Notes under the pieces: generated by a model | Database searches by the model: none | Told to the model about the DNA's origin: nothing | What the model saw: only the letters and a program-made list of their open reading frames with translations | Made by a program: the position numbers and the translations under genes | IMG/VR virus record: IMGVR_UViG_3300048584_000025 | Coordinates: 1-31,473 of that record | Reading direction: 5' to 3' (one strand) | DNA length: 31,473 nt | Origin: a virus | Part shown: positions 1-31,473 of the stretch, in pieces | How the letters are laid out: every line of letters starts with the position of its first letter | Position numbering within the stretch: the first letter of the stretch is position 1

Positions 1-36
1 AAGCAGCGGGTGAGTTCCTAGCGTCCCGCCCTCCAA

Positions 37-126
37 GGGCAGGTGTCAGAGTGGTCGAATGAGCACGCTTGGAAAGCGTGTGTGGCAGCAATGTCACCGA
101 GGGTTCGAATCCCTCCCTGTCCGCCA
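37..126 (+). tRNA. tRNA-Ser (anticodon GGA)
   Basis: A 90-base serine tRNA can be folded by eye. The acceptor stem pairs 37-43 with 116-122 (one G-U pair). The anticodon stem is 64-68/76-80 around the loop TTGGAAA, with anticodon GGA at 71-73. A long variable arm of the class II type follows, then a T-arm 99-103/111-115 enclosing TTCGAAT. The discriminator base is G123 and CCA is encoded at 124-126. It is the only clear plus-strand gene and converges with the phage endolysin 54 bases away. The 3' half of a tRNA gene is a common phage attachment site, so this is the likely attB side of the element, although no second copy of the 3' end was seen in the window. Confidence 0.95.
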
Positions 127-180
127 TGATTTCCAATGACGTGCAAGCGTGTTACCCCACCGATACCCCAGACCGGGAAA

Positions 181-618
181 TCAGGTTCCCCAGGTGGCAT
201 TGGTGCCCCTGGTATCAACGTGGACAAACGAATTGTAGAGGCCGAGGCCACCTTTGAATTTCCCGGCGGTGCGCCACTGGCTGAGTTGGTCAAAAACCTG
301 TCCAGGCGTCTTGCCGGAAACGGCAATGTCCAGCGCTTTGAATTGCATGTGGAGGCTTTTTGGAGCGGCGTCACCGATGGCGCGGTTGTAGTCCGGTGAT
401 CGGTAGCTGGAGAGCAGCACTATCGGCTTGCCCCAGTGAGCGCGGAGAGCGTCCACGATGCGGATCGTCGGGACTATGTTGCCCCACATTTCGCGGGGAG
501 GCGTGGAGTTGGTCACGCCCCGGCGGTGGACTGAAAAATACTCCGTGAATTCTTCGGCAGTGAAATGCTTGATCCCGAGCGTGTCAAAATAGTCTTTAAA
601 AGTGCGGAAATCGGTCAT
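181..618 (-). CDS. Endolysin, M15-type peptidoglycan peptidase
   Basis: 145 residues. The protein resembles the small peptidase M15 (D-Ala-D-Ala carboxypeptidase / DUF882-like) endolysins that cut peptide cross-links of peptidoglycan at the end of infection. Candidate zinc ligands are H90 and D97 in [14 protein letters not shown] and H133 in FVHVD, with D135 nearby; the spacing H-x6-D ... H-x-D is typical of the family. The N-terminal part (residues 15-30) has an EFTEYF-type segment common in these enzymes. No signal peptide is visible, so release to the periplasm should need a holin, and candidate holins lie just upstream. The ATG overlaps the stop of the preceding 35-codon gene as ATGA. It is the last gene of the leftward transcript and ends 54 bases from the tRNA. 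The family assignment is confident; the exact bond cut is not visible. Confidence 0.85.
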
Positions 619-722
619 GGTTTCGGTAGGTTATCGTTTTCGTCTTTCCACACCAGCCAGCAGCCCCCGATAACGAGCAGTGTCATAAAGGCAAGGGCGA
701 AGTTGTCGGCGATGATGTTCAT
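615..722 (-). CDS. Tiny single-helix membrane protein in lysis cassette
   Basis: 35 residues beginning MNIIADNF. A hydrophobic stretch (about residues 8-25, ALAFMTLLVIGGCWLVW) is followed by an acidic tail [11 protein letters not shown]. Its ATG overlaps the upstream stop as ATGA and its stop overlaps the endolysin start as ATGA, which is the main evidence that it is translated. No family is recognised. One helix, small size and position directly before the endolysin suggest a holin, pinholin or antiholin role; this is inference. Its C-terminus (W-x-DEN...KP-stop) resembles that of the upstream 49-residue gene, so the two may be diverged duplicates. Confidence 0.6.
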   Translation of the reverse strand: MNIIADNFALAFMTLLVIGGCWLVWKDENDNLPKP

Positions 723-868
723 GGTTTCTGGTCTTTGTTTTCCTCGTCGATCCAATCGTCAACTTGATGATCGAGCGCGGTGAGGATGGCGAACACCGTC
801 AGGGCCAGTAGCACCATTCCGCCTGTGACGAGCAAAACCCACTTGATGATTAAAAGTGTGATTGTCAT
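719..868 (-). CDS. Small membrane protein in lysis cassette, holin candidate
   Basis: 49 residues beginning MTITLLIIKW. One long hydrophobic segment covers about residues 3-30, perhaps broken by GG at 16-17, and is followed by a charged tail DHQVDDWIDEENKDQKP. The start overlaps the stop of the outer-spanin-like gene as ATGA, and the stop overlaps the next start as ATGA. It has no signal peptidase site and no cysteine, so a membrane-anchored holin-like role fits better than a secreted one. No family is recognised. Its tail is similar to that of the following 35-residue protein (W-x-D-E-(E)-N ... K-P-stop), suggesting an ancient tandem duplication or a matched effector/inhibitor pair. Coding status is well supported by the double overlap; function is inferred. 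Confidence 0.6.
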   Translation of the reverse strand: MTITLLIIKWVLLVTGGMVLLALTVFAILTALDHQVDDWIDEENKDQKP

Positions 869-1116
869 GGAGATCCGATGATAATGGCTCTGCGGTATGA
901 GTAATCACTATGAAACTTCTGACCCCGGCCCGTCAGCGTCCCCTCCTTGAACTCGTATTGCCTTTGGGGGAGTAACGTCACTGTCGGTGGATCGTATAAT
1001 GCACTGAGCGTGGCGCTTTTTGCGGATAGCGAGTCTTTCGAGACGCAGCTTGGCGGATGGACTGCCATCACCAGCGAGAGCGTCAATGCAGTCCTCAAGA
1101 TCGTCCATTTTCTCAT
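865..1116 (-). CDS. Outer-spanin-like exported protein overlapping its partner
   Basis: 83 residues from ATG 1116 (MRKWTILRTALTLSLVMAV), giving a textbook signal sequence with basic N-terminus and hydrophobic core at about residues 6-20. A cysteine follows shortly after in HPPSCVSK, but the lipobox around it is poor. A TTG at 1131 would give five extra residues and is less attractive. The C-terminal half (PTVTLLPQRQYEFKEG ... GRGQKF ... YRRAIIIG) is a pattern remembered from small phage proteins beside lysis genes. The gene lies largely inside the preceding 96-codon gene in another frame, the arrangement of Rz/Rz1-type spanins that fuse inner and outer membranes. Its stop overlaps the next start as ATGA. 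The spanin role is inferred from position, signal peptide and overlap; a secreted protein of another function is possible. Confidence 0.65.
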   Translation of the reverse strand: MRKWTILRTALTLSLVMAVHPPSCVSKDSLSAKSATLSALYDPPTVTLLPQRQYEFKEGTLTGRGQKFHSDYSYRRAIIIGSP

Positions 1117-1198
1117 AGTGGTATTTTTCAATTTGCCACCGCACCCACGACGAGTAGGCCGTGAGTGCGGCAGTGATGGCGGCGGGAATTCCGGTCAT
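908..1198 (-). CDS. Inner-spanin-like protein (Rz position)
   Basis: 96 residues. A weakly hydrophobic N-terminus (MTGIPAAITAALTAYSSWVRW, about residues 3-20) could be a membrane anchor. It is followed by a charged helical region (residues 22-65, with many K, E, R and D). The last 25 residues are Gly/Asp-rich and lie where the exported outer-spanin-like protein is encoded in another frame. The start overlaps the stop of the 58-residue holin-like gene as ATGA. An anchor plus a periplasmic helix, with a signal-peptide gene embedded in the 3' part, is the usual layout of two-component spanins in phages of Gram-negative hosts. The sequence itself is not diagnostic, so the assignment rests on architecture and neighbours. 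Confidence 0.6.
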   Translation of the reverse strand: MTGIPAAITAALTAYSSWVRWQIEKYHYEKMDDLEDCIDALAGDGSPSAKLRLERLAIRKKRHAQCIIRSTDSDVTPPKAIRVQGGDADGPGSEVS

Positions 1199-1371
1199 TT
1201 GTCAGGTCCGGTGACTCCAGCATCCTTCGAGACGTAGCCAAAGACGGCAATCAGCACGGGAAACAGGTAGAGTTTCCAATCTGCGAGGTTTCCGCCCGAT
1301 TGAGTGTAAAGCGAGACGGCAGTGATAGCGGCACCGATGGCACCGAGGATGGTTGTCTTATACGATTTCAT
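1195..1371 (-). CDS. Holin-like small membrane protein
   Basis: 58 residues. MKSYKTTILGAIGAAITAVS begins a first hydrophobic helix at about residues 6-21. A short hydrophilic turn (TQSGGNLADWK) leads to a second helix (about 34-46, YLFPVLIAVFGYV) and the charged tail SKDAGVTGPDK. The MKS-K-T-T-x-L-G-x-x-x-A opening is typical of small phage holin-like proteins. The stop overlaps the next ATG as ATGA. It sits between the two-helix coiled-coil protein and the spanin-like pair and is the best single holin candidate in the cassette. Function as a pore-forming timer of lysis is inferred from size, two helices and context. Confidence 0.7.
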   Translation of the reverse strand: MKSYKTTILGAIGAAITAVSLYTQSGGNLADWKLYLFPVLIAVFGYVSKDAGVTGPDK

Positions 1372-1383
1372 GGTTTGGTTTGG

Positions 1384-1968
1384 TTATGGTTCGGGAGATT
1401 CTTCAGGGTGGCACGGTCCATACTTCCAGTGGACTTTTCCGCATTTGTCGCAGAGATTGGCTTCATGCTGGTGATTCCTACCTAGCTTGCCAACTAGGCA
1501 CGGACTGCCGGAAAGAGCGTAGATCAGGTTTTTGAAACTGGAAGTGTTTTCGGCGATTACTTGAGAGCTTTCACCGTAAACTTTGAGGATGCTTTGGGCG
1601 TGATCCTTACTGAGTTTCAGGATAGCTTCGGCGTGCCGCTCACTGGCTTCCAAAGACTCTTTGTGGCGACGTTCCCGAGCTTCTGACTCATCTGATGTGG
1701 CAGATGCCACGGTCTCATAGTGGGTTTGTAAAGTTTTAGCCATCGCTCGACGCTCTTTGGTGTCCTCCCTACTTTTCCAAACCATCCCAAGCGCAACCAT
1801 TGCCATGACAAAAACTGCGGCATGAGGGCCGATGAGTTTGGACCAATCCGCGTCAGATATAGCGCTGGCAACAGCAAGCGTCCCGTGGACGATTGCGAAT
1901 CCTGCAAGGGTGACTAGCTCCAGCGTGGCTACAACCATAGGGTGGGTTGTGAGTGGGTGGGACATCAT
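1384..1968 (-). CDS. Membrane protein with coiled coil and C-terminal zinc ribbon
   Basis: 194 residues from ATG 1968, one base after the upstream stop; an ATG at 2007 would extend into the preceding gene and is less likely. Two hydrophobic helices lie at about residues 16-37 (LVTLAGFAIVHGTLAVASAI) and 45-61 (AAVFVMAMVALGMVW). Then comes a long charged helical stretch, about 62-145, rich in E, K, R and H (ERRHKESLEASERHAEAILK), likely a coiled coil. The C-terminus carries CDKCGKVHWKYGPC, a two-knuckle cysteine cluster likely to bind zinc. No family is recognised. The position between tail fibre and holin-like gene suggests lysis, holin control or superinfection exclusion, but none of these is shown. 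The combination of membrane anchor, coiled coil and zinc ribbon in one small phage protein is unusual. Confidence 0.7.
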   Translation of the reverse strand: MMSHPLTTHPMVVATLELVTLAGFAIVHGTLAVASAISDADWSKLIGPHAAVFVMAMVALGMVWKSREDTKERRAMAKTLQTHYETVASATSDESEARERRHKESLEASERHAEAILKLSKDHAQSILKVYGESSQVIAENTSSFKNLIYALSGSPCLVGKLGRNHQHEANLCDKCGKVHWKYGPCHPEESPEP

Positions 1969-1969
1969 A

Positions 1970-2580
1970 TCAAGGATTGAAGGAAGCTCCCGCGTGGAAC
2001 ATTTCATCTAACTGTGAATCGGTCAGACCTAATGAAACCTTAAAGGACGCAACCGTTGGAGAATTTCTCAGCACATCACCGTTACCGTTCCAAGCTCGGG
2101 AAATCACGATCTTTTCCGCGCCTTCTGGTAGGGCTGCAATCGCCGCGTCAACGGTAGCAGTCAGTCCTTGCATGTCGAGCACGGCTTTGACTCTCCAGTT
2201 TGCAAGTGATACAGGGCAGGTGTCGGATAGAAAGTCTTGTTGGTTAAAAAGCAAGTCATCCACCGTCGTTGCCGCTTTAACTGCTGCTTTTGTTTTTGGT
2301 AATTTACTAATCTTCGGACTGGCTAGGGCTTCCGATTTCAACACCTCGAATGGTTTGTCAGACACGTTGCGGCGAGTCTCCGGCCCGTGATGTCTGATGA
2401 TAAAAACATCGTTCACGCGGCCTTTAAGAATTACGCTTACCTCGACACCTTGACCAGAGGGGCCGCTGTAAACTAGCTTCTTTAGCGTGGTGCTTGAGTC
2501 GGGCGTGGACACTCCTCTTTTTCGAGATGCTATAAGCTCCGATAAAGTGGATTCAGCAAGGTCAATAGCAGATTGGTAGT

Positions 2581-2584
<4 letters not shown>
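1970..2584 (-). CDS. Unknown protein after the tail fibre
   Basis: 204 residues, beginning [20 protein letters not shown]. The first 75 residues look like a small mixed alpha/beta domain ([20 protein letters not shown]). A lysine/alanine-rich linker follows (about 95-110, [18 protein letters not shown]), then a C-terminal domain of about 85 residues ending ...[14 protein letters not shown]. No signal peptide, membrane helix or known motif is seen. The ATG overlaps the tail-fibre stop as ATGA, so it is probably translated together with the fibre. A fibre-assembly partner or minor tail component is plausible from position only. I do not recognise the family. Confidence 0.7.
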
Positions 2585-4878
<2,294 letters not shown>

Positions 4879-4973
4879 TACCTTTTTGGATGGTGTGAAA
4901 TTCGATCAAGCTGCATGACACGGGCATCTTGTCAGCCGATGGGGTTAATCGGTATTGAAGGTGGGAAAACGGG

Positions 4974-7900
4974 TCAATCCGTGCCCTCGATGTTCTGGAG
5001 GATGCCGTAAGCATCCCTGAGAATGTGGCTGAATGACGATGCCGCTGCCGCACCATCTGAAAACGGTGCCAGGCCGGTGAGCAGGGTTTCCGCATCCTTG
5101 AGCGCATCGGCAAAATCCTTTTCGCCGTCAAAGTAGTCTGGAACGTCTTTGACCAGCTTCAACGCATTACCTGGAGCGTCCAGCAATGATCCATCTGGAT
5201 GATACACGCCGAATGCACTGAAGATCCCCGCTTCGATTTCTTTGCCGAGAATAGGGATACCGGAAAGCGGACCCGTGGCCGCTTGTAAAGCGAACCGCTT
5301 GGGGTTCCAGTTTCGCTCGTCAAACCACTCGTCATCGTCGTCCGAGCGAATATCCCGCATCACTCCACGGATGATCGTGGAAAGAATGCCAGTGAGCAGC
5401 CAACCAATAGCCAATCCCTTGGCCTTTTGCATTCCGGTCTTGTTGATCATGTCATAGGCACCAATCGCGGCTTTTTGCCGTCCTTCCGATGCAAACGCCC
5501 ACAGGATGCGAACCGCCGGATTGGTGGAAGTGACCTCAAACAATGATCGTTCGCCGGCGCGGATCGGTTGCGCCACTTTGTCGGTGATGCGTTCCGCTTC
5601 GGCAAGTGCTGCCGCCTTGTCGCCGCCGTTTTCGGAGAGTTGCCAATCGTAGATCATGGCAAAGGTTCCCGCCGTAAAATAAGCATCCGCCCCAGAAATG
5701 AGTTTCCCGAGCTTCTGCGCTGCCGCTTTCTGGGTGGATGGCCGGGAGCTTCGCAGTCCTTCCGCCGCTTCCCGCACAATCGGCGGCATTTGTTTGAGCC
5801 GCCGCTGGATGTAATCTGAATCCATGGTGGCGATCCAATCAAGTTGCCCGGTAGCGAGCTTGGCAAACTGCTTGAGGTAAATGTGGGTCGGCATTTCATA
5901 CAACCCGGCACCCAGTTGGGTGGACTGGATGGCCAGCACGCTCACCCGTCCGACCAGTGCCGCGGTGGTGAGGCGTCCGACCATCCGAGAAATCAAGCGG
6001 TTGCCTGCCAGGTGGGCCGCTTCATCGCGTACTCCGCCTTGCATGAAGTAGTTCCCCCAGCCCCGCAGCACATTAAGTGCTTCCATTCCGGCCTTGCCTT
6101 GCACGGCGTTGCCCACGTCGCGGTTGTTGAAGATGGCGCCCATGTCCTGGGCGAGTTCCGCATAATGAATGAAATGTTCCATTTGCTTGGTGTGGCCGAT
6201 GAACACTTGCAGCGCGTCCTTGAAATCCGGTTCCGCGATCTTGGTCTGCGTGCGGTTTTTCAACGATCCCGCCGTGATCCCCGGGCCGGTCATGGCACCG
6301 GAAATCGGATTGGCCGCTTGCGCTCCCGATCCCTGGAACGGAATGACCGTGAGTTGGGAGTAAAATTTATGCTTCGGCATGTTCATTTCAAACATGCGCC
6401 GGAAAACGGCGTTCACCCGGTCGTATTCCATTTCATAGGCTTCCCGCAGGTGGAACATGACGGCGTGAGCTTCCGGCGTGAGTTGCGCACGCAGTGCTTT
6501 CATGTCCTGTTCGCGCCAGTGCCAATCGTCGATTGGATCTCCATTTTCATTGAGTTTGCCGCCCATGTGGCGTTTGCCGTCCTCCTGATTCCACATGAGC
6601 AGGGCGGTGATGGCTTCCATGGTGGTGAACCGTTGTTCCCGGCCTTTGAAGTCTGTCACCTTGAGCGTGCGCTGAGTGGCCATATCGTAGCGGAGTTGAT
6701 CCCCTTTGACGCCGCCTTTGCCGAGGCGTTGGAAAAGGTCGTCGATCTTGTCCCAAATGGAGGATTCCGCATCCGTGCGCCGTTGCGCGGCGATGCGCTC
6801 GCGCTCGTAGAGCATGGCAACCACCCGTGAGTTTTCCCCGAAGACGGTTTGTAAAATCTGCCGGTAGGAAAACAGCGAGAAGATCGTATCTTTCAGCCTG
6901 CCGATTTTGGTTTCCGCTGTTTTTTCCGCCTTGCGGATTCGGTCCATGCGCTCGCCGGCGGTTCCGGCATTTACCACCAAGTCTTGCCGCCATCCTTGGC
7001 GCATGGCCTTGCGAATGCCTGCACGGTTGCGCACTTCGCCCCGGCCTGTATCGTAGAGACGTTGCGCCACCTTGACTCCTTCGATCTTGCGATGCGCGTC
7101 AGCGGCTTCCCAGTTGCCGAATTGGTTGACCAGTTGCGCCAGGTAGCGAAATTCTGCCGCTTGTTCTTCGTTGGAATTGTTGGAATCCGCATCTTCTTCC
7201 AGACGATCCGCCTTGCCTTCCAGTTCGTAAATCTTGTCCTCGGTTTCGAGGAAGTTCATGGACATGGCGGTTTCGATGAGATTGAAAAGATCGTGGATCT
7301 CAGGGCCGAGAACTCCCATCGGGCGCTGCCCTTCCTCGTCCTTCTCAGGCCGCACCTTTTCCAGCAGCCTTTCCATTTCCGCCCGGGCTTCGGCGCGGAG
7401 GTAGCGTTCAAGCAGATTGTCGGCTTTCTCCAGCTTCTGTTCGAGGAATGCCAGCCTGGCCTCATGGGTGGCGAGACGGGCCATTTGTGCTTGCCCGCCC
7501 ATTTGCCCGCGCAGCTCGACCGGCAGGGCCAGGGTGATGGCATCCAGCATCCGAATGCCACGGGTGACGGCGTTCTTGGCGCTTTCCTCGCGCTGTTTGC
7601 CGTGTTGCGACATTTGTTCCATGGCCCAGGCATTAGCCTCCTCCTTGGCCCGTAGCTTCGCATCGCGGATTTCCTGTTGGGCGTCCGAAAGCATTTGCTT
7701 CATGGTCGCCACACTGTCTTGCTCGCTCTTGAGTGCTTCCCACATCGCATCTGCAGTGGGGGCTTTGATGAGATGCTCGTCAAAGAGTTCTTTCGCGGCC
7801 TGGTCCGGCATGAGGTTCCCGCCATACACCGAGCGGGAAACCCCGTCAGCGCCGGCGTAATGGTCGCCGGTGCTTTTATCGGGGAATTTCTTGAGAAACG

Positions 7901-10900
7901 CCGATTTGCTCATCAAACGCCCGCGCAGGGGTGAATCAGGATCGGCAAGGTAAGCGTGGACCAGACGGCTCTTGATCTTCACCAGATCCTCGACCGAGAG
8001 GATTTCCATGCGGCGAGTCATCACATCCTCCTCGTATTGTTCCGCTAGCATCTCTTCCATGGCAGCGGCTTTCTTCCGCAATTCCCCCTTGGTGTCACCG
8101 ATCCACAAATCCAGCCCCGCCCGTTCAGCTTCCAGCTTAATTGCTTGGAAATCCTTGTAGATGCGGGACATGACCGCGTTGCGCCGTTGCGGGTCGGTGA
8201 TCCGATCCATGATGTTCCCCATCATCACATCCGCCACCTTGGCCGGGCCGATGGAATAGGAAACGCCCGTCAATTTACCCGGCAAGTCGGATTCTGCCGA
8301 TTCCACAATAGTTTCAGCTCCTCCTCGCTGAAATTCTTGTATCGCGGATGCCGTGATGATTCCGTAATCCGTCACAATCGAAAACGACGCCGGGCCGATG
8401 ACGCTTGGCGATCCTTCCGCCCCTTGGAAACTCCGTGTCTCTGCCGTGGGCGTGACTTTGGAGCGACCAATCGAAAACGGAATATCATCCGCCGCGACTT
8501 CTTTGGGTTTTCCAACAATACGGGCAAGTTCTTCCGCGACGGCAGCCTCATGTTCCGTTTGCTGGTCAAGGCCGAGCAGCTTGTCAAGGTAGGCATCGCG
8601 AATGGATGGGTCCCATTCGCCCCGACGTTCCGCGCCACGCATGGCCACGGCGCGGGAGGTTGCCAAGCCCCAGTGAGCGCGGACGGCGCGGAAATAGGCC
8701 ACCCAGTCGCCAATGACGCCAGGCATGAGCTTGGTAAGCGCGGTGATGTTGCGGGACACCACGCCACGGGCCACGCCGAGACGCCCCTTGCCTTTGCCCT
8801 TCTTCGGGCGGAAAACTTCGGCCTCGGTGATTTCCGAAACGCCTTCGTCCATGATCTTCTCGACGTAGAGCTTGCCGTTGCCGTTGAACTCCGCAGGGAT
8901 CATCGCTGCCGGGATGTTGCCGGTGAGAAGCATTTCATCGGTGAGTCCTTCGGGAATCATCCGCATGGCTGGCCCGCGTTTCCCGCCGTCCATGGATTTG
9001 ACAAACCTTCCCGCAAGAACCGTGTCGTATGAACGCAGCAACTCAAGATCATGCTTCAGGGTGAGCACCCCGGCCTTGTGGGCACCCCGACGCAGGCCGT
9101 GGCCGGTTTCGTGGAAAGCATCGGTGACGGAGGAGGATTGAAACAGTCGGTTGATCGTCGTCCGCAGACCTTCGGCAAAGTTGGTGACGGAATAACCCAG
9201 CACGGATCGGGCAACGTCGCCGGTGCCGCCTTCCGCCTGTTCTTTTAAGACCACCTGTTGGGCGTAGGATGCCGCCATTTCCGCGGTGGCTTGCGACGGG
9301 TCAAATGGCCGCAACGACACATCCATGGTGGATTGTGGGTCAAGCTTCACCGCCGCGTCCGTGGCTTCCATGAGCGAGGCGAGAGCTTCCCGCTTGGCCG
9401 TTGCCTTTTCCTTTTCCAATTCATCGGTGAGGGATGCGATATAATCCGCCGTGATGTCCTCCAGTGCCGCCGTGTGAGTGCGGGAAATGCGGATGGCCCC
9501 GGCAAGATCGGGAGCACTGCCCAGGTCGTTGCCGTCTGCATCAAAAACAATGATACCTTCCGCCGTGCGGACAAAATTCGGGTCTTCGTATCCCAGTTCT
9601 TCCTGTGCTTGACGTTGGCGGCGTAGCTTTTCGTCAAGGATTTCCACGGCGGCCTGTGCTTCTGGACTGTTCGGATCTCGGGTTTCCAATGCCGATTCCA
9701 CGGCACTGGCAAGCGATGATGGTCCGTTGGCCGCACTGATGGCGGCAATGCCATCGGTGGTGATTCCGATGGCTTGCAACTCGGTAGGAGTGGCACGGGC
9801 GAAAGCAGCGTTGCGGGCCTCCTGATTGACCCCGCCAATCGCCGCTCTTCCAGCGAGTGGCAGCATGGAAAGAAACGTCGTGGCTTGGCGTGTCCAGAAG
9901 CCATCAAGAGCACCGTCCTTGCCGTTGCTCCACTCGGCAGCGGAAATGCCGGTGTCCATTTCCAGCGCGTGCGACAATTCCTGCACGGCGTAGGGTGTCA
10001 GGAATTGGATTTCCTCGACGGTGGTTTCTGCCGTGGTGGCAGCACCGGCTTTGATCAATCCGCGCACGAGGCGGTTTTGAATGCCGTCCCCGATTTTCAT
10101 CAATACCTTGTTCGCAATCGGCAGCTTACCAAGGGCGAGGTGGTTCTGAAGGATTTCAATGCCAAGTTGCGGGACGGCTGCAAGGGTTTTGTTGTCGTTG
10201 GCAAACCTGGAGGCGTCCATTTCAGAGGCACCCGAGCGAATGGCATTGTCGCGGAGATCGGAATAGGCGAAATCCTCCATGGCCAAGGCAAGAGTCGGGT
10301 AGCCAATCACCGGCGTTGCCATGACTGCCACCGAGGCGATGGCCGAAGCACTGCCGTAAAATCCCTGTTCGAGCGTGCGGGTGGAAAAAACGTCGGTGCT
10401 TGGATCAGAGTAAAATTGAGTCGGTGCGTATTCGTCGCGCTCCATCTTGCGCACGGCATCCATAAAGTTCTTTTGCTTCAGGCGCTCATCGGCCAGCGTG
10501 GCGGCATTGCTTGCCGCTTTGGCCTTGTCCGCATCCGATGCGCCAAATGGCCCAGCACTGTCGGCAATGCCTTGGTTGAGTTCTTGTTCCAGAGCTTTGA
10601 CCGTGAACCGGCTCGCCGCCCCACGAAACATGTCATCGACCACCGATCCAAAGTTTTTCCCCCACGTCGCCAGCAATGCCGGCCTTTGTTCTTTAGGAAA
10701 TTGCTGGATGAGCACCGCCAGCCCATCCATGAATCCGGCGCGGTCTTCTTCCGGCAGCTTGTCGTAAAATTCGTAGGCAAGTGCCCCGGCGTCCTTCTTT
10801 TGGAGTTCGTCAATGGTGTCTTGGCCATCCGCGCCGCCACCGAGCAGCAAGTCAGCGCCGATGGATTTCAGCGCTTCTGAGGGAGATCCGGCACCACCGG

Positions 10901-11585
10901 CTTTCATCGCCTTCCAGACTTGTGACAATTCCGCCTTGTAGGGTTCAACCTGTTCTTTCACTTGCCGCCGCGTTTCATGCCATGCTGCCAAGTAATCCGC
11001 ATCGGTTTCCTTGTTGTAGCCGGGATGTTTTTTGGCGGCTTCTTTCCACGCCTGGAACGTGCCGCCAGTCTCCCCGAGGTTGCCAACGGTGGCCGATACC
11101 CTCGCCGTGGTTTGCAACTCGTCAAAAAGCGTCTTGGTGTCCTTGCGCTTGGTGGCGGCTTTGGTGATTTCCCCGAAAATCGCGTCATCGTTCTCCGCAC
11201 CGGCCCCGCCGAAGACTTGTTCAGCCAGGCGGGCACGGGTGAATTCCCGGCTCAATCCCATCGGTGGGTCTTCCCCATCGGTGTGGAGGCGCATCCAGTC
11301 ATCGACTACGCGGGTCTTGCGCCACTCTTCGGGCGTGTATCCGTAGGGCACCCGCTCGTCACCGTAGCTTTTCGGGTCAATCACTGCGGCATCCAGTGCG
11401 GTGGCGCTCTCTTGCCGCCAGGTGTCCATCGCCTTTTCGTGATCGTCCCGGTAATCCGGCTGACCAAACACGCCGAGCAGCGGGTTTGCCGTGCTTTGCG
11501 GTATCCCCACGGTGAGAGCCGTTGGCGTTTCCAGTTTGATCTCGGGCAGATTTTTTAAAATATCTTCGATGGTGAAATTGCTCAT
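4974..11585 (-). CDS. Giant polyvalent-type ejection protein with HETGH protease motif
   Basis: 2203 residues, the largest gene here. It occupies the place of the T7 gp16-type internal protein that enters the host with the DNA. The N-terminal about 400 residues are hydrophilic and helical. A hydrophobic stretch lies near 410-435 (SAIASVAVMATPVIGYPTLAL). A zinc-metallopeptidase motif HETGH occupies 825-829 (AFHETGHGLRRGAHKAG), and acidic residues about 85 on (DEGVSEITEAEVF) could give the third ligand. The motif (F/Y)SI occurs at 1037, 1068 and 1110, similar to spacers between domains of large polyvalent proteins. A long charged coiled-coil region spans about 1190-1560. The C-terminal third has membrane-prone helices (about 2050-2070, GLAIGWLLTGILSTIIRGVM). 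The overall plan matches the 'large polyvalent protein' class; the role in ejection is inferred. No lysozyme domain is visible here. Confidence 0.85.
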   Translation of the reverse strand: MSNFTIEDILKNLPEIKLETPTALTVGIPQSTANPLLGVFGQPDYRDDHEKAMDTWRQESATALDAAVIDPKSYGDERVPYGYTPEEWRKTRVVDDWMRLHTDGEDPPMGLSREFTRARLAEQVFGGAGAENDDAIFGEITKAATKRKDTKTLFDELQTTARVSATVGNLGETGGTFQAWKEAAKKHPGYNKETDADYLAAWHETRRQVKEQVEPYKAELSQVWKAMKAGGAGSPSEALKSIGADLLLGGGADGQDTIDELQKKDAGALAYEFYDKLPEEDRAGFMDGLAVLIQQFPKEQRPALLATWGKNFGSVVDDMFRGAASRFTVKALEQELNQGIADSAGPFGASDADKAKAASNAATLADERLKQKNFMDAVRKMERDEYAPTQFYSDPSTDVFSTRTLEQGFYGSASAIASVAVMATPVIGYPTLALAMEDFAYSDLRDNAIRSGASEMDASRFANDNKTLAAVPQLGIEILQNHLALGKLPIANKVLMKIGDGIQNRLVRGLIKAGAATTAETTVEEIQFLTPYAVQELSHALEMDTGISAAEWSNGKDGALDGFWTRQATTFLSMLPLAGRAAIGGVNQEARNAAFARATPTELQAIGITTDGIAAISAANGPSSLASAVESALETRDPNSPEAQAAVEILDEKLRRQRQAQEELGYEDPNFVRTAEGIIVFDADGNDLGSAPDLAGAIRISRTHTAALEDITADYIASLTDELEKEKATAKREALASLMEATDAAVKLDPQSTMDVSLRPFDPSQATAEMAASYAQQVVLKEQAEGGTGDVARSVLGYSVTNFAEGLRTTINRLFQSSSVTDAFHETGHGLRRGAHKAGVLTLKHDLELLRSYDTVLAGRFVKSMDGGKRGPAMRMIPEGLTDEMLLTGNIPAAMIPAEFNGNGKLYVEKIMDEGVSEITEAEVFRPKKGKGKGRLGVARGVVSRNITALTKLMPGVIGDWVAYFRAVRAHWGLATSRAVAMRGAERRGEWDPSIRDAYLDKLLGLDQQTEHEAAVAEELARIVGKPKEVAADDIPFSIGRSKVTPTAETRSFQGAEGSPSVIGPASFSIVTDYGIITASAIQEFQRGGAETIVESAESDLPGKLTGVSYSIGPAKVADVMMGNIMDRITDPQRRNAVMSRIYKDFQAIKLEAERAGLDLWIGDTKGELRKKAAAMEEMLAEQYEEDVMTRRMEILSVEDLVKIKSRLVHAYLADPDSPLRGRLMSKSAFLKKFPDKSTGDHYAGADGVSRSVYGGNLMPDQAAKELFDEHLIKAPTADAMWEALKSEQDSVATMKQMLSDAQQEIRDAKLRAKEEANAWAMEQMSQHGKQREESAKNAVTRGIRMLDAITLALPVELRGQMGGQAQMARLATHEARLAFLEQKLEKADNLLERYLRAEARAEMERLLEKVRPEKDEEGQRPMGVLGPEIHDLFNLIETAMSMNFLETEDKIYELEGKADRLEEDADSNNSNEEQAAEFRYLAQLVNQFGNWEAADAHRKIEGVKVAQRLYDTGRGEVRNRAGIRKAMRQGWRQDLVVNAGTAGERMDRIRKAEKTAETKIGRLKDTIFSLFSYRQILQTVFGENSRVVAMLYERERIAAQRRTDAESSIWDKIDDLFQRLGKGGVKGDQLRYDMATQRTLKVTDFKGREQRFTTMEAITALLMWNQEDGKRHMGGKLNENGDPIDDWHWREQDMKALRAQLTPEAHAVMFHLREAYEMEYDRVNAVFRRMFEMNMPKHKFYSQLTVIPFQGSGAQAANPISGAMTGPGITAGSLKNRTQTKIAEPDFKDALQVFIGHTKQMEHFIHYAELAQDMGAIFNNRDVGNAVQGKAGMEALNVLRGWGNYFMQGGVRDEAAHLAGNRLISRMVGRLTTAALVGRVSVLAIQSTQLGAGLYEMPTHIYLKQFAKLATGQLDWIATMDSDYIQRRLKQMPPIVREAAEGLRSSRPSTQKAAAQKLGKLISGADAYFTAGTFAMIYDWQLSENGGDKAAALAEAERITDKVAQPIRAGERSLFEVTSTNPAVRILWAFASEGRQKAAIGAYDMINKTGMQKAKGLAIGWLLTGILSTIIRGVMRDIRSDDDDEWFDERNWNPKRFALQAATGPLSGIPILGKEIEAGIFSAFGVYHPDGSLLDAPGNALKLVKDVPDYFDGEKDFADALKDAETLLTGLAPFSDGAAAASSFSHILRDAYGILQNIEGTD

Positions 11586-11594
11586 GGGTAAATT

Positions 11595-11792
11595 TTAGCG
11601 GTTCTCCTCAAAAATCTCCCGCGAGATCATCGCTTGGCCGAGCATCACGGATTCCTCGACGCACAGCTTTTTCACTGTGTCGCTGATCGGCAGCTTGGGG
11701 TGATCAGGGAGCGTAAAGGAGACCGTGGTTTTTGATTTACCATTCTCGGAATCGAATTCCATGGCGTAGGTGAGTGTGACTTTTACTTTCAT
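11595..11792 (-). CDS. Small unknown protein between ejection proteins
   Basis: 65 residues: MKVKVTLTYAMEFDSENGK opens a likely beta-hairpin domain (alternating K/V/T residues), followed by an amphipathic helix (VKKLCVEESVMLGQAMIS). No motif is recognised. It lies 67 bases after the virion M15 protein and 9 bases before the giant ejection protein, so it is co-transcribed with both. It could be a chaperone or a minor internal component; this is only positional. Confidence 0.6.
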   Translation of the reverse strand: MKVKVTLTYAMEFDSENGKSKTTVSFTLPDHPKLPISDTVKKLCVEESVMLGQAMISREIFEENR

Positions 11793-11859
11793 TGGTGTTT
11801 CTACGGTTAGAAGAAGGAGAACAAGTCGCTGGTGATCGACCCGGACTAGCTCTCCAGTT

Positions 11860-13857
11860 TCATTTCAAAGGCATCTCATCGGCTCCGGGCGTCACAGCTA
11901 TTGCGTTAAAGCTGACGTGGACGTGTTCATCGTGTGGATTACTGCCTGAATAATCCGCCCACCCGGTGGAAGGTTTCCAGATTTTCCCGGCGTGGATAAT
12001 ATATTTCACGTTGTTGGCCGTGGCATTGGCCACAATCTCCCCTGTCACCTTGGCCCCGTCGTTGCCCTTGATGGCGATGTCGATTGCGTCCCCGGTATTG
12101 TGATCGCTTTTCCTTGCCTTGTGCTTTTCATCACCCCAAATTCCCCAGTTTTCAACACTGGGATACTTGGCACTGACAACCCCCCAAAGTTTTGAAACGT
12201 ATGGATTTACTCCCGCGCCATTCATGCCAGTTTCCCGCCCAGGTGGAGCTTTCACCGGCCCAGTCGTCGGTGCCACACGCGCCGACTTGCTGCCGAGTTC
12301 GCGGAGCTTGCCGCCGATGGCCTCGTCATTTGCATCCGGGTGGAGCTTGATCCACTTCTCAAAGTCGATCAGGGCTTCGCCATAGGCGCGGGTGGCTTGT
12401 TCGTGAGCGGCTACAACTTCCGGCGCAAGATCCGCTTTCCATTGGACCTCGGCGTTTTCAAGACGCAGCGCGTCTGAAACCGCGATGTCAAACGGCGTGG
12501 CATTCACGCTTTGTTGCGGGCGGTTTTTCCAGAGTTCCGTGAATTTCTTTTGTCCCATGGCCGGGTCTTTCGCCGCCTCGCGGATGTCCTCGGCCTGAGA
12601 TTGGGAAAAACCGAGGGATTGCAGTTTCGGAATATCTTTCAGGAAACCTTTCTTCACGGCGGCCCGCGTCTCGATGTTCGGCGCGACCGGCGTTTTCAAC
12701 GGGCCAAAGTCGCCGCGATCCGCTGCTTGTTTCAGCGACTCGCGCCCCTGGTCTGCCTTGGTTTTCACCTCCTCGACCAGCCGTGATTTCCTCGCCGCCA
12801 TGCTGTCGCGCATCTTGTCCCGCAGCGGATGCCCTTCAGGCAGTGACTCAATGGCAAAGCGGAGATCCACCCCTTGCGGATCCGGTCCTTCTTCATCGGG
12901 TTGCCAGTCGCTAAGAGTGGCGTAAAATTGGCCAACCGTCGCGGCGATGTTTTTTGGGTCGGCCCGCTGTTCCTTGGCCCCTTTTGCATTCCAGTTGTCA
13001 AACGCATCGAGCAGCTTCTTTTGGGCCAGTGGCCGCAGGTCTGAAGTTAGTTCCTTGATTCGATCCGCACTGGTCACATTGCCGGTGATGATCCCGTCAA
13101 TGATGGTGTCGGAAATTTCAGAGTCGTCCTCGGCAATCCGGCCCTTGGCATAATCGGCGTATTTTTCCCACTGCACCAAATCCACCCCGGCGGGTGGTTT
13201 ACTTTTCCCGTTCTGTTCCAGCCATGTCCGAGGATCGTCTTGGATGGATTGCAGGTAGCCTTGATGCTCGAACTTCCGCTTTGCCTGATACTTCAGCTTG
13301 GCCGCTTCTTCTGGAGTCGCCCCGGAAGCCGCTGCAAAGCGGTCAATCGTGGCGTTGGCGCTTTCTAGATCGGGTGCTTGTTCAAGCTCCAAGTCAAACT
13401 GTTGCCCGGATCGCTTCATGGCCAACCGTGCATCGTCTGCCGTCCCCTGAATGGTTTGCCTGGTGGCAAACTCATCAAAGTGCTGGACAAGTGAATCTCT
13501 CACGGCAGGCGCGTATTCCGGCGAGTCCATGCGGCTTTTGTAGGAGGCCAGAAACTCGTTGCGTTTCTTGGCCCTCACTCCGGGGTCCATTTCATTTTGT
13601 AACTCCGCATCAAGCGCGGCATAGTCCCTCGCCAAGTTCATTCGCGCCTCGCTTTCCATGCGTCCGTTTTCGAGTTTCTGCGTTTGCAGGGCGATGTTGT
13701 GGAACATTTCCCCGGCGTTGGAAATGGATTGCGCGACGTTTCCAAGTGCCATCGCAGGCGCAGCAGCGGCCCGTGGGTCCACCATCACGGGAGAATATCC
13801 CGGCGCATTGATGTTGACGGGATTCAGTTGAGGAATGTCAGGGAGTCGGATAGGCAT
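11860..13857 (-). CDS. Virion protein with C-terminal M15-like peptidase domain
   Basis: 665 residues from ATG 13857 (MPIRLPDIPQLNPV), one base after the previous stop. A longer frame reaching 14106 lies inside the previous gene and is not the likely start. Residues 1-520 are mostly charged helices with Ala/Gln-rich segments, as in phage internal or ejection proteins. The last about 100 residues carry KSDHNTGDAIDIAIKG (H586), followed by NPHDEHVHVSF with H642, H645 and H647. This is the zinc-binding pattern of M15/VldE-like peptidoglycan peptidases found in phage lysins. It probably makes the local hole in the cell wall during DNA entry, the job done in T7 by the lytic transglycosylase part of gp16. 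It stands between a small internal protein and the giant ejection protein. The family call for the C-terminus is good; the N-terminus is unassigned. Confidence 0.82.
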   Translation of the reverse strand: MPIRLPDIPQLNPVNINAPGYSPVMVDPRAAAAPAMALGNVAQSISNAGEMFHNIALQTQKLENGRMESEARMNLARDYAALDAELQNEMDPGVRAKKRNEFLASYKSRMDSPEYAPAVRDSLVQHFDEFATRQTIQGTADDARLAMKRSGQQFDLELEQAPDLESANATIDRFAAASGATPEEAAKLKYQAKRKFEHQGYLQSIQDDPRTWLEQNGKSKPPAGVDLVQWEKYADYAKGRIAEDDSEISDTIIDGIITGNVTSADRIKELTSDLRPLAQKKLLDAFDNWNAKGAKEQRADPKNIAATVGQFYATLSDWQPDEEGPDPQGVDLRFAIESLPEGHPLRDKMRDSMAARKSRLVEEVKTKADQGRESLKQAADRGDFGPLKTPVAPNIETRAAVKKGFLKDIPKLQSLGFSQSQAEDIREAAKDPAMGQKKFTELWKNRPQQSVNATPFDIAVSDALRLENAEVQWKADLAPEVVAAHEQATRAYGEALIDFEKWIKLHPDANDEAIGGKLRELGSKSARVAPTTGPVKAPPGRETGMNGAGVNPYVSKLWGVVSAKYPSVENWGIWGDEKHKARKSDHNTGDAIDIAIKGNDGAKVTGEIVANATANNVKYIIHAGKIWKPSTGWADYSGSNPHDEHVHVSFNAIAVTPGADEMPLK

Positions 13858-13858
13858 A

Positions 13859-14407
13859 TCAGTAGAGTCCTTGGTATTTGCCGGTGCGATATTGACCGAA
13901 GGCACTGGTGGCGCCACCGATGGCAGTTCCCAGCATGGCGATCCTTGACGCGGATTTTGCTTGGGCAGCTTCCCATAGGCCCATTTTGCCTTGCACGTCG
14001 GCTTCCCATAGGCCCATCCGCCCCCTTGCGCGGAGACTCGCGGCCTGCATGGCCGAGGCGCGAACGGCGTCTTGAATCCCGATCTCCAAGCGACCGGCTG
14101 ATTCACCGGCCACCAGCAACGATGCTCCGGTGGTGCTTTGCAGACCTGACGAGGATGCGCGGTTGCGAAGATCAGCCAAAGCGGAGCGGTTGGAAATGCG
14201 TTGGCGCTTCACTCCTTCACTGGTTTGGTTTTCCGAGTTGGTGGCCTCGTTTTCCGCCAGCTTGAGGTTGTATTCCGCCGACAATCTTCCAGCATTGGCA
14301 TTGTATTTGGCCGCTTGCATCTGCGCCTTGGCACTTTGGTTCTGGCCATACATTTGCAGGCCGGTGTTTGCCAGCGTTCCAATCAAGCCTATTGCTCCCA
14401 GTCCCAT
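13859..14407 (-). CDS. Small internal virion protein (T7 gp14-like position)
   Basis: 182 residues. The N-terminus MGLGAIGLIGTLANTGLQMY is hydrophobic and glycine-rich. A long Ala/Gln/Ser/Asn-rich helical region follows (about 22-150), and then another hydrophobic piece (about 157-170, IAMLGTAIGGATSAFG). This composition is usual for short internal or ejection proteins of podoviruses. An 11-residue tandem repeat (xMGLWEA) lies at about residues 131-151. Stop and next start are separated by one base. The assignment rests on composition and on its place before the two large ejection proteins. Confidence 0.7.
   Translation of the reverse strand: MGLGAIGLIGTLANTGLQMYGQNQSAKAQMQAAKYNANAGRLSAEYNLKLAENEATNSENQTSEGVKRQRISNRSALADLRNRASSSGLQSTTGASLLVAGESAGRLEIGIQDAVRASAMQAASLRARGRMGLWEADVQGKMGLWEAAQAKSASRIAMLGTAIGGATSAFGQYRTGKYQGLY
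13968..14017 (-). repeat. Two-copy 33-bp in-frame repeat
   Basis: A 17-base word (GCTTCCCATAGGCCCAT on the plus strand) occurs at 13968-13984 and again at 14001-14017. The copies are exactly 33 bases apart, so the internal virion protein contains MGLWEA twice, 11 residues apart. It is an in-frame local duplication with almost no divergence, so it is probably recent. Confidence 0.9.
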
Positions 14408-14411
14408 GGTA

Positions 14412-14873
14412 TTAGATCGGTTTGAAAAGTTGGGTCATGCCGGTATCCCCGACGTGGAAATCCAGCCGCTTGAGCATTTTTAGCAGAGCCGGGTGGTGGT
14501 AGGTGGCACAGATCAACCAGTAGTCCATGCTCTTGGCCAAGCCGGTGAGGTAACTCACCAGATGCCGCAGCGCCCGCCCGGTGCGGTGCACGGAGGTCTT
14601 TGGGCAAGTCGCCAGCCATGCCAGCCACGCCACGCCTGAGCCGGTGGCATCGAGGTAAAGGAAAGCGCAGGCAATGGGTTCACCGTTGTGTTCGCACACG
14701 GCACCGCAGCCCGGCAGCATCTCCCGCGTGGGAGAATCCCCGCCCCGCGCCTGCCACCACGGAGAAACCATTTCAAACTCAGCAGGGCAGACGCGCCCAT
14801 CACATGAACGGATGACGGGACGGACGGAGAAGGACATGACGGAATTGTGCGACATGGTATAAAGTAACGGCAT
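14412..14873 (-). CDS. GNAT-like acetyltransferase in the virion module
   Basis: About 153 residues from ATG 14873 (MPLLYTMSHNSV); ATG 14855 is also possible, and upstream codons would run into the tail gene. The segment CEHNGEPIACAFLYLDA is the usual strand pair of a GNAT fold. It is followed by GVAWLAWLATCPKTSVHRTGRAL, in the place of the acetyl-CoA loop, and LKMLKRLDFHVGDTGMTQLFK, the typical C-terminal end of the fold. T7-like phages often carry such a protein between tail and internal virion genes (internal virion protein A / DUF2833 type). The gene lies 14 bases after tail tubular B and 4 bases before the small internal protein. Whether it is enzymatically active or structural cannot be told. 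Confidence 0.7.
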   Translation of the reverse strand: MPLLYTMSHNSVMSFSVRPVIRSCDGRVCPAEFEMVSPWWQARGGDSPTREMLPGCGAVCEHNGEPIACAFLYLDATGSGVAWLAWLATCPKTSVHRTGRALRHLVSYLTGLAKSMDYWLICATYHHPALLKMLKRLDFHVGDTGMTQLFKPI

Positions 14874-14887
14874 TGAAGACGGAAAAA

Positions 14888-17845
14888 TTAAGATTCGTGG
14901 ACTTCCCACCGCAGCACGGCACTGCGAAGGCAGAAGGGGAAGGGTTCGTCGTGGAAAATCCGCAGTTGCAGGTCATCTAAAGCCCCAGAATCCGGCACGG
15001 TTTCCGCCCAGCCGGTGCGAAGAACTTCCGATGAAATCGCCGGAATCGTTTGCTTGTTGGTGCCCGAGCGATTCCACACTTGCCCGCCACGCGATTGGTA
15101 GAGCGAGAGCAACACCTTCCGCAGCCGCTTGCGCCGGGCTTGCGTGGTGCCCTCCTGTCCGCTCATATCGACCGGCAGAGAATTCAGAGCACTTTCGATG
15201 ATCTTGCCGATTTGCCATTCCGCACTTGAGATCGTTTCGGTGGTGTCGCCGGTGTAGTCTTGAATCGACACGTCCGGACCGATAGGCCGAGCGATCAGCC
15301 GGGTGATTCCCGTCGTCCGTAGATGTGCGGGAATCGTGATGGTGCTGCCGCTGCCGGCCACTCCATCCAGATGAAACCACCCGTTGTCATCCTCGACCGC
15401 TGCCTGCCAATTTTGCTGAAACCTTTCCAAGTGCATCGACCCGCCACGAGCGACCACGAAAAACACTTCGTCGTCACCTCGATCTGATGGCAACACCGCG
15501 ACGTCGTAGAATTCCCCGCCCGTGGTGGTGTGGCGACTCCATGCCGCTACATTCTCCCTCCGAATCCACGCGAAATGAAGCAACATTCCATCGCGGCGCA
15601 CGGCCCATATGCCGGGTTCGCGGGTGGTTTGCCAAGCCATGTTGGAAATCCCTCCACGGGTGAGGTGCTCGCCCATCCGTGTGAGATCCGCAGCATCGTA
15701 GCTTCCCCGCGTGTCATCAAATGCCATTTCGCGCAGACGGGTAGCTTTACGATCCAGAAACAAGATGGCGTCCCCAGCCAGGTGAGGCATGATCGGTGCG
15801 CTTCCGTAGGTGGAGTATTGGCGGGCGAGGAAATTGGTGGGCGACAAGGGCGCATCGGAAGACTCGCTACCCGATACCCATTCCCCAAACGCCGTGCCGA
15901 TAAATAGCCGCCGTTGTGAAGCCATCCAGCGAATCGGAGAAGACGCGGACAGCGCCAGTGTCGCAAAAATACCGGCATCCGCTTCGGAAGATGTTTCAAA
16001 ATTCAAAAGATCATCGGCGGCACTGATCCATATCGACACGGGCTTTGATCGCGTGCCAGCAAAGCACAGGCGGCTTTCGTGAAACGCCATCGCACGAGGG
16101 TAGCCATAAGTGGAATTAAAGGCACCTTCCGCCCAATTAAAAGTGTTGCCGCTCATCAACGACGTGACAGCCACGCCGGTCATGAACCCCGGACTCACGT
16201 AAGCCGTCATCAACGCGTAACCCGTGACGTTCGGGCTTTCCGGCACCAACACCCCACGTGGGGGAGTCAGGCTTGCTGGATCGGCATCGGCAACAAACTT
16301 CCACCGAATCCGCATCCAGACGGGTTCATCCTCGGTGCCACTATCGGCCACGTTGCGGTCCTCACTGGATTCCCAAGAGCGGGTGGTTTCCCAAGAAATC
16401 CCTTGATTGGCGCTACGTTCCAGGGTGAATGTTCCGTCCCAAGTCCCATACGTGAAAAAGTTCCAGCCGCCTTGCACGATGATCACCGGGCTACTCACGC
16501 CATTGTTTCCAGAAGTGGCCGCAAGTTCGACTTGAAAATCCTGGTCGTCCCGCTCGGGGCTGATCCGATAGTAATTCCCCGGTGAAAAAGCGTTGGTCAA
16601 AAACGTGGTTGAGAAGCTATCGCCAACGACTGTCCACACCGCGCCGACACCAGGCCTATTTCCTGTCGTCGGCGTATGGGTGGTATTGCAAATGTAGATT
16701 TTCCCTTCGTAAGAAATGCGAGTGCCGCTCGTGTAAGAACCTGATCCCAAAAACGCATCGACAGAACCGGGCATTGCTCCCCATGCGACCCAAGAACAAT
16801 AATTGTCCAACGGGCCGCCAGATCCATGAACCGCAATGTAAATTGTATTAAGGTAATATGCCAATGTTCCAATGACTGTATATCCCGGTGTTAAAGGCAC
16901 AGGTGATGCTAAAACACGACACCATAAATCACCTGTGGCGACTGGAATCGAATAGCTAGTTAAGTCTCCATAGTCATAATCTGGATAGGTGTCATGCGCC
17001 GCGACACAAACTGATACATTAGAACTTCCTGCCACAAATGGCGGTGCAGATCCAGCCCAGTAAAGCCTAACATCCCCAATTTCATATCTGACATTTTTTA
17101 ACCCCCAAGCCACTTCGCTCCGATCATCCGAAAGCAGTGTAATCGGGTCCCCGGCAGCGTAGAACATCCGCCGCCAGTAGGTTTTCCAATCCGCGCCGGT
17201 GCCGGGTTTCTTGGCCGCGTCAGAGTTGTGGGCGAGGATGCACTCCCATTCGCAATTTGTGAATACCTTCGCTCCCACCGCATACGCAGCCCCAGAGGCC
17301 CATGTCGCGGCCACCGGGTTGCTTGCCACGGTGAAGGTTTTTGTCTGGTCAAGATTTTGGTCAAGGGTCGGAGCACGATCAAAAGGAATGAACTCCAAAG
17401 TCCAATCGGTATCCGAGTTGCGGGAAAGTCGCAGGGGAAAGGTGCCGGGGTGCGTGATGAACGCCACATCGTTGATTTGAACCATGTGCATGTCGCGAAT
17501 GGAGTTTTCCCAATCGAACGTCCCCGGCCAGGTGTAACCGTCCATGAAATCCAAAGTGTCTTTGACCACGCCAGCGGTGCTGTAAACCGTCAACGTGTCA
17601 GGTGTGAAGTGGAGCAGGTAGCGGGTGCCGTCGCTGGCAATAAACGGCAGCAGGCGGGAGTTGCGCGTGGCCGTGCCGATGTTGGCCAGCCATTGCAGCC
17701 CGGGCCGCTTGATGACTCCACCGTAAGGCATAGCGATGAAGTTTTCCATCAACTCGGCGGCACTGTCGGCCTTGTCGATGTCAATCCGGTGGCGAAGGTA
17801 GGGCGTCACCTCGCCGGCGTTGAATGAAAGCTTGCTTTGATGCAT
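14888..17845 (-). CDS. Tail tubular protein B (nozzle, T7 gp12-like)
   Basis: 985 residues, beginning MHQSKLSFNAGEVTPYLRHR. The N-terminal pattern S-F-x-x-G-E-x-x-P-x-x-x-x-R, then AAELMENFIAMPYGGVIKRPG, is characteristic of nozzle/tail tubular B proteins of podoviruses. The rest is beta-rich with many aromatic residues and SRLCFAGTRSKPVSIWISAA, a stretch commonly conserved in the family. It forms the distal tail tube to which fibres attach. It starts 3 bases after the stop of tail tubular A. Its length (T7 gp12 is about 800 residues) suggests an inserted beta domain, perhaps around residues 195-420. Confidence 0.85.
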   Translation of the reverse strand: MHQSKLSFNAGEVTPYLRHRIDIDKADSAAELMENFIAMPYGGVIKRPGLQWLANIGTATRNSRLLPFIASDGTRYLLHFTPDTLTVYSTAGVVKDTLDFMDGYTWPGTFDWENSIRDMHMVQINDVAFITHPGTFPLRLSRNSDTDWTLEFIPFDRAPTLDQNLDQTKTFTVASNPVAATWASGAAYAVGAKVFTNCEWECILAHNSDAAKKPGTGADWKTYWRRMFYAAGDPITLLSDDRSEVAWGLKNVRYEIGDVRLYWAGSAPPFVAGSSNVSVCVAAHDTYPDYDYGDLTSYSIPVATGDLWCRVLASPVPLTPGYTVIGTLAYYLNTIYIAVHGSGGPLDNYCSWVAWGAMPGSVDAFLGSGSYTSGTRISYEGKIYICNTTHTPTTGNRPGVGAVWTVVGDSFSTTFLTNAFSPGNYYRISPERDDQDFQVELAATSGNNGVSSPVIIVQGGWNFFTYGTWDGTFTLERSANQGISWETTRSWESSEDRNVADSGTEDEPVWMRIRWKFVADADPASLTPPRGVLVPESPNVTGYALMTAYVSPGFMTGVAVTSLMSGNTFNWAEGAFNSTYGYPRAMAFHESRLCFAGTRSKPVSIWISAADDLLNFETSSEADAGIFATLALSASSPIRWMASQRRLFIGTAFGEWVSGSESSDAPLSPTNFLARQYSTYGSAPIMPHLAGDAILFLDRKATRLREMAFDDTRGSYDAADLTRMGEHLTRGGISNMAWQTTREPGIWAVRRDGMLLHFAWIRRENVAAWSRHTTTGGEFYDVAVLPSDRGDDEVFFVVARGGSMHLERFQQNWQAAVEDDNGWFHLDGVAGSGSTITIPAHLRTTGITRLIARPIGPDVSIQDYTGDTTETISSAEWQIGKIIESALNSLPVDMSGQEGTTQARRKRLRKVLLSLYQSRGGQVWNRSGTNKQTIPAISSEVLRTGWAETVPDSGALDDLQLRIFHDEPFPFCLRSAVLRWEVHES

Positions 17846-17848
17846 GAC

Positions 17849-18571
17849 TTAATAGGGAGGAAGAGTAGATCCATAGCGGGCACGGACGAGGCCGCTTCGG
17901 GCGGCAAGCACACGCGCCCCATGGTTTTCCTTGGAGCGGGTTTCACGGGCATCCTTGGAACGCGCCTTGCCCATCGCTTGCTCATGCCTCGCCATGAATT
18001 CGGCAGAGAGTTGTTGCGATTGGGTGAGCAGCGGGGCGAGCCGCGCAGCCAATAGAAAAGCCACGGCATCGGTGAACAGTGTCGGCCATACGGACACATC
18101 CGGCGCATTGGAAATATAGTAAATCATTGGCCTTTCTGAATTTGCATCCACCACCCCGCGCATGAGTAAAAAGCGGTTTTGAATCTCAAAGCGGTTTTGA
18201 GGAATATCGACATCCATCCCCGCGATTTTCAGAACCCGCAAACAATCGGCAGGCAGTTCGTAAATCGCCTGAAACTCGCTCACAAACGGATTTCCTTCAT
18301 CCGTGGGAGTCTCAAAATGATCTGCTACATCGGCAAAATGCCCGATGTTGCTAGTGGAGGAAGGCACATAGTCCGAAGCGGATGAAAGCAGTTGGGTGCG
18401 AGTGGCAAAGCTCCAGACGTGACTTTCAAGAATCGTCTCTTGGCATTGGGGAAGGTGCAGGCGCACGGCGGCGGCTGTGGTTCCCGTGTCGGCATCGTAG
18501 TCATTCAGGAACGGCTCCCCCAGGTGAGACAGTGCGAGGTTGGCAATGGCAGTGAGATCGGCAAGTGGCAT
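17849..18571 (-). CDS. Tail tubular protein A (adaptor, T7 gp11-like)
   Basis: 240 residues, beginning MPLADLTAIANLALSHLGEP, the standard opening of the phage adaptor/tail tubular A family (a helix with LALSHLG). This is followed by AVRLHLPQCQETILESHVWSFATR, its other familiar block. The C-terminus is basic. The protein joins portal and nozzle. The start is right after an intrinsic terminator whose T tract ends 6 bases upstream. The bases before ATG (TTTTTTACCACC) contain no Shine-Dalgarno sequence, so translation here depends on read-through RNA or an unusual initiation mode. Confidence 0.85.
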   Translation of the reverse strand: MPLADLTAIANLALSHLGEPFLNDYDADTGTTAAAVRLHLPQCQETILESHVWSFATRTQLLSSASDYVPSSTSNIGHFADVADHFETPTDEGNPFVSEFQAIYELPADCLRVLKIAGMDVDIPQNRFEIQNRFLLMRGVVDANSERPMIYYISNAPDVSVWPTLFTDAVAFLLAARLAPLLTQSQQLSAEFMARHEQAMGKARSKDARETRSKENHGARVLAARSGLVRARYGSTLPPY

Positions 18572-18576
18572 GGTGG

Positions 18577-18617
18577 TAAAAAAGAGAGGCCCGCACCGTT
18601 GAAACGGCGCGGGCCTC
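18577..18617 (-). terminator. Intrinsic terminator after the capsid genes
   Basis: A perfect 9-bp stem (GAGGCCCGC at 18586-18594 against GCGGGCCTC at 18609-18617) has a further paired inner part and is followed on the minus strand by TCTTTTTT. This is a strong rho-independent terminator for leftward RNA. It comes 27 bases after the second head-protein stop and just before tail tubular A, so it should lower tail expression relative to capsid. Confidence 0.88.
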
Positions 18618-18643
18618 CGGGTTAGCGGTTGCCCGCAGCACCT

Positions 18644-19126
18644 TTACGCGTTGGCGTAGTAGGCGATGCAGAATTCGATGACTGTTTGCACCACGGAGGT
18701 GGAGACGGTGACGGTGGCAGCGATGTCCTCACCGCCCACATGACGGACCCGTGAGGTCATCGCCAACGGAGCGGTGCTGGATTCGTCAAACGGAACCACA
18801 CCGCCAGTGGTGCCAGCGGTGGTGAGTGCCAGCGCGTCTGCCAAGGCGTCCGGGTTGGAACTTGGTCCGATGTCGAGGGTCAACGCCGTGCCGGGATCCG
18901 TCACAGGATAGACCCATGACAGAGCCGGTGCATAAGCAGCACCATCAGGGATCAACCCGCCGGGAACCAGCGTGAGCGTGTCGTTGACAGTTGGAGTCGC
19001 CGGGCAGGTAACGCGGCCACGGATGAAGATCGGCAGCGCGCCGCTGTCCAAACTGTCCAGCGGAGAGCGTCCAGAAGTCTGAGCAGTGGCGTGTGCCGTT
19101 GCGATGTTGGAATTGGTATTAGCCAT
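18644..19126 (-). CDS. Head decoration or head-fibre-like protein
   Basis: 160 residues, MANTNSNIATAHATAQTSGR..., rich in Thr, Ala, Ser and Val, with no charged helices. Alternating TLTLVPGGLIPDG and ATVTVSTSVVQTV blocks suggest a beta-sandwich. The gene directly follows the major capsid gene, has a good ribosome site (GAAAGGAAA), and ends just before a strong terminator. A capsid-decorating or head-stabilising protein is the likeliest role from position and composition. No specific family is recognised. Confidence 0.6.
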   Translation of the reverse strand: MANTNSNIATAHATAQTSGRSPLDSLDSGALPIFIRGRVTCPATPTVNDTLTLVPGGLIPDGAAYAPALSWVYPVTDPGTALTLDIGPSSNPDALADALALTTAGTTGGVVPFDESSTAPLAMTSRVRHVGGEDIAATVTVSTSVVQTVIEFCIAYYANA

Positions 19127-19155
19127 GATGTTGTTTTCCTTTCGTTAAGTGGTGG

Positions 19156-20121
19156 TTAGTCGACGGTGCAGTTGATGCGGACAACCTTTTCTTCCTGCTC
19201 GCGGCCTGCGCCGATGGAGCACTGGGCAAGGAACTGGATGGCATTGGACAGGTCTGGACGACGATCCACAGTGGCGAGGTTGTCTTGCCACACTCCGAAT
19301 TCCAGCGCACTGGAGACGTAGAGCGGCACGATCTTGGCGGCGATGGTGTCAGATCCGGCTTGGCCAACCACCGTGTCAGTCACTAGGTTGTTATAGACCA
19401 CGAAGTTGACCGCGCCCCAGCGGGAGAGGAATCCTTTCGCGTCGTAGATCGGAGGTCCGCCGAATTCATTGCTGAACAGACGATCTCCCGAGGCAGAGTT
19501 GGCTTGCAGACGCAAGCGGGCTTCTTCCTTGGCGTCGATCACACACCACAAGCTTTCACCCATGGCGGCAACGTCTTCGTTCCAGGCTTCGTTGCTGGAA
19601 AGAATGCGGATTCCTTCGATGAGCTTGGAGGCGTTGAAACCACCATCAGCATCGGCGGAAAGCCCTTGATAATCGACTGGCACGGTTTGACCGGCTGGCA
19701 GTGGGGTGGCGGTCGTGTTGCCGTTTTCGCCCACGTAAGCATCACCAACGAGAGCGTTCATGATGATATTGTCGCAGCGGCGGAGATACGCACGCTGCAT
19801 GGCGGTGATGATTTGGCCGGAACCGAGGATGCGAGGGGCCAGCTTCTTCTCGTCAAAGGACGATTCAAAGTGCTTGGCCTGGAACTCACGCGGGTAGTAC
19901 CAGCGACCGTTCAGCTCGATCTCGGAAACCGTGACCTTTTTGAACCGTTGACCGGTGATTTCCTCATCTTCGAGAGTGCCGATGAAGTTGATTTCTTTGG
20001 AGATACCGGAAAGTCCGCGTTGGACGGTAACGGTTTTCATCAAACGAGAGTCCTTTTGTTGGACTACATCGCGGAAGGAGTCAGAGAACTGATCTCGGAA
20101 TGCTGTTGGAATATCGTACAT
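19156..20121 (-). CDS. Major capsid protein
   Basis: 321 residues from ATG 20121 (MYDIPTAFRDQFSDSFRDVV). The opening D-I-P-x-x-F-x-x-Q-F-S-D-x-F and the following QQKDSRLMKTV are characteristic of a phage capsid family common in podovirus-like genomes. The FEEEITGQRFKKV-like segment and a C-terminal ALEFGVWQDN block fit an HK97-like shell protein. An in-frame start at 20229 would add 36 residues unlike any capsid start and is less likely. No Shine-Dalgarno sequence is visible before the ATG, which is odd for the most abundant virion protein. The gene sits between two terminators with its own about 190-base leader, so it probably has a dedicated promoter. Confidence 0.85.
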   Translation of the reverse strand: MYDIPTAFRDQFSDSFRDVVQQKDSRLMKTVTVQRGLSGISKEINFIGTLEDEEITGQRFKKVTVSEIELNGRWYYPREFQAKHFESSFDEKKLAPRILGSGQIITAMQRAYLRRCDNIIMNALVGDAYVGENGNTTATPLPAGQTVPVDYQGLSADADGGFNASKLIEGIRILSSNEAWNEDVAAMGESLWCVIDAKEEARLRLQANSASGDRLFSNEFGGPPIYDAKGFLSRWGAVNFVVYNNLVTDTVVGQAGSDTIAAKIVPLYVSSALEFGVWQDNLATVDRRPDLSNAIQFLAQCSIGAGREQEEKVVRINCTVD

Positions 20122-20306
20122 GATAGTGATGGTGTTGGTGTTGGAGTGAAGGAATCGGATTGGTTTCCGGCTCGATTGTCCTTGCGGGTCGGTGCCTTGC
20201 CGTTCGCACGGCGGGGGCTTCTCGTCCACGCGCCCATCACGGGTTGTGCGCTATTCTCGAAAGCGGAGTCACCATGACGCCGCTTTGCCATTCTTGGAAT
20301 TGAAGC
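20122..20306 (-). promoter_or_regulatory. Capsid gene leader / promoter region
   Basis: This is a gene-free stretch between the scaffold terminator and the capsid ATG. It should hold a promoter for the capsid transcript, because the preceding terminator would otherwise cut it off. I could not pick convincing -35/-10 boxes. A small hairpin (GCCGT at 20199-20203 with ACGGC at 20208-20212) and a CCAACACCAACACCATCAC-type run just before the ATG are visible. The last 30 bases lack a Shine-Dalgarno sequence. Confidence 0.35.
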
Positions 20307-20344
20307 AAAGAAAACGCCGCAGATCCTTGCGAAAATGCGGCGTT
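20307..20344 (-). terminator. Intrinsic terminator after the scaffold gene
   Basis: A 9-bp stem, AACGCCGCA (20313-20321) with TGCGGCGTT (20336-20344), and a 14-base loop are followed on the minus strand by TTTTCTTT. It lies 25 bases after the scaffold stop and closes the packaging/assembly transcript before the capsid unit. Confidence 0.78.
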
Positions 20345-20369
20345 GGCTGGCCCCATCTGATCGGGACTA

Positions 20370-21311
20370 TCAGGAGGCGGATTGTTCTCGCAGGCGGCTC
20401 ATGTGCTCATACACGGCGAGGCGGTCCTGTTCATTGTTAGAATTCAGCTTGGCGCTCCAGATCGGATCTTTGCCCTGCTTGATGTCGTCAATCCGCTGTT
20501 GCGCGGAGCGGAGATCCCCAAACCCGGTTGGCGTGCGAATGCCGTCCTCCTGGGTGAGCTTTGAGACATGCAGCATCATTTTTGCAAACTCCGGCGTGTT
20601 CGCCAGTTGTTGCAATGCCGGTGAATCAGGAGCGATGCCCGTTGCTTCCGCCAGCTTGCCGGTGAGGTGGCGCACGGTGGATGCGTTTTGCTGGAAATCT
20701 CCGCGCCACTCAGCCACCAAGTTGTCCTGTGCAGCCTTGAGCGTTTTCTGATGCTCCACCATGGCGTCCTGGGTGCGCTTGGAAAGGATTTCGTTGAAGG
20801 TCTTGGCCATTGCCGCCACGGTGGCCGGTGGGGCGTGGGTGGCGTGCGCGGCAGCAGCCACGGCACTGGCAAGCTCGCTGTCAAACTCCATGCCTTCTGG
20901 CAGTTGCAAAGCTTCGGCAGTCAGTCCATAGCCTTCGGGCGCATCCGGCACCCCGGCGATCTTACGGAAACGCTCGATGCTCGATGTGGAAGCACCCTCG
21001 CCGGGATACTCCACCCCGTTTTTGCGGAAGTAATCCAGCTCGGTGATGATGCTTCGCAGATCCTTGTGCTTGCCCAGGTCTTTAGCGTGCGCGGCGAACT
21101 CATCGCCCAAGGCCAGATACCAATCGTCAGACAGTTTCCCATCCGGGCCGATCTTCGGCACAGCGGGTGGATCGGTGGAAACCGGCGTAGCCGGTGGCGG
21201 GGTTTCTACCGGCGGGGCTGTCGAGACAGGCGCGGCGGGTGTTGGCGTTACAGGCGGGGTTTCCAGTTGTGCGGGCGTAGGTGCCGGCGCTGGTGGTGCT
21301 TCGGTGCTCAT
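20370..21311 (-). CDS. Scaffolding protein
   Basis: 313 residues from ATG 21311 (MSTEAPPAPAPTP), whose A overlaps the upstream stop as ATGA. Residues 1-52 are almost only Pro, Ala, Thr, Val and Ser, a flexible arm. The rest is acidic and helical, with YLALGDEFAAHAKDLGKHKDL, a pattern seen in T7 gp9-like capsid assembly proteins, and DAPEGYGL, a common phage scaffold signature. The C-terminus is helical and charged (DRLAVYEHMSRLREQ), where scaffolds usually touch the coat protein. Position between portal and capsid agrees. A terminator follows. Confidence 0.82.
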   Translation of the reverse strand: MSTEAPPAPAPTPAQLETPPVTPTPAAPVSTAPPVETPPPATPVSTDPPAVPKIGPDGKLSDDWYLALGDEFAAHAKDLGKHKDLRSIITELDYFRKNGVEYPGEGASTSSIERFRKIAGVPDAPEGYGLTAEALQLPEGMEFDSELASAVAAAAHATHAPPATVAAMAKTFNEILSKRTQDAMVEHQKTLKAAQDNLVAEWRGDFQQNASTVRHLTGKLAEATGIAPDSPALQQLANTPEFAKMMLHVSKLTQEDGIRTPTGFGDLRSAQQRIDDIKQGKDPIWSAKLNSNNEQDRLAVYEHMSRLREQSAS

Positions 21312-21616
21312 GGTGTTGGTTTGGTAAGAATGGATAAGCGTTGCCGAGCTGGCGCGGTGTCCGCGTCGTCCTTGTGCCAAGTGAGCATGAAGGAAATGCG
21401 CTCTTGGCTTCCGGCATATCGGCGCAGAAACTCCGCATCGTCATCGTGCGCGGCACTCCAGATAAAGCACTCAGCCGCTTTTCCGCCGAGTGGCCCGCCC
21501 GCCGGTGGTCGGGGGCTTGTGGGTGGGATTGGACTTGCCGTAATCGGCACGGGCTTGCTCAAGATTGGCTTCGATTTCGAGGATGATGGATTTTCGTCCA
21601 TCTCGCCAGATGGCAT
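21308..21616 (-). CDS. Unknown protein overlapping its upstream neighbour out of frame
   Basis: 102 residues if it starts at ATG 21616 (MPSGEMDENPSSSK), which has GGAAG eight bases upstream. ATG 21772 in the same frame is possible but would overlap almost the whole upstream gene. The first half, Pro/Ser/Lys-rich, overlaps the 102-codon Bbp19-like gene in another frame. The second half (AECFIWSAAHDDDAEFLRRY ... FMLTWHKDDADT) fills the otherwise empty 160 bases before the scaffold, and its stop overlaps the scaffold ATG as ATGA. That overlap is the best evidence that the frame is used. A +1 frameshift from the upstream gene is an alternative; no convincing slippery site was seen. Confidence 0.5.
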   Translation of the reverse strand: MPSGEMDENPSSSKSKPILSKPVPITASPIPPTSPRPPAGGPLGGKAAECFIWSAAHDDDAEFLRRYAGSQERISFMLTWHKDDADTAPARQRLSILTKPTP

Positions 21617-21779
21617 CGTTGGCACTTCCGCCGGGGCTGTAGGCGGGGGACTTTGTGCCGGCGGTGGCGTGTAGCCAGGCGAGTGTGGGTTTTCCGGCTG
21701 GACTGTCGAAACAGGCACGGAGTTGCTGGAGGAAATCGGCACGCGCCGAGTCGATCTTTTCTTTACGTTCATCGGTCAT
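21471..21779 (-). CDS. Bbp19-like small protein after portal
   Basis: 102 residues, MTDERKEKIDSARADFLQQL. The block FDSPAGKPTLAWLHATAG followed by NDAIWRDGRKSIILEIEANL looks like short Bbp19-type phage proteins (F-x-S-x-x-G-x-x-x-L-x-W-L ... G-R-x-x-x-x-x-I). Such genes usually lie between portal and scaffold or capsid, as here. The tail is basic and low in complexity. It starts 8 bases after the portal stop. Function in the family is unknown; a head-assembly role is inferred from position. Confidence 0.65.
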   Translation of the reverse strand: MTDERKEKIDSARADFLQQLRACFDSPAGKPTLAWLHATAGTKSPAYSPGGSANDAIWRDGRKSIILEIEANLEQARADYGKSNPTHKPPTTGGRATRRKSG

Positions 21780-21786
21780 TTTTCGG

Positions 21787-23445
21787 TTATTGCATCAACA
21801 TCTCAGCAGCCTTGGCCGTTTCATCCACGCCGCCGAGATTGCGCACTGCTTCCGTGGCCTGTGCTGCCTGCATTTGCTGGGCGGCTTGCGCCTCGGCTTC
21901 GGCCATGGCGGCAAGTTCTTCTTCGGTGCGAAGGAATGAAGTTGGCAAGCCCTTGGCGCGAATTAGGTGCGGGGCGATGGCTTCCGGCTTGAACGGTTTC
22001 AGCCATGCGGGATCGACGGCGGCAAGCGGTGCAATGACCGTGAGGATGTCTTGCAGGCCGGTAAGGTGTCCTTGCTCCAGTGCCAGTGCCATGGCCGAAA
22101 CGTATTCCACCTCTGGATCCGCGATAAATGCGCCCAGCTCGTCCGAATCAATGACCGCAGGCGGTGGTGGCGGCATCTCGCCTTGCTGCATGAGCAGCGA
22201 GAAACAACGCCGCAGAATGGGCGTGTGAAACTCGCGGACCATGTTGGAATAAATCGGGTGGAACATTTCCCGGCTTTCTGAAAGAATGGCAGATACCTGA
22301 GTGGCCGTGGCGTCCGGGCTGAGTCGGGAAACCGCCGTGAACAGTTCCGTAAAAAATGCCGCCTCGATGGCCCGCTTTTTGTCCTCAGTTCGATCCTTGG
22401 AAATGTCATAGCGCCCCGCCGTCAACCACTCCCGAGGAATGGCATTCTCGCCAGCAGCAGGGTCAAAGCTCGTCAGCCCCATTGCCGTGAAATCAATCTC
22501 ATCCTTCATTCCCGCAGGGTAGAGAATGCGCGGGAATGCTGCCGTTTCGGCCAGAACATCCTGCATTTGCTCCATGAAATTCGCCTGTGCCGCTTCCGGC
22601 AGTGCATAGTCAGCTGGCCCCCAGCCGTAAGGAGACAAGGGGGTGGTTTGCCAGCGACTCACCGCCACCGGCACAGAGTCAAAACCGCTTTCCAACAGCA
22701 CCGTATGAGTCTCCACATGCACATGCACCGAGGCAACCGGCTTGTTGTCTGGAGTCATACTGCGCGGGTCACGGTCCTTACGCGGGAAAATGCAATGCAA
22801 CACCTTTTCAGTCGCCTTGTGGCGGCTCCCGGCATCATCATACTTTTTGCGGCAGCAGGCCGGTGCCTTGTCTCCGAATTGCTCAATGACCTGGGCAGGT
22901 GTCCGAAAAAATGTCCGAAAAATGGTATCCACTTCGTCCAGCGTATTTTCAGCTACGGAAAAGCTGCCAATGGGAAGACTGCGGAAATGCAGCCCGCGAC
23001 CATTGGCACCCGACGTGCATTCCAATGCGCTCACGCCGTAGGCTCCCCGTGCCTGGTAGCACTCATACGCCCGATTGTAAAAATTTGAGGTGCCCAGCTT
23101 GGCAACCATGATTTCGGTGCAGCGGGCAAACCAGTTTTCAGCCGCTTGATTCCCCTGGAGCTTGGCCGGCGGGCGTAACACGAACCACCGCGCACCCATC
23201 GGGGTAATCCGCGCTGCCTGCCCGGTGGCCAGCGTGTTGCAGGCACGCATCGCCGTACCATCGTAGTTTTCCGACATCCGGCCACGATCCGCTTGCGCCC
23301 CTGAATTGCCCGGGTTGCTGCGCTGCGTGAAAATGCTCGATGAACGCGGGAAACAAATGCGGGCGAGATCCTCCCACATGCCTTCTTGGAGTTGCCGAAT
23401 GGCATCCAGCGCCGTCGCCTGGTCAAGTAGATGTTGGACGATCAT
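21787..23445 (-). CDS. Portal (T7-type head-tail connector)
   Basis: 552 residues. The N-terminal block (LQEGMWEDLARICFPRS) and then CNTLATGQAARITPMGARWFVLRP match the podovirus head-tail connector family, in which about the first 100 residues include a W-x-x-x-x-x-Y/F-x-x-P and an S-G-x-x-x-x-L-x-P-x-x-x-W-F pattern. A Pro-rich loop (GEMPPPPPAVI) and an Ala/Gln-rich C-terminal tail (about 515-535) follow. Twelve copies should form the DNA channel. The ATG overlaps the previous stop as ATGA. Length is as expected (T7 gp8 is 536 residues). Confidence 0.88.
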   Translation of the reverse strand: MIVQHLLDQATALDAIRQLQEGMWEDLARICFPRSSSIFTQRSNPGNSGAQADRGRMSENYDGTAMRACNTLATGQAARITPMGARWFVLRPPAKLQGNQAAENWFARCTEIMVAKLGTSNFYNRAYECYQARGAYGVSALECTSGANGRGLHFRSLPIGSFSVAENTLDEVDTIFRTFFRTPAQVIEQFGDKAPACCRKKYDDAGSRHKATEKVLHCIFPRKDRDPRSMTPDNKPVASVHVHVETHTVLLESGFDSVPVAVSRWQTTPLSPYGWGPADYALPEAAQANFMEQMQDVLAETAAFPRILYPAGMKDEIDFTAMGLTSFDPAAGENAIPREWLTAGRYDISKDRTEDKKRAIEAAFFTELFTAVSRLSPDATATQVSAILSESREMFHPIYSNMVREFHTPILRRCFSLLMQQGEMPPPPPAVIDSDELGAFIADPEVEYVSAMALALEQGHLTGLQDILTVIAPLAAVDPAWLKPFKPEAIAPHLIRAKGLPTSFLRTEEELAAMAEAEAQAAQQMQAAQATEAVRNLGGVDETAKAAEMLMQ

Positions 23446-23627
23446 CCGAATGTGGATTTCCCTCCAGTGGGTGAGAGGATGGTATCGGAAAATGAGTAGC
23501 GCTTGCCTGCTCGGCGGCGTTCCTCGTTATCAGCGGCTACCCGTTCACTGCCCGTGGCACTTACTGGCGGCGGTGGTGGCAGTGGTGGCGGGGGAGTTTC
23601 GATTTTCGGCATTTTCGGCTTTTTCAT
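23442..23627 (-). CDS. Short proline-rich protein preceding portal
   Basis: 61 residues: MKKPKMPKIE, then a proline run (about residues 12-21), then EERRRAGKRYSFSDTILSPTGG. Small phage proteins with a basic start, a Pro tract and a conserved RR-A...-S-T-I-L-T/S-x-x-G end are familiar just before portal genes. The function is not known. Its 5' 83 bases overlap the end of the upstream gene in another frame. Its stop overlaps the portal start as ATGA. Confidence 0.75.
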   Translation of the reverse strand: MKKPKMPKIETPPPPLPPPPPVSATGSERVAADNEERRRAGKRYSFSDTILSPTGGKSTFG

Positions 23628-23970
23628 GGCGTAGGAATCGGGCGAGCGTTACCCGCCTGACCCGATCCTCGTCGCGCCGGTTAAAAGAAACCCATGGCAG
23701 CGGGTTCCTTCCCGCCAAGTGAAGCAGAAAGTCGAGCCGTCCAGCGGCAAGCCACACGTTCCAACAATCCGCCTCCCCCGTGAATTGAAGCGGGGAAAAC
23801 CGATTGTGAGCCTCATCCGGCAAATCCACCCGCACCGCACGGCAACAAATGAAAACTTCCGGCGTGTTCACCAGGCATCCGTGATGCAGGAAGAATGTCA
23901 GGAAGTCATCCCACGGCACATCCGGTGCTGTCGCGTGGTAGGCTTCCCATGCTTGAAGGTAAGGTGTCAT
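23545..23970 (-). CDS. Unknown protein between terminase and portal
   Basis: 141 residues, MTPYLQAWEAYHATAPDVPW. A compact N-terminal domain contains FLTFFLHHGCLVNTPEVFICCRAV and CWNVWLAAGRLDFLLHLAG, followed by LPWVSFNRR. Aromatic and cysteine residues are frequent, and no helix is clearly membrane-spanning. The last about 27 residues (HEKAENAENRNSPATTATT...) are low in complexity, exactly where the next gene overlaps in another frame. The start overlaps the terminase stop as ATGA. I recall similar W..., G-L/R-L-x-x-L-L ..., P-W-V-x-F-x-R patterns in small phage proteins at this place, but no function. Confidence 0.7.
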   Translation of the reverse strand: MTPYLQAWEAYHATAPDVPWDDFLTFFLHHGCLVNTPEVFICCRAVRVDLPDEAHNRFSPLQFTGEADCWNVWLAAGRLDFLLHLAGRNPLPWVSFNRRDEDRVRRVTLARFLRHEKAENAENRNSPATTATTAASKCHGQ

Positions 23971-25589
23971 CGTTTTACCCCTGGCCGGACAATTCCACCT
24001 TTCACCGGCGGCTTTATGCCTCTTTCATCGCCAAACATGGCAATCATTTTACGGGCGTGCGCCTCTGCAAAGGTTCGGAAGGCGTCCGCACTGTGGGAAA
24101 ACAAGTCATGCTTGGGCATTTCACGAAGCCGCATCCCCGCCGCCGCCCCCACGTCGCGGGCATACCCTTCCAAGCAGGCCACACCACTCGGATAGTCCTC
24201 TTGGCTGTCGTCGGTTTCGTGAAAGCTTCCGTCTGAGTTGCGCGACGTGTCGCAGTGCGATTTGTGAAACCAGCAATGTGGGAGCACATCCCGGGCATAG
24301 CCGATGCCAAGCCATACGTCAGGCGTTCGAGGCACCACCTTGATGTTGTGCATCCCCCCGGCTTGCAGCTCGCTCACGTAGCTCTTGCCAGTGCCACGAT
24401 CCCGCGTCTCCGCATCGTGCGGGAGGAAATGGCCAGCAATCGGTTTGCGCCACTTGTTTTCCCACCGCACCATTTGATCCGGCATTGAAGATCCGCTCAT
24501 GCCCTCGGCCTCAAACCAATCCAGCACCAGGAACGCCCGCCCCACCGGCTGTATCAGCCAACAGGCCGTGTAATCGCTCAAGCCAATGTCCCAAAAAGTA
24601 AATATCGGCAGGTTGCTTTCCATCCCAAAATCCGCCACACGGCCCTTGGCCCGTAGATCCGCCATGATCGTGCCGTAGATGGCCCCTTCCGCGATTGCCT
24701 CAAATGCTTCCCCTGGTGTGCTTGGAAATTCTTTTTTCATGCCGTGGCCTTGTTCGCGGTGTTTGTGGTCATACCAAAGTTTTTGCTCAGGACTCAGGAT
24801 GATCCCGCTTTCCCGCTCCAACCGTGCGAAATACTCGACCATTTCCGACCGCAGCTTGTGGCCGGCGGCATTGAGCACATAGCGGGTATCTTGGAACCAC
24901 GGGAAAAAATGAAAGCGGCTTTGCACGCTGGTCAGGTTGGTGTCATCGTTTCTCATAGCTTGATTCACAAGTCGGTAGTGTTCCCCCACCTTGGCCCCTT
25001 CGTGAGTGCTTTCGATATTCCGCACGTTTCCCGGGGTCATCGAGTTGAACGCGCCGTTAATGATTTCCCTCGCCTTGATCGGTGCCCAGATCGCCGTCTT
25101 GCCCAGCTCGCTCACATGGAGCCGCTGGGGGGTAGCACCCCGGAGGGCGGTAGAACACTTGGCCAGTGAACCATTACCCCATGTCAGCTTCTTCGTCGCC
25201 CGCGCCACCAGCGGGACCGCTTTCTTGATGGCCTGCCCGATCCGAAACGTCGCCGGGTGCAGGCTTTCGTTATCCATGTTTTCATAAGCCGTGAGCATCA
25301 TCCCGAGCTTACTTTCGGCATCGTCCAGCGTGTAGTCAATGATCCCGACACTCAGGCCGGTGGCCGAAAACAACAGGTCATCCAGGAAAATCACCTCAAT
25401 GAACGTCGAGAAACCCAGCTTCCTCGCCTTGAGTACGTGGTTGCAAGTGTGCATCCGGTTGTAAAACTGCTTTTGCGCATCATTGGGCGTGAAGGGTTCC
25501 AACACCCCGTCAGCGTTGCGAATCGTGTAGAGGTTTTTCAGTCTCCACGCCCGAGACGCCAGCGGAGTATTCTGGAGGGTTGCCAGCAT
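23967..25589 (-). CDS. terL: Terminase large subunit (packaging ATPase/nuclease)
   Basis: 540 residues. The ATPase half shows a deviant Walker A, LKARKLGFST (53-62), as in many large terminases, and a Walker B-like LHVSE (157-161). The nuclease half has FWDIGLSDYTA with D334 and HDLFSHSADAF with D502, the usual acidic residues of the RNase H-like fold, plus FLPHDAE between them. The protein cuts and pumps DNA into the procapsid with the portal. It starts directly after the small-subunit stop (TAA then ATG). Length is usual. Lack of a phage-encoded polymerase and this terminase type leave the packaging strategy (cos, pac or repeats) open. Confidence 0.92.
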   Translation of the reverse strand: MLATLQNTPLASRAWRLKNLYTIRNADGVLEPFTPNDAQKQFYNRMHTCNHVLKARKLGFSTFIEVIFLDDLLFSATGLSVGIIDYTLDDAESKLGMMLTAYENMDNESLHPATFRIGQAIKKAVPLVARATKKLTWGNGSLAKCSTALRGATPQRLHVSELGKTAIWAPIKAREIINGAFNSMTPGNVRNIESTHEGAKVGEHYRLVNQAMRNDDTNLTSVQSRFHFFPWFQDTRYVLNAAGHKLRSEMVEYFARLERESGIILSPEQKLWYDHKHREQGHGMKKEFPSTPGEAFEAIAEGAIYGTIMADLRAKGRVADFGMESNLPIFTFWDIGLSDYTACWLIQPVGRAFLVLDWFEAEGMSGSSMPDQMVRWENKWRKPIAGHFLPHDAETRDRGTGKSYVSELQAGGMHNIKVVPRTPDVWLGIGYARDVLPHCWFHKSHCDTSRNSDGSFHETDDSQEDYPSGVACLEGYARDVGAAAGMRLREMPKHDLFSHSADAFRTFAEAHARKMIAMFGDERGIKPPVKGGIVRPGVKR

Positions 25590-26078
25590 TTACATCTTGT
25601 CCTCAATCACGCCGCCCAGCCCAGCCAACGCATCCGCCAGCGAGCCAATGGCATTGCTTTCTGGATCATCCCCGCTCAGTCGGTTGTCCAAGTCGATGGC
25701 TTTGAGCGCGTCGTATTTCGTGATTTCCTCGCTCCCGCCGCTTTCGGTGACGGTGTTCTTGTATTTCAAAATCAAGTCACCATCCGGCCCGCGTGGATCA
25801 ATGCTCATCAGCGGCGTGGATACGATTCGGAATAAAAATTCCCGCTTGGCTTGCAGGCTGAGAACCTTGCCCGCCGAGGATGCCGCCCGCATCGCCCTCA
25901 AATATGTTGCGACTTCAACATTTCTCAACAATCGCTTGGCACACGTCGCCAGCGATTGCGCGGATTTCGCGTTGTAACCCGCTCGCCTGTAAGCCTCTGA
26001 GGGGTTAATTCCTTCCAACACAAAATCAGCAAAGATCCGGTGTTTGTCGTCGGTTGGTGGATTAATTTCGGCACTCAT
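25590..26078 (-). CDS. terS: Terminase small subunit
   Basis: 162 residues. HRIFADFVLEGINPSEAYRR then AGYNAKSAQSLATCAKRLLR and VATYLRAMRA match the Terminase_2 small-subunit family, where the first helix-turn-helix binds the packaging site on DNA. The middle (EFLFRIVSTPLMSID) would oligomerise, and the C-terminus is acidic and flexible, for contact with the large subunit. The ATG overlaps the upstream stop as ATGA, and the large subunit follows without gap. The order TerS, TerL, then portal is classic. Confidence 0.88.
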   Translation of the reverse strand: MSAEINPPTDDKHRIFADFVLEGINPSEAYRRAGYNAKSAQSLATCAKRLLRNVEVATYLRAMRAASSAGKVLSLQAKREFLFRIVSTPLMSIDPRGPDGDLILKYKNTVTESGGSEEITKYDALKAIDLDNRLSGDDPESNAIGSLADALAGLGGVIEDKM

Positions 26079-26455
26079 ACTTTGGAAACCCTCGTTTTGA
26101 CTTTGTTCAGCAGCCGAATGCCTTCATCACTCAGCGTGTAACGAGCGGGCTTGTGGCTTTCATCACGAATGAAAATGTCAGGGTTTTTGAGGAAATGCTG
26201 CATCACGGCTTGGTAAGTGCAGGCAAGGCGCACACAAATCGCCGGGATCGTCGCGTGCCCGGTTTCCGCCTGGAGTTTAACCACCGCGCACATGACGTCG
26301 TGGACGGAGTGCGATAGGTTGTAAACCCGCAGCGTGGCAGACAGCCGCAGCGTGTAGTCCATGGCCGTGGTTGGCGACGGTTGGCGACGGATTTTTGTCA
26401 TCACGGAATTGAAAAAGGTTTTGAAAATGACAAATTCGGTTTGCACCATGTTCAC
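26075..26455 (-). CDS. Winged-helix DNA-binding protein
   Basis: 126 residues if translation begins at GTG 26455, whose bases overlap the previous stop as GTGA; an ATG at 26449 is the alternative. After a basic N-terminal extension (KIRRQPSPTT), the segment TGHATIPAICVRLACTYQAVMQ reads as a helix-turn-helix, and HKPARYTLSDEGIRLLNKVK as the wing and last helix of a MarR-like winged-helix domain. It precedes the small terminase and could control late genes. It resembles the other winged-helix gene 300 bases upstream in its ending (T-x-E/D-G), so the two may be related. Confidence 0.68.
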   Translation of the reverse strand: MNMVQTEFVIFKTFFNSVMTKIRRQPSPTTAMDYTLRLSATLRVYNLSHSVHDVMCAVVKLQAETGHATIPAICVRLACTYQAVMQHFLKNPDIFIRDESHKPARYTLSDEGIRLLNKVKTRVSKV

Positions 26456-26667
26456 GATCTTAAACGAGTGTTTGAATTGGTTTCTGAAACTTTCAAGCCT
26501 TGTCTTTCAACGGATTCCGCTAAAGCGGCACGGAATTCCGCCGCGACGGACCCTTGCAGCTTCATGGCCTCCCGCCGGTGCGATGCCGCTTTCCTTTCAT
26601 GCGCCTCGGCCTCGGCCAGCTCGTAAGCCACAAGCTCCATCGTGTTAAGCAATCGCCGGGAATTCAT
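26452..26667 (-). CDS. Small Ala/Glu-rich helical protein
   Basis: 71 residues, MNSRRLLNTMELVAYELAEA. One long charged amphipathic helix (about residues 10-37, Ala, Glu, His, Arg) is followed by a second, more mixed one. Both ends are fixed by stop/start overlaps (ATGA upstream, GTGA downstream). It lies between two winged-helix genes and may be an accessory subunit; no family is recognised. Confidence 0.6.
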   Translation of the reverse strand: MNSRRLLNTMELVAYELAEAEAHERKAASHRREAMKLQGSVAAEFRAALAESVERQGLKVSETNSNTRLRS

Positions 26668-26972
26668 AACGCCACCTCCATGTTGAGAATGTCCATGGCC
26701 GCGTTACCCTCTGGAGTGAGTCTTGCGTGGATTCGCATCATTCGCCGCCCGTCAATTACGTCCGGGCGCTTTTCCAACCACACCAAATCCCAGTTTTCCA
26801 GAAATTTAAGAACTCCAGACACTTGGCAAGCCTCGATGCCAGTGGCGTCGGAGATTTCGCGGGCCGTGGTTTCCCTCGGCATGTCACCAAGGGCGAGAAA
26901 CACCCGAAGCTGCAAAATGCTGGTCATTTCGCAGGCGTGAGCGCGTTTTAGGATTGTTTGAAGATTTTTCAT
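26664..26972 (-). CDS. MarR-like winged-helix regulator
   Basis: 102 residues. SILQLRVFLALGDMPRETTA is helix 1-2, AREISDATGIEACQVSGVLK a clear helix-turn-helix, and WLEKRPDVIDGRRMMRIHARLTPEG the wing, the MarR-family order. The ATG overlaps the helicase-loader stop as ATGA. It could be a switch between early and late genes, or a DNA-binding accessory of replication. DNA-binding assignment is good; targets are unknown. Confidence 0.75.
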   Translation of the reverse strand: MKNLQTILKRAHACEMTSILQLRVFLALGDMPRETTAREISDATGIEACQVSGVLKFLENWDLVWLEKRPDVIDGRRMMRIHARLTPEGNAAMDILNMEVAL

Positions 26973-27736
26973 GGCACAGGAATCAAACGGGTTTCATCAA
27001 GGAGCCTCGACACGATGGGTGCAAACCGTGCGCGGGCACTTGCCGCACCGGACGGGTCCAAAGCCCGTGACAGTATCCCGTGAGCGCCGGAAGCCAGCGA
27101 TCCCTCAGTGATCAAATCCGCCGGATCGGGGTTCATGCTCCAATGGGTGGGCAGATTTTGCGCCAGCCGAGTTTCCATGAGGTTGAAAAATGCCGATTCC
27201 ACGGTGTCCGTCCACTTGTGCTTGCCCAGATCGTCCAGAAACAACACCTGGGAAGTCAGCCATGTCCGCATCCACTCACGCGCATTCTGGCCGTCAGTTT
27301 CTGAAAATTCCCGTTGCGCGGCCCACTGGAACGAATTCGCCGGGCACCATCCCACCGTGATGTCTTGGGCAATCGCCCGCTTGGCCATGAGCGCAAAAAC
27401 CCGGGTTTTGCACCGTCCGCTTGGCCCAATCAACGCCATGCTTTGCAAAATATCCTGATCCTTAATCATCGACCAAAGCGGCGTGTTGAATTTTTCGTGC
27501 GTTGTCGTCGTTTCGCGATAACGAGCTGGAACTGTTTTTTCCCAAATCGCTTCTCGCTTGACCTTGAGACGGTAGCGAGTCGCTGCCCGTTCCTGCTTGT
27601 CCACCTCATCCACGCACCCTGGACACAAAAACGCCATAGATGCGCGGATGTCGATGTCATGAATCATGATCGGCTCGTATTCGGTGACTTGCCCGCACGT
27701 CGTGCAAGCCCGCGTTGTTTGTTCGATGGTTTTCAT
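26969..27736 (-). CDS. DnaC-like helicase loader ATPase
   Basis: 255 residues from ATG 27736, five bases after the initiator stop; longer frames upstream overlap the initiator gene. The N-terminus has two CxxC pairs (C11/C14 and C38/C41), a likely zinc knuckle. The AAA+ core has Walker A GPSGRCKT at 104-111, with Cys at 109 where Gly is usual, Walker B VLFLDDL (164-170), a sensor-like N202 in HWSMN, and HGILSRAL, the usual arginine-finger region. The protein would load the host DnaB-type helicase at the phage origin, as lambda P or DnaC does. The neighbouring initiator gene contains the candidate origin. Confidence 0.85.
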   Translation of the reverse strand: MKTIEQTTRACTTCGQVTEYEPIMIHDIDIRASMAFLCPGCVDEVDKQERAATRYRLKVKREAIWEKTVPARYRETTTTHEKFNTPLWSMIKDQDILQSMALIGPSGRCKTRVFALMAKRAIAQDITVGWCPANSFQWAAQREFSETDGQNAREWMRTWLTSQVLFLDDLGKHKWTDTVESAFFNLMETRLAQNLPTHWSMNPDPADLITEGSLASGAHGILSRALDPSGAASARARFAPIVSRLLDETRLIPVP

Positions 27737-27740
27737 AATT

Positions 27741-28478
27741 TCAAAAATTCGTTTCGTCATCTTTTGGGTCATGGACCCAGGGTTTGGCATCCTTGAGATT
27801 AAGCACCGCACTCGGGCACCGTCCGCCAATGTCCGGTAAAATCCTCGGCTTGCCGTTAGTTGGGTTTTTCTGACTCGGAAGCCACCCTTGGCTTTTCCAC
27901 TTCCGCATTCCCGCTTGCCAGTCCTTCGATGGCGAAGATCCATTCCGCCACCCGTTAGACTCCCAGTGGTGAAACATCGACTCGCCATCACTCGCCGGCA
28001 TCCCCAGCTCAACCGCGAATGCTTTCAACTCCTCCAACGTCCCCCGCGCTTTATTACTCGTAAGAGTAATAATACTCTTCTCTTCTCTTCTCTGGTAACG
28101 CTCTTGCTCCGTTTTTGTAACGCTGCCACCGTTACCTGAGCGTAACTTTTCCACCCGCTTTTTGGTTAAAGCCCTTGATTTTGCGTTGTTTCCATTGTGC
28201 CGGTCGTATTCAGGAATAATCAAACGACCGTTTGACTCGATGAGCCAGCCAACCGATTTCATTGCTTGCACAAATTCAGGAACACCAGTGATGCGATTTA
28301 GTAACGCTGCCACCGTTACGGGAGCGTTACCGTCCCGGGACTGCTCATCGAACCACGCCCACACCCGCAGGAGCTTCCCGACAACAGCATCGGGATCAAT
28401 TCCCAGTATGCCGGCCATCTCATAAACCTCGGGTTTGTCCATCGTCGTTTTTTCAAATTTTAACCAGTCTCCAGCCAT
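27741..28478 (-). CDS. Phage replication initiator (lambda O / DnaT-like role)
   Basis: 245 residues. The N-terminal domain (residues 1-108: DWLKFEKTTMDKPEVYEMA, AVVGKLLRVWAWFDEQSRDG, VGWLIESNGRLIIPEYDRHN, AKSRALTKKR) is the winged-helix domain typical of phage replication initiators placed before DnaC-like loaders. A hydrophilic linker, about 109-145, is followed by a helical C-terminal domain with HHWESNGWRNGSSPSKDWQAGMRKW, as in DnaT/DUF1376-type proteins, which contacts the loader. The linker DNA is AT-rich and flanked by repeats, suggesting the origin lies inside this gene, as in lambda O. It is followed by the helicase loader five bases on. Confidence 0.82.
   Translation of the reverse strand: MAGDWLKFEKTTMDKPEVYEMAGILGIDPDAVVGKLLRVWAWFDEQSRDGNAPVTVAALLNRITGVPEFVQAMKSVGWLIESNGRLIIPEYDRHNGNNAKSRALTKKRVEKLRSGNGGSVTKTEQERYQRREEKSIITLTSNKARGTLEELKAFAVELGMPASDGESMFHHWESNGWRNGSSPSKDWQAGMRKWKSQGWLPSQKNPTNGKPRILPDIGGRCPSAVLNLKDAKPWVHDPKDDETNF
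28114..28143. repeat. Origin iteron copy 1
   Basis: Plus-strand copy beginning GTAACGCTGCCACCGTTAC (19 bases identical to copy 2) and ending AGCGTAAC. The ends are near-inverted halves of GTAACGCT. The coding strand reads it as Arg-Ser-Gly-Asn-Gly-Gly-Ser-Val-Thr. Confidence 0.85.
28301..28330. repeat. Origin iteron copy 2
   Basis: Plus-strand copy beginning GTAACGCTGCCACCGTTAC and ending AGCGTTAC, so its two ends are a perfect 8-bp inverted pair. It is shifted in reading frame relative to copy 1 (read as Gly-Asn-Ala-Pro-Val-Thr-Val-Ala-Ala-Leu). Confidence 0.85.
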
Positions 28479-28482
28479 AGTT

Positions 28483-29055
28483 TTAGTGTGTTGATGTAGA
28501 AAAAATGTGGCAAACGGTGTCAGTCCTCACGGCTTCCTGTTTGTCCGTCAGACGGGCAATCAGGCCATCGCCGCCGTTGAACCGGAACGGCACCGGCCCG
28601 CCTCGGTCAATGGTGGTGTAAATCTCGCAGCGAGGGAGCCGTGAAACCGCTTGTAAGCTCGCCAGCGGGACCAGAGCGCCATGGTTGACCCTGGCGCACG
28701 GATCGACCTGGAAGCACGGCACTGCTGGCCCCATGCGCCACATCGGAAACATGCCCTCGGCAAAAAGATCGAGCGTCACGTCGTCGAGTTTCCTCCACGC
28801 CTTGGCATTCTCAAATCTTCTTGTATGCCAAGGCTGGCGCAATAGCCGGTCAACCGCAGCCATCGGCCCGTGACCCTCCGCAGCCGAAAAATTAAAAAAC
28901 CGCAGCGCAATGTGGCAGTTGGAAACATAAAGTTTCGAGTCCCTCCCCCATGCCGGGCGGTGAAAAACATGCCCACTCATCGGATGGCAATAATATTCCA
29001 GTGACTCAACAGGCACCGGGTGGCGAAATGGCCGTTTCGAGGTTTCTAAAATCAT
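28483..29055 (-). CDS. Unknown early protein
   Basis: 190 residues from ATG 29055, which overlaps the integrase stop as ATGA; an upstream in-frame start lies inside the integrase remnant. MILETSKRPFRHPVPVESLE opens the protein. RDSKLYVSNCHIALRF and later VPLASLQAVSRLPRCEIYTT, GPVPFRFNGGDGLIARL alternate strands and short helices. The layout faintly recalls sliding-clamp-like folds (a D/S-x-x-L-Y-V-S/T-x-x-H stretch, then a late FxFxGGDGL), but this is only an impression. It is the last gene before the replication initiator, so a replication accessory role would make sense. Confidence 0.65.
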   Translation of the reverse strand: MILETSKRPFRHPVPVESLEYYCHPMSGHVFHRPAWGRDSKLYVSNCHIALRFFNFSAAEGHGPMAAVDRLLRQPWHTRRFENAKAWRKLDDVTLDLFAEGMFPMWRMGPAVPCFQVDPCARVNHGALVPLASLQAVSRLPRCEIYTTIDRGGPVPFRFNGGDGLIARLTDKQEAVRTDTVCHIFSTSTH

Positions 29056-29589
29056 GCTGTGCGACGGATGGGTAAAATGTTGGTTTCTTCGGCATCTAAC
29101 GGACTCCCCACCCGGGAAGCCAATTGTGGCAGGCAATGCACATAAATCTCGGTCGTCTCCATGTTGGCGTGGCCAAGCAGCTCTTGCAGTTCCGGCACCG
29201 TCCCCCCGCCCATGAGGTAAGCAGTTGCAAACCCGTGACGGAATGCGTGCGCGGTCACACGCTTGGACACTGCCGCCCTTCGCACGGCTACCTTGAGCGC
29301 TTTAGAAAACCCTTCAGCGCAGCGATGATGACGCCGTTTCGTCTTGGTTTGTGGGTCCACACTTTCCCCAGGCGCAGGCCACACCCAAAACCACGGCCAT
29401 TCACTCCCCGCCTTCGGATATTTCCGCAGGCGGGCGAAACGCTAAAAACTGCCGGACATGCGAGCGATAGGTTTCCATCGTAGCCCGCGCCTTTCGTTCT
29501 TCCCGCATACCTTTATCAAATAAAGCCATCGCCTCGCCCGCTTTCATATAAATCCAACTTTTGTTTGTGTAATTAGCTGTTCGCTTCAC
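29052..29589 (-). pseudogene. Broken IntI-type tyrosine recombinase
   Basis: Two pieces in different frames are joined near 29442. The first, from ATG 29547 or GTG 29589, contains TMETYRSHVRQFLAF, an N-terminal core-binding segment, then runs into a stop at 29403-29401. The second frame opens after a TAG at 29444-29442 with RLRKYPKAGSEWPWFWVWPA. This matches the stretch specific to integron-integrase-type recombinases just before the catalytic block. It continues with HAFRHGFATAYL (His and second Arg) and LLGHANMETTEIYVH (His and the Tyr nucleophile). About 165-180 residues remain of a usual 320-340. The part with the first catalytic Arg is missing, so recombination activity is not expected. 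An internal deletion explains both the loss and the frame change. Confidence 0.85.
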
Positions 29590-29902
29590 ATTCTTCGACC
29601 CACATTCGGATCATTGATTTCACGCTTGGAGCGCACACCGAGATGCAGTCTTGGTCCTTGCATCCCATGGAATACCTCCACTCCACCTTGACGATTCCGC
29701 CGTCATCATCCGCTTGGATCGGGCCGCCACATTCGGGGCATTTCCATGCGTGTTCAGGGATTCCACCGTGGCGACATATCAGAGCTGCCAGCCGTTTCGC
29801 GCCACCTGGCACAAGTTTGCCAGCCCACACGGACATGGAAAGCGAACAAGACGCGGATGGACAATCCGCCTTCTGGGGTGTTTCGGTGGTTTCTGGTTTC
29901 AT
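29573..29902 (-). CDS. Zinc-ribbon protein, Lar-like
   Basis: 109 residues, beginning MKPETTETPQKADCPSA. The conserved part is CPECGGPIQADDDGGIVKVE followed by GCKDQDCISVCAPS and a helix SVKSMIRMWVEECEA. A CPxCGG knuckle, a short sheet, a second cysteine pair and a helix with W near the end are the pattern of the Lar restriction-alleviation superfamily and related small phage zinc ribbons. If Lar-like, it would help the phage escape host type I restriction. The start overlaps a 20-codon open frame as ATGA. Family membership is probable, anti-restriction function less so. Confidence 0.6.
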   Translation of the reverse strand: MKPETTETPQKADCPSASCSLSMSVWAGKLVPGGAKRLAALICRHGGIPEHAWKCPECGGPIQADDDGGIVKVEWRYSMGCKDQDCISVCAPSVKSMIRMWVEECEANS

Positions 29903-29961
29903 AGAGTCGTTTCCTTCGGTGGAGTTTTCTCGTCGGCGGATGCCATCGCTATTGCGTTCAT
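29899..29961 (-). CDS. Possible 20-residue peptide linked to both neighbours
   Basis: MNAIAMASADEKTPPKETTL. Its ATG overlaps the stop of the XRE-type gene as ATGA, and its TGA overlaps the ATG of the zinc-ribbon gene as ATGA, so it exactly fills the gap. No motif is visible. It may serve only to pass ribosomes along the message, or be a real micropeptide. Support is purely from the two overlaps and their fit with the rest of the genome. Confidence 0.4.
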   Translation of the reverse strand: MNAIAMASADEKTPPKETTL

Positions 29962-30149
29962 GGCCTTTTGGATCGGCGCGGTTTGGTGGTTCGGGCGAGT
30001 TCTCGGATCGCGATGGCGGCCTCTTCCGTGATTCGGGCGGTGCCTTTTTCGCGAGCCGAGATGAGTTGGCGCGTTACCCCCAGCCGGTCGGCAGCGTCTT
30101 GCTGCGTGCCGACGATTTCGCGGGTCGTTTTGTATTCGTCGTGATTCAT
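29958..30149 (-). CDS. Short XRE/Cro-type helix-turn-helix protein
   Basis: 63 residues, MNHDEYKTTREIVGTQQDAA. The block GTQQDAADRLGVTRQLISAREKG is a standard XRE helix-turn-helix (T-Q-x-x-x-A-x-x-L-G-V-x-x-x-x-I-S/x-x-x-E-K/R-G). The end is basic (TTKPRRSKRP). The start overlaps the upstream stop as ATGA. Size suggests a Cro-like or truncated CI-like regulator without a dimerisation or cleavage domain. The 11-bp inverted repeat at 30814-30854 could be its operator. It is the only clear repressor candidate in the window. Confidence 0.8.
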   Translation of the reverse strand: MNHDEYKTTREIVGTQQDAADRLGVTRQLISAREKGTARITEEAAIAIRELARTTKPRRSKRP

Positions 30150-30457
30150 AAGGCTTTTTGGAGGTAGCAAGATTGCGAGCTTTTGAGCGATCCAGTGGCT
30201 GCGGCAATTTCTTCTTCCGCCATGTGGATCATCACGTCCGTCATCACTTTGACGTGATAGCTGCGGGTGAGATCCAAGTCGTCCACACGGCATCCGATCA
30301 CCTCGGCGGCATCGATTTGGACGTGACGCATGATGTCACAGATTCTCCACCGTCCCGTCAGTCCGAGCGCACGGGCTTGCGTGTCCGCTTTTTTTATGCG
30401 CGGATCGCCAGTCACCAGGATTGCGCGTAAGATGTCTCTAGCTTGTTCGAGTTCCAT
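30146..30457 (-). CDS. Unknown small early protein
   Basis: 103 residues from ATG 30457 (MELEQARDILRAILVTGDPR); upstream extension in frame is Ser/Pro/Gln-rich and overlaps the previous gene, so it is not used. The protein is mostly helical with no membrane segment. RRWRIC-like and CRVDDLDLTRSYHVKVMTDVM stretches are seen. Its stop overlaps the XRE start as ATGA. A perfect 8-bp GC hairpin lies 8 bases before the ATG and may cover the ribosome site. No family is recognised. Confidence 0.6.
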   Translation of the reverse strand: MELEQARDILRAILVTGDPRIKKADTQARALGLTGRWRICDIMRHVQIDAAEVIGCRVDDLDLTRSYHVKVMTDVMIHMAEEEIAAATGSLKSSQSCYLQKAL

Positions 30458-30465
30458 TGAGATGA

Positions 30466-30485
30466 GCCGCCCCTTTCGGGGCGGC
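30466..30485. other. Strong GC hairpin before a start codon
   Basis: GCCGCCCC (30466-30473) pairs perfectly with GGGGCGGC (30478-30485) around TTTC. No T tract follows on either strand, so it is not a classic terminator. On the minus strand it falls between a stop (30495) and the next ATG (30457), where it could hide the ribosome site or stabilise the 3' end of the upstream message. Confidence 0.6.
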
Positions 30486-30494
30486 GGTTGGAGG

Positions 30495-30761
30495 TTACTT
30501 GTTGCGGACGACTGCGACGATTGCGCCGGATTCGGTGATGGTATCAAACTCAACCGTTGAGTTTTCGTTTTGCTCGCTGGCGATGCCGGCAAGGTAAGGG
30601 ACGGTGATTTTGATTGCGTTGGAGATGGCGACCATCAGCTTGCTTTTTGGGGTGATGAGCAGGGTGACTCCTTGGCCATCATCGTAGGGATGAGCCTCCA
30701 CGGTGAGAGTGCTGTCGGTGACGGTGGCAATGATGTGGGCTGCGATTTCTTGGTTGTTCAT
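30495..30761 (-). CDS. Unknown small early protein
   Basis: 88 residues from ATG 30761 (MNNQEIAAHIIATVTDSTLT), preceded by an A-rich tract (AAAAAAAAGAAA). A longer frame starts upstream inside the promoter region and is unlikely. Alternating strands (TVEAHPYDDGQGVTLLITPK, STVEFDTITESGAIVAVV) suggest a small alpha/beta fold. It has no known motif. It is the first gene after the candidate promoter at 30806-30834 and could be an immediate-early protein. Confidence 0.6.
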   Translation of the reverse strand: MNNQEIAAHIIATVTDSTLTVEAHPYDDGQGVTLLITPKSKLMVAISNAIKITVPYLAGIASEQNENSTVEFDTITESGAIVAVVRNK

Positions 30762-30805
30762 TTTCTTTTTTTTGTTGGGCGGGGCTTGATTGCCTCGACA
30801 CACGC

Positions 30806-30854
30806 AAGGTGTCAGATTATTTGCATCGCGTCAACATCTTTTCGCAAATAATCT
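30806..30854 (-). promoter_or_regulatory. Candidate early promoter with 11-bp inverted repeat operator
   Basis: AGATTATTTGC (30814-30824) and its perfect inverse GCAAATAATCT (30844-30854) lie 30 bases apart centre to centre, about three helical turns. Between them on the minus strand is TTGACG (30834-30829), a good -35 box. A weak -10 (CACCTT, 30811-30806) lies 17 bases on, and the first ATG is about 45 bases further. The local sequence is AT-rich in an otherwise GC-rich element. Two half-sites flanking a -35 suggest repressor binding, perhaps by the XRE-type protein. The -10 box is poor, so the exact promoter is uncertain. Confidence 0.5.
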
Positions 30855-30964
30855 TACTTTTTTTCGGAGGCGTAAACCGGCCATGAACAAGACGCTCATG
30901 CCAATCCCTACCCGGCGGGCAGTTACTGGCGAATCAAAGTCGATGGCGGGCAGGGCTGGCATAG

Positions 30965-31414
30965 CTAGGCGTTCGGCCAAGATTCCATGAGCACGTCAAT
31001 GATCCGGTCGATGATCGCTTGTCGGCACCAGCCGCCCATGTTTCTCTCCTCATGCTCCCACTTGCCGCGCATGAGTTGTAGGCGCTGGCACGGCTTGCCA
31101 TCGAACGCCGTCAGAAGCGCATCCGCGCACCTCTCCGCGACGAACATCAGCTTTTCAGGCGGACGCCAGCCACGGAATTGACCGTGCATGCCCTTCCATG
31201 TCCATCCGCCGCCGTTGTGGTCGATCCAGCGGGCTTTCTCGATGGATTCCCATTCGCCTTTCTCGGAGCGTTTGGCGTAGCGGCGATTTACGTGATAGAC
31301 GAGCACTTCGATTTCCATGCCGTTCTTCGGCGCAGTCCGCATAAACCGCCAAGGCCGAACAAGGCCGGTGCTCGCAACGGAGACCCGCTCCGCAGTTGGG
31401 GATTTGATTTTCAT
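30965..31414 (-). CDS. Unknown phage protein, DUF551-like layout
   Basis: 149 residues, MKIKSPTAERVSVASTGLVR. RFMRTAPKNGMEIEVLVYHV, then ARWIDHNGGGWTWKGMHGQF and RGWRPP, follow the pattern W-x-x-x-x-x-A-P-K/x-x-G-x-x-V-L-V ... W-x-x-x-G...W-x-P-x-P of DUF551-type small phage proteins. The C-terminal 50 residues are an additional helical part with CQRLQLMRGKWEHEERN. The gene is separated from the next by 161 bases holding the candidate promoter. It is the first minus-strand gene in the window; its own promoter may lie at or past the right edge. Confidence 0.6.
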   Translation of the reverse strand: MKIKSPTAERVSVASTGLVRPWRFMRTAPKNGMEIEVLVYHVNRRYAKRSEKGEWESIEKARWIDHNGGGWTWKGMHGQFRGWRPPEKLMFVAERCADALLTAFDGKPCQRLQLMRGKWEHEERNMGGWCRQAIIDRIIDVLMESWPNA

Positions 31415-31447
31415 AGATTGTTTTCAGTGTTGTCGGGCTGGCGCTCC

Positions 31448-31466
31448 CGGTCTCCGTGCGAGACCG
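31448..31466. other. Hairpin at the right edge
   Basis: CGGTCTC (31448-31454) pairs with GAGACCG (31460-31466) over a 5-base loop, 34 bases before the first ATG of the leftward genes. It is too short of context to tell operator from terminator of a gene beyond the edge. No T tract is seen. Confidence 0.5.
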
Positions 31467-31473
31467 CGACGTT

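Follow-up and report, generated by a model that had tools for sequence, protein, structure and literature searches.

The window, by which we mean the whole 31,473-nt stretch of DNA analysed, is of phage origin, as shown by its terminase, portal, capsid and tail genes. On its minus strand lies a block of genes that opens with a nozzle or tail protein (positions 14888-17845; phrog_376, E 6.6e-117) and continues with a 165-aa protein, p165 (14412-14909; phrog_17252, with a weak GNAT match), a 182-aa internal virion protein (13859-14407; phrog_418, E 1.4e-11) and a protein of about 665 aa (11860-13857) with a C-terminal M15-like motif, counted from the ATG adjoining the upstream stop; its listed form starts at a GTG and has 748 aa. 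Last in the block is a giant protein of 2203 residues (4974-11585, minus strand, ATG start), an open reading frame that we recovered exactly as first annotated and assign to the ejection-type polyvalent proteins. The order of the block is that of T7-type and N4-type ejection modules, and the same order occurs in vir555 and N4.

We collected a family of 36 full-length proteins, which gave 35 distinct rows, window included, once L022, the same protein as L021, had been dropped before the module, alignment, tree, ligand and breakpoint counts; the loci L008, L009, L011, L019, L027, L028, L044, L050, L052 and L054-L056, being too short, were kept out of the full-length set. All 36 proteins share one frame, in which an N-part is followed by a zincin-like domain, then by a cassette tract and last by a C-part of about 1090 aa. 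In the window protein the N-part (aa 1-660; 9606-11585) is conserved across the family at 15-49% identity, and the C-part (aa 1113-2203; 4977-8249) is the best conserved part; its predicted structure is mostly helical, but at very low confidence (pLDDT 38.8). Kyte-Doolittle peaks lie at aa 409-427, 1868-1886 and 2058-2076, so that of the membrane-prone segments first proposed for both ends of the protein those near the C-terminus stand, but the other falls within the N-terminal third. The last peak is followed by a RDIRSDDDDEWFD signature (5316-5357).

Searches for named homologues of the giant returned little. Scans of the whole protein against Pfam, NCBIfam and PHROG gave weak matches or none, which we took for chance, and neither Pfam nor PHROG has a model that names it; nor did the C-part show a convincing match to either. 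The unnamed phrog_9880 is matched by 4 of 23 family members. A tblastn search of annotated phages with the window giant found no match, nor did searches with the C-parts of L041 and L025, and that of L042 gave one weak match; a first contig scan with the single window protein as query detected no relative. Profile searches of PDB sequences yielded no match for the C-part and one for the zincin-like domain (E 0.32), likewise taken for chance.

The zincin-like domain spans aa 690-1022 (8520-9518). Its HETGH motif (aa 825-829; 9099-9113), where composition predicts 0.036 HExxH per such protein, is predicted to lie on one helix (model residues 161-178, aa 820-837), in agreement with the helix-like context noted from the sequence, and the candidate third metal ligand, E914 (8844-8846), is placed on a second predicted helix (904-924). 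Among the 35 distinct proteins, HExxH is conserved in place in 16, window included, and altered in 19; E826 is kept in 34 and E914 is aligned as Glu in all 35. The histidines have repeatedly been exchanged for Glu in relatives, to the point that EExxH clades exist, and the non-His residues at the two positions are Glu in 15 of 16 and 7 of 8 cases, compared to 2.9-5.9% in other His-rich columns. Together, H825, E826, H829 and E914 fit a zincin site and, as far as sequence can tell, look catalytically complete, which would suggest proteolysis. The zinc-protease site anticipated around HETGH is supported by the HExxH and downstream Glu on predicted helices, but the match to the zincin fold is weak: searching the PDB by Foldseek with the zincin model gave nothing at E <= 0.001, the best row standing at E 0.62, and VIA reached a Z score of at most 4.8, within the range the tool calls common. 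The VIA matches included lethal factor chains, over their N-terminal region (Z 4.0-4.8), and lethal factor catalytic-domain entries (Z 2.7-2.9; model 160-312 over 680-775).

Between the zincin-like domain and the C-part lies the cassette tract, nearly empty in the window (aa 1037-1112; 8250-8477) and 25 to about 1250 aa long in relatives. The three (F/Y)SI spacers that had drawn attention in the window are present, as FSI at aa 1037 (8469-8477) and aa 1068 (8376-8384) and YSI at aa 1110-1112 (8250-8258), against 0.32 expected in the whole protein, and they prove to be a family-wide feature with the consensus (D/G)x(S/A/P)(F/Y)S(I/L)(G/R). In the full set (n=30), (F/Y)S(I/L) occurs 93 times in tracts versus 14.7 expected, and 32 times elsewhere versus 39.0; with six near-duplicates removed (n=24) the figures are 83 versus 12.9 and 25 versus 30.5. 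That the motif marks module borders is seen from homology breaks between close relatives, in which 22 of 52 merged breakpoints fall within 9 nt of a motif compared to 3.9% of positions, the 52 stemming from few close pairs and not being independent. For instance, an in-frame 294-codon block at a motif distinguishes L024 from L045, whose C-parts are identical, and blocks have been replaced or inserted motif to motif in the pairs L021/L023, L023/L033 and L015/L037. Similarly, L014 and L035 have a full motif-to-motif RadC module in common (76% over 419 aa) in frames that are 42% identical.

The modules carried by relatives include ADP-ribosyltransferase, RadC, MuF_C nuclease, GNAT or LPD37 domains (ART-PolyVal, E 1.8e-19; ART, 1.3e-22 and 9.6e-13; RadC, 1.7e-10 and 6.4e-12; MuF_C, 2.6e-25; GNAT, 2e-8; LPD37, 1.4e-29). 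In a scan of 25 relatives, which did not include the tracts of L036, L039, L043 and L046-L053, a curated cut-off was reached by nine and a match at E <= 0.01 by 16; the nine without a Pfam match at that threshold were the tracts of L013, L020, L034, L037, L038, L040, L041 and L045 and protein L004. For many tract modules Pfam has no matching model. Like polyvalent proteins, relatives such as L005, with ART and GNAT (the ART just under its cut-off), and L035, with RadC plus sub-threshold ART and PRTase, combine at least two unrelated effector-type domains in a single chain.

The window's own tract is, judged from its sequence, a relic of about 75 aa in which the leader of an ART module (aa 1037-1070; 8376-8477) is joined in frame to the final part of an LPD37-bearing module, that of L030 (aa 1075-1112; 8250-8363; 71% identity over 35 aa). 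In L015, L016, L017, L018 and L035 this leader is succeeded by the ART domain, which is missing here, and the two proteins closest to the window's in the tree, L017 and L035, have tracts of 1248 and 1207 aa. Because the contigs are metagenomic, any one junction, such as that of the window at aa 1070/1071, could be an artefact of assembly. No recognised cargo domain was found in the window protein at E <= 0.01, only the zincin-like domain being left, and therefore no recognisable "other domains" are delivered by the window protein itself. The first-pass annotation, which saw here a large polyvalent protein bringing a protease and other domains into the host, is accordingly supported by the relatives, with their ART-PolyVal, RadC, MuF_C, GNAT and LPD37 modules, and by the ejection block and the HExxH...E, but not as regards cargo in the window. 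Its contrast with "only a T7-like gp16" falls away, as the giant still occupies the gp16 position and "polyvalent" and "gp16-like" are not alternatives.

How does the giant compare with known systems? Like T7 gp16, it is large, has membrane-prone segments and is placed after gp14-like and gp15-like genes, with the phrog_418 protein and then the ~665-aa protein preceding it as a gp16-type position implies. Unlike T7 gp16, no peptidoglycan-hydrolase domain was found in it, the M15-like motif residing instead in the gp15-position protein; a hydrolase swap to the gp15 homologue has been reported for other ejection proteins. The giant also resembles the virion RNA polymerase gp50 of N4 (Schitoviridae) in being giant, last in the same block and endowed with an HExxH upstream of a C-terminal part of about 1100 aa, but it lacks an RNA polymerase domain: no phage-type RNA polymerase model was among its matches at E <= 1, and a single match, to the N-terminal part of a model for viral RNA-directed RNA polymerase (E 0.013), was under the cut-off and taken for chance. 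Aligned by hhalign with the HExxH (C1) domain of N4 gp50, the giant has its HExxH and later Glu in register, though the match is weak (P 0.012), and kinship of the C-part with N4 C2 was not supported (profile comparison, P 0.053). The annotated giant vir555_54 (BK063671, phrog_9880) likewise follows an internal virion protein and carries ART and HEIGH; unlike in the window family, its ART precedes the HExxH and it has no clear motif excess (2 versus 1.6 expected). The motif showed no clear excess in four large proteins of other phages (2, 3, 1 and 1 seen versus 1.6, 1.6, 2.2 and 2.5 expected) or in one small ART protein (1 versus 0.3), and we rejected it as a general mark of polyvalent proteins. 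The polyvalent proteins described in the main text of Iyer et al. (2017; PMC5512222), where the domains listed include zincin-like MPTase, ART and LPD, similarly combine several unrelated effector-type domains per phage protein. What differs here from that account is the fixed frame with one cassette tract and short-peptide module borders, the motif-to-motif exchange among near-identical phages and the altered ligand residues; the terms "FSI", "linker" and "modular" are absent from that main text.

A major question is what the motif does. If the built-in zincin cut at (F/Y)SI, the giant would be a self-processing polyprotein whose modules are freed before packaging or in the host, and this would accord with an HExxH...E just upstream of the tract, with modules bordered by the motif, and with the self-processing proposed generally for zincin-like MPTases of polyvalent proteins in the main text of PMC5512222. 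However, the motif is equally frequent where HExxH is altered (mean 2.79 per tract, versus 3.06 with intact HExxH), which speaks against this zincin as the needed cutter, and EExxH clades go on exchanging modules at the motif; we therefore consider self-processing unlikely. Could the motif instead be a DNA recombination site or a stretch of microhomology? Homology breaks match its codons to within a few nt, and TTCTCCATC is the commonest 9-mer there, with 12 occurrences. Nevertheless, the serine codons follow background usage (TCC 36 versus 30.0, TCG 25 versus 19.9 and AGC 15 versus 19.7, in a test that left out four rows), and the interchange of F with Y, and of I, L and V, means that the DNA changes but the peptide pattern persists. 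A DNA site thus appears quite improbable, and the motif, kept at the protein level without clear codon bias, probably acts as a peptide.

It might also be supposed that the giant is a plain gp16-like structural ejection protein in which HExxH is a vestige or has a structural role only, the tract being a site where insertions are tolerated. The variation of the ligand residues among relatives, the weak zincin fold match and the lack of a cargo domain in the window favor such a view, but the inserts are known effector-type domains, and the site stays H/E, with its strong preference for Glu and its near-constant E826 and E914, so that we regard it as rather unlikely. The explanation we prefer, and hold with good confidence, is that the giant is the largest ejection protein of the phage, at the gp16 position, and consists of a carrier frame with motif-bounded exchangeable modules, the window allele having suffered in-frame losses. 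The phage would be a short-tailed one of Verrucomicrobia-like hosts, and on the evidence of gene order the giant probably passes through the nozzle into the host before the DNA does. In relatives the tract would bring effector-type domains (ADP-ribosyltransferases, RadC, MuF_C nuclease, acetyltransferase and LPD), and comparison of close relatives shows that modules have been acquired, dropped or substituted from motif to motif with the frame constant. The border motif is most likely a flexible or protease-sensitive joint at which each module may fold or come free. In the window allele, in-frame losses would have joined the ART leader to the LPD37 tail, leaving the zincin-like domain as what the protein could still deliver.

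Polyvalent proteins are known, but the delimitation and exchange of their modules are not described in the portions of the literature searched. Near-identical phages here differ in entire modules whose borders can be read to the nucleotide, which makes it possible to test directly what is exchanged as a unit, what the border peptide does and what cargo is carried, and splitting the giant at the motif would offer a simple rule for finding unknown injected effectors. We also entertain, as a possibility more doubtful than probable, that the family represents a rebuildable injected arsenal, in which peptide-coded (F/Y)S(I/L) ports serve both module swaps and protease separation in the host, and in which HExxH, instead of decaying, alternates between His and Glu as ligands around two Glu that never change. 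If this were true, the family would offer an injected enzyme whose metal site nature has varied in a graded series.

The 2203-residue giant protein of the window (4974-11585, minus strand) belongs to a family built on a conserved frame. A scan with the protein gathered 11 viral loci and one with an alignment of its C-part 36, on contigs that were partly those of the protein scan; the full-length set comprises 36 proteins, 35 of them different from one another, with lengths between 2051 and 3325 aa, and no close relatives of the giant were found among the annotated phages searched. Nine of the 11 loci from a genome scan lie in Verrucomicrobia bins or genomes, one in Acidobacteriia and one in Oligoflexales, binned contigs being weak evidence of host. 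Conserved across the family are an N-part (aa 1-660 in the window), a zincin-like domain (aa 690-1022) and a C-part (aa 1113-2203), and between the end of the zincin-like domain and the C-part lies a tract that ranges from 25 aa (locus L043) to 1248 aa (L017). Hydrophobic peaks of the window protein fall at aa 409-427, 1868-1886 and 2058-2076.

The tracts of relatives carry cargo. Domains above curated Pfam cut-offs (ART-PolyVal, an ADP-ribosyltransferase or ART, RadC, MuF_C, GNAT and LPD37) were found in nine of the 25 relatives scanned and matches at E <= 0.01 in 16, while the tracts of the other nine, several of them about 1000 aa long, gave no Pfam match at E <= 0.01 and may hold undescribed domains. 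The L047 tract has a second HExxH (HELLH at aa 1124), so the mobile cargo may include a module of peptidase type as well. The first-pass annotation, to which the giant looked like a polyvalent protein delivering a protease and other domains, was right on the polyvalent character of the family, with its cargo domains in relatives; the window copy is an emptied form.

Three (F/Y)SI spacers had been noted in the window tract, and they are indeed present (FSI 1037, FSI 1068 and YSI 1110; composition predicts 0.32 per whole protein). Across 30 proteins, (F/Y)S(I/L/M/V) occurs 93 times within tracts versus 14.7 in shuffles, and outside them 32 times versus 39.0; its context is enriched in D/G at -4 and -3, S/A/P at -1 and G/R at +3, and codon choice is that of background usage. 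Two matches fall within ART sequence and are not borders (L016 at 1026, L041 at 1042). Four large proteins of other phages gave no clear excess, which suggests a motif specific to the present family. The giants of more distant phages L061 and L058 have HExxH and ART in a different order and no motif excess.

Modules have been exchanged at this motif. The RadC module common to L014 and L035 is 76% identical over 419 aa from motif to motif, versus 42% for the frame; L024 and L045 have identical C-parts, and L045 has an additional 294 codons, in frame and bounded on both sides by the motif or a variant, YAI. The differences within the pairs L021/L023, L023/L033 and L015/L037 are likewise replacements or insertions between motifs. 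Of 52 homology breakpoints (positions merged), 22 are no more than 9 nt away from a strict motif, versus 3.9% of tract positions, with a tail probability of 1e-17 that overstates the case because the pairs are few and the breakpoints not independent; the remaining 30 lie off the motif, some at the zincin/tract border or within modules.

The window's own tract is a relic of such cargo. Residues 1037-1070 correspond to a leader of 31 aa found in front of the ART domain in L015, L016, L017, L018 and L035, and residues 1075-1112 to the tail of the L030 LPD37 module (71% over 35 aa). The closest neighbours of the window protein on the tree are L017, with a 1248-aa tract, and L035, with one of 1207 aa. 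In-frame loss of one ART and most of one LPD37 module is the simplest account, and the junction may instead be an assembly error.

HETGH, reported by the first-pass annotation, is present at 825-829, where composition predicts 0.036 HExxH for the whole protein. An AlphaFold model of the zincin-like domain (24 sequences, mean pLDDT 71.1, pTM 0.53) places it on a predicted helix (820-837, block pLDDT 81-88), as had been anticipated, with E914 on another (904-924, block pLDDT 93-95). The anticipated zinc-protease fold found a weak match: Foldseek returned nothing at E <= 0.001, and in a structural second look lethal factor chains ranked top at Z 4.8, and lethal factor catalytic-domain entries gave Z 2.7-2.9 over model residues 160-312, both weak by the tool's own warning. 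The lethal factor residues aligned there include its HExxH. For the MPTases of polyvalent proteins, Iyer et al. (PMC5512222) likewise named the zincin lethal factor. With N4 vRNAP profiles, HExxH and a downstream Glu align weakly in register (P 0.012).

Among the 35 distinct proteins the site reads HExxH in 16, EExxH in 11, HExxE in three, EExxE in four and RDxxQ in one, being altered in L020, L021-L026, L029, L031-L034, L036, L038, L040, L041, L045, L049, L051 and L053. E826 is kept in 34 of 35 (one Asp) and E914 in all 35. Each His site needs at least five changes on the tree, and Glu makes up 15 of 16 and 7 of 8 of the non-His residues, versus 2.9% (4/139) or 5.9% (22/370) at other His-rich columns, a bias predicted by a kept metal or acid site and not by random decay. 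The site may bind metal and the domain may act in proteolysis, a protease role for the giant being a prediction. That the domain cuts its own protein at the motif is unlikely: tracts average 3.06 motifs with HExxH and 2.79 without.

The window, 31,473 bases long and itself a virus record of IMG/VR, encodes terminases, portal, major head protein, adaptor and nozzle, and it is gene order that suggests an ejection protein. Before the giant come the nozzle (985 aa, 14888-17845, minus strand; CBM5/12 carbohydrate-binding match, E 1.7e-7), p165, an internal virion protein of 182 aa (phrog_418, E 1.4e-11) and a protein of about 665 aa in the gp15 position (11860-13857, minus strand), which probably starts at ATG 13857 rather than the listed GTG 14106. 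Its C-terminus is M15-peptidase-like, of the HxxGxAxD...HxH type (phrog_32486, 1.6e-10; Pfam M15_4 at E 0.1 only). The comparable order is gp53, 16.5 kDa, 66 kDa and vRNAP in N4, and tail protein, phrog_831, phrog_418, hypothetical and giant in vir555. Of 34 loci examined by tblastn, 26 have relatives of the window's nozzle, p165 and/or ~665-aa protein on the upstream side of the giant, and the search detected none in the remaining eight. Elsewhere in the window are a fibre-like protein (2581-4878, minus strand) that combines a GPT repeat of collagen type with a C-terminal domain resembling laminin G, and, at the left end, a tRNA-Ser (gga; 37-126, plus strand), opposite in strand to the structural genes. 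Between portal and capsid, the product of 20370-21380 (minus strand) has a match to phrog_3742 and a weak one (2e-6) to phrog_458, whose annotation is 'protease'; it may be a scaffold or is a candidate for a separate virion protease.

We propose that the giant would be packaged in the virion and ejected, that its cargo would be freed in the host cytoplasm, and that the motif may work as a joint or a cleavage site. The family is a new, well-marked variant of the polyvalent ejection proteins.

Follow-up and report, generated by a model that had tools for sequence, protein, structure and literature searches.

The region 28051-28330 of the window (the whole stretch of viral DNA analysed here, 31,473 nucleotides, IMG/VR record IMGVR_UViG_3300048584_000025) is very probably a phage replication origin located inside its own initiator gene, in the style of phage lambda and served by an initiator of a different family. 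This initiator family is widespread, and we found no description of an origin for it. The architecture described below is fixed across several bacterial phyla, and origins should therefore be predictable from sequence alone in many metagenomic phages.

Initiator gene, repeats and flanking elements

The gene carrying the repeats had been proposed to encode a replication initiator, and the next gene a helicase loader; profile searches confirmed both assignments (Table 1). Residues 1-135 of the initiator, corresponding to its N-terminal domain, matched PHROG_2509 ('replication initiation protein', E=4.7e-51), which places the protein in this family by N-terminal profile match, and a second family, PHROG_9474, was matched with E=3.4e-28. 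A Pfam search with the initiator found no family, and a PDB sequence search gave no credible match. The AF2 model of residues 1-135, based on an input alignment of the window and scanned-locus sequences only, showed a mean pLDDT of 85.8; Foldseek analysis of this model returned nothing at E<=0.001, the matches being mostly generic winged-helix proteins. Elsewhere in the window (29052-29589, minus strand), a tyrosine integrase is encoded in two ORFs with the middle part seemingly absent; the catalytic part matches Pfam Phage_integrase (9e-15), the N-terminal SAM-like match is weak, and the two ORFs may represent a decayed integrase.

Two 30-bp copies of the repeat are found on the plus strand at 28117-28146 (GTAACGCTGCCACCGTTACCTGAGCGTAAC) and 28301-28330 (GTAACGCTGCCACCGTTACGGGAGCGTTAC). 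As stated in the preliminary description, they are identical at 27 of 30 positions, with 19 identical bases in a row, namely the first 19; the distance between them, previously given as 187 bp, is 184 bp from start to start (a gap of 154). An extra half-site assigned earlier to 28092 was not located there, GTAACGCT occurring instead at 28095-28102. On the gene strand, the repeat unit is a 19-bp interrupted palindrome, GTAACG-N7-CGTTAC, exact in both copies, with a flanking half-site 11 bp upstream of each palindrome (GTAACG in cluster 1 and GTTACG in cluster 2). In 100 shuffles, the motif GTWACGCT occurred 0.63 times on average and at most 3 times; the window contains six copies, of which five lie within 28095-28330. 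The count for GTAACG is 16, compared with a mean of 6.45 and a maximum of 14, and six of these copies fall in the same interval. Contigs usually contain just the expected pair of palindromes.

Table 1. Features of the putative intragenic origin and its surroundings (window coordinates)
Feature	Position	Strand	Description
Helicase loader gene	26969..27736	-	DnaC/IstB-like; phrog_50 E=3.3e-13; Pfam IstB E=3.9e-6
Replication initiator gene	27741..28478	-	245 aa; N-terminal winged-helix domain, charged linker, C-terminal domain
Hairpin	28051..28072		TTATTACTC-TTAC-GAGTAATAA (gene strand); loop GTAA on plus strand
Purine tract	28075..28093	-	AGAGAAGAGAAGAGAAGAG (gene strand); candidate unwinding element or loading strip
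Last half-site	28095..28100	-	CGTTAC, gene 379-; ends one base short of purine tract
Iteron cluster 2	28117..28146	-	Gene 333-362, linker; half-sites 28141-28146 (GTTACG variant), 28130-28135, 28117-28122 (gene 333, 344+, 357-)
Predicted post-wing helix	28134..28190	-	Codons 97-115; AF2, pLDDT about 70-80; residues 105, 109, 112 track iteron type
Iteron cluster 1	28301..28330	-	Gene 149-178, within winged-helix (DNA-binding-domain) code at DGNA loop; half-sites 28325-28330, 28314-28319, 28301-28306 (gene 149+, 160+, 173-)

The set of relatives comprised 166 initiators under 90% identity, collected by a protein search of phage records and by scans of viral contigs and bacterial genomes, and originated from phages or prophages of Pseudomonadota, Verrucomicrobiota (Akkermansia), and Planctomycetota, as well as from unassigned viral contigs. 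When the same repeats were sought in these homologous genes, as had been suggested at the outset, they were found to recur at matching positions in very divergent initiators (Xanthomonas, Pseudomonas, enterobacterial, Akkermansia/Verrucomicrobia, and Planctomycetes relatives), with both the spacing and the abutting purine tract kept. Among GTAACG-type genes, nearly all have a site at gene position 149, and a few at 152 or 160, and their second cluster lies at gene positions of about 333-416, just ahead of the tract; in the epsilon15 branch, cluster 1 is located at 55-101 and uses the core GTCCGC. Sites are spaced by 11-12 bp on the same strand and by 13 bp across the palindrome, the +- spacing being most often 13 bp (101, 18, and 72 times in types A, C, and E, respectively). 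Weighing against the origin reading, three Verrucomicrobiaceae relatives (L239, L241, L242) show few or no recognisable repeats or purine tract despite GTAACG-type helix residues; their origins have possibly been relocated. Six enterobacterial relatives (L213, L217, L225, L231, L006, L014) carry a four-amino-acid (12-bp) insertion in the DGNA loop (gene 149-180) that adds one half-site, and two Pantoea/Erwinia genes (L238, L243) have a longer loop insertion with more sites. A DnaC-like loader is annotated as the neighbour in several phages, not in all, and no origin feature is annotated in the regions of the 15 relatives that were inspected.

The position of the purine tract relative to the sites is nearly rigid: the last half-site lies 1-2 nt before the GAGAA-type tract in 86 of the 123 relatives having one; in a further 21 the gap is 12-13 bases, which corresponds to a shift back by one site position. 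Average AT content is just slightly raised in the 40 nt beyond the tract (50%, vs 47% upstream and 42% farther downstream). The perfect 9-bp inverted repeat noted earlier in the window is present, its arms (28051-28059 and 28064-28072) being separated by a 4-base loop, and L003 has a hairpin with another stem, TATTCTTACTC-TTAC-GAGTAAGAATA, which differs from that of the window by compensating changes. With arms of at least 8, loops of 3-5, and perfect pairing required, hairpins were found up to 70 nt past the tract in 13 of 141 genes, compared with 0 and 0 in two control stretches. Their stems are mostly unrelated, and the loop is TTAC, TAAC, or TGAC in ten of the 13, so that the opposite strand presents a GTNA loop, usually closed by a C-G pair. 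Since GNNA-type DNA loops are very stable, this TNAC/GTNA hairpin suggests a possible single-strand signal. At the place of the hairpin, 30 of 139 relatives (e.g., L018, L224, L256) have two C-runs (C5+) flanking TTA or TAA, often followed by a G-run; none occurs in the control stretches.

Alternatively, the true origin may lie elsewhere, and the sites may be operators for repression or timing of initiator transcription by the initiator itself. The initiator would bind them in either case, and protein bound to the part of the array near the start of the gene could block transcription; an operator, however, needs neither a tract 1-2 bases past the last site, nor a hairpin, nor another cluster roughly 184 bp into the gene, and the array parallels the lambda ori. 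We regard this possibility as unlikely, and autoregulation could coexist with origin function.

Core types and the residues that follow them

The half-site core differs among relatives and includes GTAACG, GTCACG (with GTCACA), GTGACG, GTCCGC, GTCCCC, GTAGAC, and other types. When clusters 1 and 2 were typed separately, their cores agreed in 126 of 140 genes. The nearest relatives of the window (L003 and L021, overall DNA identity of 74%) are GTCACG-type: GTAACG/GTTACG of the window is replaced by GTCACG at gene positions 149, 160, 333, and 344, and CGTTAC by CGTGAC at 357, the switch being incomplete at position 173. A second clade contains the GTAACG-type L254 and its GTCACG-type sisters L244, L247, and L251. 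Residue 51, which is encoded by the site itself, follows the DNA, with asparagine for GGTAAC, histidine for GGTCAC, and aspartate in a GTGACG-type gene.

A mutual-information scan of all columns 1-112, comparing GTAAC-core with GTSAC-core genes, ranked this column first (0.77 bits), followed by column 109 (0.71 bits; V vs K/Q), column 105 (0.65 bits; T/G vs A/D/S), and columns 112 and 110 (0.48 and 0.42 bits), and a weaker type signal was found in the usual recognition helix (69-75). Residues 105, 109, and 112 lie on one face of a helix, and in the model the post-wing helix 97-115 is a candidate for the element reading the half-site core. A tree calculated without the loop and the helix requires a minimum of 17 type changes, but most of its branches lack good support; the starred branches hold only three independent A/non-A pairs, mostly concordant at 105 and 109 and too few for significance. 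Two initiator genes whose C-terminal parts are nearly identical but whose sites differ are present on the contig of L032 (IMGVR_UViG_3300027736_000106; L349). The gene near 30.5 kb has sites of the GTAACG type (30405/30589), and the gene near 2.0 kb, which encodes D51 and M109, has GTGACG/CGTAAC sites (1987/2176); the pair may represent two origins of different specificity, a swap of the N-domain cassette, or an assembly chimera.

These data bear on whether another phage or host protein (e.g., a partition or nucleoid protein) binds the sites, with the initiator gene merely hosting them. The assignment of the initiator as the binder is itself based on sequence, which leaves some room for such a protein; on the other hand, the core type tracks initiator residues 105 and 109 both family-wide and in sister pairs, and the same architecture is found in hosts of several phyla. 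We therefore consider a different binder very unlikely.

Selection on the DNA of the sites

In the window initiator gene, the top 6-mer exceeds that of all 200 synonymous-codon shuffles, and synonymous shuffling of six other window genes revealed no comparable repeats. For 102 of the 115 genes in the first set of relatives, the most frequent 6-mer gave p<=0.05 when compared with synonymous-codon shuffles of that gene. Lambda O gave p=0.175 in the same test; lambda iterons are longer and more degenerate, and the 6-mer shuffle is not a universal detector because it misses them. Codon choice at the sites is fixed: Gly50, in the DGNA loop, is encoded by GGT in all 60 GTAACG-type genes, compared with 209 of 970 (22%) other glycines (p=5e-38), and the asparagine of the same loop is AAC in 60/60. 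Similarly, the leucine of the LP motif preceding the tract sits in GTTAC in 57 of 57 genes, and TTA accounts for 121 of 1186 leucines outside the sites.

As previously noted, the two window copies are read in different frames: they start at gene positions 149 and 333, and 3 does not divide the offset of 184. Sites across relatives occur in several frames. From the frames, the preliminary description had concluded that protein repetition does not account for the conservation; this conclusion holds on codon choice, shuffles, and core switching, whereas the frame argument alone is weaker, as in most relatives many sites share one frame, encoding GNA or SVT. Taken together, the fixed codon choice, the excess over shuffles, and the use of several frames mean that conservation at the protein level fails to explain the repeats. 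That the DNA repeats are a by-product of useful protein motifs (GNA..SVT), as the consistent frame of GNA or SVT in most relatives might suggest, is extremely improbable and was rejected on synonymous shuffles and on codon choice fixed well beyond the amino acids, other cores moreover placing other residues at the same positions (GHA for GTCACG and GDA for GTGACG).

If the region is an intragenic origin, as we favour, the winged-helix domain would fill the half-sites of both clusters and draw the clusters together, with helix 97-115 reading the core. The initiator assembly would then open the DNA at the purine tract, where the host DnaB helicase would be delivered by initiator and DnaC-like loader; the hairpin may serve in docking or priming. 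We infer binding, opening, and loading alike from sequence, and binding of the iterons by the initiator is indirectly supported by the co-variation of the core with the residues described above. An origin embedded in the initiator gene would make protein and binding site move and change as one unit, so that the recognition code could switch repeatedly. The GC-skew minimum of the window is at 29830, which is not diagnostic because the genes of the contig lie mostly on one strand.

More tentatively, with confidence slightly short of even, we propose that the family constitutes a natural protein-DNA specificity series, in which a non-canonical post-wing reading helix (105/109/112) would set the core, code and lock would have co-switched many times to yield origins that are orthogonal to one another and of which one phage may carry two, and the template-strand hairpin with its GTNA loop would be an added helicase- or primase-docking signal. 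Concerted switching of the half-site and a few residues would make initiator-origin co-evolution without loss of function testable with natural proteins, and the family offers orthogonal compact origins for plasmids.

Relation to lambda and other known origins

The lambda iteron is a 19-bp imperfect inverted repeat, and both the iterons and an AT-rich tract are located inside O (PMC7466680). In the lambda sequence, O contains four annotated iterons, followed by an A/G-rich tract, an inverted repeat, and then P. The region analysed here resembles the lambda ori (and the Stx phage ori) in having iterons within the initiator coding sequence, inverted repeats of about 19 bp (GTAACG-N7-CGTTAC, the 13-bp offset being the commonest +- spacing), an AT- or purine-rich tract beside the last iteron, at which unwinding would occur, an inverted repeat, and an adjoining helicase-loader gene. 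The lambda O/P-style origin proposed earlier thus holds for the order of iterons, purine tract, hairpin, and loader; it does not extend to the initiator, which is not detectably lambda O and falls outside the lambda O-type initiators (phrog_277 and related O-like families), or to the location of one cluster in the code for the DNA-binding domain instead of the linker. Sequence homology between the two initiators was undetected, lambda O matching phrog_277, 2365, 391, and others, none of them common to the window protein. In contrast to lambda, the loader is DnaC/IstB-like and not P-like, half-sites occur every 11-13 bp, and the tract is of the GAGAA type.

The window protein belongs with the PHROG_2509 / 9474 / 3926 initiators (epsilon15, TL-2011b, phiPSA1, and the Rac-type ydaU of Escherichia coli 442/2), and its relatives in the phage collection share the architecture. 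Rac carries an active oriJ (PMC3945230). Identity of the E. coli K-12 oriJ with the element described here was considered and rejected, K-12 ydaU being a DUF1376 protein without these sites. K-12 Rac ydaU (L350, with a different N-domain) has linker repeats of its own, TGTTCAAACA and GTGTTTGAACA, at gene positions 365-480, together with a similar C-run element; these repeats are perhaps the site of oriJ.

Searching the literature for the present repeat in connection with phage replication gave no hit. A few lambdoid phages are already known to have intragenic origins and origin-specific initiators; as far as the accessible literature shows, the new elements are how broad the family is, a second cluster placed in the code for the DNA-binding domain, a tract rigidly linked to the sites, core switching in concert with candidate residues, and the TNAC hairpin. 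Lambda, P22, and L carry different iterons in the coding regions of distantly related ori-binding proteins, and the specificities of their replication genes differ, phage L gene 18 containing six 11-bp repeats (PMC8022706). Gene 18 of P22 and of L thus also contains intragenic repeats, although both the repeats and the initiator family differ from those of the window. That work compares three phages, whereas the initiators analysed here form one family with a shared layout, many core types, and candidate specificity residues.
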